From Acidothermus sp. (GTDB lineage Bacteria; Actinomycetota; Actinomycetes; Acidothermales; Acidothermaceae): DNA of 64,000 bases. The notes beneath the pieces were generated by a model. The model did no database searches, was not told the origin of the DNA, and saw only the letters and a list, made by a program, of their open reading frames with translations. Below are positions 1-64,000 of this stretch, piece by piece. Every line of letters begins with the position of its first letter. Within the stretch, counting starts at the first letter, position 1. The stretch is taken from contig JAIMAI010000001.1 of the NCBI GenBank assembly GCA_023512015.1, forward strand, positions 1-64,000, written 5' to 3'. A program made the position numbers and the translations under genes.

Positions 1-3793
<3,793 letters not shown>

Positions 3794-3914
3794 GCGCCCG
3801 CGAGCGCTCCGCCGCGGCGCAGAAGACCAACCGAACCATAGGGCCGAAATTCACGCCGCAAACGAAACACGAGCCACGAGCCGGGGAGCGAACTCCAAAG
3901 AGGCGCGCACGGCC

Positions 3915-4193
3915 TCAGTCGTGCAGGAAGTTGTCGTAGATCTCCTTGCACTCCGGGCAGACCGGAAACCGGCTCGGATCCCGCGTCGGCACCCACACCT
4001 TTCCGCAGAGTGCACGGATCGGTGTGCCGTTCACCGCGGCTTCGAGGATTTCGTCCTTCCGCGCGTAGTGCGCGAACCGCTCGTGGTCGCCGTCTTCGTT
4101 GGAAAGACGAGTTTCGGTCCGCGTGTCGGTGCGTTCGAGGGTCATGAGTCCGCTGTCGGAATCGAGCCCAGGAGTCGTGCTCACGCCGTCCAT
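3915..4193 (-). CDS. DUF3039 family small protein
   Basis: 92 aa from ATG 4193; ERFAHYARKDEILEAAVNGTPIRALCGKVWVPTRDPSRFPVCPECKEIYDNF with paired Cys. Confidence 0.85.
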   Translation of the reverse strand: MDGVSTTPGLDSDSGLMTLERTDTRTETRLSNEDGDHERFAHYARKDEILEAAVNGTPIRALCGKVWVPTRDPSRFPVCPECKEIYDNFLHD

Positions 4194-4204
4194 GCTAACC
4201 GTCC

Positions 4205-4756
4205 TCAATTGCACGTCGGATCCGTCGGCATCGTCGCCAGCAGCGCGATCTCCCCGCCTTGACGCCGCAGCACCCGCGCCCACAGCGACTCGGGTTGCGC
4301 GGTGAACGCGTCGTCCGGCTCGGCGGCACAGACCAACCAGCCGCCGAGACGCAATTCGGTTTCCAACTGCCCCGCGGCCCAACCGGCATATCCGGCGAAT
4401 ACCCGCAACCCATCGAGCACGTCGACCAACCCGTCCGGTTCGGATTCCAGATCGATCGCCCCGAGCGAGCCGGCCAACGGCGTCCACCCTTCCGCCGCGG
4501 CCTCCGCCCTGACCCGGGCCAGACACACCACGGCTTCGGGAGTCACCGGCCCTCCGACGTGAACCACCCCCGGCTCGCTCACCAGATCCGCCCAGCGGGG
4601 CAACGCTTCCCGGGCGGACAGTCCGCTCGGCCGGTTCAGCACCACGCCGAACGCACCGTCCTCGTCGTGATCGAGCAGAAGGACGACGGTGCGTGCGAAA
4701 TTCGGGTCCTGCAGGGTGGGTGCGGCGACAAGCAGTTTGCCCGCAAGCGACTCCAT
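4205..4756 (-). CDS. YqgE/AlgH family protein
   Basis: MESLAGKLLVAAPTLQDPNFARTVVLLLDHDEDGAFGVVLNRPSG; 183 aa. Confidence 0.92.
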   Translation of the reverse strand: MESLAGKLLVAAPTLQDPNFARTVVLLLDHDEDGAFGVVLNRPSGLSAREALPRWADLVSEPGVVHVGGPVTPEAVVCLARVRAEAAAEGWTPLAGSLGAIDLESEPDGLVDVLDGLRVFAGYAGWAAGQLETELRLGGWLVCAAEPDDAFTAQPESLWARVLRRQGGEIALLATMPTDPTCN

Positions 4757-4785
4757 GGCTTCATCATGCCGCGTCGGACGGGGCT

Positions 4786-4833
4786 CGAGACACCACCTCG
4801 GACGGCGTTCGACACGCCACCTCGGACGGCGTT
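4786..4833. repeat. Short tandem repeat, ~22-24 bp unit GACAC(g)CCACCTCGGACGGCGTTC, two near-perfect copies plus one degenerate copy
   Basis: gacaccacctcggacggcgttc / gacacgccacctcggacggcgttc between yqgE and gatD. Confidence 0.8.
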
Positions 4834-4851
4834 CGACGTCCCGCCGTCCGC

Positions 4852-5628
4852 TCAGCGCCGCCAACCGGCTGCCGCCAGCCGCTCGGCACGCAAGGCCTCG
4901 ATCTCCGGCTGGGGCCACGGCGGAAGCGGTCGACCTACCACCAAACCGAGCAGGTGATCGGCGAGCTCGGGATTACGTGCGAGGGCAGGACCGTGCAGAT
5001 ACGTGCCGAGAATGCGACCTTGAACCGCGCCCTCGACGAGGTGCCCGGCCCGCTCTGTGCCGTTCCCGACTCCGGCCCGCACGAGACCCAGCGGCTGGAC
5101 GGCGGCCCCCAACGTCGTCGCCCCCGCGTGATTCTCGTAGCCGGTGAGCGGTTCGCGCAGTGGTGTCGCATCCGTGGGCTCCGCGAGCAGCTCACCGACC
5201 GCGCGACGGGAGAGCCGCGTGGTGGTCACATCGAGGAGCCCGAGTCCGGCCACCGGTCGGCCATCGGCACCCGGGAATTCGTGCCCGAGGAGCTGGAATC
5301 CGGCGCATACGGCGAAGATGACCGCGTCCCGCTCGACCGCCTGCGGCAAGGCACTGGGGCGCAGCAATTCGACCGCCGCCACCTGGGCGTCGTCCTCACC
5401 GCCTCCGAGCAGATAGAGATCGGCCTCCACCGGGACGGCGTCCCCCGGGTCGACCCGGATGACGCTCGCGGGAATGCCTCGCGCTTGAGCGCGGACGGCG
5501 AGGATGTGCGCGTTGCCCCCGTCGCCGTAAGTGCCCAGCAAGGTCGGGAAGACGGTGACGATCCTGACCTCCGACGTCGGGTGGCCCCGACCGGGCGCGC
5601 CTCGGGACAGGTTCGGGTCAACGGACAT
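4852..5628 (-). CDS. gatD: Lipid II isoglutaminyl synthase glutaminase subunit GatD
   Basis: FPTLLGTYGDGGNAHIL, CAGFQLLG (class I amidotransferase Cys motif), YLHGPALARNPELAD; adjacent to and overlapping murT. Confidence 0.9.
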   Translation of the reverse strand: MSVDPNLSRGAPGRGHPTSEVRIVTVFPTLLGTYGDGGNAHILAVRAQARGIPASVIRVDPGDAVPVEADLYLLGGGEDDAQVAAVELLRPSALPQAVERDAVIFAVCAGFQLLGHEFPGADGRPVAGLGLLDVTTTRLSRRAVGELLAEPTDATPLREPLTGYENHAGATTLGAAVQPLGLVRAGVGNGTERAGHLVEGAVQGRILGTYLHGPALARNPELADHLLGLVVGRPLPPWPQPEIEALRAERLAAAGWRR

Positions 5629-6895
5629 CGGTGTCGCCTCCGGTCCGCCGCAGCCAGTCGCGAAACGCGGTGTACGTGGCGACGAGGTCCAGCGGGGGGC
5701 CGCCGGGCGACCCCGCATCGCCGAGCTCCTGCGGCCACGGAGCCGCAAGGTCGGCCGCGACAACGTGTCGCACCCCCGCATAGAGCAGCCGCACCGCGAG
5801 GTCGTGACACCGCTCTCCGGTCGCGACCACCAGCCGTCCGGCGAGCCGTTCGAACGGCACATCCCACAGCCATGACGGGTCCCGGCCGTCGGCCGCTCGT
5901 GCGTTGATCGCAATGATGACAGGAGCGGGGGCGGGAGCAAGAACGTCGAACATCTCCACCCAGCCCGCCGGATTCTTGCCGAGCAGCAGCCGAAGTCGGC
6001 GTCCCGCATACTCCCGCACCTGGTAGCGGCCGCCCACCGATGCCACCTCACGGAACGCCGCAAGCGCCCGCTCTGGGGTGACCCCCCGCCGCGCGGCAGC
6101 AGCGAGCGCGAGGACGGCGTTGGCGCGGTTGGCCCGGCCCGGCAGCGCCAGATCGAGCCGGTAGCGGCCCGACGGGCCGGCGACGTGGTCGCCGTCCAAC
6201 CACCACGTCGGCTCGGGACGCCGCAACCCGCACCCACAGCTCCAATCGGTGTCGTCGAAGCGCAGCACCGCGCCGCATTCCGGGCAGCACGCGGCGTCGG
6301 CGCGCCACGGCTGGCCCGCTCCGACCCACACGACGTCGGGCAGCACCGACGCTGCCCACACGACGTGCGGATCGTCCGCGTTGGCGACCGCAGCGAGCGC
6401 GGGGTGGTCGGCGAACGCCGTCCGCCAGCGGCGGGCGACCATCGCCACCTCCCCCACGCGGTCGAGTTGGTCGCGGGTCAGGTTTCCGAGAACGACGGTC
6501 GCGGACGGCGTCTGTGCAAGCAGGCCGGGGAGGTAGGTCTCGTCGGCCTCGAAGACGGCGGGTGTCTGCGAATCCGGCGTGCGGGCGAGGACACTCACCA
6601 TCCCGGCCGGCATGTTCGCGCCGGAGAGGTTCGTGACGATCGGTCCCGCCGTCCGCAGCGCCGCGGCCAGCAGTCGGGTCGTCGTGGTCTTCCCGTTGGT
6701 GGCGGAGACGAACGTCACGTGCCGCCGCGCGGTGAGCCGCCCGAAAGCATCCGGGCAGGCGCTCAACACCACCCGTCCGCCGATCACTTGGCCGTCGCCG
6801 CGGCGCAGGGCTCGGGACAAGCTGCTCGCGACCGCACCCAGCCCGATCGCCGTCCGAAGACGCAGACCGGACGCGACCCGCGAGTGGGGGGACAT
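5618..6895 (-). CDS. murT: Lipid II isoglutaminyl synthase ligase subunit MurT
   Basis: FVSATNGKTTTTRLLAAALRTAGPIVTNLSGANMPAGMVSVL; 4-Cys ribbon CCPECGAVLRFDDTDWSCGCG; ATG at 6895. Confidence 0.93.
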   Translation of the reverse strand: MSPHSRVASGLRLRTAIGLGAVASSLSRALRRGDGQVIGGRVVLSACPDAFGRLTARRHVTFVSATNGKTTTTRLLAAALRTAGPIVTNLSGANMPAGMVSVLARTPDSQTPAVFEADETYLPGLLAQTPSATVVLGNLTRDQLDRVGEVAMVARRWRTAFADHPALAAVANADDPHVVWAASVLPDVVWVGAGQPWRADAACCPECGAVLRFDDTDWSCGCGLRRPEPTWWLDGDHVAGPSGRYRLDLALPGRANRANAVLALAAAARRGVTPERALAAFREVASVGGRYQVREYAGRRLRLLLGKNPAGWVEMFDVLAPAPAPVIIAINARAADGRDPSWLWDVPFERLAGRLVVATGERCHDLAVRLLYAGVRHVVAADLAAPWPQELGDAGSPGGPPLDLVATYTAFRDWLRRTGGDTDVR

Positions 6896-6900
6896 GGCTG

Positions 6901-7254
6901 CTACGGCCAGACGTGCTCTGCGGGGCCTGCCTCGGGCGAGGGGAGGTCTGTCGTCGTCCGCGCGGCAAGCTCGCTCACCGGCGGCCCCGAGATTCGCCCA
7001 GCGCGCTTCTCGGCCAGCCGACGGGGATCGGCCATTGCGTGGGTGGCCCATCCGACCAGAGTGAAGAGGACGACGATCCCCACCCCGAGGAAGAAGACCC
7101 ACGGGGTCGCGGCCACGATTCCAGCGCCTGCCACGGCGAAACCGACGGTGACCGCCGTGATGACGATCCAGGAGACGGGGCGGGAGCGGATGTGACCGTC
7201 GAACTCGGGGTCTTCGGGCGTGGCGGGGTGTCCCGCCGTCGTGTCGTGCGTCAC
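6901..7254 (-). CDS. Small two-TM membrane protein, HGxxPAAW-like
   Basis: GTG start at 7254; HIRSRPVSWIVITAVTVGFAVAGAGIVAATPWVFFLGVGIVVLFTLVGWATHAM. Confidence 0.65.
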   Translation of the reverse strand: MTHDTTAGHPATPEDPEFDGHIRSRPVSWIVITAVTVGFAVAGAGIVAATPWVFFLGVGIVVLFTLVGWATHAMADPRRLAEKRAGRISGPPVSELAARTTTDLPSPEAGPAEHVWP

Positions 7255-7303
7255 TAGCGTCGGCCCTCCGAGGCGTCGCTTCCTTTTCCGTGGTGGACGG
7301 CGG

Positions 7304-7606
7304 TCATCGCCGGGTGTCGACCTCCCCCTCCGGCTTACCCGGCGCGGCATTGGCCGGCCACCCGAAGGTATCGGTCGGTCGGCGGGGACGCTGGCCGAGT
7401 TGGACACCGGGGAGGCTCGCGGTGGGACGATCTCCGGGAGCGGGGACCGGTGTCGTCACGGGCGGAGCTCCCGGAAAGCGCGGCAACATCCCGGACGCCG
7501 GCACGGCCGGCGGAGCGGAGACTCCACCGGGTGGGGGAGCAGCGGAGGGTTGCTTCCGCCGCTCGACGGCCTCCGAAGAGGGAACAGAGATCTGGTCGTC
7601 GCCCAC
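7304..7606 (-). CDS. Hypothetical proline-rich protein
   Basis: 100-aa ORF in a gap between genes with no conserved motif seen. Confidence 0.3.
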   Translation of the reverse strand: MGDDQISVPSSEAVERRKQPSAAPPPGGVSAPPAVPASGMLPRFPGAPPVTTPVPAPGDRPTASLPGVQLGQRPRRPTDTFGWPANAAPGKPEGEVDTRR

Positions 7607-7636
7607 GTCCTCTTACATATCAGACGAGCTTGCATA

Positions 7637-8839
7637 TCACACGAGGAGGATTCCCTTCTGGACCACCCTCAGCGGCAGGGCAGCATCCGAGGAGCGCTCG
7701 TCCACCAGCAAGGCTCTCGCACGGAGGATGGACCCCGTAATCTCGGCCCGGCGCCCGAGGACTCCGTGGACCACTCGAAGGTACGACGACGTAGCCGGTT
7801 GAGTGAATCGCGCCACTGCTTCTCGAACACCCTCGACCAGGACCTTCAAACTGTCCTCAAAATCTCCCCCAATGATAACGAGTTCTGGATTGAGCATATT
7901 GACCATATCTGCCAGCACTCTCCCGATCATCCTGCCGGCTTCAATGACAGCCCGGCACGACGCCGCGTCTCCCTCGCGGACCAATGCGTCGACGTCGGCG
8001 GCACTGCGAACTTGCGGTCGAGCCGCTCGGAGCATCGCAAGGATGTGAGGTACCGCGACCACCGTCTCCAGGCAACCGCGCGCACCGCACCGGCAAATGT
8101 TTCCGTGAGGGTCGGCTTGGATGTGGCCGATTTCTCCGGCCAAGCCATTGCTCCCTCGAATAACGGAGCCATCGAGAACGACAGCGGCTCCAATACCCGT
8201 CGATACCTTTACATACAAGAGATTCCTGATCCCCCTGCCCGCTCCCACGACCAGCTCTCCGACCGCCGCAAGATTGGCGTCGTTCTCGACGACGAAGCGG
8301 ACTCCGGTACGCGCCTCGAGTTCGGCACCGGCCCGCAGGCCTGCCCAACCGGGCAAAATATTCCCCAACCATACGCGGCCGGTCTGCACGTCGACCGGTG
8401 CGGGAACCGTCGCGACTCCGCATCCGATATCGCGAAGAGAGATGCCAAGTCTGGCCGTCAATTTCAGAAGACATGCCGCCGCTACGTCGAGCGCAGCTTT
8501 CGCGTCACCGTCAATCTCGCGTTGTACGTAGACTTCAGCCGCCTGGGCGGTGTTCGGATTCTCCACTCGGCATAGCAGAGATCGGTGCTCGAAATCTATT
8601 CCCGCTACCCATCTGGGCGGCGGGACGACAGTGAGGACCGACGGTGGGCGACCGCGGGCTCGCCGTCCGTGACGCCGAAAACCGATCTCAATCACTCGAC
8701 CTTCTTGAATGAGCTCCGCGACGACACTGGACACGGTGGTGCGCGAGAGCCCGCTCAAGCGCTGCAGTTCGGCCCGGCTCCGAGGCGAGTCTGCCAACAG
8801 GCGTAAGACGGCTATCTTACTCATGTGCCGGATGTTCAT
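7637..8839 (-). CDS. ROK family (NagC-like) transcriptional regulator
   Basis: N-terminal wHTH SPRSRAELQRLSGLSRTTVSSVVAELIQEGRV; ROK Cys cluster GHIQADPHGNICRCGARGCLETV; ATG 8839 preceded by GGAGGG. Confidence 0.9.
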   Translation of the reverse strand: MNIRHMSKIAVLRLLADSPRSRAELQRLSGLSRTTVSSVVAELIQEGRVIEIGFRRHGRRARGRPPSVLTVVPPPRWVAGIDFEHRSLLCRVENPNTAQAAEVYVQREIDGDAKAALDVAAACLLKLTARLGISLRDIGCGVATVPAPVDVQTGRVWLGNILPGWAGLRAGAELEARTGVRFVVENDANLAAVGELVVGAGRGIRNLLYVKVSTGIGAAVVLDGSVIRGSNGLAGEIGHIQADPHGNICRCGARGCLETVVAVPHILAMLRAARPQVRSAADVDALVREGDAASCRAVIEAGRMIGRVLADMVNMLNPELVIIGGDFEDSLKVLVEGVREAVARFTQPATSSYLRVVHGVLGRRAEITGSILRARALLVDERSSDAALPLRVVQKGILLV

Positions 8840-9116
8840 CACGCCCTCCGCGCCCGATCGGAGTGGCGATAATATAGCACAACGGCTGACAGAATAGTCT
8901 CGACCTTGTCGCGGTACGATCACTCCGTGTGCCACGATGTAGTCATACCACGGACGACTGAAAGATTAATACCGCTCGTTTAACATAATTTGACGAAAAC
9001 GCAACTGCATTACGTCTTGACGACGACAGAAGTCCGCGACTACCGTCGGGCGCTATTGGTAGGCCACCAGGCTGTCGACGCGATTCGCTCAGCCTGGGTT
9101 GATGAAAGGGGTTCCG

Positions 9117-12074
9117 ATGAGACGACGCTTGCCATCGGTTGCCCGCCCCCGTTTCAGGCTCGCAATGGCAGGGGTGTCGGCAGTCCTCCTCACTGCAAGT
9201 AGCCTTGCCGCTCCGACCGCTCTCGCAGGAGATCGGCAATCAAGCGACAAAAATGTCTGGGGCAGTGGAACACTGACCGATGCAGAGTTGCTGAAGTTGA
9301 TTTCGCAAATGACACTTCAAGAAGAGATCGGCATGGTTCATGGTACAACCGACACGACCTGTGCGGAGCTTCCGCTTGGTTGCGTCGGTCAAGCTGGAAT
9401 TGTCGCAGGGGTACCGAGACTTGGCATCCCACCCCTACGAATGACTGACGGTCCAGCCGGTATTCGTCTCTCTCATGTCGAGACTGCGATGCCGGCACCA
9501 GTTGGTCTTGCCGCAACGTTCGATCGAGCGGCCGCACGAAGCTATGGTGAAACGATCGGCAAGGCGGGCCGCGCCACAGGGCAAGACGTCTGGCTCGGAC
9601 CGATGATTAACGAGGTGAACTACCCTACAGGTGGCCGGAACTTCGAAACGCTAGGAGAAGATCCCTACCTTCTCGGCCAGATGGCGGCGCAAGAGGTGAT
9701 CGGGGCGCAAAGCCAAGGCTTGATCGCGGAGCTGAAGCACTACATCGAGAACGACTTCGAGAACGGCCGGGGATCGACGAGCGTCGCGATCGATGACCAG
9801 ACTCTGCACGAGACCGAGCTGCTTGCCTTCGAAGCCGGGATACAAGCCGGTGCGGGCTCGATCATGTGCTCTTACAACAGAATCAACGATCTCTACGGGT
9901 GCGACAACTCGGACACTCTGATCAAGATTTTGCGTCAGCAACTCGCATTCGAAGGCTTCGTCCAGTCAGACTGGGGCGCCATTCACCAGACGGTGAATCT
10001 CGTGCACGGCGCTGACATCGAAGAGCCGCGTCCGAACTTTTTCAGTGAATCCGCACTGATGAATGCCCTCACGAACGGGACGCCGGCAACTCCAGCAACC
10101 GCAGATTACCCAGCGGAGCCAGCCATCAGTGCGCAGGAATGGAAGCAAGCCCTGGATACAGCGGTATTTCACATCCTGAAGACTATGAACGAGGCCGGCT
10201 TGCTCGAGGGCACCGAGTACGGATCGCACTTCAACGGAGTGCCTAGCCCTTACGTGCCTCCACGTCCCGATCTTTCCAGCCTTCAGGAGTCGGCCTTCCA
10301 CGTAGCGCAGAACGTCGCAGAAGAGAGCGCAACTCTTTTGAAGAACAGCGGAAGCGTGCTTCCACTCAGCAACTATGACCTCTCGGGGCGGGGAGTCGTC
10401 GTCATGGGTCCGACGGCGGTTGCCCCGTACACCGGCGTGGGAGGCAGTGCACATGTCACGCCGTACGACCCCGTCGAGAGCCCGTACGCCGCTCTCATCC
10501 GAGAGGCGGGGAACAAGGCAAGGATTTCGTACGTGCCCGGGTACGACCTCGACGGAGTCGTGATCCCGTCCTCGGTGCTCACCGCGCCGGATCCGAGCGA
10601 GAACTACCCGAACTGGACTCTCAGACCTGAGGACGCGGCCTTCGCCGGTCAGCCTGGTCTGCTGCGACAGCAAACAACCACCGATCCCGTGCCCAGTGGC
10701 GCCCAACCCGTTCTCGCAAGCGGCCCCGGAGTCGCGCCTGACCAGCTGGATTCGGTAGTTGACTACACCGGTAACCACACACTGCCACCGAACACCGGAT
10801 GGCGCTGGTCCGGAATACTCACCGCACCGAGCAATCCAGGCGGCACTGCATGGCAGCTCAAAGTGTTCGTATCTGGTCAGCAAAGTGCCCAATTGTTCAC
10901 AGATGGGCTGACGACGAATATGCGCCGCATCAATATCGGAACCTACCCGACGGCGCCGTCGTCATCGTTCGCAGCGCTGAGCGAGACTGCTCGGTCGCAT
11001 GACCCAGCTAATCCCGCTCTTCAGCAAGCCACCTGGTCCGTCACGCTCGCTCCGGGGCAGCAGGTTCATCTCGATCTGCGCGTCATCGTGGGTTCCAGCG
11101 CGGGCCAACTGCAGCTTCGCTGGGTACCTCCCGACTCGGAGCAAACTTCGATAGCACAAGCCGTCGCTGCCGCAACTAACGCCAACAAGGTGGTCATATT
11201 TGCGTACGATGACGGGACGGAAGGGCGCGACCGTGGAGGTTCCGACCAGGTGGCGGGCCTTGAATTGCCGGGTTACCAGGACGACCTCATCAGCGCTGTC
11301 GCGGCTGCGAACCCGAACACGATAGTGGTACTGAACACGGGTGATCCTCTCGTGATGCCGTGGGCAAATGCAGTGCGAGGCATCCTCGAGATGTGGTATC
11401 CCGGCCAGAAAGGCGGCCCGGCAACGGCGAATATTCTGCTCGGCAAGGCCAACCCTGGAGGACATCTGCCCGTAACCTTCCCAGCCTCGGCTACGGAAAC
11501 ACCGATGTACGATCCGAACTGCACGGACACGTCGGCCACTGGCAACTGTCCGATGTACCCGGGAGTCGTGCAGCCGAGTAAGTTCCTCCCGAATACCACG
11601 GCCAGCTACCGGACCATCACCGGCATGCAGGTCAACGGAATCTACGAGGGATACAGATGGTACGACAAACATGGCGTCACGCCGCTGTTTCCCTTTGGGT
11701 ACGGCTTGTCGTACACGACGTTCCAATACTCCTCCCTGCGCGCGAAGTCGACGGCTGACGGAGGTCTCGAGGTGAGTTTCCGCGTTCGGAATGTGGGCCG
11801 AATGGCCGGGGACGCCGTTCCTCAGGTATATATCGGCCCGTCACCCGACCTACCAGCGAGCATTCAACAAGCGGTCAACAAGCTCATCCAGTTCGACCGG
11901 GTCTCTCTACGACCAGGAGAGCAGAAGACGGTAACTGTCCACGTCGACCGCCAGCAATTGTCCTCATGGTCGAGCACCAGCCAGAGCTGGATGATCGGCA
12001 CGGGAGCACGGACACTGTGGGTGGGTTCGTCGTCGAGAGACGCTGTTCTCCAAACGACGGTCATCATCCGGTGA
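9117..12074 (+). CDS. Secreted GH3 beta-glucosidase with PA14-like insertion and C-terminal Fn3-like domain
   Basis: Signal peptide; LRMTDGPAGIR, GRNFETLGEDPYLLGQMA, FVQSDWGAIH (nucleophile motif), YPGQKGGPATANILLGKANPGGHLPVTFP, LFPFGYGLSYTTF. Confidence 0.93.
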   Translation: MRRRLPSVARPRFRLAMAGVSAVLLTASSLAAPTALAGDRQSSDKNVWGSGTLTDAELLKLISQMTLQEEIGMVHGTTDTTCAELPLGCVGQAGIVAGVPRLGIPPLRMTDGPAGIRLSHVETAMPAPVGLAATFDRAAARSYGETIGKAGRATGQDVWLGPMINEVNYPTGGRNFETLGEDPYLLGQMAAQEVIGAQSQGLIAELKHYIENDFENGRGSTSVAIDDQTLHETELLAFEAGIQAGAGSIMCSYNRINDLYGCDNSDTLIKILRQQLAFEGFVQSDWGAIHQTVNLVHGADIEEPRPNFFSESALMNALTNGTPATPATADYPAEPAISAQEWKQALDTAVFHILKTMNEAGLLEGTEYGSHFNGVPSPYVPPRPDLSSLQESAFHVAQNVAEESATLLKNSGSVLPLSNYDLSGRGVVVMGPTAVAPYTGVGGSAHVTPYDPVESPYAALIREAGNKARISYVPGYDLDGVVIPSSVLTAPDPSENYPNWTLRPEDAAFAGQPGLLRQQTTTDPVPSGAQPVLASGPGVAPDQLDSVVDYTGNHTLPPNTGWRWSGILTAPSNPGGTAWQLKVFVSGQQSAQLFTDGLTTNMRRINIGTYPTAPSSSFAALSETARSHDPANPALQQATWSVTLAPGQQVHLDLRVIVGSSAGQLQLRWVPPDSEQTSIAQAVAAATNANKVVIFAYDDGTEGRDRGGSDQVAGLELPGYQDDLISAVAAANPNTIVVLNTGDPLVMPWANAVRGILEMWYPGQKGGPATANILLGKANPGGHLPVTFPASATETPMYDPNCTDTSATGNCPMYPGVVQPSKFLPNTTASYRTITGMQVNGIYEGYRWYDKHGVTPLFPFGYGLSYTTFQYSSLRAKSTADGGLEVSFRVRNVGRMAGDAVPQVYIGPSPDLPASIQQAVNKLIQFDRVSLRPGEQKTVTVHVDRQQLSSWSSTSQSWMIGTGARTLWVGSSSRDAVLQTTVIIR

Positions 12075-12105
12075 CAAGTCCAAGGCGAGAAGAAGACGAC
12101 AGACG

Positions 12106-12144
12106 CGTCGGGCTAGGGCGAGATGTTCTCGTCCTAGCCCGACG
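12106..12144. terminator. Intrinsic-like hairpin between convergent GH3 and sigma factor genes
   Basis: CGTCGGGCTAGG..CCTAGCCCGACG perfect 12-bp outer stem; with inner CGAGA/TCTCG and one G-T pair the stem reaches ~18 bp with a 3-nt loop; no U tract. Confidence 0.85.
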
Positions 12145-12210
12145 TCGCACGGGGCTCGACGAGCCATGGTGAGAGCCGATCCCGAGCCGGCAAGCCACGG
12201 GAAACCGAAC

Positions 12211-13605
12211 TCAACTCGCCCAGTCGAGCAAGGAATCCGGGCTGTTGGGATCGCGCAGCTTGGCAAGGGCCTCCCGCTCGATCTGGCGGACTCGCTCCCG
12301 AGTGAGGCCGACGTCCCGGCCGATCTCGTCGAGGGTGTGCGGGCGGCCGCCAACCAGACCGAAGCGAAGCTGGATCACCCGTGCTTCGCGCGGGTCCAGA
12401 CCGGCCAATGCCCGATGCACGGTGTCGATCATGGCTTGATACTCGAGGGCATCGGAGGCCGCGGGAGCTTCCATGTCCTCGATGAGGTCGCCGAGCAGGG
12501 TGTCCTCGTCATCGCCGACCGGGTTGTCGAGGCTCACCGGCTGGCGAGCGTTCCGAAGCATCTCCTCGATCTGCTCGGGCGTGCGGTCAAGCTCGGCGGC
12601 AAGCTCCTCGGAGGTGGGTTCCCGACCGAGTTGCTGGTGCAGCTCGCGCTGGAGCCGAGTGAGCTTGTTGAGCTGCTCGACGACGTGCACCGGCAACCGG
12701 ATGGTCCGAGCCTGATCGGCCAGTGCGCGGGTGATGGCCTGGCGGATCCACCACATCGCGTACGTGGAGAACTTGTACCCCTTGGTGTAGTCGAACTTCT
12801 CCACCGCGCGGATCAAGCCCAGATTCCCCTCCTGGATCACATCGAGGAACGACATGCCGCGGTTGGAGTACCGCTTGGCGACCGAGACGACGAGGCGGAG
12901 GTTGGCCTCCAGCATGTGCGCCTTCGCGCGGGCACCGTCGTCCCGCACCCATTCGAGCTCGCGCCGCTGCTCCTCGGTGAGGTTGGGGTCGGCAAGCTTC
13001 ACCTCGGCGTACACGCCGGCCTCGATACGCTTCGCGAGCTCGACCTCCTGGGCCGCGTCGAGCAGCGGGGTCCGACCGATCTCGTTCAGGTAGTTGCGCA
13101 CCGGGTCGTGGGACAAGCCGGCGTCGTCCAGGTCGAGGTCGTCGACGAAGTCGTCGGCGTCGTCCTCGACCTCCCCGATGCCGCTACCGACCTTGACCAG
13201 CAGCTCCTCCTCGGTCGGCCCGTCCTCGTCGTCGATCGCCGGCTCGGGCTCGACCGCGGCGGCTTTACGGCTGGAGCGGCGAGGACGCCCGGGTGGAGCG
13301 GTGTCGGGGAGGCGCTCGGAGGCGGGCGCGGCGGCCGCGGGGTTCGCCTCGGCGACGGTCGCTTCGGCAGCGCCTGCCGTGGCGGCAGCCGTCTCCTCGG
13401 CGGTGGTGCTATCGCGCAGCGTCTCCTCGCGCGCCGTCGCGCCGACAGGCTGCTCGGCCTTCCGGCGTGCCGGGGAGCGTCTGCGACCAGAGGTGATCAT
13501 TTCTTCCTTCACTCGTGCCATCGGACTTCTGCTATCTACAACGCTTGACGTCGGAACCTGTTCCGTCGTTCGCCGCTGTCCACATTGGATCGGCATTCTC
13601 AGCAA
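12211..13605 (-). CDS. RNA polymerase principal-type sigma factor (RpoD/HrdB/SigA family)
   Basis: [104 protein letters not shown]. Confidence 0.95.
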
Positions 13606-13681
13606 CTTCTTTGAGTTGCTACCCCGCCGCGGGAGGGCTCACCCGCCGCGCGGAGCGATCGAGGAGCCTCACGCGTGGCGA

Positions 13682-15712
13682 TCACGCTAACTCGGGGTGG
13701 TCCCGAAAGTATGCCAGACACTCCGGGTTGGCGAGTGCCTCCGTCCCCCGCACGGGCCGACCATGGACGACGTCCCGCACCGCAAGCTCGGCGATCTTTC
13801 CGCTGTGCGTCCGCGGCACGTCCGGGACGGCGAGGATACGCGCGGGAACATGCCGCGGCGAGCAGTTGGTCCGGATCGCTTTTTTGATCTCTTCGACGAG
13901 ATCCTCCGTGAGCTGAGCCCCGGGAGCGAGGACGACGAAGAGCACGATCCGCTGATCGCCGTCCACCTCGCGACCGATGGCAACCGCGTCGGTGATCTGT
14001 GGAAAACGGTCGAGCTGTCGGTAGATCTCCGCGGTACCGATCCGCACGCCGCCGGGGTTGAGCGTGGCGTCCGAACGTCCACTGATCACGAGGCCGCCGT
14101 GGTGGGTCCTGGTGATCCAGTCTCCGTGGCGCCACACCCCGGGATACCTCGAGAAGTACGCGGCGGTGTAGCGGCTGCGATCCGGGTCGCCCCAGAATCC
14201 GAGGGGCAGCGAGGGGAAGGGTCGGGTGCAGACCAGCTCGCCGGTCTGACCGACGGCGGCCGGGCGCCCCTCCTCGTCGAAGACGTCGACCGCCATGCCC
14301 AGCGCCGGGCCTTGTATCTCTCCGCGGTACACCGGACGGGTCGGGTCGCCGAGCACAAAACAGCCGCAGATGTCGGTCCCCCCGGAGATCGATGCGAGAT
14401 GGACGTCGGGCTTCACCGCTTGGTAGACCCAATCGAAGGCTTCGGCCGCCAGCGGCGAACCGGTCGAGGTGATGGTCCGAAGGGTCGCAAGCGACCGACC
14501 GGAGGCCGGCACGTGGCCGGCGCGCCGCAGGGTGTCGAGGTAGCGGGCCGACGTCCCGAACAAGGTGATGCCGTATTCGTCGACGAGGTCGAAAAGGCTG
14601 AGCGGGGTGGGATGTGTCGGTGAGCCGTCGTAGACGACGAGGGTGGCTCCACTCGCGAGGGCGCCGAGCAGCCAATTCCACATCATCCAGCCCGTGGTCG
14701 TGTAATAAAACACGCGGTCGCCCGGGCGGACGTCGCAGTGCAATTTGTGCTCCTTCAGGTGAGTGAGCAGCAAACCCCCTGCGCGGTGGATGATGCATTT
14801 CGGGGGACCGGTCGTCCCCGACGAATAAAGGATGAACTGCGGGGTATCGAAGGGGAGCCGCACCGGATCTGCGCGTACGCCTACGCCGCTTTCCAGGAAA
14901 TCCGACCACGACGAGAATGCCGGTCCGCTCGGTGTCGCGAGCAGGCGATGCGGCCGTGTGCCGGGCGAAGAACGCGAGGCCTCGTCTCCTGGGTGGACGT
15001 CGGCCACGCCGTCCACCACGACCACATGCCGCAGGCTGGCCAGCTCCGAAACCACGGCTCGGATTTTCTCCGCGCAATCGTAATGGTGACCCGCGTAGCG
15101 GTAGGAGGAGACGGCGACCAGCAGACGCGGAGCAACCTGGCCGAATCGGTCGACGACCGCGGCTACGCCGAATTCCGGGGAGGCGGAGGTGAAGATGGCG
15201 CCGATGCGTGCGGCCGCCAAAGCGGTCACGTAGGCGGGAAGCGAATTCGGCAACCACGCGGCGACGACATCACCGACGCCGACGCCGCACGCCTGCAACG
15301 CCCCGGCGGCGCGGGCGACCAACTCGCGCAAATCGTGCCACGACACACTCGCGCGGGTTCCATCCTCGCCGGCGAGAAGCAGCGCGGGGGCATCGTCGTC
15401 CCGGGCGAGCAGGGTTTCGGTGACGTTCAGTCGCGCCTCGGGAAAGAAACGAGCGTCGCGCATGTCCGGGGCGTCCACGAAGGCGACACGGCCGCGCTCC
15501 CCGATGACTCCGGCGAATTCCCAGAACTCCTCCCAGAACCGACCCATTTCTCGGATCGAGAATTCGTGCAGGGTCGGGGTGTCGGGAAATCGCAGACCGA
15601 TCCTCTCGCTGAGACGAGCGCGGAAAGTGGTGAGGTGGGCCTCGGCGACCCGGCTCGGCGATGGCGTCCAAATGGGTTCGTCGCGATCCGACACGATCGC
15701 CTCCTCGCTCAC
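13682..15712 (-). CDS. Acetoacetate--CoA ligase
   Basis: 676 aa; ILYSSGTTGPPKCIIHRAGGLLLTHLKEHKLHCDVRPGDRVFYYTTTGWMMWNWLLGALASGATLVVYDGSP. Confidence 0.93.
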   Translation of the reverse strand: MSEEAIVSDRDEPIWTPSPSRVAEAHLTTFRARLSERIGLRFPDTPTLHEFSIREMGRFWEEFWEFAGVIGERGRVAFVDAPDMRDARFFPEARLNVTETLLARDDDAPALLLAGEDGTRASVSWHDLRELVARAAGALQACGVGVGDVVAAWLPNSLPAYVTALAAARIGAIFTSASPEFGVAAVVDRFGQVAPRLLVAVSSYRYAGHHYDCAEKIRAVVSELASLRHVVVVDGVADVHPGDEASRSSPGTRPHRLLATPSGPAFSSWSDFLESGVGVRADPVRLPFDTPQFILYSSGTTGPPKCIIHRAGGLLLTHLKEHKLHCDVRPGDRVFYYTTTGWMMWNWLLGALASGATLVVYDGSPTHPTPLSLFDLVDEYGITLFGTSARYLDTLRRAGHVPASGRSLATLRTITSTGSPLAAEAFDWVYQAVKPDVHLASISGGTDICGCFVLGDPTRPVYRGEIQGPALGMAVDVFDEEGRPAAVGQTGELVCTRPFPSLPLGFWGDPDRSRYTAAYFSRYPGVWRHGDWITRTHHGGLVISGRSDATLNPGGVRIGTAEIYRQLDRFPQITDAVAIGREVDGDQRIVLFVVLAPGAQLTEDLVEEIKKAIRTNCSPRHVPARILAVPDVPRTHSGKIAELAVRDVVHGRPVRGTEALANPECLAYFRDHPELA

Positions 15713-15775
15713 GTCGCGAAGACAAGCCGTTGACCGAGACTCGAGCTCTTTCTCACGCCGTGCTCGGAGCCTTCC

Positions 15776-16801
15776 TCACGCGGTGCTCGGCCCCTCCCAG
15801 AGGTTGATACCGGCATCCACCGCGTACCGCTCGATCTCGGCGAGTTCATCGGCGGTGAACTCGGTGTTGTCCAAGGCGGCCACGTTCTGTTCGAGTTGGG
15901 CCACGCTGCTCGCGCCGATGAGCGCCGAAGTCACCCGTTCGTCGCGGAGCACCCAGGCGATGGCCATCTGCGCCAGTGTCTGTCCGCGCCGCCGTGCGAT
16001 GTCGTTCAGGGCGCGGACGTATCCCAGCCGTTCCTCGGTGAGCATGTCCGGAGTGAGGAAGTGGCTGCGGGCCGCGCGAGAATCCGCCGGGATGCCGTCG
16101 AGATACCGGTCGGTCAGCATCCCTTGGGCAAGCGGAGAGAAGGCGATGCAACCGACGCCTTCCTCGCCGAGGACGTCGAGCAATTCCTCCTCGATCCATC
16201 GATTGAGCAGCGAGTACGACGGCTGGTGGATGAGCAGTGGGGTGCCCATCGAACGCAAGATACGCACCGCCTCGCGGGTACGTTTCGCCGAATACGACGA
16301 AATTCCCACGTACAGGGCCTTGCCCTGACGGACGGCGGTATCGAGAGCTCCGAGCGACTCCTCCAACGGAGTATCCGGATCGAACCGGTGATGATAGAAG
16401 ATGTCGACGTACTCCAGCCCGAGTCGTCGCAGGCTCTGGTCCAAGCTGGCGAGCAGGTATTTGCGCGAACCCAGGTCACCGTACGGACCCGGCCACATGT
16501 CCCAGCCGGCTTTGGTGGAGATGATGAGCTCGTCACGGTAGGGCTTGAAATCCTCGGCCAGGATGCGACCGAAATTCTTCTCTGCCGCTCCATATGGGGG
16601 GCCGTAGTTGTTGGCCAGGTCGAAATGCGTGATGCCCAGGTCGAACGCGCGGCGCAGGATCGCGCGTTGGGTCTCCAGAGGGCGATCGTCGCCAAAGTTG
16701 TGCCACAGCCCGAGGGAGATGGCCGGCAGGCGGATGCCACTCCGACCGCATCGTCGGTAAGTCATCGAGTCGTACCGGTTCTCGGCGGCCAGGTAGCTCA
16801 C
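15776..16801 (-). CDS. Aldo/keto reductase, YghZ/MgrA (L-glyceraldehyde 3-phosphate reductase) type
   Basis: GITHFDLANNYGPPYGAAEKNFGRIL, YVDIFYHHRFDPDTPLEESLGALDTAVRQGKALYVGISSYS. Confidence 0.92.
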   Translation of the reverse strand: MSYLAAENRYDSMTYRRCGRSGIRLPAISLGLWHNFGDDRPLETQRAILRRAFDLGITHFDLANNYGPPYGAAEKNFGRILAEDFKPYRDELIISTKAGWDMWPGPYGDLGSRKYLLASLDQSLRRLGLEYVDIFYHHRFDPDTPLEESLGALDTAVRQGKALYVGISSYSAKRTREAVRILRSMGTPLLIHQPSYSLLNRWIEEELLDVLGEEGVGCIAFSPLAQGMLTDRYLDGIPADSRAARSHFLTPDMLTEERLGYVRALNDIARRRGQTLAQMAIAWVLRDERVTSALIGASSVAQLEQNVAALDNTEFTADELAEIERYAVDAGINLWEGPSTA

Positions 16802-16864
16802 GGTCCCCTCGCTCTCGGTCGGGCGGTCGGCGTTTTCGCCGTCATCTTGGCACGGAACATCGGC

Positions 16865-18181
16865 TCAGGAGGCGACCTGGGTCGAACCAAGCGTGGCGGT
16901 GACGGTCTGGGTAGCACCACCCCGGATGATCCGCAGGGTCACCGCGCTGCCGGGCTTCTTGGATTGGATGTCGCGTTGAAGATCGGAAGCGCTGCTCACC
17001 GCCGTCCCGTCCACGGCTGTGATCACGTCACCGACTTGGAGACCCGCGCGGGCGGCGGGGCTACTCGGCTGGACGAAGTCGACCCGTGCACCGTTGGGCG
17101 CATCACTCACGCCCACGCCGAGAAAGGCCGTGGTTCGCGAGGGTGTCGCGGGTGCTTCCGACCCCGATTCCAACGAGGGCAACGCCTGTACGACGGTGTT
17201 GCTCGGGATGGCGAATCCGATGTTCTGCGCGGGTTCGCCGGGAGAGCCGGTGGCCACGGCGACGTTGATACCGATGACCCGGCCGCTGGTATCGACGAGC
17301 GGACCACCGGAGTTGCCCGGGTTGAGGGCGGCGTCGGTCTGCAAGAGTCCGCTCAGATTCTCGGTGCCGTCCTGCAAGCTCCGACCGGTGGCCGAGATGA
17401 TGCCCTCGGTTACCGTCGGTTCCCCGCCGTATCCCAGCGCGTTGCCGATGGCGAGCACCGGATCGCCCACCTGAACGGCGGCGGAATTTCCGAACGTCGC
17501 CGGGGTCAATCCTGAAACACCGGAAACCTTGATGACGGCCAGATCCTTATTGGTGTCCATACCCACGATGGTGGCGGCGTGCGTACCGCCGTCCGGAAGC
17601 GTCACATTGATCTGTGTCGCGCCGTCCACGACGTGCGCGTTGGTGACCACCAGACCGTCCGAGCTCACCACGACCCCGGTCCCCGCGCCGTTTGCTTCGA
17701 ATCCGCCGAAACCTCCGAAGCTGCCGTGTCCCGCCGGGCTGGTGGTCACCGTGTCGTTGATGAGGACGACGGAGGGGAGAATCTTCACCAGGGCGGATCG
17801 GATCGACGCCGCGGGAAGCGTCGTCGGTGTCGTCACCGACGAGGGAGACGACGCGACACCAGCCGAGCGTCCGCGATCCACTGCGTGGACGACGGCACCT
17901 GTGGTCGCGGACGACGCGACGATCGCGGCCACCAGAGCCGCGACGGTCACCGTAGGACGCTTCCAACGCCGGCTCCCGGCCGAAGGGGAATCGTGCTCGT
18001 TCGGCGCCGGCACCTGGTGGCCGCCACCGTCGGCCACGGACGAGAAATCACCGCCGACCGGGCCACCGCGTGTCGGCTGGTCGTACGTCGGCTCGTCGGG
18101 TATCGGACGGTCGTACGTCGGCTCATCGCGCGTCGCTTCGTCGCGGTTCGGCTCGTGATAGTTCAGCTCTTCGTGGTTCAT
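16865..18181 (-). CDS. Membrane-anchored HtrA/DegP-type trypsin-like serine protease with PDZ domain
   Basis: TNAHVVDGA, NKDLAVIKV, TDAALNPGNSGGPLVD triad context; C-terminal PDZ; N-terminal DEPTYD repeats; ATG at 18181. Confidence 0.92.
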   Translation of the reverse strand: MNHEELNYHEPNRDEATRDEPTYDRPIPDEPTYDQPTRGGPVGGDFSSVADGGGHQVPAPNEHDSPSAGSRRWKRPTVTVAALVAAIVASSATTGAVVHAVDRGRSAGVASSPSSVTTPTTLPAASIRSALVKILPSVVLINDTVTTSPAGHGSFGGFGGFEANGAGTGVVVSSDGLVVTNAHVVDGATQINVTLPDGGTHAATIVGMDTNKDLAVIKVSGVSGLTPATFGNSAAVQVGDPVLAIGNALGYGGEPTVTEGIISATGRSLQDGTENLSGLLQTDAALNPGNSGGPLVDTSGRVIGINVAVATGSPGEPAQNIGFAIPSNTVVQALPSLESGSEAPATPSRTTAFLGVGVSDAPNGARVDFVQPSSPAARAGLQVGDVITAVDGTAVSSASDLQRDIQSKKPGSAVTLRIIRGGATQTVTATLGSTQVAS

Positions 18182-18314
18182 CGCGCTCCTTCTCCTTCGG
18201 GTAGCGAAGTCGGTGGGGACGTCCCGACTCGACCGTCGCCGTCCAAGCTGGGAAGGTGCTGAACACACGATGAAGGGAGTCGAAAAATCGGCGCGGTGGG
18301 ACGGGGGAAGATGA

Positions 18315-18971
18315 ATGACCGAGGAGGTCGCCATGACGACGGAACAACATGACGGACCGCGTGCGCTGATCGTCGTCGATGTGCAGCCCACCTTCTGTGA
18401 AGGAGGTGAGCTGCCGGTCGTCGGCGGAAACGCGGTAGCCACGCGCATCGCCGAGTACCTGCGAGAACGCGGCGAACGATACGACCTCGTGATCACGACT
18501 CAGGACTGGCACGTGGATCCGGGCTCACATTTTTCCGACCAACCGGATTTCATCGATACCTGGCCTCCGCACGGGATCGCCGGAACGCCCAACGCCGAGC
18601 TGCACCCCGCGATTACTCCGGCGCTCGCCGGGCTTCCCCGCGTGCGGTCACTGCGAAAGGGATCGAACGGCGCCGCTTACTCCGGTTTCGAGGCGACCGA
18701 CGAAACGGGCCGATCGCTCGATGCCGTGCTGAGGGAAGCGGGTGTCGAGGCCGTCGATATCTGCGGGATCGCCGAAAGCCATTGCGTCAAGGCCACGGCG
18801 TTGGACGCCGTCCGGCGCGGATACCAAACGACCGTTTATCGCGATCTCACCGTGCCGGTAAGCGAGGAACTCGGCGAACGGGCACGCGCGGAAATGGCGG
18901 CGGCCGGCGTGCAGCTCGTCTGGAGCCACACATCCGCCGAGGACGACAGCAGACCCGCGACTACCTCTTGA
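18315..18971 (+). CDS. Nicotinamidase / isochorismatase-family cysteine hydrolase
   Basis: ALIVVDVQPTFCEGGELPVVGG, TQDWHVDPGSHF, DICGIAESHCVKATALDA. Confidence 0.9.
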   Translation: MTEEVAMTTEQHDGPRALIVVDVQPTFCEGGELPVVGGNAVATRIAEYLRERGERYDLVITTQDWHVDPGSHFSDQPDFIDTWPPHGIAGTPNAELHPAITPALAGLPRVRSLRKGSNGAAYSGFEATDETGRSLDAVLREAGVEAVDICGIAESHCVKATALDAVRRGYQTTVYRDLTVPVSEELGERARAEMAAAGVQLVWSHTSAEDDSRPATTS

Positions 18972-19035
18972 CGGCGCAACGGCCCGTGGTCTAGAAACGA
19001 ACCAACCTTTGCCCATCCCCCAACAGAGAGGTGCC

Positions 19036-20928
19036 ATGAGTCATCCCGCGCATGAGAGCGCTCTCGCAAGATCATCAAGGCACTCGGTCCTCCCTTCGAC
19101 AGGAGGTCGACGTCGATGGCGGTGGGCAGTCGTAGCCGCCGTCCTCGCCGGAACCCTCGGGGTCACCCCGCAGGCCGGCGCAACCCCGCCTGGAGCACCG
19201 GCCCCGTCACTTGGGTCCAACGTCATCGTCTTCGATCCGAGCATGCCGACCGCGGACATTCAAGCGACGGTCGACGCGATCGCCGCACAACAAACGTCGA
19301 ACGAATTCGGCACGGCCCGCTATGCCTTGCTCTTTCGGCCGGGAACCTACGGCACCCCTGCCCAACCATTGATCATTCCGGTGGGGTACTACACCCAGGT
19401 CGCAGGGCTCGGTGCCTCGCCCACCGACGTCACCATCAACGGCAAGGTGAACGTCTACAACCAGTGCCTTGCACCCGACAACTGCATCGCGCTCACGAAT
19501 TTCTGGCGCTCCCTCTCCAACCTCACGATCGCAGTCGCCGGTCAATCCGGGTGTCAATCCGGCACGGACTTCTGGGCGGTTTCGCAAGCAGCACCGATGC
19601 GCCGGGTGAACATAACCGGAGGAAATCTGTCGCTCATGGATTACTGCTCGGCGGGTCCGCAGTACGCAAGCGGCGGTTTCATCGCGGATTCGGCATTCTC
19701 CGGCGGCACCGTCATCAACGGCTCGCAGCAACAATTCCTCGTCCGCGATTCGGTGCTCGACGGGTGGACCAACGGAGTGTGGAACCAGGTGTTCGCGGGC
19801 ACCGTCGGCGCGCCTCCGCAGTCCTTCCCCACTCCCCCGTACACCACACTGCCGACCGACCCGGTTTCCCGGGAAGCGCCGTTCCTCTACGTCGATGACG
19901 CCGGTCATTACCGCGTCTTCGTACCCGACGTCCGTCGACAGGCGGTGGGGACGACGTGGCAGAATGGGCCGGCTGCGGGCCACTCGCTGCCGCTCACCGA
20001 TTTCTACGTCGCGACGCCCGCGGCGGACGCCAAGGACCTCAACGTGGCGCTCGCCCGCGGCAAGAACATCCTGTTCACCCCCGGCATCTACCACATCGAC
20101 CGCACCCTGCAGGTGAAGCGGCCGGACACAATTCTCCTCGGCCTAGGCATGGCCACCTTGGAGGCCGAACAGGGCGTCGACATCCTGCACGTCGCCAACG
20201 TCCCGGGTGTGGAAATCACGGGTCTCATCTTCGACGCCGGCGCCCAGAATTCTCGGGTATTGCTGCGTGTCGGTGACGCCCACCGCGGACCCCACGGTCA
20301 CGGTCACCCGGGGAGTGATCCGTCGAACCCGACTCTCCTCGCCGACGTCTTCTTCCGCATCGGTGGACCGCACGTCGGAAAAGCAACGGTCAGTCTCCAG
20401 GTGGACGCCGACGATGTGATTCTCGACGACATCTGGGCCTGGCGTGCCGACCACGGCAGCGGAGTCGGCTGGACGTCGAATACCGCGGACACCGGCGTCG
20501 TCGTCAACGGCGACCGAGTGACGGCCACCGGACTGTTCGTCGAGCACTACCAGAAGTACGACGTGATATGGAACGGTGAATACGGTTCGACCATCATGTT
20601 CCAGAACGAAATGCCCTACGATCCGCCGAGCCAAGAAGCATGGCGCAGCGGACCTGTCCTCGGTTACGCGGCCTACAAGGTAGCGGATCACGTTCGGCAT
20701 CACGAGGCGTGGGGTCTCGGAAGCTACTGCTATTTCAACGTCGATCCCACCATTCACGCCTCGCGTGCGTTCGAAGTTCCCGTGACGGCGGATGTGACCC
20801 TGCACGACATCCTCGACCTGTCCATCACCAACCACGGCACGATCGACCACGTCGTCAACGACTACGGTCCGCCGACCGACGCGAACACGACGCCGAACTA
20901 TGTCGTGAGTTATCCTCCGCTATCCTGA
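19036..20928 (+). CDS. Secreted right-handed beta-helix (pectate lyase/GH55-like fold) protein
   Basis: Signal peptide; FRPGTYGTPAQPLIIPVGYYTQVAGLGASPTDVTING, SLPLTDFYVATPAADAKDLNVALARGKNILFTPGIYHIDRTLQVKRPDTILLGLGMATL. Confidence 0.75.
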   Translation: MSHPAHESALARSSRHSVLPSTGGRRRWRWAVVAAVLAGTLGVTPQAGATPPGAPAPSLGSNVIVFDPSMPTADIQATVDAIAAQQTSNEFGTARYALLFRPGTYGTPAQPLIIPVGYYTQVAGLGASPTDVTINGKVNVYNQCLAPDNCIALTNFWRSLSNLTIAVAGQSGCQSGTDFWAVSQAAPMRRVNITGGNLSLMDYCSAGPQYASGGFIADSAFSGGTVINGSQQQFLVRDSVLDGWTNGVWNQVFAGTVGAPPQSFPTPPYTTLPTDPVSREAPFLYVDDAGHYRVFVPDVRRQAVGTTWQNGPAAGHSLPLTDFYVATPAADAKDLNVALARGKNILFTPGIYHIDRTLQVKRPDTILLGLGMATLEAEQGVDILHVANVPGVEITGLIFDAGAQNSRVLLRVGDAHRGPHGHGHPGSDPSNPTLLADVFFRIGGPHVGKATVSLQVDADDVILDDIWAWRADHGSGVGWTSNTADTGVVVNGDRVTATGLFVEHYQKYDVIWNGEYGSTIMFQNEMPYDPPSQEAWRSGPVLGYAAYKVADHVRHHEAWGLGSYCYFNVDPTIHASRAFEVPVTADVTLHDILDLSITNHGTIDHVVNDYGPPTDANTTPNYVVSYPPLS

Positions 20929-20935
20929 TGCCACT

Positions 20936-20974
20936 CGCGGCGCCGGTGAGAGTAGGCGGCTCACCGGCGCCGCG
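20936..20974 (+). terminator. Hairpin terminator after the beta-helix protein gene
   Basis: CGCGGCGCCGGTGAG (9 nt) CTCACCGGCGCCGCG: perfect 15-bp stem 8 nt after the stop codon. Confidence 0.85.
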
Positions 20975-21051
20975 TCTTGTCGTGCCGTCGACAGGGCGAA
21001 GCCGATAGATTGGGGTCGTCCTCGATACCCGTGCGTGGGCGGAGGAATCCC

Positions 21052-22569
21052 ATGGCCGACTTCATCGCGGCGGTAGACCAGGGAACCACGAGCACCCGGT
21101 GCATCATTTTCGATCACGACGGCAACGAGATCGCGCGAAGCCAACGCGAACACCGACAACTCCTGCCGCACCCGGGCTGGGTGGAACACGACCCCGTCGA
21201 AATCTGGTCTGCCACCTGCTCGGTCATCGAGGAGGCCATGCATCGGTCGAAGCTCGGGGCGCACGACGTGGCGGCTCTCGGCCTCACGAACCAGCGCGAG
21301 ACCGTCGTCGCGTGGAACCGAAGAACAGGTGTGCCGTACGCCCCGGCTATCGTCTGGCAGGACACCCGGACGGCGGATGTGGTACGCGAGCTGGCAGCAT
21401 CAGATCGAGCCGATTCGATAAACCGCTCGACCGGCCTGCGCCCCTCCACCTATTTCTCGGCTCCGAAGATGCGCTGGCTCTGGGAACACCTCCCCGAACT
21501 GCGGGCCGACGCGCTCCGCGGGGAAGCCGCCATCGGGACCGTCGACAGCTGGTTGCTCTGGAAACTCACCGGTGGCGAAAACGGCGGCGTACATCGCACG
21601 GATCCGACCAATGCAAGCCGGACGATGCTCATGAATATCGAGAGCCGGCAGTGGGACGACGACCTCTTGGCCTTCTTCGGGATTCCAGCCGATGTGCTTC
21701 CTCAGATCGCACCCTCGGTCACGGCCACCGGTTTCGGTCGCACCCGACCCGATGGGCCGCTGAGGGGAGAAGTGCCCATCACCGGTGTCCTCGGCGACCA
21801 GCAAGCCGCCATGATGGGCCAGGTCTGTTTCGAACTCGGCAGCGTAAAAAGTACGTACGGAACCGGCAGCTTTCTCCTCCAGAACACCGGCGACGAGCCC
21901 GTTTTCTCTCGTCACGGTCTGCTCACGACGCTTTGTTACGCCGTCGAAGAGGGACCGACCCATTACGCCCTGGAAGGCTCCATCGCCGTCACCGGCGCGG
22001 CGGTCCAATGGCTGCGGGACCAGCTCGGCCTCATCGGAACGGCCGCTGAGATCGAAACTCTCGCGGACCAGGTCACAGACGCCGAGGGGCTCTACTTGGT
22101 GCCCGCATTCTCCGGTCTTTTCGCCCCTTATTGGAGGTCCGACGCCCGAGGCCTGCTCACCGGCCTCACCCGCTACCACACCCGTGCCCATCTCGCCCGT
22201 GCCGTGCTCGACGCGATCTGTCACCAAACCGCCGACGTCGTCGACGCCATGTGCGCCGACACCGCGGCGGTTCTCCCGGAATTGCACGTCGACGGCGGCG
22301 TCACCGCGAACAGCCGCTGCATGCAGATACAGGCCGATCTCCTGGGAATTCCGGTCGTCCGCCCCAAGATTCTCGATACCACGGCACTCGGTGCCGCCTA
22401 TGCGGCAGGGCTCGCCGTGGGCTATTGGTCGTCGTTCGACGAGTTACGCGAGAACTGGCAGGAAGACCACCGCTGGGTGCCTTCCCTCCCGCCGGAAAGA
22501 CGCGCAACGCTGCGAGCCGAGTGGCGAGACGCGGTCGCCCGTACCCTCTATTCCCCCGGGCGGGACTGA
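21052..22569 (+). CDS. glpK: Glycerol kinase
   Basis: [76 protein letters not shown] 21052 after ggagga. Confidence 0.96.
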
Positions 22570-24158
22570 GAGGAGACCTGGTCGAAGGCGGTGTCGGGCC
22601 GGTGGCTCGCAGCGACGCCGCGACGCCCGAGCACGACGTCCACGATACCGACGATGAAGGCCACCGCCACGAATGCGAGACAACCCACGATCCCCACTCG
22701 CAGCGCGTGGGAATACGCGTCGAACGCCGCTCGGGTAGTGCCGGAACGAAACACCCCGGCTTTGACGACGTCCGCGAAGAAAACCGCGCTCACCACGGCG
22801 ATTCCGAACGCTGTCCCCACCCGCTGGGTCGTCTGTACCACGGCGGCTCCGCTCCCGCTTCGCGCCGACGGAACCTGCGAGAGGGTGAGGGTCTGATTCG
22901 GCGCGATGACCAGACCGTTCCCGATTCCCGCGACGAGGAGGGGAAGGAGCATTGCCCAGCCCACGGCGTGGTGAACGTGTCCTACAACCCCGAGAAGGGC
23001 GCTCAGCCCGATGAGAACCAATACGAGCCCAGCGACTACCTGAAGGCGGCCGACCTGCGTGACGTGCCGACCCCCTAATCCGGCGGCGGTCGCCGAACCG
23101 ATCGCAAAAGGCAGTCCGGTGAGGCCCGCGAGCAACGCGTCGTATCCGAGGCCGAGCTGTAGGTAAACCGTGAGTACCAGGAACAGCGGGGTGAATCCGG
23201 CGAAATACATTCCGGCCAGGCTGGTCCCGAAGGCGTAGGAACGGAAACGGAAAAGCGTGAGGTCCACCATGGGAGAACGGCCGATTCGTGCGGCTCGTCG
23301 CTCCCAGGCGGCGAAGGCCGCCAGCAGCACGGCGGCCACGCCTTCCAGCCACCAAGCCCGGTGACCGAGCGACCGCTGATCACCTTCGACGAGCGGCCAG
23401 AGCAGCAGGTACATCCCCGTCGCGAACAAGACGACACCCGGCAAATCGAGGTTTTCTCGCCGGGAAGCGTGAGACGAACCTCGGGGAAGATAACGGCGGG
23501 CGAGGAGGAGGGTGGCGATACCGATCGGCAGATTCACGTAGAAGACCCAACGCCACCCGTCGTGCATGCCTGCGGCCAGGATCAGAGCACCACCGGCGAG
23601 TGGCCCGACGGCCGTCGAAACCCCTACCGCGGCGCCGAAGAGTCCGAATGCCTTCCCGCGTTCTCGTCCGGTGAACAAAACTTGGATGAACCCCGCGACC
23701 TGCGGACTCACGATCCCGGCGCCGAGGCCCTGGACGATCCGTGCCGCGATGAGCCAACCGGGCGAGAGGGCGGCGCCGGCGAAACCGCTCGCCGCCGTGA
23801 AGAGCGCAAGGCCTGCCACGAAAACTGCACGCCGGCTCCGCATATCGCCGAGACGTCCCGCCGGCACCAAACTCAGTCCGAAAGCGAGCGCATAACCCGA
23901 GGTGATCCACTGCAGGGTGCTGGGGGTGGCGGCGAGGCCGGTGCGGATCGACGGCAACGCGACGTTGACGATGCTGACGTCGAGCAGGGTCATGAACCCG
24001 GCGATCAGACAGATCGCCAACGCTTTCCACCGCCGAGGATCCGGGTGTGGTCCGCCGTCCGAGGCGAGGAACATCGACTGCCCGGGCCGCGGCGGCGAGC
24101 CGAGAAAGCTCCTTTCGCCGGCAGCGGTCGGTGGCGGCGAAGGAGGGTCGTCAGCCAC
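22548..24158 (-). CDS. MFS transporter, DHA2 (EmrB/QacA) family
   Basis: [53 protein letters not shown]; multiple TM segments; 3' end overlaps glpK by 22 bp. Confidence 0.92.
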
Positions 24159-24170
24159 GAATGTCCCGGT

Positions 24171-24371
24171 TCACCCGCCGCAACAACACGCACCTCCGCA
24201 CGCGCACGACGAGCCACCCGCCTCGCTTCCGATCATCGAGACGGCGGACCACACACGGCTCACTTCCGCGTGCCCTTGCGGACAGGTCGGCAACACCTCG
24301 GGGGTATCGATCGGACGACTCACCGAGAAAACGGTCTCGCACACTCGACAGCGATAGTCGTAGACGGCCAT
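24171..24371 (-). CDS. FmdB family zinc ribbon protein
   Basis: MAVYDYRCRVCETVFSVSRPIDTPEVLPTCPQGH. Confidence 0.85.
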   Translation of the reverse strand: MAVYDYRCRVCETVFSVSRPIDTPEVLPTCPQGHAEVSRVWSAVSMIGSEAGGSSCACGGACCCGG

Positions 24372-24425
24372 GTGTATCAGTCTAGGGACGACTTCTTCGC
24401 ACCACGGCGTCCCGGTGGAGGCGTG

Positions 24426-25658
24426 ATGACCCTTTGGCTCGCTCTAGTGTCAGCCGCGGCCACGGCGTGGTTCGCCGTCCTGATCGGACGACACAGGTTC
24501 TGGTGGCCCGGTCCATGGCTTGCCGAAGGCGACCGACCGCCGGCCCGCGACGCGCAGTGGCCGACGATCGTGGCGATCGTGCCGGCCCGCGATGAGGCGG
24601 CCGTGCTGTCGACCACACTGCCCACGCTGGCGGCTCAGGATTATCCCGGACATCTGGAAATCGTGGTCGTGGACGACGAATCCTCGGACGGGACTTTCGA
24701 GGAGGCACGCCGGCTCCTCGCCGAGACCCTGAATTCGAATCAGGCTGGTCGGCGCTCGTGGCGAGTTCTCCGCGGTGAGCCCACCCCACCGGGGTGGGCC
24801 GGCAAGGTATGGGCCCTGGAGCAGGGACGTCGGGCGGCGCGCGACGCGACGTGGCTCTGGCTCACGGACGCCGATATCACCCACCACCCGGCCACCCTGC
24901 GATATCTGGTTTCCAAAGCCGAGACGGACCGTCGCGACCTCGTTTCGGTGATGGCCGTCCTACGCGCCCGGACATTGTGGGAGAAACTCATCGTGCCCGC
25001 GTTCGTCTATTTCTTCGCCCTGCTCTACCCCTTCCGGCGGGTCGCGTCCGGAAAAGTCGGCGCGGCTGCCGGCGGCTGCATCTTGGTGAAGGTCGCGTTC
25101 TTGGAGAAAATCGGAGGCCTCGCCTCCATTGCGACGGCCACGATCGACGACCTCGCCCTGGCGGGTGCGGTACGCAAGGCCGGTGGACGATGCTGGCTCG
25201 GCTTCCACGAGGGGGTGCGTAGCGTCCGCGAGTATTCGCGTCTTTCGGCGCTGTGGTCGATGATTTCTCGGAGCGCGTTCACGCAACTACGTCACTCCTG
25301 GCTCGCGCTGGCCGGGGTGGTGACCGCTCTCGCTTTGATGTTCGCCGTCCCGCCTGCCGCCCTTACGGCGGGAGCAATCAACGGCGATTCGAGGGTCGCG
25401 GTGATCGGGGCGCTCACCTGGGGGTCGAGCTCGGCGTCCCTCGTTCCCTTACTCCGCCGCGTGTTCGGCCTCTCCTTCGGCTGGTCGGTGCTGCTGCCGG
25501 TCGTCGGCCTGCTGTATGCGGCGATGACGGTGAGCTCGGCGTGGTCCGCGACGTCGGGACGGCCGATCCCTTGGAGAGGCCGACCCGTCAGTGTCGCGAC
25601 GCGACATATCAAGAAGCCCAGACTGATCGTCCCGTCGAGTCGCGATCGACTACGCTGA
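24426..25658 (+). CDS. Family 2 glycosyltransferase, HpnB-like
   Basis: IVAIVPARDEAAVLSTTLPTLAAQDYPGHLEIVVVDDESSDGT; TPPGWAGKVWALEQG; C-terminal TM segments. Confidence 0.82.
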   Translation: MTLWLALVSAAATAWFAVLIGRHRFWWPGPWLAEGDRPPARDAQWPTIVAIVPARDEAAVLSTTLPTLAAQDYPGHLEIVVVDDESSDGTFEEARRLLAETLNSNQAGRRSWRVLRGEPTPPGWAGKVWALEQGRRAARDATWLWLTDADITHHPATLRYLVSKAETDRRDLVSVMAVLRARTLWEKLIVPAFVYFFALLYPFRRVASGKVGAAAGGCILVKVAFLEKIGGLASIATATIDDLALAGAVRKAGGRCWLGFHEGVRSVREYSRLSALWSMISRSAFTQLRHSWLALAGVVTALALMFAVPPAALTAGAINGDSRVAVIGALTWGSSSASLVPLLRRVFGLSFGWSVLLPVVGLLYAAMTVSSAWSATSGRPIPWRGRPVSVATRHIKKPRLIVPSSRDRLR

Positions 25659-25667
25659 GTGCCGCAA

Positions 25668-25905
25668 CTGGTTCGACGACGGCACCGCCGCGGCGTCCCT
25701 ATCGACCCGCGGTGCGGCTGCTCGTCGAGGCAACAGGGAACCCGGTGTGATTCCGGGACTGCCCCGCAGCGGTGAGTGGGAACGACCGCCGTCACCGAGC
25801 ACTGGGCACCACCGCCTGGGAAGCGACGGTCAGTAGGAACTCCGGGACGACCCCGACAGGGGTGGAACCGGCCGGCCCACGAGTCCGAAGACCTGCCCGT
25901 TGCAC
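25668..25905 (+). promoter_or_regulatory. Cobalamin (B12) riboswitch upstream of metE
   Basis: aacagggaacccggtgtgattccgggactgccccgcagcggtgagtgggaacgac...gcctgggaagcgacggtcagtag...gcccacgagtccgaagacctgcc: B12-box core. Confidence 0.95.
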
Positions 25906-25947
25906 ACCGTCAGGTGTCGTTCAACCGGACTCGCGAAGGGAGAGCCC

Positions 25948-28290
25948 GTGACCAGCCAAACCCACGACGCTACCCGCCGTACCCGATCCACGATCTACGG
26001 GTATCCCCGCCAAGGCCCGCATCGCGAGCTCAAAAAGGCGACCGAAGCTTTCTGGGCGCGCCGTATCGACGCCGAGACACTGCTCCGACAAGCGAGGGAA
26101 TTGCGGCTCCGCCGCTTCGCGGAAATCCGAGACGCCGGAATCGACGAGATTCCGTGCAACGATTTCTCCTTCTACGATCACGTCTTGGACACCGCGTGCA
26201 TGCTCGGCGCTTTCCCGCGTCGGCACATGCCTCCCTCGGACGACGACAGTCCCGCCGCCCGCCTCGATCACTACTTCGCGTTGGCGCGCGGGACGTACGA
26301 GGCGGCGCCGCTGGAGATGACCAAGTGGTTCGACACGAACTACCACTACCTCGTTCCCGAGCTGCGTCCCGACATGACTTTTCGCCTGGATGCCCGCAAA
26401 GTGCTCACGGAATTCCGCGAAGGGCGCGAGCTCGGGCTGCTCACCAGGCCGGTCGTACTCGGGCCGGTGAGTTTCCTGCTGCTTTCCAAACCGGAAGCCG
26501 GGGTGCCGCGCGACTTCGACCGGCTCTCCTTGTTGGAATCACTGCTCTGCCCGTATCTCGAATTGCTCCGTAAACTCTTCGACGTCGGCGCGGAGTGGAT
26601 TCAATTCGACGAACCCTGTCTCGTCACAGATCAGCCTCCTCCCGTGCTGGACGCGGTACGCCGCAGTTACGCCACGCTCTGCGCGGAAGAATTCCGGCCC
26701 CGCATCCTGGTCGCGACGTATTTCGACAAACTCGGGGAAGCGCTGCCCGTACTGGCCGAATCCCCGATAGAGGGCATCGCCATGGATTTCACCGGGCGCG
26801 CCAGCGCCAACCTGGACGACCTCGCCGCCATCGGCGGCGTCCCGACGAAGCGTCTCGTCGCCGGGGTCATCGACGGACGCAACGTGTGGGCGGCCGACTT
26901 GGCGGGGGCGTTGGCGACGCTCGGCACGCTCCTCGGGCTCGCCGAGACGGTCGACGTCGCGCCTTCATGTTCCCTTCTCCACGTCCCGCTGGACGTCGAT
27001 TTGGAACGGTCTCTCGATCCGCACATCGCGGGGTGGCTGGCGTTCGCCCGCCAGAAATTGGATGAACTGGTCATCCTCGCCCGCGGCCTCAACGAAGGAT
27101 GGGAGTCGATCGCGGGTGAGCTCCAGGTGAACGCTTCGCGGCGGACGTCGCGAAGCTCCTCACCGATGGTTCACGTGGACGCCGTCCGCGCCCGCCTCGC
27201 CGAAGCGGAACGACTCCCCCGCCGTCGGCCGAGCGCCTACCCCGAGCGTCGCGCTCAACAACGAGCCCGACTCGCGCTTCCTCCCCTCCCCACGACGACG
27301 ATCGGATCGTTCCCGCAGACGGCACAATTGCGCACGGCCAGAGCCCGGTTGCGGTCCGGAGAATTGGACCAGGCAGGCTACGACGAGCTCATCCGCAGGG
27401 AAATCACCGACGTCATCGGTGAGCAGGAACGCCTCGGGTTGGACGTGCTGGTGCACGGCGAACCGGAGCGCAACGACATGGTCCAGTATTTCGCCGAGCA
27501 ACTCGACGGATTCCTGGTAACCACTGAAGGTTGGGTGCAATCGTACGGCACCCGGTACGTCCGCCCTCCGATCATCGTCGGTGATGTCTCTCGGCCGAAG
27601 CCGATGACGGTCACGTGGGCGGCCTACGCCCAGAGTCTGACGAAAAAACCCGTGAAGGGAATGCTGACCGGGCCGGTGACGATGCTCGCCTGGTCATTCG
27701 TCCGTGACGACCAGCCGCGTGCGGAGACGGCCCGCCAGGTCGCCCTTGCCCTGCGGGACGAAGTCGCGGATCTGGAGGCGATCGGAATATCAGTGATTCA
27801 GATCGACGAGCCGGCTTTACGTGAATCCCTTCCCTTGCGCCGCGCGGATCGGGCCGATTACCTCGCCTGGGCGGTCGACGCCTTTCATCTCGTGACCGGG
27901 GGAGTGCGCGACGACACCCAAATTCACACGCATATGTGTTACGCGGAATTCGGGGACATCCTCGATGCCATTATCGCGATGGACGCCGACGTCATCAGCT
28001 TGGAGGCGGCCCGCTCGGACATGGCCATCGTGACCGATTTGGCGCGGGCGGGTTATCCCAACGAGGTCGGTCCGGGGGTATGGGACGTTCACTCCCCTCG
28101 GGTACCGACGGTCGCGGAGGTCGTCGAGCGGATTCGGCTGGCGCTCAAGGATTTCCCGCCCGAACGGCTGTGGGTGAACCCCGACTGCGGACTGAAGACC
28201 CGCGATTACCCCGAGGTTCGTGCCGCCCTCGCCAATCTGGTGGCGGCCGCCCGACTGGTGCGGGCCGAGCTCGACGACGCCGCGTCGTGA
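25948..28290 (+). CDS. metE: 5-methyltetrahydropteroyltriglutamate--homocysteine methyltransferase (B12-independent methionine synthase)
   Basis: GTG start after gaaggga; YGYPRQGPHRELKKATEAFW, TTTIGSFPQTAQLRTARARLRSGELD, HMCYAEFGDILDAI, VNPDCGLKTRDY. Confidence 0.95.
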   Translation: MTSQTHDATRRTRSTIYGYPRQGPHRELKKATEAFWARRIDAETLLRQARELRLRRFAEIRDAGIDEIPCNDFSFYDHVLDTACMLGAFPRRHMPPSDDDSPAARLDHYFALARGTYEAAPLEMTKWFDTNYHYLVPELRPDMTFRLDARKVLTEFREGRELGLLTRPVVLGPVSFLLLSKPEAGVPRDFDRLSLLESLLCPYLELLRKLFDVGAEWIQFDEPCLVTDQPPPVLDAVRRSYATLCAEEFRPRILVATYFDKLGEALPVLAESPIEGIAMDFTGRASANLDDLAAIGGVPTKRLVAGVIDGRNVWAADLAGALATLGTLLGLAETVDVAPSCSLLHVPLDVDLERSLDPHIAGWLAFARQKLDELVILARGLNEGWESIAGELQVNASRRTSRSSSPMVHVDAVRARLAEAERLPRRRPSAYPERRAQQRARLALPPLPTTTIGSFPQTAQLRTARARLRSGELDQAGYDELIRREITDVIGEQERLGLDVLVHGEPERNDMVQYFAEQLDGFLVTTEGWVQSYGTRYVRPPIIVGDVSRPKPMTVTWAAYAQSLTKKPVKGMLTGPVTMLAWSFVRDDQPRAETARQVALALRDEVADLEAIGISVIQIDEPALRESLPLRRADRADYLAWAVDAFHLVTGGVRDDTQIHTHMCYAEFGDILDAIIAMDADVISLEAARSDMAIVTDLARAGYPNEVGPGVWDVHSPRVPTVAEVVERIRLALKDFPPERLWVNPDCGLKTRDYPEVRAALANLVAAARLVRAELDDAAS

Positions 28291-28407
28291 CGCAGTCGCC
28301 GTCCGCAGGGCTCGTCCCCGCCTGCTGAGATCGCGACACGCCCGACACGCCGACACGACATGTCGGTACGACCCTCGGGCTCGACCCCCACATATGGTGT
28401 CTCCTGC

Positions 28408-28590
28408 GACTGGTTCGACCCTCGGGTCGTGCCAACAGGGAACCCGGTGCGAATCCGGGACTGCCCCGCAGCGGTGAGCGGGAACGACCGCTGTCATCAA
28501 GCACTGGGCCAAGCGGCCTGGGAAGCGACAGCCAGTAGGTGACCGGCGGAGCCGGTCGAGCCCGCGAGTCCGAAGACCTGCCAGTCGCCC
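28408..28590 (+). promoter_or_regulatory. Cobalamin (B12) riboswitch upstream of nrdAB
   Basis: caacagggaacccggtgcgaatccgggactgccccgcagcggtgagcgggaacgac...gcctgggaagcgacagccagtagg...cccgcgagtccgaagacctgcc. Confidence 0.95.
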
Positions 28591-28726
28591 TGCGGGCGAG
28601 GTGTCCGCGGGAGTTGGGCCGCGAGCCGCGCGGGACGGCGACGCCGGCGAGACCGCCTTCCGGCGGTGGGTTCGGTCTGTCCTCCGCGGCACGCGTCTCG
28701 AAACCGTCGCGAGGGAGGCAGACCAG

Positions 28727-31150
28727 ATGACCATCGACGAGATCACCGCACCCGTCGATCCGGACGCCGTCGAGCACCGACCGGCTCGCCGGGTCCAGAT
28801 GCGGGTGCGCAAACGCAACGGCGACACCGAACCGGTCGACGTCAACAAAATCGTTCGGGCCGTCGAACGGTGGGCCGATGACTTGACGGACGTCGACCCC
28901 CTGCGGGTGGCGACCAAGACCATCAGCGGCTTGTACGACGGCGCGACCACCGCGGAGTTGGACCGACTCTCCATCCAGACCGCGGCCGAACTGATCGCTG
29001 AAGAGCCGCAATACTCGAAACTCGCCGCGCGACTGCTGGCGGCGTACATCGAAAAAGAAGTCCACAACCAGGGAGTGGCGTCCTTCAGCCAGTCGATCGC
29101 CCTCGGACACGCCGAAGGACTCATCGCCGACGAAGTCGCCCGCTTCGTCAAAGACAACGCCCGCAAGCTGGATTTCGCCATCGACCCTAAGGCCGATCAC
29201 CGCTTCGAGTACTTCGGACTGCGCACGGTCTACGACCGCTACCTGCTGCGGCATCCGACCAGTCGGCTCGTCATAGAAACGCCGCAGTACTTCCTCATGC
29301 GGGTCGCCTGCGGGCTCGCCGAAACCCCCGCGGAGGCGATCGGCTTCTACCGGCTCATGTCGGAGTTGGCTTACCTGCCGAGTAGTGCAACGCTCTTCAA
29401 CTCCGGAACGCGCCACCCTCAAATGTCGTCGTGCTATCTCGTGGATTCCCCGCGCGACGAACTCGATTCCATCTACACCCGCTACCACCAGGTCGCCCGC
29501 CTGTCGAAATTCGCCGGCGGCATCGGGATCGGTTTTTCCCGCGTGCGTTCCCGCGGCGCCCTCATTCGCGGCACCAACGGGTATTCCAACGGGATCGTGC
29601 CGTTCCTCAAGACGCTCGACGCATCGGTGGCGGCCGTGAACCAAGGCGGACGCCGTAAGGGTGCCGCCTGCGTGTATCTGGAACCATGGCACCCCGACAT
29701 CGAAGAGTTCCTCGAATTACGGGACAACACCGGCGAGGAGTCACGCCGTACCTACAACCTCAACCTGGCCAACTGGATCCCCGACGAGTTCATGCGGCGC
29801 GTCGAAGCCGACGAAATGTGGTCCCTCATCGATCCGGATCAGGCACCGGAGTTGGTCGACCTGTGGGGTGCGGAGTTCGACGCCGCATACCGGAGGGCGG
29901 AAGCCGAAGGCCGCTACGTCCGGCAGGTGCGGGCTCGCGACCTGTACGCGAAGATGATGCGCACCTTGGCCGAGACCGGTAACGGCTGGATGACTTTCAA
30001 GGACGCGTGCAACGCGAAATGCAACCAGACCGGCCGCCCGGGCAACATCGTCCACCTGTCCAACCTGTGCACGGAAATCGTCGAGGTGAACAACGACGGA
30101 GAGATAGCGGTCTGCAATCTCGGTTCCATCAATCTCGCCCGCCACGTCACCGACGGCACGGTTGACTGGGAGAAGTTGCGGATCACGGTACGAACGGCGG
30201 TTCCGCTGCTGGACCGGGTCGTCGACATCAATTTCTACCCGACGCCGGAAGCGGCCCGTTCCAACGAGAAGTGGCGGCCCATCGGGCTCGGCGTGATGGG
30301 CCTGCAGGACCTGTTCTTCGCATTGCGGCTGCCGTTCGATTCCGCCGAGGCCAAGGACGTGTCGACGCGGATCGCGGAGGAGATCTACCTGACGGCGTTG
30401 GAGGTGTCGGTGGACCTCGCCGAGCGGCACGGGCCGCATCCGGCGTTCCCGGAAACTCGGGCGGCCCGTGGTGTGCTGCAGCCGGATCTGTGGGGGGTCA
30501 GCCCCTCGCAGGGTGACCGATACGCTGCTCTCAAAGAAAGAATCGCGCGGCACGGATTGCGCAACTCGCTGCTCATCGCGATCGCGCCGACGGCTACGAT
30601 CGCGTCGATTGCGGGCTGCTACGAGAGCATCGAGCCCATGGTCTCCAACCTCTTCAAGAGGGAGACCCTGTCGGGGGAGTTCCTCCAGGTCAATACCGCC
30701 CTCGTCGACGAATTGAAACGCCGGGGCCTTTGGACCAAAGAGGTGCGCGAGGCCATCAAGCGGGCCGACGGCTCGGTACAACAGATCGGGGCGCTTCCCG
30801 AGGAGGTACGCCGCCTGTTCCGCACCGCATGGGAACTTCCGCAGCGGGCGCTCATCGACCTCGCCGCGGCCCGCGGACCGTACGTGGACCAATCCCAGTC
30901 CCTCAACCTGTTCATGGCCGCACCTACGATTTCCAAGCTGTCGTCGATGTACGCCTATGCTTGGAAATCCGGCCTCAAGACCACCTACTACCTGCGGTCG
31001 CGTCCCGCGACCCGTATCCAACAGGCCACGGTGACCGTGACGTCGTCGGCAGACGTACGCTCGGTCGCCGTCCAGGCGGCTCCTTCAGCGGCGCCGTCGA
31101 GTCGTAGCTGCTCCCTGGAAAACCCCGAGACTTGTGAGGTGTGCCAATGA
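28727..31150 (+). CDS. nrdA: Class I ribonucleoside-diphosphate reductase alpha subunit
   Basis: ATP cone RVQMRVRKRNGDTEPVDVNKIVRAVERW; PQMSSCYLVDS, GGRRKGAACVYLEPWHPDIEEFLELRDN, NLCTEIVEV; C-terminal CEVCQ. Confidence 0.95.
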   Translation: MTIDEITAPVDPDAVEHRPARRVQMRVRKRNGDTEPVDVNKIVRAVERWADDLTDVDPLRVATKTISGLYDGATTAELDRLSIQTAAELIAEEPQYSKLAARLLAAYIEKEVHNQGVASFSQSIALGHAEGLIADEVARFVKDNARKLDFAIDPKADHRFEYFGLRTVYDRYLLRHPTSRLVIETPQYFLMRVACGLAETPAEAIGFYRLMSELAYLPSSATLFNSGTRHPQMSSCYLVDSPRDELDSIYTRYHQVARLSKFAGGIGIGFSRVRSRGALIRGTNGYSNGIVPFLKTLDASVAAVNQGGRRKGAACVYLEPWHPDIEEFLELRDNTGEESRRTYNLNLANWIPDEFMRRVEADEMWSLIDPDQAPELVDLWGAEFDAAYRRAEAEGRYVRQVRARDLYAKMMRTLAETGNGWMTFKDACNAKCNQTGRPGNIVHLSNLCTEIVEVNNDGEIAVCNLGSINLARHVTDGTVDWEKLRITVRTAVPLLDRVVDINFYPTPEAARSNEKWRPIGLGVMGLQDLFFALRLPFDSAEAKDVSTRIAEEIYLTALEVSVDLAERHGPHPAFPETRAARGVLQPDLWGVSPSQGDRYAALKERIARHGLRNSLLIAIAPTATIASIAGCYESIEPMVSNLFKRETLSGEFLQVNTALVDELKRRGLWTKEVREAIKRADGSVQQIGALPEEVRRLFRTAWELPQRALIDLAAARGPYVDQSQSLNLFMAAPTISKLSSMYAYAWKSGLKTTYYLRSRPATRIQQATVTVTSSADVRSVAVQAAPSAAPSSRSCSLENPETCEVCQ

Positions 31151-32199
31151 CCACGGAAATCAACGCGACCCTGCGGGCCAACGTAGCCGATCACGAGCGG
31201 CATGCGCTCCTCGACCCCGGGATGGATCTCACCCTCCGTCCCATGCGCTACCCGCATTTCTTCGAACGCTTCAAGGCGGCGATCAAGAACACCTGGACGG
31301 TCGAAGAGGTGGATCTGCATTCCGATCTCGCTGACCTACGTCGGCTGTCCGCGGCCGAGCACCACCTGGTGAAGCGCCTCGTCGCCTTCTTCGCGACCGG
31401 CGATACGATCGTCGCCAACAATTTGGTGCTCAACCTCTACCAACACATCAATTCGCCCGAAGCGCGCCTGTACCTCTCGCGTCAGTTGTTCGAGGAGGCG
31501 GTTCACGTCCAGTTCTATCTCGCCCTCCTCGACACCTACATCACCGATGAGAAGGAGCGGGCGGAAGCGTTCGCGGCGATCGAAAACATTCCCTCGATCA
31601 AGCGGAAGGCTGATTTCTGCTTCCGGTGGATCGACTCGATATTCGAACTGCGGGAGCTGCGCACGGCGGCCGACCGACGGTCGTTCCTCCTCAACCTGAT
31701 CTGCTTCGCAGCCTGCATCGAAGGACTGTTCTTCTACGGCGCCTTCGCCTACGTCTACTTCCTCCGGTCCCGGGGCTTGCTCAATGGGCTGGCCTCGGGC
31801 ACCAACTGGGTGTTCCGCGACGAGTCGATGCACATGGCTTTCGCCTTCGACGTCATCGAGACCGTCCGAAGCGAGGAACCGGAGCTATTCGACGAGGAAA
31901 TGGGCCGACAGGTCCGGGAGATGCTCGCCGAAGCGGTCGACTGCGAGACCCAGTTCGCCGAGGACCTGCTCGGCAACGGGGTGCCCGGAATGTCGCTTCA
32001 GGACATGCGGCGTTATCTCGAACACGTCGCCGATCGCCGTCTCGTGCAGCTCGGCTTGGAACCAATGTACGGGTCGGCCAACCCCTTCACTTTCATGGAA
32101 TTGCAGGACGTGCAGGAGCTTTCGAATTTCTTCGAACGGCGTGTCTCCGCGTACCAGATCGGCGTAACCGGCGACGTCCGACTGGACGAGGAGTTCTGA
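31147..32199 (+). CDS. nrdB: Class I ribonucleoside-diphosphate reductase beta subunit
   Basis: ATGA overlap with nrdA; RLVAFFATGDTIVANN, RQLFEEAVHVQFY, FRDESMHMAFAFDVI (iron ligands). Confidence 0.95.
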   Translation: MTTEINATLRANVADHERHALLDPGMDLTLRPMRYPHFFERFKAAIKNTWTVEEVDLHSDLADLRRLSAAEHHLVKRLVAFFATGDTIVANNLVLNLYQHINSPEARLYLSRQLFEEAVHVQFYLALLDTYITDEKERAEAFAAIENIPSIKRKADFCFRWIDSIFELRELRTAADRRSFLLNLICFAACIEGLFFYGAFAYVYFLRSRGLLNGLASGTNWVFRDESMHMAFAFDVIETVRSEEPELFDEEMGRQVREMLAEAVDCETQFAEDLLGNGVPGMSLQDMRRYLEHVADRRLVQLGLEPMYGSANPFTFMELQDVQELSNFFERRVSAYQIGVTGDVRLDEEF

Positions 32200-32280
32200 G
32201 CAATTCACGGGACTGGGGGCGCGGCCGTCTCGACTACCGGTCGAGCGGAGCACCCACGAGGCCGAGAGACAGGTAGGGCC

Positions 32281-32317
32281 GACCACCGGGCGGACTTGAC
32301 CCGGCCGCCCGGTGGTC
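32281..32317 (+). terminator. Hairpin terminator after nrdB
   Basis: GACCACCGGGCGG (11 nt) CCGCCCGGTGGTC: perfect 13-bp stem. Confidence 0.85.
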
Positions 32318-32411
32318 CCTACTATCCGGCTCAGCGATGATCGGCGGGGGCGGTAGCGGAAGGAGCGGCTGCGCCATCGCGTAAGACATACCAGAGCGGG
32401 CGGAGGATGCC

Positions 32412-32846
32412 ATGGCCATAGGGCCTCACAGGCAGACGATCTTGTCAATCGTGATGTATTGCCTGAGTACTGCGATCGCAGTCGTAGGCGTCGTACTTGG
32501 GTCACACGATCGAAAGCTGGCGGGCATACTCATGCTCACCCTCATGGTGCCGTTCGTCCTCACTATGATCTACCTAGGTTTTGCGCGCGAAGACTTCTTC
32601 AGGGGCGAAGAGTGGGCCGTAGTGGCCCCTTACCGTCGATGGATTCTTGCGGGTGTCGGTGCTTTCGTTTTACTGGGATCCGTTACATCACTGATCTCCA
32701 GTAGGGGCATCGAACGCCTCCTGCCGGTGTTGACGGCGCCGCTGAATTTCGCGCTCTGGGTCATCGTCGTGACGTGGAGTACCCGCGCCTGGTTGCGTCG
32801 CTGGCAGCGCCGGCACGCGGGATTGGAGCTCCATCAGCCCCAATAG
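32412..32846 (+). CDS. Hypothetical membrane protein
   Basis: 144 aa with ~4 hydrophobic segments. Confidence 0.6.
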   Translation: MAIGPHRQTILSIVMYCLSTAIAVVGVVLGSHDRKLAGILMLTLMVPFVLTMIYLGFAREDFFRGEEWAVVAPYRRWILAGVGAFVLLGSVTSLISSRGIERLLPVLTAPLNFALWVIVVTWSTRAWLRRWQRRHAGLELHQPQ

Positions 32847-32921
32847 GGATGCGGGCGAGGCGTCATTGTCCGTGAGCTGCCTTTCACTGCCCTCCGGGAG
32901 TGCAGCGCGAGAAGATGGGAC

Positions 32922-33506
32922 GTGTGCGACTACGAGGTGCATATCCTGCGTCCCGGATGGGCGGTGTCCGATCGAGGCGGGACGGACGCCGCGTGCACCC
33001 TCACCCTGGTAAAGGGACCGAAAGCGATACTGGTCGACGTCGGGGCCCCGTGGGAAACCGAACTTCTCCGTGAGGGTCTCCGCGCACACGACCTAGCCCC
33101 ACGAGACATCGACGTCGTGGTCTGTACCCACGGGCACTCAGACCACGTGGGTAACCTCCACCTTTTCCCCGACGCTCTCCTCGTCGTCGGCTACGACATC
33201 TGCTGGGGGCGCAGGTACCTTTCTCATCCGATCTGGCAGGAGGATTTCGTCATCGACGACGCGGTACGCGTCGTCGCCACACCCGGTCACAGCGGCGAGG
33301 ACGTGAGCGTCATCGTCCGGAGCGGCGGAATCCGGTACGGCATCTGTGGTGACCTGTTCGAATCCGCCTCTGACCTGGAAGACGATCTGCTGAGGAGGCG
33401 GTACAGCCGATACCCCGACCTCCAAGCGCGGAGCCGAGGACGGCTCCTCGTGGAGGTCGACGTCGTCATCCCCGGCCATGGCGACATGTTCCGCGTGAAC
33501 CGCTAA
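32922..33506 (+). CDS. MBL-fold metallohydrolase (MBLAC1-like)
   Basis: GTG start; VVVCTHGHSDHVGNLHLF (HxHxDH), ATPGHSGEDVSVIV, VIPGHGD. Confidence 0.85.
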   Translation: MCDYEVHILRPGWAVSDRGGTDAACTLTLVKGPKAILVDVGAPWETELLREGLRAHDLAPRDIDVVVCTHGHSDHVGNLHLFPDALLVVGYDICWGRRYLSHPIWQEDFVIDDAVRVVATPGHSGEDVSVIVRSGGIRYGICGDLFESASDLEDDLLRRRYSRYPDLQARSRGRLLVEVDVVIPGHGDMFRVNR

Positions 33507-33554
33507 CCGTCATCGGGCGTGGGCAACCCGAGCCCGCTCGGCTGCGTCTACCCC

Positions 33555-33597
33555 GGCACAGGCCGAGCAGGTATCCCGGCGCAGGCCGAGCAGGCGA
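33555..33597. repeat. Imperfect direct repeat GC(A/G)CAGGCCGAGCAGG x2
   Basis: cacaggccgagcaggtatcccggcgcaggccgagcaggc just upstream of the ECF sigma gene. Confidence 0.7.
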
Positions 33598-33609
33598 GAG
33601 GATCGAGGG

Positions 33610-34146
33610 ATGGACGATGGGGCGGCTTCGGAGTTCCGCGGCTACGTAGCCGCACGCAGTGCGGCATTGCTCCGGACGGCGTATCTGCTGACGGGAAATC
33701 ATGCCGACGCCGAGGATCTCCTGCAGACCGCGCTCGCCAAGACGTACCTGGCGTGGAGAACGATCCGCGACCCGGGAGCGGTCGACGCGTACGTGCACCG
33801 AGTTCTGGTCAATACCCGCACGTCGTGGTGGCGGCGTCGTCGCCACCTCACGGAGATCGCTACCGACGAGGTGCCAGAGCGACCCCGAGAAACCGACCTC
33901 GGGGAGCACGTCGCCGTCCGCGACGCGCTATGGACGGCAGTCCTGGCCCTCCCTCGTAAACAGCGCGCCGTCATCGTGTTGCGATATTACGAGGATTTGT
34001 CGGAAGCCGAAACCGCGCGGATCCTCGGCATCAGCGTCGGCACCGTGAAATCGACCACTGCCAAAGCGCTCGCGAAACTACGGGAGGCCGTCGGCCTGCG
34101 CGACGACAGCGCACCGGCCGAAATCAACGGAGGAGCACACCGATGA
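33610..34146 (+). CDS. SigE-family ECF RNA polymerase sigma factor
   Basis: FRGYVAARSAALLRTAYLLTGNHADAEDLLQTALAKTYLAW; LPRKQRAVIVLRYYEDLSEAETARILGISVGTVKSTTAKALAKLR. Confidence 0.92.
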   Translation: MDDGAASEFRGYVAARSAALLRTAYLLTGNHADAEDLLQTALAKTYLAWRTIRDPGAVDAYVHRVLVNTRTSWWRRRRHLTEIATDEVPERPRETDLGEHVAVRDALWTAVLALPRKQRAVIVLRYYEDLSEAETARILGISVGTVKSTTAKALAKLREAVGLRDDSAPAEINGGAHR

Positions 34147-34940
34147 GCGGGATCGAAGACGAACTCCGCACCACTTTGCGGACGCAAGCGAATCGCGCAC
34201 AGCTCCCGCTGGATCTCGTTCCTCGGGTGGAAAGCCGTGCCCGCAGCATGCGGCGGCGGCGTAACGCAGCGGCCGGTGGAGTCGCGACCCTCGCGGTCGT
34301 CGGCCTCGTGGTCGGTGTGTCGACGCTGCTCGGCGGCCATTCGCCCGAGCACACGCCGCCCTTGGCATCGTCATCGGCTCCCCCGACACTGGCCGCCTCG
34401 CCATCCCCCTCGCCGACCGGGACGGCGAAAGCAGCGCTCTCGGCGTACGTCCTCGATCCCGCCGATCCGTGGCCGTATCGAGGCGATCCTCGGGTGAGCG
34501 AGGCAGGAACTCTCGCCCCATTCCAGAGGGCGTGGGAGTCACGGCATCCGGGCAGCAAGCTTCACCCGTTGTGGGGGGAAATCTACGAACCCTCACAGCT
34601 CCCCGAGCTGGTCGCCTTCGCGCAAACCTCCGATGGTCCGCGGTGGGCATTCCTCAGCGGATCGGCAAATGGAGTACGCATCGTCGTAGACCAGCCGCTG
34701 AAGCCGCACACCACAGCCCTGTTGGCCACCGTGCCAGGCGATGAAGTAGCGCGCCTCATCGTGGTCGCAGCCCCCGAAGCGAAGACGATTCGCTACGCTG
34801 CGGACGGCCGAAATTACACGGACATGTACGCGCTCGCCCCCGGCGTTGCCGTCCACCCCCGAGAAGGCACCCCCGGGACCGACCGCGTCCAAGTAATCGG
34901 GGCCGAGGGAGAGCAGATTTTCGAAGATCTTGTACCGTGA
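34143..34940 (+). CDS. Single-TM membrane protein coupled to the ECF sigma factor (candidate anti-sigma)
   Basis: ATGA overlap with the sigma gene; cytoplasmic N-terminus, one TM (GVATLAVVGLVVGVSTLL), extracytoplasmic domain. Confidence 0.6.
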   Translation: MSGIEDELRTTLRTQANRAQLPLDLVPRVESRARSMRRRRNAAAGGVATLAVVGLVVGVSTLLGGHSPEHTPPLASSSAPPTLAASPSPSPTGTAKAALSAYVLDPADPWPYRGDPRVSEAGTLAPFQRAWESRHPGSKLHPLWGEIYEPSQLPELVAFAQTSDGPRWAFLSGSANGVRIVVDQPLKPHTTALLATVPGDEVARLIVVAAPEAKTIRYAADGRNYTDMYALAPGVAVHPREGTPGTDRVQVIGAEGEQIFEDLVP

Positions 34941-35129
34941 ACTCGCACTGAGAAGGCGGTACACGCTGAAGAGGACGTCTCTGCGCACTCGTCTCGACAC
35001 GAATTGCCGCTGCAGCATGAAGACGATGAGGCAGAGTCTAGGTGGTGGACCTCACTCGAAAAAGATCACCATCTTCTCCAGCAGGGCACGTTTGAGCAAA
35101 GACCGCGGACTGGGAGGAGCCCTTGCGAA

Positions 35130-36008
35130 TCACCCCGGAATCTCACCCACAGGAAGGAAGTCACCCTGCTCGCCATCGCGCAGGCTGACGTGCTCCAGGC
35201 GCCACTGATCAACCCTACGCAAATCAGCAAGCGTCAGTTCTAAGTCTGCTACAGCTTCGCAAGCGTCGAGCGCGATTTCCATGGCAACGTCGGGCTCGCC
35301 ATACGCATTGTCGAAGAGATCGCGCAGCCGTACAGCGACACGCTCCGCCGCCTCACGCGCCTCTATGCCACCCTCAGTGGCGTCGTAAACAACCGACACT
35401 GAAAGCGCATAGGGCTCCCCATCGGGCGCTTCAACGTGTCGCTGCTCGCCCAAGTCGAAGAACAGCCCGACCAGGTACTTTGCGTCGGGCTCCAGAATCT
35501 TAGCGATGTGCTGCTCGACGGTGCGCCTGCCAGAACGCTTACGCAGCCGCTGCTCGAAGGCGTTGGGGAAGGATGGTCGACCGTAGCGTGCAGCAAGCCA
35601 TTGCTTCAGCACACGCTTTCCCTCAGCCGGCAACACGAGACTGTTATCTTTGACCGCGTGCTGGTCAAAGGCAGCCTTGGGCACACTGCGACGATCACAA
35701 TGCCGAAGCTCAAGAATCAAGGGAACCCCGTTGGGGTTCTCGTACGCGAGGTGAAGCCGCCTCGGGTTCTTGGCGTAGGAGAGCTGCGGGTCCGGCTTGG
35801 GATCTTTGATGACCAACTCGGCGATGATGACCTCAACGCTGAGTTCGCTCGGGTGTAACAAGTCGCAGTCATGGGTGATGACGACGACGCGATGCCCATC
35901 ATCAGCTTCAGCAACCAGGCCCAATGCAATGGCGGCATCCTGCATTAGAAGATCACCTTGTCGCCAACCCGTATCACGCGGCAGCGCCCATCGCCCCCGA
36001 TCTATCAC
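35130..36008 (-). CDS. Uncharacterised 'QGD..ITHDCDL' protein
   Basis: 292 aa; GWRQGDLLMQDAAIALGL...VVVITHDCDLLHPSELSVEVIIAELV; ATGA-type overlap with the upstream HTH gene. Confidence 0.7.
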   Translation of the reverse strand: MIDRGRWALPRDTGWRQGDLLMQDAAIALGLVAEADDGHRVVVITHDCDLLHPSELSVEVIIAELVIKDPKPDPQLSYAKNPRRLHLAYENPNGVPLILELRHCDRRSVPKAAFDQHAVKDNSLVLPAEGKRVLKQWLAARYGRPSFPNAFEQRLRKRSGRRTVEQHIAKILEPDAKYLVGLFFDLGEQRHVEAPDGEPYALSVSVVYDATEGGIEAREAAERVAVRLRDLFDNAYGEPDVAMEIALDACEAVADLELTLADLRRVDQWRLEHVSLRDGEQGDFLPVGEIPG

Positions 36009-36679
36009 TCAAGCGCCCCGGGAATAGAGACCTCGGTGCGCCAATCTTCCGAAGGCCTCGCTTTCGACTTCGCCACGCCTGAGCGAACATAAGCCGCATG
36101 CATTACTTGGGCTTCAGCGATCAGCGCTTTGACGTGCGACTGCGAAAGCTGACCAGCAGCAACGAGGTCCATCAAGGACCGACCTTCGAACACTCTCATC
36201 TTTAGCAACGCAGGCGCTCGCGCAATTCCATTCTCTCGCAAGGCGTCAGCCACATGACTGAGGACGCGAATCCGATCAAACTTTTCGCGCTCAGGCATGG
36301 CTTGGCGACCGATCCACTTATAGATCGCCTGCCGAGATACGCCGAACACAACGGCCAGATCCGCGATGGTCGGGTTCAACACTTGGCGGATATTGGCAAG
36401 GTGGTCAGACGCAGACCGCAAATCCAGGCGTTTTTCGGCCGCCCACACATCCACACGAAAGGACACGCGCGCTTCCAACATCCGGCACCAGGCCGCAACA
36501 CGAGAGAGATCGAAGACACTGCCAGTGCCTTCGATCACAAAGGCTGGGTCAATCAACGCGGAAGCTGAGGGAGAGGCAGCCCACATCGATGTGGAGGACG
36601 GCGTCAGGCGCCGGGGAGAGAGGGTTGTTGCGCACATCGCGTTCGCCTTGTCCGGCTCAGGACCATGCGCTGTGCGCAT
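36005..36679 (-). CDS. Helix-turn-helix DNA-binding protein (start may be 36637)
   Basis: PTIADLAVVFGVSRQAIYKWIGRQAMPEREKFDRI (HTH); then VFEGRSLMDLVAAGQLS. Confidence 0.72.
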   Translation of the reverse strand: MRTAHGPEPDKANAMCATTLSPRRLTPSSTSMWAASPSASALIDPAFVIEGTGSVFDLSRVAAWCRMLEARVSFRVDVWAAEKRLDLRSASDHLANIRQVLNPTIADLAVVFGVSRQAIYKWIGRQAMPEREKFDRIRVLSHVADALRENGIARAPALLKMRVFEGRSLMDLVAAGQLSQSHVKALIAEAQVMHAAYVRSGVAKSKARPSEDWRTEVSIPGALE

Positions 36680-37451
36680 GATCAGTTGTCATCGCTCGGA
36701 AAACAGATTTGATGGTTGCATGCAGCGAGAGTAGTTGTTCACGTAACGTGTCTATGTCGATCGGCATACGGTCTTCGACGAAGTGGTCCGTATCGATGAC
36801 CGCATGTGCTCGATCCTCCTTCACATCGAACTTCGGATTGGTCTTCAAGCCGCTGGGCTGAATGTCTGGCGGAAACCCCAAGGGTGAGGTCATCCTAAGC
36901 ACCCTTGCCACGAGTGTCCCCGTCGCTGAGGCAGTTTTGGTCTTAAAGACCGATTCCGTCAGTCTGTAAACTGGCTTTGGATCGAATTCAAACCCATGCA
37001 ACCCGCCAACGAGATAGTCCTCCACGCTTTCGTCGGCGCTAGGCAACACGGCATCCAGGTAGCGAAGGCCCAACCGACTGACGTGCTCAAGGGTGACCGC
37101 CTCGTGGACGGCGGCCAAACCGCGCAGCAACTCCGGAATGAACTTGTTATGTGTGTCGTAGTGGGTTGTGTGGTAGGTGATGGCCGATGGCGCCAAGATG
37201 AACCCCGAAGTACGGTCGCTGCGGGTAATGAGCCATTGACGGACGTGGGTGACCTGCGGCTCCACGGATTGTGCTCGCCCCGGCCCCGGCACAACCAGCT
37301 GCGTGATCTGCTGCAGCTCAAACAGTGGATATCCCTCGCGTCGCAGGCGATCCTGGATCTGGTCCACGTAGTTGGACATTGCCGCGACAGGGTTGAAGTG
37401 CGCCTGCGCAAGGGCGTAGTACACCGGCGCGTTGGACATCCTCTCGCTCAC
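36657..37451 (-). CDS. TIGR04255-like (sporadically distributed, unknown function) protein
   Basis: N-terminal MSNAPVYYALAQAHFNPVAAMSNYVDQIQDRLRREGYPLFE and central ISRLGLRYLD-like segment (EHVSRLGLRYLDAV) match the TIGR04255 pattern by eye. Confidence 0.6.
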   Translation of the reverse strand: MSERMSNAPVYYALAQAHFNPVAAMSNYVDQIQDRLRREGYPLFELQQITQLVVPGPGRAQSVEPQVTHVRQWLITRSDRTSGFILAPSAITYHTTHYDTHNKFIPELLRGLAAVHEAVTLEHVSRLGLRYLDAVLPSADESVEDYLVGGLHGFEFDPKPVYRLTESVFKTKTASATGTLVARVLRMTSPLGFPPDIQPSGLKTNPKFDVKEDRAHAVIDTDHFVEDRMPIDIDTLREQLLSLHATIKSVFRAMTTDHAHSAWS

Positions 37452-37494
37452 TGGGAGGCTCCGATCATTGCGCGTTAACAGATCAGTTGTCAGT

Positions 37495-37803
37495 TTACAG
37501 CTTGGTTGACACGCTTTCCAGAGGGTTCAGCTTGGTCGGCAGGTAGGGTTTCACCGACTTGGCAAGGTCGCGCAATATCGCAAACACCGCATACATGACA
37601 AGTCGGGCTGCCGATCGATCTGCCACCACGCTTCGCCAAGCGCGCCAAGCTCGATCTCGCGCAGGCTTAGATCGCCCAGCGGCTCGGTCGTTGGCCACCC
37701 CCTGACAGGACGGAAGCGCCAGCCAGAGCGCACTGCGGCCGAAGCCAATTGCCGCGCTCACAGCGGAAACCGGCGTCGAGGCAGCGCCCGCCGAATAGCT
37801 CAC
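37495..37803 (-). pseudogene. Degraded ORF fragment
   Basis: Coherent-looking protein text switches frame (LGDLSLREIELGALGEAWWQIDRQ / RLVMYAVFAILRDLAKSV), suggesting a frameshifted remnant. Confidence 0.3.
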
Positions 37804-38281
37804 CTAACGCCAATGTGCCGCGGCGCCAGCGGGGGCGCGGCGACCCGGTGGCGACCGCCAAGCCCGCTGGGCGATGATCAGCTGTCGCGAGCCGTTTGGG
37901 TGGCCGATCGACAACCATGGTCGCCCGACGGCATCCCGGGACATCGGCGAACATCTAACCCGCGCCGTGCGCGCCGCTCTCTAGCCAGGAGCATCACGTT
38001 GAAGGGCGCAGCGCGCACAGAACGGCCTGGACCCTGTGTGGTATCGTGGATTTTTTCTGTAGTGCCGCTGACTCCCAAACGACAAGGCCCAGCCGAGGAC
38101 GGTCGGGCGCGTCACATGTCCGTGAAATGTAGTGGACCTGACGGGAAGCTATTCGAACCACCTGAGCAAGCTAAAGGGCCTTCTGCGGCAGCCTTAGGGG
38201 CCTAGACGTGAACGACCTGGCAAGGACCTCAAGCTTCGCTGCAAGGTCCGCCCCCTCGCGCAGTTGCGTGCAACCACCTGC

Positions 38282-39349
38282 CTACTGACGCGAGTAACGG
38301 CGGTAGCGCGCCTGAAGCCTCGCTGCGACGGCCGGGTCCATGCCCGCGGGAGGGGCTGCAGTACCGCCAGACGCAATCAGGGCCTTAGCGTACTCGCGGC
38401 GCTCTGGCACCACCAAGCGCTCGACCCACGCGGCAAGCTTCTCGTTTGGCGCGAGCTGCTTGCCATCCCGCTTGCTCGGCTGGCCGTCGACCGGCTTCCT
38501 GGCCGTCTTGAGAACCTCGACGAGCTGGTCAGATCCATACAACGAAGAGAATTCAACCGCGCGTCGAAGTGCGCCCTGCCAGCTGCCCAAACGGTGGCGA
38601 ATAGTTGAGACGCTTGGCAAGATCCCTTCCATCTCTGCGGCGTAAGCGATGTACTAGTTGGCGCTGGCGAGGTGGCCTACTGCACGCTCCACCTCGAGAA
38701 TGGCGTCAATGCAGTTCGCTTCGTCGAACAGATGTTGGCCAGCGATCGGCGAGCTGGGGTTTGATTGGAGACCTGCAGTCTCCAGGGCTGCATGCCACGA
38801 GCCGAAGCGGAGAACCGCAGTCTGGTGGGTTGGCCATGGTCGGCAGTCCAGAAACCTGCGGCCCCGCGCATACGCGGTGTACGCCGAGGTGGTAAGCACG
38901 CCTCCGAGTTCTTGACTCGCCGTCCGAAGACACCCAAGTACCGCTTCGTGGGTGTACTTGAGGTAGGCGGACGACGACCTATTCCGCGAGAGCCTCCTTC
39001 GACGCGCGTACTGAGGGTTGGCATCGTCGACGCCTTCGACGAGTTCCACAGGTAGTCGGAGCGCTGAGGCCACTTCGCGCGGCAGAAGGCCCTTCTCGAG
39101 CAACGCGCGAATGGCTTCGGCGTGCTCCTTCAATATCCTTCTGCGACGGGATTTCGCGGCCTTGACCTTCAGGGCAGACGCGTCATAGCCAGCCTGAACC
39201 AGGATTTGATGGACTCGTTCCCGGGTGAGTCCGAACTGCTCCCCGATCGCCTGAAGCGTCGCCCCGCTTGAGCGGAGTTGCACCATCCGGGTTACTCGTT
39301 GGTCGCGGGAGAGCCCCTCCGGATGCCTCCTTCGCCAACTGCTACCCAT
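38282..39349 (-). pseudogene. HTH plus HNH-associated-repeat DNA-binding protein interrupted by an in-frame TAG
   Basis: ORFs 38654..39349 and 38282..38632 are in the same frame, separated only by TAG at 38654-38656 and YIAYAAE. HTH GATLQAIGEQFGLTRERVHQILVQAGY; repeats WPTHQTAVLRFGSWHAALETAGL and LPSVSTIRHRLGSWQGALRRAV. Confidence 0.75.
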
Positions 39350-41294
39350 AAACGAATGAGTCGACCAGGGGTCGGCGCAGCTTGTAGTCGAGGGCCTGGT
39401 ACTCGGTCAGAGCAAGTCTCGAGAGGGCGTCCTGCTCCTGACGCTCTTCGTACGCCAACTCGTCGAACAGGACCTCGGCCCGTCGCTCGGCGGCAGTCCG
39501 AAGCGCGGCCTCCCGGACACTCTCGACCACGAGCATCCGGTATGGAAGGTAGTCAAACGGGTCCTGGATCTTGTCCTTAGAGGCGCGCTTGGCGACATCA
39601 ACGAACTCGGGGCGACCCACGTAGACCTTTACGCGACCGGTCTGCGGGTCATAGAGGGCGGCGCCAGACTCCCAGTCCTCGTCTACGGGCACGATGTCTC
39701 GGATGAACCCGGTAGCGCGTGGAAAACGCACGTACACAGGCAGCATCACGAAGTAGCCCCCTGCGCGGACAGTGACCTCTTCCCGGCCCTCGGCTTCGTC
39801 GGCCTGTATCGTCAAGAGGAGCTCCCCGATTCCGTGCGTCGGTGGCTCGGGAACTTCAAAGGCTGACAGACGAACTCCCCGAAGGACTCCGCTACGGTCG
39901 GCTTCGAGTTCTACGGTTGTCCCGACGGGAATCTTCGCCGTGTCGAACCACACTTTGATTGTCCGCGTCTTGCCTGCCCCGACGAATATGCGGTTGTAGG
40001 CAAAGGCGATCCCATCCTCCACGGGCGGGATTGGCATCTCCGTCGGCGGCTCCGGCGGAATCGGTTCCTCCCCTTTCGGCTCGGCCTCCTTCGTTGGCCG
40101 ACCCTCAGGCGCCTCGATATCCCCGAAGTCTTCGAGCTTGACCGCCTCGTTGATGAGGCGTGCAAGGTCGAGCAGATGACGACCCATGTCCGTACTGAGC
40201 TTCTTCTTTCTTTCCTTCGCTTCCAGCGCTGCGAGGACGGAACCAAGCTCCGCATCCAAGAACTGGTAGATCGCCTCGACAAGAGGGTGGTCTGGGTTGA
40301 GGCCGCTCCGATCTGCCTCATAGATGAGCTGTGCCTCCTCGTCCGCCTGCTCGTCAGCCTCTCGCTGTGCCTGCTCAATCCCATCGATCCGGAGCTCCCC
40401 GAAGAGTTGCCGATGCGCCGGGTAGGTCTGGAGCTTCGTACCGAGGGACACCTCATACGCCGCGCGCTCACCTCGAATCAGGATCCCGAAGCGCCGCGTC
40501 TGCCGGCTCAGGCCGCCCCCTTTGATTGGCTCCTTGGCGGCTCTCGCCCAGATTGAGCCCACGAAGTCAGCGATCTCGACCTTCTTCTCAGCGATGAGTT
40601 CTTCTCCCTTCGGGGAGGAGAAGCGGACTCGCCGGGGTAGTGCATCGCCGAACTCGAATACGACGTCTCGATTTGGATCCATCAGGACGGGGCGCACCTG
40701 GACCGAGTTCTCGATCTGCTCCATCAACTTCGGGAAGGTGAACTGGTGAGGCTTCGTCGCAGCGAGCGGACGAAGCGGGATCGCTACCCTCGTCCCCGTT
40801 CGCGACGTGATCCCGATCTCCTTCCGCAGCGCATCTGTCACAGGGGTATCGCTCTTCACGATTGCCATGCCATCGGTGGGATGGAAGATCGCTTTCGTGT
40901 AGACGGCGACGCCATCCTTGAGGGCGACGGTCTCGACCGTGCTGACGCCCATGGCGTTGAAGGCCTCGCGGATTCCACGGTGGAAGAATGCGCGCTTCGC
41001 TCCTGGCTCCGTTTCGGCGCCGACCCGTTTCAGCCGCTTACGCACCTCCTCGGTGACGAGCCCATCCCCGTCGTCCGTAACGGTGAGCTCCATCAACCCG
41101 GGGTCATAGCGGATGTGGATTCGTCCTGCGTCTGGCTCTCTGTCCCGGATTGCCCTACGGGTGATCGCCTCGTCGGCGTTCGAGACCGCCTCGGCAATCA
41201 CGTGGCCGAAGCTCGTGATGTTGTTCTTCGGTGTGTGGATGTAGTAACGGGGGTCGAATTCGTAGCTTTCGTACTCAAGGACGGTAGAGCTCAT
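39342..41294 (-). CDS. GHKL (HSP90/MutL/MORC-like) ATPase domain protein
   Basis: FGHVIAEAVSNADEAI (N box), VTDDGDGLVTEEVRKRLKRVGAETEPG (DxGxG), TGTRVAIPL; 650 aa, intact. Confidence 0.8.
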   Translation of the reverse strand: MSSTVLEYESYEFDPRYYIHTPKNNITSFGHVIAEAVSNADEAITRRAIRDREPDAGRIHIRYDPGLMELTVTDDGDGLVTEEVRKRLKRVGAETEPGAKRAFFHRGIREAFNAMGVSTVETVALKDGVAVYTKAIFHPTDGMAIVKSDTPVTDALRKEIGITSRTGTRVAIPLRPLAATKPHQFTFPKLMEQIENSVQVRPVLMDPNRDVVFEFGDALPRRVRFSSPKGEELIAEKKVEIADFVGSIWARAAKEPIKGGGLSRQTRRFGILIRGERAAYEVSLGTKLQTYPAHRQLFGELRIDGIEQAQREADEQADEEAQLIYEADRSGLNPDHPLVEAIYQFLDAELGSVLAALEAKERKKKLSTDMGRHLLDLARLINEAVKLEDFGDIEAPEGRPTKEAEPKGEEPIPPEPPTEMPIPPVEDGIAFAYNRIFVGAGKTRTIKVWFDTAKIPVGTTVELEADRSGVLRGVRLSAFEVPEPPTHGIGELLLTIQADEAEGREEVTVRAGGYFVMLPVYVRFPRATGFIRDIVPVDEDWESGAALYDPQTGRVKVYVGRPEFVDVAKRASKDKIQDPFDYLPYRMLVVESVREAALRTAAERRAEVLFDELAYEERQEQDALSRLALTEYQALDYKLRRPLVDSFVYG

Positions 41295-42306
41295 CGCCTG
41301 TTCTCCTTCCCACTCGATCTTGAGCTAAGGACGGCCGCAATCGCCTCCTCCTCCGATACAAATGGCAGTACCTCGGGGTTACGCAGCTCAGCGACTTTCA
41401 GCAGGTACTCCACGACCTCTCCCTTATCGATCCGCCGTAGCTCCTTCGTGCGCGCATCAAGGGCGCTCGCGATCCTGCGTGCATCCGTGGTGGGGGGAAG
41501 CCGGAGTGCGCGAAAGAGCTCGTCGCCCTTGGTCGCGGCAACCGAGCCCGTCTCTAGGTAGGTCAGATAGGCAGGCGAATTCTCGATACGCTGAGCGAGA
41601 CGGAAGGCGCCCGTCTTGTAGCTTTCGGACGCGTCGACCTGCACGGCAAGCTTGGCTGGCCGCTGCTCGAGCTCCTGCCGGTCGGTCTCGGTCAAGGTGA
41701 GACGTTCCGAGAGCAGTCCGCACTCGCGTGCCCCCGTCATCGCAGCCTTGACGGCCTCGACATCGGGAAATTCTGGGCGGTGGCGGTAGGCACAAAGACC
41801 GCCGGAAACCTGTGGAACGCGGTTTCGACAAGCGCACCCCCATCCGTTACGCGGCCTTCATCCTCGCGGGCAGCGATACAGATGGTGACGAGGATGGCCG
41901 GCTCAGTGCCCCGGTAGGTCTCGGGCGCTGGCGCGAGACGGCGAACGAGCTCCACGTCCTCGTTAGTAACCCCCGCCTTGTCCAGCCCTCCGTCGTTGAT
42001 TCGCGCTTTGACGACTCCGGACCGGCCGGCCTCCAAAGCGGCCCGCCGTACCCCCTTCTTCGACTTGGCGCGCGCCTGCTTCCCGACGCGGGTGATGACG
42101 CCGTCGGCATCGAGGCGCCGGAGTGACGCCGTGAAAGTGTCGGGGTTCGGGAGCGCTGTATCGGCCCAGCGCATGGCGTTTGGGAAAGCATGCTAGCTCG
42201 CCAGAAACAAGTCCCGTTCGTTCACCTCGCGCTGCTCACCGCCGAGAGCGGCAAGCATGGCGAGCACGAGTTGATCCTTCGATAGCGTGTCGATCGAGGG
42301 ACTCAT
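41291..42306 (-). pseudogene. Winged-helix-like protein; gene split by an in-frame TAG (42193-42195) and a -1 shift at 41764-41770
   Basis: Frame reads MSPSIDTLSKDQLVLAMLAALGGEQREVNERDLFLAS*HAFPNAMRWADTALPNPDTF...VPTATAQNFP; the -1 frame continues DVEAVKAAMTGARECGLLSERLTL... Confidence 0.72.
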
Positions 42307-43104
42307 CGCTTCTGCTCCGCCATATCGCCAGGAAGACCGAGCTCAGCGGCACGAGCAGTGAGGTGGTATTCGACCTCAAGACCGCGCCGAGTCCGGCCCA
42401 GAAGGCCAAGATCGGAGAGGCGCCCCAAGGCGCCAGCACGCATCGTCGAGATGAACTTCTTCCAGGCCGGGTATTGGTATGCGAGATCGTCGTCGAGCTC
42501 AGTGCGCGAGCGGCCGGTGGCCACTAAGCTCGCCACTGCGACGAGAAAACTGGTACTCGCCGCTCCGGTAGCGGCGGAGATGGTCGAGGAAGAACTTCGC
42601 CTCCTCCACGCTGAAAGTGCTGTCTGCTCCTTCCTCGTGGTCGAAAACGGGGTTCTCGAAGCCCGCCCACTCAGCACCGCTCTTTGTCAGGGAGACATGC
42701 GCGGCTTGACTCACTCCGTCGAACCTGACGAAACCGAGAAAGGCCGCTCCACCTTCGGGCAGCCCCCCTTTTCTCGGCACGCCGAGGAACTGGTTGACGT
42801 ACCGATGGGCGCTTGCCGGATCGTCCGTAGGGAAGGCAGTAGCCCAGCGCATCCCGTGCACACGCCGAGACTCGTCGTCCGAGCGGCGGAGCGCCTCGCG
42901 CAGCTCGACCGCCACTCTAGTCGCCTCCTCGTGCCATTGGGCCGCCGGAACAGTGTGGTCGCGCCCACTGACGAGGTGGGCCAGGACGCGCACCCCCGCC
43001 GCTATTGGAAGGACGCGGTTCGTCTGACCCCAGAGAGCACGAGTTGGCTCATTGAAGGGCTCCGATGCTGGAAACACGTCTGGCAGCTCAACCCTCCGAA
43101 CCAT
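42303..43104 (-). pseudogene. Uncharacterised protein with C-terminal winged-helix-like region; +1 frameshift at a T4 run (42546-42549)
   Basis: Upstream frame ...EEAKFFLDHLRRYRSGEYQF; skipping one T continues LVAVASLVATGRSRTELDDDLAYQYPAWKKFISTMRAGALGRLSDLGLL. Confidence 0.7.
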
Positions 43105-43159
43105 CGCCCGCCAGGTCCCGGTCTCCTGAATCCCCCCGCCTCTCGCATGCGCGGGGCGA

Positions 43160-43478
43160 TCACTCGCCGATGGCCTGCGGGCGCTCGTAGACCCCCGGCA
43201 CGACGCGCTGCAGCGCCTGCACCGCGACCATCGGTACCCCGCCCTGCGGGCGCATGTCCTGCCTCCCGCTGGGCGGACTCCTCGAGGGCCAGTTGGTTCC
43301 ACGCAGCCACCTCGAGGAAATGCTGGGGGCTCCTATAATTCCCTAGAACCACAGCCTGGGTGATGGCCTCATAAGGCTTCGCTTCTATACTGATCGCCAG
43401 AATTGCAATAGTATCTTTCCCCAGGATGACGTCAACACCTATCTCCTTGCTGCCACTGGACGGGGCACGAAGTCTGTG
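43160..43478 (-). pseudogene. N-terminally truncated, frameshifted fragment of a possible PD-(D/E)xK nuclease
   Basis: RAPSSGSKEIGVDVILGKDTIAILAISIEAKPYEAITQAVVLGNYRSPQHFLEVAAWNQLALEESAQREA / DMRPQGGVPMVAVQALQRVVPGVYERPQAIGE; no upstream start before TGA. Confidence 0.5.
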
Positions 43479-43498
43479 TCACTGGGGGCGCTAGAGTC

Positions 43499-43512
43499 CG
43501 AACGTACGTTCG
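43499..43512. promoter_or_regulatory. 14-bp perfect palindrome CGAACGTACGTTCG in the divergent intergenic region
   Basis: Self-complementary sequence 35 bp upstream of the methyltransferase ATG. Confidence 0.5.
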
Positions 43513-43547
43513 CGACCCGACGCCTCCCCCTCAGGAGGTAGAATCAC

Positions 43548-45215
43548 ATGCGTGTAAGCTACCCGGCTCAGGAGGTGCTCCCCCTGCTTGCTGCCGCCGA
43601 GGCACGGGAAGACCTGGTTCCTCGCGACCTTGCGGAGGTCGTTTCGCTCGCCGTGGCCCTCGGGGCGATCGATGTAGGCGGCCCTCTTTCCTCGGAGGAG
43701 CGGCGACTCATCCGTCTGGCCTCGCATCCGCCCACGTCCTTCGAAGCGGTTCGGGAGTCGATCCTTCAGGGTCTCGACCCGCTTGGTGACGCCATCTGCG
43801 CCTTGAGGTCCAGAGCGGAGCGCCGTGACCTCGGTGCTTTCTACACCCCGCCAACCGTCGTGAAGAACATGGTCACTTGGGCCCTAAAGCGCGAACCGCT
43901 GCGTTTTGTGGACCCCGGATGCGGAAGCGGTCGGTTCGCAGCCGAAGCCATCCGGCAGAACCCCGACCTTGAGATCGTAGCGGTCGACGTGGATCCCCTT
44001 GCCACGCTCGCCTGTCGAGCCGTCCTCGCTACTCTCGGCGCCAAGCGGACCCTGGTGATCAACCGCGACTACACGAGCATGTCCTTCCCCGCCTCGGCTG
44101 GAACGACCGCATTCGTGGGCAACCCTCCGTACGTGCGACACCATCGGTTGACGGCTGCGCAGAAGGCCAAGGCCAAACGGGCGGCCGCCGAGCTTGGCAT
44201 CGACCTCTCAGGTCTTGCTGGTCTGCATGTCCACTTCTTCCTCGCGACTCTGCGCCATGCGCGCCCCGGAGACGTGGGCTGCTTCATCACTAGCTCTGAG
44301 TGGTTGGATGTCTCCTACGGCGCTGCCCTCCGGATCGCCCTCCTCGACGGGATGGGTGGAGTAGGGCTCCACCTGCTCGCCCCGGAGGTCGCGGCGTTCG
44401 ACGACGCCATGACGACAGCGGTCATCACCTGCTTCGAGGTGGGCAAGACTTCGACAGGCATCCGCATGCGCTCCGCCGCCACTATCTCGGCACTCGGCGA
44501 CCTCGATAGTGGAGGGAGAATCGTTCCCCTCTCTCGCCTGCGGGAGGCCCGGCGTTGGACCCCGCTCTTCAGGGCGGGAGACCGGCAGGGACGTGCGGGC
44601 CATGTACGGCTCGGGGAGATCGTTCGTGTTAGCCGGGGTGCGGTCACAGGAGCGAACCGGTTCTTCGTCATGTCCGAGAAGGACGCGCGGAGGCTCGGCC
44701 TCGAGAAGTACGTCGTGCCGGCCCTGACAAGTGCTCAGGAGGTACTGAGCGCGGAAGGTATCGTCCGCGCTGACGCGTCAAGGCGAGTGTTCCTCGATCC
44801 TCCTGCAACGGTGGAGCTTGAATCCCCGGAACATGAGGCGCTGCGCCGCTACCTCGCAGCGGGTGATCAGGAAGGCGTTCCGAAGTCTTACATATGCAGC
44901 CACCGGCACCCATGGTGGCGTGTCGGCGCGAAGTACCCTCCCATCGTGGCGACCTATATGGCCCGGCAGCCGCCGGCCTTCGCCCTCAACCCCGATGGGC
45001 TGGCCATCCTCAACGTCCTGCACGGGCTCTTCCCAAAGGTCCCTCTAGACCAAGATCAGCTGCTTGGCCTGGTCCGGTACCTCAACGACCACAGAGAGGA
45101 GCTCCGAGGCCGCGGTCGGACGTACCAGGGGGGGCTGGAGAAGTTCGAGCCGCGTGAGATGGAGGCCATCGAGGTCCCGGCTCCGTCGGAGCTTGGCCGA
45201 TACGCCAACCACTGA
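43548..45215 (+). CDS. N6-adenine-specific DNA methyltransferase of a XamI-type R-M system
   Basis: FVDPGCGSGRFAAEAI (SAM motif I), AFVGNPPYVRHH (NPPY); start codon after AGGAGGT. Confidence 0.88.
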   Translation: MRVSYPAQEVLPLLAAAEAREDLVPRDLAEVVSLAVALGAIDVGGPLSSEERRLIRLASHPPTSFEAVRESILQGLDPLGDAICALRSRAERRDLGAFYTPPTVVKNMVTWALKREPLRFVDPGCGSGRFAAEAIRQNPDLEIVAVDVDPLATLACRAVLATLGAKRTLVINRDYTSMSFPASAGTTAFVGNPPYVRHHRLTAAQKAKAKRAAAELGIDLSGLAGLHVHFFLATLRHARPGDVGCFITSSEWLDVSYGAALRIALLDGMGGVGLHLLAPEVAAFDDAMTTAVITCFEVGKTSTGIRMRSAATISALGDLDSGGRIVPLSRLREARRWTPLFRAGDRQGRAGHVRLGEIVRVSRGAVTGANRFFVMSEKDARRLGLEKYVVPALTSAQEVLSAEGIVRADASRRVFLDPPATVELESPEHEALRRYLAAGDQEGVPKSYICSHRHPWWRVGAKYPPIVATYMARQPPAFALNPDGLAILNVLHGLFPKVPLDQDQLLGLVRYLNDHREELRGRGRTYQGGLEKFEPREMEAIEVPAPSELGRYANH

Positions 45216-46126
45216 TGAGCCGACGCCGACCGCTCCAACCGCCGAAGTGGACGGAAGAGCAGCTTGAGACCGGTCGCCAAGAAGCTCTGGCGGCGTTCAT
45301 CCGGGAGCGGGGTCAGGAAGGGACCCGGGCCTACCGAGAAGCCTTCGACGAGATCGAGCCTGTCGTGAGCCGGCTGTTTGAGGCCACGAGCGACCTGCGG
45401 AACTTCCGGGGAGAGGTCCTCCGCGAGGATCCCAAGCTCCTGCCCGCGGCACGCTACCTGGCCGGCCCGCCCATCAGCGCCGACGACCTCGAAACGTTGG
45501 TTGGAGGGCGCCTGGGCCGACGGGTACCGGACCCGGAGGCGGCCAAGCGGGTGGCAGACGTTCTCAGGTCCGCCTGGGATCCGATCCGCTTCCCGTGGCT
45601 TGGGCAGAACCGAGGCCCGCGGGCCAGCGAGCGAGCGGCGGCGATCCGGTGGACCGCCGGCATCTGGGCCATCGAGCGGCTTCGCACCCTTCGCAGGACG
45701 GAGTCCAGCCGGAGGCAGGAGGCGGCTGTGGCAGAGGCCCTACACCGGGCCGGATACAAGCACGAGCCGAGGCTCCGCGTGATGGACACGCTTGACGCTC
45801 TACCGCGAGGCAGCTTCGCACGTGAGGTCAGCCTGGCCGGATCGAAGTGCGACATCCCGGTGCGGCTGTATGATGGTCGCCTTCTTGCACTGGAGTGCAA
45901 GGTTTCGAACAGTGCGTTGAACAGTGTCAAACGCCTGATCCGGGAGACTGGCGGGAAGGCTCGAGCGTGGCGGAACGACTTCGGGCTCCAGGTGATCACT
46001 GGCGCCGTCCTCGCCGGGGTATACAAGCTCGTGAACCTGCTCGACGCTCAAGAGAACTACGGGATCGCTATCTTCTGGGAGCAAGACCTGCGCCCGCTGC
46101 AGGAGTTCGTGAAAGCAGCACAATAG
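45215..46126 (+). CDS. XamI-family type II restriction endonuclease
   Basis: PPKWTEEQLETGRQEALAAFIRERGQEGTRAYREAFDE, ARYLAGPPISADDLETL, SKCDIPVRLYDGRLLALECKVSNSALNSVKRL (D...ExK); start overlaps the methyltransferase stop. Confidence 0.82.
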   Translation: MSRRRPLQPPKWTEEQLETGRQEALAAFIRERGQEGTRAYREAFDEIEPVVSRLFEATSDLRNFRGEVLREDPKLLPAARYLAGPPISADDLETLVGGRLGRRVPDPEAAKRVADVLRSAWDPIRFPWLGQNRGPRASERAAAIRWTAGIWAIERLRTLRRTESSRRQEAAVAEALHRAGYKHEPRLRVMDTLDALPRGSFAREVSLAGSKCDIPVRLYDGRLLALECKVSNSALNSVKRLIRETGGKARAWRNDFGLQVITGAVLAGVYKLVNLLDAQENYGIAIFWEQDLRPLQEFVKAAQ

Positions 46127-46437
46127 CAGGGTTCTCCCCATCCCTTTCGAGATCTTCAATCGCCCAACGTCCACGCGACGGCCACCCAGCGGCCACGAAG
46201 GCTCAAGGCAACTTCCGCCGCAGATCCGCCCCAAGGTGTTCGGTCTCCGGGAAGCCGAGGTGGGAATTTCGACTTCCTTGTCCGATTTTGTGGCTCGGCG
46301 TGCCGAATGATAAGTAGGAGGTAAGGGTCGCGATCGGCCGCGGGTGCGCAGGGCTCAAGATCAGTCCCACGTCTGCGGCCCGTCGGGTTCATGGAGACGG
46401 GCGTGCTCGCGCGAGGCCGCGCACCGCGCGATGTGGG

Positions 46438-46465
46438 GAGCTCCCTGTGGCGAGCTCCCTGTGGC
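46438..46465. repeat. 14-bp tandem duplication GAGCTCCCTGTGGC x2
   Basis: gagctccctgtggcgagctccctgtggc in the non-coding region before the recombinase. Confidence 0.8.
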
Positions 46466-46815
46466 AAGCTGGGTGTCCGGTTTCCGCTCCTGAAAGAGCC
46501 TGAAGTGGCTGGTCAGACGACGTAGACGGCTTCCGACACCCCTACGGGTGAGGGGTGATGCGTTCGCTCCTCGCCCACCTAAGGTGAGCTCGTCGCTCAA
46601 CCTCACCAACCTCTCGTCTCGATCCTTCCCCCCACGCCACGTATGAGGCCAACAGATCGGACCCGCTCGATGCCGTCGGTGTCTGGGGTTAGGCTGGAGG
46701 TCCGGCGCCACCGTGAGCCGCCGGAATCCGGCAGGCTTCGCGCGTTTGCGCGTGCGCTGGTCGAGCTGGCGCTTCAGTTGAGGAACGACGCCGAGAAGGA
46801 ACGCCCAGGGACGCC

Positions 46816-48438
46816 GTGATCTACCTCCGGGTCTCCACCAGGGAGCAGGCCGCGAAGGACGAGACCGGCGAGGGGTACTCGATCCCCGCCCAGCGGGAGG
46901 GCTGTCTTCGCTACATCGCCGAGAGAGGCTGGAACGTGGGCGATGAGTTCGTCGACGCCGGCGAGTCAGCCCGGACCGCAGACCAACCTGCGCTCAAGGC
47001 CATGCTGCGCCGACTCGCCGAAGGCGACGTCGAGGCCGTGGTGGTCCACAAGATCGATCGCCTGGCCCGCTCCATCGAGGACCACGTGGCGATCAGGGCG
47101 ACGCTCCGCCGTTCCGGGGTCCAGCTGGTCTCGGTGACCGAGAACATCGAGGAGACGGCGTCTGGGCGGCTCGTGGAGGGCATCCACGCGCTCATGGCGG
47201 AGTTCTACTCGGCCAACCTGTCGAGCGAGATCCGCAAGGGCATGGACCAGAAGGCCAAGATGGACGGGTGGCCCACCCGGGCCCCGATCGGCTACCGGAA
47301 CGTCCGGGAGAAGGCAGTCGGCAAGGACATCGCCAAGGTCGTCCTCGACCCGGAGAGAGCGCTCTTGGTCCGGGAGGCGTTCCGGCTGCACGCTACCGGG
47401 GAGTATTCACTCCCCGAGCTGCAGGCCGCCTTGCACGCCAAGGGATTGACGTCGGCTTACAAGCCGGGTGCCCCGGTCGCCGTGTCGAAGCTCGCGGAGA
47501 TGCTGGCCAACCCCTTCTACGTCGGCGTCGTGGCGTGGAATGGAGTGCGGTACCCCGGCCAGCACAAGCCGCTGATCTCCGAGAGCCTGTTCTCGCGGGT
47601 CCAGGACGTGCTCCGAGCCCACGACATCGCGGGCGTCCGGCAGCGCCGCCACGACCACTACCTGAAGGGCCTCCTGCACTGCGGGGAGTGCGGGAGGCGC
47701 CTCTCGCTCACCCTCGCCAAGGGCAAGTACCTGTACTTCTACTGCCTCGGTCAGCGGGGACCGTCGAAGACCGGATGCCGCGAGCCGTACGTCCTCGCCG
47801 GCGAGGCCGAGGCCGCGGTCGAGGATCTGTACTGCCGCGTGCAGCTCCCTGCGTCGTGGGTGCAGAAGCTCACCGAGGAGCTCGAAGCCGAGATCGTCGA
47901 GCGGCAGGCCGAGGCATCAGAGGGCCGCGTAGTGCTCACGAAGAAGCTCGCTCGGCTCGCCGACGAGCGGCAGAAGCTCCTGCGTGCCTTCTACGCGAAC
48001 GCCATCCCGCTGGAGCTCCTCAAGGCCGAGCAGGATCGGATCAGCCGCGAGGAGCAGGCTGCTCGCTCAGAGCTCGAAGTCACGGAGCAGGATCTAGCCG
48101 GATGGCAGGATGTCCTCAACATGGCCATCCGACTCGCTGGCAACTGTCACGCCGCGTACCTCAAGGCACGACCCAACGTCCGCCGTCGGTTCAATGAGGC
48201 CGTTCTGGATGCCGGCTACGTGAAGGATCGGAAGATTGCCCGGGCGGCGTTTACGGAGGTGTTCGCACCTCTTTTCTCTCGCCCGAGTTCGAATAAGCCG
48301 CTGAAAGTGGAGGTGCCGGGAATCGAACCCGGGTCCTTCGACGTGGAGAGAGGGCTTCTCCGGGCGCAGCCTGCAAGCGTCCTACTCGGCTCAGGCGGTC
48401 TAGCAGGCGAGCCGCCTCGACGAGCCCAGCTGCTGTGA
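46816..48438 (+). CDS. Large serine recombinase (resolvase/recombinase/zinc ribbon); C-terminal ~44 codons overlap antisense ssrA
   Basis: IYLRVSTREQAAKDETGEGYSIPAQREGCLRYIAERGW; HKIDRLARS; recombinase domain; LLHCGECGRRLSLTL zinc ribbon; coiled coil. Confidence 0.92.
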   Translation: MIYLRVSTREQAAKDETGEGYSIPAQREGCLRYIAERGWNVGDEFVDAGESARTADQPALKAMLRRLAEGDVEAVVVHKIDRLARSIEDHVAIRATLRRSGVQLVSVTENIEETASGRLVEGIHALMAEFYSANLSSEIRKGMDQKAKMDGWPTRAPIGYRNVREKAVGKDIAKVVLDPERALLVREAFRLHATGEYSLPELQAALHAKGLTSAYKPGAPVAVSKLAEMLANPFYVGVVAWNGVRYPGQHKPLISESLFSRVQDVLRAHDIAGVRQRRHDHYLKGLLHCGECGRRLSLTLAKGKYLYFYCLGQRGPSKTGCREPYVLAGEAEAAVEDLYCRVQLPASWVQKLTEELEAEIVERQAEASEGRVVLTKKLARLADERQKLLRAFYANAIPLELLKAEQDRISREEQAARSELEVTEQDLAGWQDVLNMAIRLAGNCHAAYLKARPNVRRRFNEAVLDAGYVKDRKIARAAFTEVFAPLFSRPSSNKPLKVEVPGIEPGSFDVERGLLRAQPASVLLGSGGLAGEPPRRAQLL

Positions 48439-48681
48439 GCTTTCCCGATAGACCCCGCAGCCGGGTCTACCGGTCGAGCCTCCTACCGATGCCAGACTCC
48501 GGGCCGGAGGCGATCCCGGGCTGACAGACTTCGGTGATCCCTTACTTATGCAGCAAGGGCGAAGTCAGCGCGACTAGTGTTGGCGCTTGTTTTTTCGCAG
48601 CGAATGGTTAACGAGATCATCGCTGCCATCCTCGGCCCGCTTCCCCTGTCTTCACGGTCGAAGTCGAGACCTGTCACCCCC
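48308..48681 (-). ncRNA. ssrA: tmRNA (ssrA), tag peptide ANTSRADFALAA
   Basis: 5' GGGGGTGACAGGTCTCGAC pairs with 3' GGACCCGGGTTCGATTCCCGGCACCTCCA (T arm + acceptor); tag ORF GCC AAC ACT AGT CGC GCT GAC TTC GCC CTT GCT GCA TAA at 48584-48546; smpB upstream. Confidence 0.94.
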
Positions 48682-48798
48682 TATGGAGTTGTCGCCTGTC
48701 AAGTCTAACCGGCAGCCGCTGTCCTTGTTCCCGATCAAAGACGGCGGCCCACCGACGCCAGCAGCCGCCACAGCACGCAGGACGACGGCCGACCGTTC

Positions 48799-49278
48799 CT
48801 ATTCGTCGTACCCTTTGGCCCGCCGGCCGAGGGCCCGCGCCATCTCCCGAGTCGCGTGCCGCTCGGCAAGCGCCTGCCGTTTGTCGTACGCCTTCTTGCC
48901 TCGGGCCAGGGCCAGCTCCACTTTCGCGCGGCCGTCACGGAAGTACAGCGACAAGGGCACCAACGTCAGCCCGCTCTCCCGGGTCTTCCCGATCAGGCGG
49001 AGGATTTCCCTTCGGTGGAGCAGCAGTTTGCGCGGTCGGCGGGGTTCGTGGTTCGTCCAACTCCCCTCGGTGTACTCGGGGATGTGCACGTTCTGCAGCC
49101 ACACCTCGCCGTCCTTGATCAAGGCGAAGCCGTCGACCAGGGACGCCCGGCCGGCCCGCAGCGACTTGACTTCGGTGCCGGTCAGCACCAGACCGGCCTC
49201 GAAGACATCTTCGATGTGGTAGTCGTGGCGGGCTTTTTTGTTGCTCGCGATGAGCTTGCGCCCGCTCTCCCGCGCCAT
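48799..49278 (-). CDS. smpB: SsrA-binding protein
   Basis: [45 protein letters not shown]...[22 protein letters not shown]. Confidence 0.96.
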
Positions 49279-49283
49279 CAGCC

Positions 49284-50510
49284 TCACCCGTGCCCACCGG
49301 TGCCGGCGTTCGCCAGCAGCCCGGAGATCACTTCGATACCTTCCTGGAGGGCGACAGACGGAGACGCTGCCGGTGAGACCGGCACGTCGGGCTGCACCCC
49401 CACGCCGTCCAAAGACCGTCCACTCGGCGTCAGGTAGGACCCAACGGTCAACTCGATCGCCGAACCGTCCGCAAGCGAGATCGGCTCCTGCACCGAGCCT
49501 TTCCCGAAGGTCCGCGAGCCGACGATCACCGCGCGCTGTCGGTCCTGCAACGCCGCTGCCACGATCTCCGCTGCGCTGGCGGTGCCGCCGTCCACCAGGA
49601 CGGCAAGCGGGGTCCCGGTGTCTCCGCCACCGCTCGCCCGCAGGGAGACGGGCGCGGCGTCCCGGCGCACGAAGGTCGCGACGATACCGCCGTCCAAGAA
49701 CACGGACGCCGTCCGCACCCCCTCGTCGAGAAGACCTCCGGGATCACCGCGCAGGTCGAGAACGATTCCCCGCACGTGGTTCGCGCGGGCGGTCGCGTCG
49801 AGGGCGCGGACCCGATCGGCAACCCCGCGGCTGAAGGCGCTCACCTTGATCACCATGACGTTATCGGTGACCGAGGCGGTGACGTCCTGGGTAGCGACCG
49901 TGGTCCGCTCCATGGTGACCGTGCGCTGGACGCCGGCCCGCCGGTAGGTGAGGCTCACCGCGGTCCCGGCGTCCCCGCGCAAAGCGGAGACGATGTCGGC
50001 GATGGAGCGGCCGGCCACCGGGCGGCCGGCCACCGCGAGGACGATGTCACCCGGCTTTACCCCTGCGTGCTGTGCCGGAGAGCCGTCCTGCACGCTGATG
50101 ACGCTGACGTCCCCGGATGCGTCTCGGCGAACCCATAAGCCGACGCCGGTGTATTGCCCGTTCATCACATTCTCGAAAGACGCGAAATCGCTCGGACTGT
50201 AATAACTGGACCATTTGTCGTCCAGAGCTTGCAGCATTCCTTGGACGGCGGCACGGTCGAGATCCGCCGCGCTCACCGGTTTCGCCGCCTTCTGGAGAAT
50301 CGTCTGCTCGACCTGGTCGAGAAAACCCGAGCCGGAGGGGGAAGGCGTCGCCCTTGCGGCAGGACGTGCGTCGTCCGACGAACCAAGGACGCCGGTCAAC
50401 ACCCCCGCGCCGTAGGCCAGCACGAGCGCTACGACGGCAGCCCCATACCGCAAGAACTTCAGTTGCACCGATCGATTGTACGTCGCTGGCGGCATGATTC
50501 CTGCCTCCAT
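49284..50510 (-). CDS. S41 family C-terminal processing peptidase with PDZ domain
   Basis: [55 protein letters not shown]. Confidence 0.94.
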
Positions 50511-50525
50511 GCGAGAAGATCGTGG

Positions 50526-51446
50526 CTACACCCGTTGCCGCACCATGTACATCTGCAGCGTGACGAACGACGCCACCCCCGCGATGACGACGCCGGCACC
50601 CGCGAGATAGGGCAGGGTGCCGAGAACGGCCGGCCACTCGATGAGTGACCCGAGGGGGGCGAGCACGGGGCGCAGCGCGCGGTCGATGAAGAAATACTTC
50701 GTGGCCGCCACGAAAGCGAATCCGAGCAGTGCTCCCCCTAGGCCGGCGAGCATGCCTTCGAGCAGGAAGGGCAACTGAATGTAGAGATTCGAAGCACCGA
50801 CCAACCGCATGATCCCGGTTTCGCGACGCCGGCTCGCGGCGGAAACCTGCACCGCCACGCCTATCATGACGATCGCCGCGATGATGACGAAAATCGCCAA
50901 AGCGATGGCGAAATTCCGCGCGCTCGCGGCGATGTCGAAGAGTTTCTTGAGGAACGTGTGCTCGTCTTGCACCTGGTCCACACCGGGTTGGTTCGCAACG
51001 GCGTCGCGGACCACCGCGAACTTCGCCGGGTCAGAGAGCTTGACGGTGAACGACTCGGGGAGCGCGTCCGGTGGGGTGTTCTTGACGAGGTCGGGAAGGT
51101 CCTTGAATTCCTCCTTGAAGATTTCGTAAGCCTGCTGTTGGTCGATGAATTGGACGCTTTGCACGAGCGGCCGCAGGCTGTTGAGCGTCTGTTCGACCTG
51201 CTGTACCTGCTCGGGAGTCGCCGCCGTCGGGCAGTTCGGGTTCGTGCTGTGCTCCGCGCACAGGTACACCGACACCTGGAGTCGCTGATACCAGTAATGC
51301 TGGCTCAGGTTGACCTGCCGCTGTACCAGGAGCGCTATCCCGAAGAGGAAAAGGGAAAAGGCGGTGATGACTACCACCGCGAAGAGCATGAGCAGGTTGC
51401 GGCGCAGACTGATGGCGAGTTCGGAGAGTACGAAGCGCAGTCGCAT
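50526..51446 (-). CDS. ftsX: Cell division protein FtsX
   Basis: MRLRFVLSELAISLRRNLLMLFAVVVITAFSLFLFG; RRRETGIMRLVGASNLYIQLPFLLEGMLAGLGGA. Confidence 0.94.
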   Translation of the reverse strand: MRLRFVLSELAISLRRNLLMLFAVVVITAFSLFLFGIALLVQRQVNLSQHYWYQRLQVSVYLCAEHSTNPNCPTAATPEQVQQVEQTLNSLRPLVQSVQFIDQQQAYEIFKEEFKDLPDLVKNTPPDALPESFTVKLSDPAKFAVVRDAVANQPGVDQVQDEHTFLKKLFDIAASARNFAIALAIFVIIAAIVMIGVAVQVSAASRRRETGIMRLVGASNLYIQLPFLLEGMLAGLGGALLGFAFVAATKYFFIDRALRPVLAPLGSLIEWPAVLGTLPYLAGAGVVIAGVASFVTLQMYMVRQRV

Positions 51447-51469
51447 GAAGACTCTTCCCGTCCGATCGA

Positions 51470-52159
51470 TCAGTTCGAGTACCCGTAGACACCGCGTGAC
51501 TGGTCGCGGACCAGATGGCCGCCGTCCAATTCGATGACCCGCCGACGCATCGAGTCGACGATCTGCGCGTCGTGAGTCGCCATGATCACAATTGTGCCGG
51601 TGCGGTTGATTCTGTCGAGGAGCTTCATGATTCCTACGCTGGTCGCGGGATCGAGGTTCCCGGTCGGTTCATCGGCGAGCAGCACCATCGGGCGGTTGAC
51701 GAACGCCCGGGCGATCGCCACCCGTTGCTGCTCTCCCCCGGAGAGTTCGGAAGGCAGCCGGTCGGCCTTGTCGGCAAGGCCCACCAGGTCGAGCACCTCC
51801 GGCACGACGCGAGCGATCTGATGCCGGGGGCGGCCGATCACTTCGAGGGCGAACGCCACGTTCTGAGCGACGGTCTTGTTGGGGAGAAGCCGGAAGTCTT
51901 GGAACACTGTCCCGATCTGGCGGCGCAGCCCCGGCACCTTCCAACTGGACAGCCGCGACAAATCCTTGCCGGCCACGTAGACCTTGCCGTGGGTGGGCTT
52001 CTCCTCCTTGAGCACCAACCGGAGGAAGGTCGTCTTGCCGGACCCTGAGGCTCCGACGACGAAGACGAACTCGCCCTTCGTGATTTCCAGGCTGACGTCC
52101 TGCAGAGCCGGTCGGCTCTGCCGTGGATAGATCTTCGTCACGCGGTCGAATCGGATCAC
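51470..52159 (-). CDS. ftsE: Cell division ATP-binding protein FtsE
   Basis: [57 protein letters not shown]; next to ftsX. Confidence 0.95.
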
Positions 52160-52340
52160 AAGCGCATCACCGGGCAGGGTCGGGGGCAGTTACCCGGCAA
52201 AGTGTAGACAGCGGGTGCGGTCGACGTCCGACGCCTCCACGCTCTCCCCACGGCGAGCCGCGGCATGTGAGGGAAATCACATCAGGCACCGACTGGTGGC
52301 CTGCTGACTGCGTCTGCCCCGCACAGGTTGAGGCGGACGC

Positions 52341-52443
52341 GCGCGCGGTGGGTGCGCGAAGGGGCCGCGCGCGGTGGGTGCGCGAAGGGGCCGCGCGCGG
52401 TGGGTGGGCGAGGGGCCGCGCGCGGTGGGTGCGCCGAGGGGGT
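52341..52443. repeat. ~26-bp tandem repeat, four copies (GCGCGCGGTGGGTGCGCGAAGGGGCC)
   Basis: Copies start at 52341, 52367, 52393 and ~52418; later copies diverge slightly. Confidence 0.9.
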
Positions 52444-52505
52444 GCACGCGCGGCGACCGCGCGTCACACTGGAGTCATCAGCCGACCGAAAGGAGGCGGG
52501 CGCAG

Positions 52506-52700
52506 ATGTCGTGCGAGCACTTGGTGTGCGCCGCCTCTTCCGGTCCCGTGGAGCAAGCCCGCTGCCCGGTCTGCCGAGAGGCCCGCGCCCGCGTCCACCA
52601 CCCGCAGACCCATGGGATCTCACCGCTGCTGCTCATGGTTTTGATCACTGCGCTGGCTCTGCTGCTGTGGCTGGCCGGCCGGCTGGCCCAGATCGTGTGA
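52506..52700 (+). CDS. Small Cys-rich single-TM protein
   Basis: 64 aa MSCEHLVCAASSGPVEQARCPVCREARARVHHPQTHGISPLLLMVLITALALLLWLAGRLAQIV; strong RBS AAGGAGG. Confidence 0.65.
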   Translation: MSCEHLVCAASSGPVEQARCPVCREARARVHHPQTHGISPLLLMVLITALALLLWLAGRLAQIV

Positions 52701-52715
52701 GCGTGAGCCGAGCGT

Positions 52716-53825
52716 TCAGAGGCGCTCGTGTGTGCGCCGCCACCGAACCCCCGCGTCGATGAACTCGTCGATTTCCCCGTCGAGGACGCCGGCCGTGTTG
52801 CTCGTCTCGACGTCGGTGCGGAGATCCTTGACGAGCTGATACGGGTGGAGCACGTAGTTGCGGATTTGCGTACCCCAGCTGGTCGTCGTCTCGCCGCGGA
52901 GAGCCGCGAGCTTCGCCGCTTCCTCCTGACGCCGACGCTCGAGGAGGCGGGCCTGGAGCACCATCATCGCGGTGGCCCGGTTCTGCAATTGGCTGCGCTC
53001 GTTCTGGCAGGTGACCACGATCCCGGTGGGGAGGTGGGTGATCCGCACCGCGGAATCGGTCGTGTTCACCCCCTGCCCGCCGGGGCCGGAGGAACGGAAG
53101 ACGTCGACCCGAATCTCGTCCTCGGGGATTTCGATGTGGTCGGTCTGCTCGACCACCGGTACCACGTCGACGCCGGCGAATGAGGTCTGACGACGAGCCT
53201 GGTTGTCGAAGGGACTGATCCGCACCAGTCGGTGCGTGCCGTGCTCGGCGGCGAGGAGACCGTAGGCGAACGGAGCGTGCACCACGAACGTGGCCGATTT
53301 GATGCCCGCCTCCTCCGCGTAGGAGGTGTCGAGGATTTCCGTCGGATAGCCGTGCCGTTCTGCCCAACGCAGATACATGCGGAGCAACATCTGCGCCCAA
53401 TCCGCCGCGTCGACCCCGCCGGCCTGGGAATTTATCGTGACCAGTGCTTCCCGCTGGTCGTATTCACCGGAGAGCAGGGTTCGAATCTCCAATTCGTTGA
53501 CCGCACGATGAAGCTCAGTGATTTCCGCGCGGGCTTCGGCGCGGGTCGGTTCGTCGTCCTCGGCGTCGGCGAGTTCGAGCAAAACCGCGGCGTCGTCGAG
53601 CCGCTGGCGCAACGTCTCGACCCGACGAATCTCCGCCTGCAACCAGGACAACCGACTGGTGACCCGCTGGGCATTCTCCGGATCGGACCACAGGTCGGGT
53701 GAGGCCGCCTTGGCCTCCAGGTCGGCGACTTCGCGACGCATCGCAGGTAGGTCGAGAACCTGTTCGATGCCGCTCAGCGTGGCGTCGAGTTCCTTCAGTT
53801 GGTCGCGCGGGTCTTGCGGTTGCAC
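52716..53825 (-). CDS. prfB: Peptide chain release factor 2
   Basis: [68 protein letters not shown]. Confidence 0.96.
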
Positions 53826-53859
53826 ACCTGGAGCGTAGCGGCTCCCGCAGGATGGAGCG

Positions 53860-54744
53860 GTGAAGCGGCAACAGGTGATCGCGGTGATCTGCGCGGCGCT
53901 CGTGATCGCCGTGGCAGCAGGTTGTACGGCGTCCCACCGAGTGCCCTCGCCGCCCTCCCCGGGCGCACCGACCGCAGGCGCGAGCGCGAGCGCGACCGGG
54001 ACGGCGAGCGGGACGGCGTCACCGCGCCTGCCGCGGTCACCGTCCGCGACGCCGTCACCGAGCCCGCTGCCCCGACCGAACAGCGACCGGCCGGGGCCGG
54101 TGCTGGTGATCCCCGGGTTCGGGGACGACGAGACGATGCTCGCCGATCTGGTGCGGCGGCTGCGGAATTCGGGGCGGGAGACGACGGTGGTGGACCTACC
54201 GGGAAATGCCACCGGTGATTTGCGCACCCAGGCGCAAACCGTTGTCGGCTACATCGAGCAGGCGACCACACGAGGGGCGGATTCCGTGGACCTCGTGGGA
54301 TATTCGGCCGGCGGCTTGGTCGCCGCGCTCGCGGTGCTGCAGGACGGCGGCCACGTGCGGCGGGTGGTGAGTATCGGCACTCCCTTTCACGGCACCGCGG
54401 TGGCGAGCTTCGCCGACGCGTATGCGCCGTCCGCCTGCCCGCCGGCGTGCCGAGAAATGGCACCCGGCAGTCCCCTGCTCGAATTCCTGGCGGCGCAGAA
54501 TCCCGCCCGACGAGGTGTCCCGCGGCTGTCGATTTACAGCGAGACGGACGGCGTGGTGCAACCGCCGACGTCCAGCGTGCTCGACGGCGCGGTGAACGTC
54601 GCCGTCCAAAGCCGGTGCCGAAGCGACACGGTCTCCCACACTCTGCTCCCCCGCGATCCCGTGGTCCTCGCTCTGGTCACGGGCGCGCTGGGCGGCGACG
54701 CGCTCAGCGCCCTGCCGACGGTGGGGTGTCCCGCTGCAGGCTGA
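53860..54744 (+). CDS. Alpha/beta-hydrolase lipoprotein (lipase-like)
   Basis: Lipobox [39 protein letters not shown] (GxSxG). Confidence 0.82.
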
Positions 54745-54773
54745 GCTGCGATCGAAGGTACCGACGGAGCCGC

Positions 54774-55238
54774 CTAGGGCGCCACGCGGGTGCGGGCGGA
54801 GGCGTGCTGCCGGATGCGCACCCCATCAGACCACGCCGACGCGACGACGTTGACGATCGGAAGCGTGACCGAACAGGAAAGGTCGACCATGACGGTCTGA
54901 CCCGCGGCGTCGAGCACCACCTGGTCGATGTGCAACGACCCGGCTCGACAGGAACGCGGGATTCGCGCAGGCTGTGCGAGATACGAGGCGACCGTGTCCT
55001 CAGCGTCGTGGGAGCCCAACGGCAACCACGACGTGAATTCGTCACCGTACGCCGAGGGGACGGAAATCCGCTGCGCAGCGGCGAGCGACGCGCCATCGGC
55101 GGTGGCTTGAAGGGCGCGCCGTGCGAGGAAAACCGCGGTGACATCCACTATCACAGTGACGAGGGCGAGGATGACCAATCCAAAGAAAATAAGCAACAGG
55201 GCGATTTGGCCGTCGTCCGAACCCCGATGCCTTCTCAT
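54774..55238 (-). CDS. TadG-like secreted/pilus-associated protein
   Basis: GSDDGQIALLLIFFGLVILALVTVIVDVTAVFLARRALQATADGASLAAA. Confidence 0.8.
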   Translation of the reverse strand: MRRHRGSDDGQIALLLIFFGLVILALVTVIVDVTAVFLARRALQATADGASLAAAQRISVPSAYGDEFTSWLPLGSHDAEDTVASYLAQPARIPRSCRAGSLHIDQVVLDAAGQTVMVDLSCSVTLPIVNVVASAWSDGVRIRQHASARTRVAP

Positions 55239-55741
55239 CGTGGCTCCGCGAAGATGTCGACGACTTCGTCGTGGCGGGCGGATACCTCGATACCGAGAGG
55301 TGTTCCGAAGAGGCTTGCCGGAAGACCGGGCAGTTCGGCGCGGACGTGTACGACCACCCGGATCGTAGAGCCCGGTACGAGGTTTCTCGCACAATCGTCA
55401 CCGGAAAGACACGTGATCGACAGTTGCCTCGTGCAGTCGAAATGCGGAACCCCTTCGTCGTTCAAGGCGAGGGACGCGGCGCTACAGGCTCGACCGAACC
55501 CGGCTTCCGCGGAGGGTGCCGTCACGAATGCTCGTCCGGCTTCACGCGCGGCCGCGGTGACCCCATACGAGGCTGCCTGGAGGGTCAACCCCGCGAGCAT
55601 CACATACACCAGCGGCACGAGCAACAGCAGGCCGAGCACCAGGAATTCGACGATTGCGTTGCCGGCCTCACCCGCGGCGGCATCGCGGGCATCGTCCGCG
55701 ATTCGGTTCCCGGCACCGTCGGTCATGGCGCCGTTCACCAT
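55235..55741 (-). CDS. TadE-like pseudopilin
   Basis: GNAIVEFLVLGLLLLVPLVYVMLAGLTLQAASYGVTAAAREAGRAF. Confidence 0.82.
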   Translation of the reverse strand: MVNGAMTDGAGNRIADDARDAAAGEAGNAIVEFLVLGLLLLVPLVYVMLAGLTLQAASYGVTAAAREAGRAFVTAPSAEAGFGRACSAASLALNDEGVPHFDCTRQLSITCLSGDDCARNLVPGSTIRVVVHVRAELPGLPASLFGTPLGIEVSARHDEVVDIFAEPR

Positions 55742-56166
55742 CGTTCCTCGAGGGCGAGGCCGGTGACGCGGATCATCCGCGGGCCCCGGCCGAGAAAACC
55801 GACGAGCGGTACGTCGGTCGATGCCCGCACCTCGACCACCGGTAGCGCCGCGCCGCCGTCCTCGGTGCGGTATTCCGTGTTCGCGACGACGTCGCGGGCG
55901 AAGCGGCCGGAAAGGGACTGCGCGATGCAGTTCGCCGCGTGGTCGACGGCGCTGCGACGGACGCTTTCGTCACCGAGCGCGACGATTTCCCACGATGCGG
56001 CGTAGCGGGCGCCGTCGTGGGCGCAGGCGGCCATGGTGTTCCGTACGTAAAGGGCCAACCCGATTTGGAGGATCGCCACGAACAGCGGCAGGACGAGGAG
56101 CGACACGAGGACGAAATCGACGGGCGCGGCGCCCACGTCGTCCGGCCTCTGCTTCCGCGGTCTCAC
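55735..56166 (-). CDS. TadE-like pseudopilin
   Basis: GTG start at 56166; GAAPVDFVLVSLLVLPLFVAILQIGLALYVRNTMAACAHDGARYAA. Confidence 0.8.
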   Translation of the reverse strand: MRPRKQRPDDVGAAPVDFVLVSLLVLPLFVAILQIGLALYVRNTMAACAHDGARYAASWEIVALGDESVRRSAVDHAANCIAQSLSGRFARDVVANTEYRTEDGGAALPVVEVRASTDVPLVGFLGRGPRMIRVTGLALEERW

Positions 56167-56396
56167 GGATTGGTGCTGCTCTGGTTGGAAATCTTGTCGA
56201 AGGCGCTCGTGAGCAATTTCTGCAGCTGGTCGCTCGCGATGCCCCAGATGACGACGACGAGCACTGCCGTCATCAGGGTTATCATCACCCACCCGGGAAC
56301 GTCCCCGCGCTCACGCTCTTCGGGGACCACGAGCCGTGAATGCCAGCGGACGCAGCGACGTACGAGCCGATCGGTCGCGGATGAGAGGGATTTCAT
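56163..56396 (-). CDS. Small single-TM Tad-cluster protein (candidate pilin-like)
   Basis: ERGDVPGWVMITLMTAVLVVVIWGIASDQLQKLLTSAFDKIS; between TadC and TadE. Confidence 0.65.
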   Translation of the reverse strand: MKSLSSATDRLVRRCVRWHSRLVVPEERERGDVPGWVMITLMTAVLVVVIWGIASDQLQKLLTSAFDKISNQSSTNP

Positions 56397-56404
56397 GCTT
56401 CTCC

Positions 56405-57334
56405 TTAGGTGAGTAACTGAAGGGACACGAAACTCGGGAACAGGGCGAAGAGCATCGTCACCGGGAGGATGAGGAAGACCACCGGGACCATCATGGCGAT
56501 TTCCTTGCGCCCACCGATTTCCAATAGTTCCCTCTTCGCTGCTTCACGAACGTCGGCTGCTTGGGCGCGCAGCACGTCGGCCAGCGGCGTCCCGCGCTGG
56601 AGGGCGACCACTACGCCGTCCACGAAACGCCCCGCGATAGGTACTTGAACCCGGCCGGCGAGATTCTCCAAAGCGGTGACGAAGGAGACGCCGGAGCGCG
56701 CTTCAGCGAGCATCCGCGCTATCTCCGTCGCGAGTTCGCCCCGGCAACTCTTGGAAATCCGGTCGAAGGCTTGCGCCGGACCCTCACCGGCGCCTATCGC
56801 CAAGGCGAGGAGCTCGGCAATGGTAGGGAATTCAGCGAGAATGCGTCGGCGTCGGCGGTGGGCCTCACGGCTCAATGTGACGTCGCGTGCCGCCGCGCCC
56901 CCCACGATGGCGATACCGCACAGCAGGACGAGCGGCCATGGGGAACGTTTGGGGTCGTGCAGGAGGAACAGCAAGCTCAGGGCGATTCCTCCGAGGAGAC
57001 CTGCTGCAGCCCACACCACCTGCTCGATTCGGTACTCCTCCACACTCACCGATCGACCGGCGGCATCCAAGCGTGCCCGCAGGGTCGCCGTCCCACCCAA
57101 TACCCGATCGAGGAAGCGAGCGACGTTCGCGAGGATCGGTGCGAGAAGGTGCTGCACGGTGGGGAAAGGTCCCCCGGCGTCGTCGAGAGTTCGGAGGGCA
57201 GGCGGTTGCGTGTCCCGCAGATACGGTTCCAGCCGCTGCTCCAATCGGGGACGTCGGAGCAGCGGAAGCCCGTTGGCTACGAGCGCCAATCCCAGACCGG
57301 CGAGGAAGCCGAGGCCCGGTGCGACCGGGTTCAT
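56405..57334 (-). CDS. TadC-like type II secretion F-domain protein
   Basis: EFPTIAELLALAIGAGEGPAQAFDRI...FVTALENLAGRVQVPIAGRFVDGVVVALQRGTPLADVLRAQAADVREAAKRELLEIGGRKEIAMMVPVVFLILPVTMLFALFPS. Confidence 0.88.
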   Translation of the reverse strand: MNPVAPGLGFLAGLGLALVANGLPLLRRPRLEQRLEPYLRDTQPPALRTLDDAGGPFPTVQHLLAPILANVARFLDRVLGGTATLRARLDAAGRSVSVEEYRIEQVVWAAAGLLGGIALSLLFLLHDPKRSPWPLVLLCGIAIVGGAAARDVTLSREAHRRRRRILAEFPTIAELLALAIGAGEGPAQAFDRISKSCRGELATEIARMLAEARSGVSFVTALENLAGRVQVPIAGRFVDGVVVALQRGTPLADVLRAQAADVREAAKRELLEIGGRKEIAMMVPVVFLILPVTMLFALFPSFVSLQLLT

Positions 57335-58191
57335 CGCAGCACCCGTTCTTCGCTGGGCAATCGGCCGAGGCGCGCCATGAGGCGATACGCCACGACGCTC
57401 ACCCCGGCGCCCAGGCCGAGGACGAATACGCCGGCGGCGCTGTTGTACGCACGAACCGCCGTCGGATGAAGCGACAGCAGGGCGAGCAGGATCCACGGTG
57501 CGGCTACCGCGAGCCGCGCGCCGTTCACCGTCCACCCCTGCCGGGTTTCGAGTTCGGCCCGAATTCGTGCCTCTTCGCGCAGGAAACTCGAGAGGGTACG
57601 AAGCATTCGACCGAGATCGCTACCGCCGACGTCGCGAGAAATACGCAGGGCCTCGACGATCCGGTCCCCCACCGGGTCGGCGAGATGACCCTTGAGGTGG
57701 TCCAACGCGTCGGCGAAACGTCCGGTGGACCGATAATCCTGGGCGAAACGCGCAAAGGCGGGGCGCAGCTCGCTCGGCCCTCGCTCGGCCAACTGGGCCA
57801 AGGCTTCCGGTAGGGCGAGTCCTGCTCGTACCGCAGAGGCCAGATTGTCGACGACGTCCGGCCAGAGCATCCGCAACTCGGCCTGCCGGCGGCGTGCCCG
57901 GTGACGGACCAGCACCCACGGCCCACGACAGGCGATCAGACCGAAAGCCAGCGCCACCGGAACCGAGCGTGAAATACCGAGGAGCGCGAAAGCCACGAAT
58001 ATCCCCGCCCCGGCCGAGACGCCGACGAGTTGGCCGGGACGGACACCGTCCAAGCCGGCCTGAACGAGCACTTCGCGGATTCGCTCGGCAGCCGGACGAC
58101 GACTGCGAGGCCGACGGACGTCACGCGAACCGAAGGAGCGGGCGATGAACAGGATTCCCAGTCCGAACAGCAGCCCGAGCAACGCCCCCAT
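57331..58191 (-). CDS. TadB-like type II secretion F-domain protein
   Basis: DVVDNLASAVRAGLALPEALAQLAERGPSELRPAFARFAQDYRSTGRFADALDHLKGHLADPVGDRIVEALRISRDVGG. Confidence 0.88.
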   Translation of the reverse strand: MGALLGLLFGLGILFIARSFGSRDVRRPRSRRPAAERIREVLVQAGLDGVRPGQLVGVSAGAGIFVAFALLGISRSVPVALAFGLIACRGPWVLVRHRARRRQAELRMLWPDVVDNLASAVRAGLALPEALAQLAERGPSELRPAFARFAQDYRSTGRFADALDHLKGHLADPVGDRIVEALRISRDVGGSDLGRMLRTLSSFLREEARIRAELETRQGWTVNGARLAVAAPWILLALLSLHPTAVRAYNSAAGVFVLGLGAGVSVVAYRLMARLGRLPSEERVLR

Positions 58192-59474
58192 CAGAATGTC
58201 CCTCCGTGGCCGAGGAGGCTTGCGAGATCGTATCCGGCAGCGGCAAATCGCTCGGGGTGCGGGGGGAAGCCATCGGCTCGGACGAGCCGGTCGTCGCGCA
58301 TCGTGAAGATATCGACCGTCTCGATGACGGCGGAATCCGCGTGACCCTCCACCCGTCCCGGGATACCGATTATTTCTTGGACACGACGCCGTCCCCTCGA
58401 ATCCGTCTTGGTGTGCACGACCAGGTCGACGCTCCGCGCCACCGTCGGCACCACGAAGCCATGACCGACGTTCTCTCCCGCCAACAAGGGGAGCGTGCAC
58501 ATCTTCGTGACGGCCTCGCGGGCGCTGTTGGCGTGGATGGTACACATCCCGGGAACCCCCGCGTTGAACGCGAGGAGCAAATCGAGGCATTCCTCTTGGC
58601 GAACCTCGCCGACGATGATGCGCGAAGGTCGCATCCGCAAAGCTTCCTTGACGAGTCGACGGAGTGGTACCTCTCCGGTGCCTTCCAGGCTCGGCTGGCG
58701 GGTTTGCATCGCGACGACGTCGGGCAAGGGGATGCGCAGCTCGAAGACCTCCTCACACGTAATGACTCGCTCTCGGGCGGGGATGGCTGCGGCAAGACAA
58801 TTGAGCAGAGTTGTCTTGCCGGCTTGGGTGCCTCCCGCAACCAAGATGTTCAGGCCGCTCACCACGGCCGCTTCGAGAAACCGGGCAGCTTGTGCGGTCA
58901 ACGTGCCGAGGCCGACCAGCTCATCCAACGAATGGGCGGTCAGCACGAATTTCCGAATGTTCACCGCCCAGTGTTCCCGGGTGATGTCCGGAATGACCAC
59001 GTGGAGTCTGCTCCCGTCGAGCAGGGTGGCGTCGACGAAGGGCGTCGAGAAATCGATACGCCGACCGGAGGTCTTCAACATGCGCTCGACCAGGTCTCGG
59101 ATTTGGCCGGCCGTCAGGATCGTGTTCGTCAGCTCGCTCTTACCGCCCTTGGCTATGAAAACGCGGCCGGGCGCGTTGATCCAAATTTCCTCGACCTGCG
59201 GATCGTCCATGTACCGCTGCAGCGGCCCGAGCCCTGCGACGGCGTCGCAGATGTCGCGAATTGCGCGGTCCCGGTCCTCCAGCGGAGGAAGAGTGCCGAC
59301 CAGTGCACGGTCGTCGTACTCACGGACGACGTTCTCCACCAGCACGCGGACGGCGTCCGGCTCGGCCATAGGGTCGATACCGCGCCGCCGGACCAGCTCA
59401 CGGACCTCGCCCTCGACGAGCGCGACCGCATCGACGACCTCGTTCACTACCAGTCCTCGCAACCGAGAAGTCAA
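58191..59474 (-). CDS. TadA/CpaF-family pilus ATPase
   Basis: NILVAGGTQAGKTTLLNCLAAAIPARERVITCEEVFELRI, RIIVGEVRQEECLDLLLAFNAGVPGMCTIHANSAREAVTKM. Confidence 0.95.
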   Translation of the reverse strand: MTSRLRGLVVNEVVDAVALVEGEVRELVRRRGIDPMAEPDAVRVLVENVVREYDDRALVGTLPPLEDRDRAIRDICDAVAGLGPLQRYMDDPQVEEIWINAPGRVFIAKGGKSELTNTILTAGQIRDLVERMLKTSGRRIDFSTPFVDATLLDGSRLHVVIPDITREHWAVNIRKFVLTAHSLDELVGLGTLTAQAARFLEAAVVSGLNILVAGGTQAGKTTLLNCLAAAIPARERVITCEEVFELRIPLPDVVAMQTRQPSLEGTGEVPLRRLVKEALRMRPSRIIVGEVRQEECLDLLLAFNAGVPGMCTIHANSAREAVTKMCTLPLLAGENVGHGFVVPTVARSVDLVVHTKTDSRGRRRVQEIIGIPGRVEGHADSAVIETVDIFTMRDDRLVRADGFPPHPERFAAAGYDLASLLGHGGTF

Positions 59475-59626
59475 TCAGCGCAAGGGCACAGTAGTGGGTA
59501 GAGCACGGGTGGCTCAAGACCTAGGTCTCTAATTGGGGAAGAAGCGGCCGCGCCAACAGTGTCGATCTACGACAAATCGGATCAATCGGTCGTGCCCTGT
59601 CGGCGCAGCCTGCCGACAGACGACGG

Positions 59627-62167
59627 CTACGGGAGGCTCGCCGCCCACTTCTGCCTGCTACCGTGCCACGGCATGGCACCCAGCCCGCCCGGCACCCGCA
59701 ACGAATCGACGAACAGTTGCCGCACAAGCGGCGCGGGCATCGGCTTGGCCAGCAGAAATCCCTGCGCGTAATCACAGCCCAGCGCTGCGAGTAGACGCTG
59801 TTGCTCCTTGGTCTCGATTCCCTCCGCGGTGACGATGATGTCGCACCGGTGAGCGAGGTCGATCAGGGCGGTCACGATTTCCGTCGAGCGCCGCCCGATG
59901 CCGAGGTCGCTGACGAACGAGCGGTCGATCTTTATCTCGTCGATCGTACGCTCCCGCAGCAGGGCGAGCGAGGAATAACCGGTGCAGAAATCGTCCAGGG
60001 AAAGCCCCACTCCGGCGGCCCGTAATTGTTCGAGGATCGAACTCGCCGTGGGACTGCGCGAGAACACGGCCGTTTCGGTTATCTCGCAGATGAGACGATC
60101 TGCAGGAAGTCCGCTGCTCGCGAGAGCGTCCAGCACGAAACGCGGGAGGTCTTCGTCGAGCAGATTACGCGCCGACAGGTTGACGGCAACGGCAAGCGGA
60201 AGGCCTTCGCGATACCAGGTGGCGCACTCGGCGATCGCGGCTCCGAGCACGTAACGGGTCAGGTTGCCGATGAGCCCGCACCGCTCCAAGAGGGGCACGA
60301 ATTGACCCGGCGGGATCAGCCCCTCCTCCGGATGTTGCCAGCGCACCAGTGCCTCGGCTGCCACCGGCAGACCGGATTTCAGGGAGAACTTCGGTTGGTA
60401 ATGCAACACGAATTGGTCGCTGCCCAATGCGTCTTTCAGGTCTCGCAGCATCTCGACCTGCGCCAGGGCAGGCGGTTCCAATTCCGGCCGATACCGGTAG
60501 ACCGGGACGTCGAGATTGCGCGCCTTGTACATCGCGAGGCGAGCACGGCGCAACAAGTCGGTCAAATTCACGCCGTCCTCGGGAACACAGGCGACGCCGG
60601 TGTGCGCATCTACCGCGATGTCGAGACCCTCCGCCGTGATCGTTCCGCCCAACTCGCGGACGGCGGATTCTGCTTGAGCCGTCGCGGCCTCCGGCCCGGC
60701 GAGCTCACGAAGGAGCAGGACGTACTCCGCCCCGTGCAGACGTCCCACTACGTCGCATCGGCGTACGACACTCGCGAGCCGCTCCGCGACGCTCCGGAGC
60801 ATCAGGTCCGCCGGGTGCGCCCCGAGGATGTCGTTGACCTCCGCGAAACGATCGAGGCCGATGACCGCGATCGCGACGTGGTCGTCGTCCAGGCGCGATC
60901 TCATTGCGGCGTCGAACTCCTTTTCCAGCATGAGGAGATTCCCGAGCCCGGTCACCGGGTCGCGATGCGCGGCCCGAATGCGCTCCTCGGCTTCGCGGTG
61001 CAGGGCGGAGAATTTCACCGCATTGGCGAGGGCCACCGCCAGCGCATTCGCGAAGGCATCCAACGTGTTCCACTCAGTCGCCGTCAAAGTGACCGGTTTG
61101 AAGAAGAACAACCGAAGCGTCCCAATGTCCCCCTCCGGCGTGGCGAGCCGCACCGGGACGACGGAGGTCGCCCGAGAGACGAAATCGCTTTCGGAACGTT
61201 CCCGACCGGTCTCGTCCGCCAGGAAACTCAGCGGCTCCTCGGCGGCGCGCGAGACGACGATCTGCGCCGCATCTGCTCGGACCATCTCGGTCGCGGCGGC
61301 CGCGGCTTCCCGGACGACGTCATGGAGATCGACCGATCGCAGGTGGTCGATGGCGCGTTGCAGCCGATGCCACGCCGCCCGCTCCCGGGCCAGTGCGGTG
61401 CGCTCCGCGCTGAGCAAATGGATGGGAATGGCAGCGGCGAGCACGACCAAAGCGAGGAGAAACGAGCGTGCCAGCGCAGCGGCAATGAGCAGAGCCAGCA
61501 CGAAGTTGCGAGCCCAGACGAAAATCGCGGTGCGATAGACCGGACCGAGGCCGGACGTGATCGGACGGTGCCGCTCGGCCGAGACGGGTAAAGCGGTAAG
61601 AAGCGGGGACAGCAAGATAGCCGTCAGTGTGGCCAGCATGAGGCCCACGAAAACTTCCGGCTGGAAGACCCGCTCCCACTTGATCGAGTGGCGATAAATC
61701 CCGAAGGGCAGACTCACCAAAACCGCGGCGCTCGACGACAGGCAAGCCACCGAGGCATTGAAAACAGCCTTGCGCACTTCATGGCGGAGCAGAACGGAAA
61801 GGGTGATGGGACCGAGGATAGAGATCACGACAAGGTAGGGGCCCGGCACGAGAAACAGTCCGAGCGCGAGTGCCGTGGCCTGCCACACATACAGTTGCCT
61901 GCTCCCGCCGTTGCGCGTTCGGATGACTCCCACGTGTGCGAAAACGACCAGCAGCGCCACGATCCCGACTTGCCAGAGAGCGGGCCGCTCACCGACCGTG
62001 ACGATCTGGGCGACGGCGAAACTCAGGGCCACCCATGCCGCTCCGGCCACGGCACGGATCCGGCGTGCCAGACTCTGCTCGCCCTGCGCGTGCACGGCCC
62101 CTCCCAGCGATCCCGCGAAGATATCTCCTTCACCATCGACCAGCCGGACGCGAATCGAATACGCCAA
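59627..62167 (-). CDS. Membrane GGDEF-EAL protein with degenerate GGDEF and canonical EAL
   Basis: N-terminal TM block, GAF-like region, VVGRLHGAEYVLLL in place of GGDEF, AEALVRWQHPEEGLIPPGQFVPLLE (EAL), DDFCTGYSSLALLRERTIDEIKIDRSFV. Confidence 0.9.
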   Translation of the reverse strand: MAYSIRVRLVDGEGDIFAGSLGGAVHAQGEQSLARRIRAVAGAAWVALSFAVAQIVTVGERPALWQVGIVALLVVFAHVGVIRTRNGGSRQLYVWQATALALGLFLVPGPYLVVISILGPITLSVLLRHEVRKAVFNASVACLSSSAAVLVSLPFGIYRHSIKWERVFQPEVFVGLMLATLTAILLSPLLTALPVSAERHRPITSGLGPVYRTAIFVWARNFVLALLIAAALARSFLLALVVLAAAIPIHLLSAERTALARERAAWHRLQRAIDHLRSVDLHDVVREAAAAATEMVRADAAQIVVSRAAEEPLSFLADETGRERSESDFVSRATSVVPVRLATPEGDIGTLRLFFFKPVTLTATEWNTLDAFANALAVALANAVKFSALHREAEERIRAAHRDPVTGLGNLLMLEKEFDAAMRSRLDDDHVAIAVIGLDRFAEVNDILGAHPADLMLRSVAERLASVVRRCDVVGRLHGAEYVLLLRELAGPEAATAQAESAVRELGGTITAEGLDIAVDAHTGVACVPEDGVNLTDLLRRARLAMYKARNLDVPVYRYRPELEPPALAQVEMLRDLKDALGSDQFVLHYQPKFSLKSGLPVAAEALVRWQHPEEGLIPPGQFVPLLERCGLIGNLTRYVLGAAIAECATWYREGLPLAVAVNLSARNLLDEDLPRFVLDALASSGLPADRLICEITETAVFSRSPTASSILEQLRAAGVGLSLDDFCTGYSSLALLRERTIDEIKIDRSFVSDLGIGRRSTEIVTALIDLAHRCDIIVTAEGIETKEQQRLLAALGCDYAQGFLLAKPMPAPLVRQLFVDSLRVPGGLGAMPWHGSRQKWAASLP

Positions 62168-62371
62168 TCGGGATGACTACCGAGAACTATCGGGATGGCG
62201 TGCCTCGCGTCCGACAGAGAAACCGGAGCCTTGCTGCGGATGGTGCCAGGGGCCGGAGCACCGGCCCCCGCACACGAGAGATCGCACATGACAGCAGGCT
62301 TGGTGCCCGCAGAGCGTCAGCCCCAGTAGGTGTCACGCATCGCCGGCACCTCCCTCCCCATGAGGTACGCT

Positions 62372-62411
62372 CGGCCGGGTTCCCAGCGCCCCAGCGCCCG
62401 GAACCCGGCCG
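62372..62411. other. Inverted repeat/hairpin CGGCCGGGTTCC(16 nt)GGAACCCGGCCG
   Basis: Perfect 12-bp stem in the intergenic region between the divergent EAL and FHA-FtsK genes. Confidence 0.75.
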
Positions 62412-62663
62412 TCCCCGTGGCGACAATGGTGTAGGCCAAATGCTCGTCGCGCACCGCCATTCGGCCTAAATGGTCATTGGGCTATTCGGAGTAATCACCC
62501 GAAATGATCCGGGCGGGTAAGCCCACCTCTGCGATCAGGTGACCGGTCGTCCACAGACGCAGGGTCAGCGCCGTCGTCGTCCACAGGTCACAACACGGTG
62601 GGAGGAGACCCGGCGGCGGGCCCGGCACACTCGGGGCGTGACCTCGACGATCTCCCGCCCATC

Positions 62664-64000
62664 ATGAGGGCGACGATCACCCTCGTGACGCAACGAGGGG
62701 CGTCCGCCGTCCGAATCTCTGCCGACCCGACGACACCGTTGGCGGAGATCCTCACCCGTCTGGCGGAATATGCGGGTGAGCCTGCCACCGGAGTCGTCGC
62801 CATCGACGGCTGGGCGGCCGAAGATCTCAGTCGACCCTGGCGGGAGAGCCGCCTCCTGGAGGGAAGCGTCGTCGACCTCCATGCAACGCCGGTTAATCAC
62901 CCGCCCGCACCCGGGCCGCAGATCTCCGTGGTCGGCGTCGGCACTGCTCTGGCCGCTTCGGTGGCGTTGCTCGGGAGCGGCGAAGGCTGCGATATTCGCA
63001 TTCCGCACCCCACGGTCTCCGCCCGCCATGCCGTGCTCTACTCGCTGCCGGCGGCGCCCGGCGCCGGGCACCATCTCGAACCCACGCGGCTGATTGCCGA
63101 CCTTGATTCGCGACACGGCACCTGGGTCCAGGGACGCCGGATCGGCCGCGACCCCGAACCGCTCCCCCGCGGTGCGACCGTGAAAGTCGGGGAGGTCGAC
63201 GTCACGATCGAGGAGCCGTCCTCCCCACCGCCGCAACGGAGGGACGACGGCACGATCCCGTACAACCGTCCGCCCCGCACGTTCCCGGCGCCGCCGCGGG
63301 CCGGGGAGCCGCCCGTGGAACTGCCGACGCCGCCGCAGCCTCCGCCCGAGCAGCGCCTCCCGGTGCTCGGTGCCGTGCTCCCCCTGGGAGGAGGCATCGT
63401 CTTCGCGGCGGTGTTCCGTCGTCCGGAATATCTGCTTTTCTCGGCGTTCGCACCGCTGGCCGCAGCCGGGCAATGGCTCGCCGAACGCCTGCAAAGGAGC
63501 CGAACCCATCGAAGAAACCGCGAGGCTTACCGAATTCAAGAAGCCGAGGGCCGCGAAAAAATCGCGATGGCCGCGCGCAGCGAGGCGCGACGACGCCGGG
63601 AGTTGTTTCCCGAGGTCGCCGCTCTGGCGTGCCTCGCTCGGGGTCGCGGAGGAATGCCGGGAGTCGGCCCGCACCTGTGGGAGCGACGTCCCGCAGACGA
63701 GGATTTCCTCGTGCTGCGAATGGGGGTGGCAGAAGCGTCCGCTTTTTCGTTGGTCGAGATGAAATCGACGACGGCGATCTCGCTTGGACCCGGGATGCGC
63801 GAATCACGAAGTGACGAGGCGTTTGCGTCGGGGATGACCGCGATCGTCGACATTCCTGCCACCCTCGATGTCGCGAAGGCGGGTGTGGTCGGGATCGCCG
63901 GGAGGCGCGAACAATGCCATGCATTGGTGCGAAGCCTCGTGCTACAAATTGCGACGTTGCACAGTCCGCGAGATCTCAAGCTGGTGCTCCTCAGTCGCCA
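62664..64000 (+). CDS. FHA-domain FtsK/SpoIIIE (EccC/EssC-like) ATPase, truncated by window edge
   Basis: Open plus frame to the end of the window; FHA-like GEGCDIRIPHPTVSARHAVL...LIADLDSRHGTWVQGRRI; hydrophobic pair; RHALVRSLVLQIATLHSPRDLKLVLLS-type start of the FtsK domain. Confidence 0.75.
   Translation, partial: MRATITLVTQRGASAVRISADPTTPLAEILTRLAEYAGEPATGVVAIDGWAAEDLSRPWRESRLLEGSVVDLHATPVNHPPAPGPQISVVGVGTALAASVALLGSGEGCDIRIPHPTVSARHAVLYSLPAAPGAGHHLEPTRLIADLDSRHGTWVQGRRIGRDPEPLPRGATVKVGEVDVTIEEPSSPPPQRRDDGTIPYNRPPRTFPAPPRAGEPPVELPTPPQPPPEQRLPVLGAVLPLGGGIVFAAVFRRPEYLLFSAFAPLAAAGQWLAERLQRSRTHRRNREAYRIQEAEGREKIAMAARSEARRRRELFPEVAALACLARGRGGMPGVGPHLWERRPADEDFLVLRMGVAEASAFSLVEMKSTTAISLGPGMRESRSDEAFASGMTAIVDIPATLDVAKAGVVGIAGRREQCHALVRSLVLQIATLHSPRDLKLVLLSR

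Follow-up and report, generated by a model that had tools for sequence, protein, structure and literature searches.

A site-specific element with a type II restriction-modification system ends exactly at the 3′ end of ssrA in Acidothermus

Results

The DNA analysed here, called the window throughout, is a 64,000-nucleotide stretch from Acidothermus sp. in which the tmRNA gene ssrA lies on the minus strand at 48307-48681 (ARAGORN; Rfam RF00023, 140.7 bits), with the tag ANTSRADFALAA. As an earlier note on this DNA had reported, the gene ends in CACCTCC-A-C, then TTTC, and CCA is not encoded. Core genes including smpB follow ssrA in the window, and smpB is also near ssrA in class relatives, in several of them with the S41 peptidase and ftsX genes as well. 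At the 3′ end of ssrA lies the gene for a large serine integrase, whose element-encoded part, 497 codons long, reaches to the att core (46816-48306, plus strand); in the integrated state the full ORF spans 46816-48438 (+), the host-derived end (48307-48438, +) being 43 codons antisense to ssrA. The three domains of the large serine integrase class of phages and genomic islands are found in this one protein, all above the Pfam cut-offs: Resolvase (PF00239, 124.5 bits), Recombinase (PF07508, 45 bits) and zinc ribbon (PF13408, 35.7 bits). The cargo comprises a type II DNA methyltransferase (43548-45215, +; MTase_II, E=2.9e-137), an XamI-like type II restriction endonuclease (45215-46126, +; E=2e-28), two small overlapping ORFs with no clear family match (41291-42174, −), a 650-aa protein that resembles HSP90/GHKL-type ATPases only weakly, below the curated cut-offs (39342-41294, −), and an HTH (sigma-70 region 4-like) and HNH-repeat protein (38654-39349, −). 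The island with this type II restriction-modification system and genes of unknown role is a site-specific element with one border precisely at the 3′ end of ssrA.

Further accessory genes, outside the island as delimited below, occupy 35130-37451 (−), namely a TIGR04255 family protein (36657-37451), its HTH-like partner (36005-36679) and an unassigned ORF (35130-36008). They stand in a lower-GC block (35130-37803) between the anti-sigma gene and the island, and this 35.1-37.8 kb stretch may be an older accessory insertion. Elsewhere in the window, two cobalamin riboswitches (25699-25914 and 28394-28599) are each found directly upstream of a long ORF, and the second of these ORFs (28601-31150) adjoins the ribonucleotide reductase small-subunit gene at 31141.

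The integrase has relatives with 89% (L061), 70% (L062) and 57% identity, and the named ones (L062-L064) suggest an actinobacterial host. About 24 relatives adjoin the 3′ end of a tRNA or tmRNA gene, with which they are convergent. The targets are tRNA-Ile (L063, L064), tRNA-Ala (G003, G013, G015, G019, G036, G002 and others), tRNA-Arg, tRNA-Val, tRNA-Leu and tmRNA (L061, G193), and one motif, gGTTCGAxTA, recurs in the attR sites at a constant spacing from the 3′ end of the RNA. No relative of the integrase was found among viral contigs, and only distant ones among phage and plasmid records (about 22-31% identity among the matches listed).

The key to the borders is L062, whose contig extends beyond the integrase with no RNA gene there and has the arm twice, inverted, as AGTTCGAATA-AGTGGATCAAGGTGCTCCTAACAGGTCAC-TATTCGAACT, that is, with a spacer of 29 nucleotides around a GTG core. 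This uninterrupted site (L062:5145-5200, inverted TTCGAA arms) looks like an intact attP, and the contig is probably the excised or episomal form of its element. In the window, the right border proposed in the earlier note holds: sequence comparison places the attR core, GTGGA, at 48307-48311 (+), where the island abuts ssrA, and the attP left arm AGTTCGAATA is retained in attR at 48286-48295 (+). The left border was sought by rule, as a GTG followed 18 nt on by the inverse of the attR arm, with a shared core. Among 1050 GTG positions in the window, 38132 is the sole clear match, reading GTGGACCTGACGGGAAGC-TATTCGAACC with 9/10 arm positions (runner-up, 7/10), and its geometry was met 0 times in 300 simulated 20 kb sequences. 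The attL core GTGGA is thus at 38132-38136 (+), followed by the attP right arm TATTCGAACC at 38150-38159 (+), an inverted copy of the left arm with one mismatched position. When the ends are joined (48286-48306 and 38132-38159) they spell AGTTCGAATA-N29-TATTCGAACC, in which both spacer length and arm layout are those of the L062 attP. The site measures 49 bp, with AGTTCGAATA and TATTCGAACC as inverted arms of 10 bp on either side of a GTGG(A) core. Large serine integrases are characterised by an attP of about 50 bp that has inverted motifs and a short core identical in attP and attB, and the site, with its GTGGA core, is of this form. Only 38132 among the left borders of the window yields the L062-type geometry; the candidates 31626 and 32110, both inside the ribonucleotide reductase small-subunit gene, have the wrong spacing or core.

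The same rule delimits elements in relatives. The best arms are 10/10 in G003, G036, G002, G001 and G131 and 9/10 in G087 and G013, and the resulting sizes are 13.4 kb (G003), 24.5 kb (G036), 34.4 kb (G002), 7.8 kb (G013), 31.6 kb (G087) and 47.8 kb (G131), with a 5.0-kb element at ssrA in the same-family genome G001, where no integrase of the window's family was detected beside attR. In L061, a different contig whose integrase is also at ssrA, the left end GTGGACCTGGAGGGACGCTATTCGAACC agrees with GTGGACCTGACGGGAAGCTATTCGAACC of the window at 24 of 28 bases. A 9/10 partner arm was not found in G131b, G233, G110, G121, G151, G089 and G075, because contigs end, islands extend beyond the sequence read or the two arms are less alike. 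A 1.8-kb stretch at ssrA in another genome (G012:C64, about 96.9-98.7 kb) has attL, attR and an HTH tail with no integrase match, and is possibly an internally deleted element.

Because the attP anatomy of the family, intact in L062 and recurrent in the element ends of relatives, places the left end at 38132, we read the integrated element as 38132-48306, 10,175 bp, inserted by its own large serine integrase at the last base pairs of ssrA, with a probability of about 0.92. On this reading the pre-insertion site is predicted to be ...gaaatgtaGTGGAggtgccggg, with CCA not encoded, and the junction of the excised circle agttcgaataagccgctgaaaGTGGAcctgacgggaagctattcgaacc. A search for the empty site found none; two same-family genomes (G001 and G002) carry unrelated DNA beyond ssrA, with none of the window's left-flank genes beside it, and the G001 orthologues of the sigma/anti-sigma genes are on a separate contig, without ssrA.

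The earlier note had set the left border at TGGTGGA (35043-35049, +), and the strings it relied on are present in the window, with GTGGA both at 35045 and at 48307. It proposed a single island of about 13.3 kb, 35045-48311, containing all the accessory genes, the excision of which would restore an encoded CCA to an ssrA that had formerly adjoined the ECF sigma/anti-sigma pair. Joining at 35045 and 48307 would indeed spell CCA in addition to sharing a 5-bp core, and GC is lower at 35-37 kb (0.57-0.60), hence that DNA also looks accessory. However, the restored CCA is little evidence, because TGGTGGA is frequent by chance and CCA is rarely encoded in relatives. Chance alone would place the string 0.97 times in 20 kb, and 62% of simulated 20 kb sequences contain it; between 32 and 48.4 kb there are about 26 copies of GTGGA. 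The tmRNA genes of the 29 listed class relatives end in CCAC, then variable sequence; 25 do not encode CCA after the discriminator and four do, so CCA is not the expected state of the empty site. Moreover, AGATCACCAT stands to the right of the 35045 core where TATTCGAACY is expected, which is to say that there is no attP arm, and no further distinguishing mark was seen at that position. Thus 35045 has the core alone, whereas at 38132 core, spacer and inverted arm all fit, as does every other feature of the integrase family. In our judgment 35045 is very probably wrong and 38132 the true left end, and the 13.3-kb model has very little chance of being right. By attP anatomy the island shrinks to 10.2 kb, the 35.1-37.8 kb genes, including the TIGR04255 protein, fall outside it, and before the insertion ssrA did not adjoin the ECF sigma/anti-sigma pair.

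The sporadic genes of the 35-37.5 kb stretch, and its lower GC, could also be taken to mean that the locus is composite, with the active 10.2-kb element (38132-48306) beside the remnant (35.0-38.1 kb) of an older ssrA-associated island, in the manner of the tandem Dehalococcoides ssrA islands. The attR-like arms at ssrA in several relatives imply that the site is used repeatedly, which would suit such a history; but the remnant has no integrase, and no arm pair fits a border at 35045 or a flank left of 38132. We consider a composite locus unlikely, if less so than the single larger island. The usual tDNA island, made by a tyrosine integrase and marked by a displaced ssrA fragment at its far end, is the least probable arrangement of all. 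Copies of the ssrA 3′ end, 25-26 bp long and away from ssrA, do exist in two class relatives (G055 and G019), but in the window the ssrA-derived stretches elsewhere are at most 12 bp, with no 3′-terminal repeat, and the serine recombinase is the only integrase found in the island. The copies themselves (G055:C81:12668-12692; G019:C104:12187-12212) are perfect or near-perfect and typical of tyrosine-integrase ssrA islands.

With the 38132-48306 element so delimited, the two att sites can be compared. Across ten mapped elements the attP arm has its match in the T-arm of the RNA gene, which in attB lies 5 bp nearer to the core; when the attP right arm and the attB T-arm are aligned on the core, mean identity is 0.74 at a shift of 5 and at most 0.41 at every other shift tested. 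In the window the T-arm motif TCGAACC (48323-48329, +) is 16 nt from the core start, vs 21 nt for its counterpart in attP. A displacement of 5 bp between attP and attB is known for the zinc-domain motif of the Listeria LI integrase (PMC3783163), and on the model of that work TCGAACC is proposed as the zinc-domain motif of the attB half-site. Here the motif nearer the centre in attB was seen in the RNA-gene half only; the half away from the RNA gene had no arm motif at any shift tested. We infer that the integrase reads the TCGAACC of the T-arm as one attB half-site, contacted by its zinc domain as in other serine integrases, and integration is predicted to depend on TTCGAACC and on the 5-bp offset. 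The shared core, GTGG or GTGC, is complementary to positions 71-74 of the tRNA-like end, and the RNA gene therefore keeps its discriminator base after integration. Crossover would take place at about these positions, presumably at a dinucleotide within the core, so that attP need supply only a few bases (CAC) to keep the tmRNA intact, and CCA would be added post-transcriptionally. After integration CCA is either supplied by attP, as in the G036 and G012 type, or left to CCA addition, as in the window.

The position of attP has a consequence for the integrase gene itself. We surveyed the frame at 12 loci with an integrase match reaching attR (the window, L061, L063, L064, G003, G015, G053, G036, G002, G011, G013 and G019), and in 12 of 12 it runs through the core in one and the same phase; a more distant recombinase, at ssrA in G013, is an exception, and in the wider set the G161a integrase stops before the RNA gene. 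Integration would thus replace the element-encoded end of the protein by an ssrA-antisense end. In the window the integrated C-terminus has 43 ssrA-antisense codons, vs 21 element codons in the circle form, where joining the ends adds the in-frame tail VDLTGSYSNHLSKLKGLLRQP (38132-38194, +). In other elements the tail is longer: left ends start at the core, in frame, and run for about 90-166 codons in G036, G002, G003, G087, G131 and G012 and, with weaker arms, in G193. Loci with in-frame C-terminal segments at the attL core are L106-L108, L111-L116, L152-L157 and L167-L169. These tails resemble one another across elements and bear an HTH where scanned, with matches above the Pfam cut-offs in G036, G002 and G003; the left ends of G212 and G193, which fit the HTH-tail rule with weaker arms, were counted as supporting only. 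The window's own clade is without the HTH module. The simplest reading is that in several relatives the circular element would encode an integrase ending in an HTH module, which is lost on integration. No contiguous gene for an integrase with an HTH tail was found in the phage and plasmid collections, and for that reason the loss of the tail is still deduced from joined ends.

Discussion

The work on this locus corrects both the gene content of the island and its predicted empty site. A more general lesson is that CCA restoration can mislead where a serine integrase uses a core of 4-5 bp, which island finders that rely on repeats would overlook. According to the 2015 Islander paper, no serine integrase was known to target tRNA genes. 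In the present family about 24 integrases target tRNA or tmRNA genes, and they follow a readable rule, the attP arm being a copy of the T-arm displaced by 5 bp. This rule makes target choice testable and could serve integration tools, since the motif is present in every tRNA gene. If functional, the tail swap would give bacteria a simple form of directionality control.

The window does not show the features of an Islander-type tDNA island: no tyrosine integrase was found in the island, and no displaced tDNA 3′ fragment, that is, no ssrA 3′-terminal repeat beyond the 5-bp core. Closer in description are the ssrA genomic islands of Dehalococcoides, in which DsiB, a serine recombinase of about 540 codons at the ssrA edge, has a 3′ end that overlaps att and reads into ssrA, with full function on the circle raised as a possibility (PMC3146451). 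The serine integrase gene of the window likewise overlaps att at ssrA and reads into it. In the Dehalococcoides islands 20 bp of ssrA form a direct repeat and a further small recombinase, DsiA, is present (PMC3146451), whereas the window has a 5-bp core with inverted 10-bp arms and no such repeat; among the island ORFs scanned, some of the small ones included, there was no second Resolvase domain. Serine-integrase elements in tRNA genes were called rare in the 2011 AICE survey, with Mycobacterium AICEs in tRNA-Leu and phage phiRSM1 in tRNA-Ser as cases (PMC3218068). The recombinase class and the tRNA gene target are shared with these; the T-arm recognition model and the split integrase are not described in the parts of that survey consulted.

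For the attachment sites, the nearest parallel is the Listeria LI/A118 integrase, with resolvase, recombinase and zinc-ribbon domains and an attP of about 50 bp (PMC3783163). Domain architecture, attP length and a motif 5 bp closer in attB are common to both, but in the window the attB motif comes from the T-arm of a structural RNA gene and is on one side only. For the gene, it is the archaeal suicidal (SSV-type) integrases, tyrosine recombinases with attP within the gene, which integration splits into inactive halves, an arrangement said to be exclusive to archaea (PMC8371274). The window resembles them in having attP inside the integrase ORF (a 21-codon tail in its clade, longer HTH-type tails in relatives); unlike them, the bacterial serine recombinases would keep the catalytic part and lose the C-terminal end only, and we presume that the integrase is active and that the element can be excised. 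We would put at even odds a wider proposal, that a family of actinobacterial serine integrases takes the T-arm, conserved in tRNA and tmRNA genes, for its zinc-domain half-site and has attP within the integrase gene, so that a C-terminal tail, in several lineages an HTH module, is swapped for a short RNA-antisense tail. Such a swap would be a built-in switch between the integrating and the integrated state, and these integrases would be the bacterial, serine-type counterpart of the suicidal integrases of archaea.
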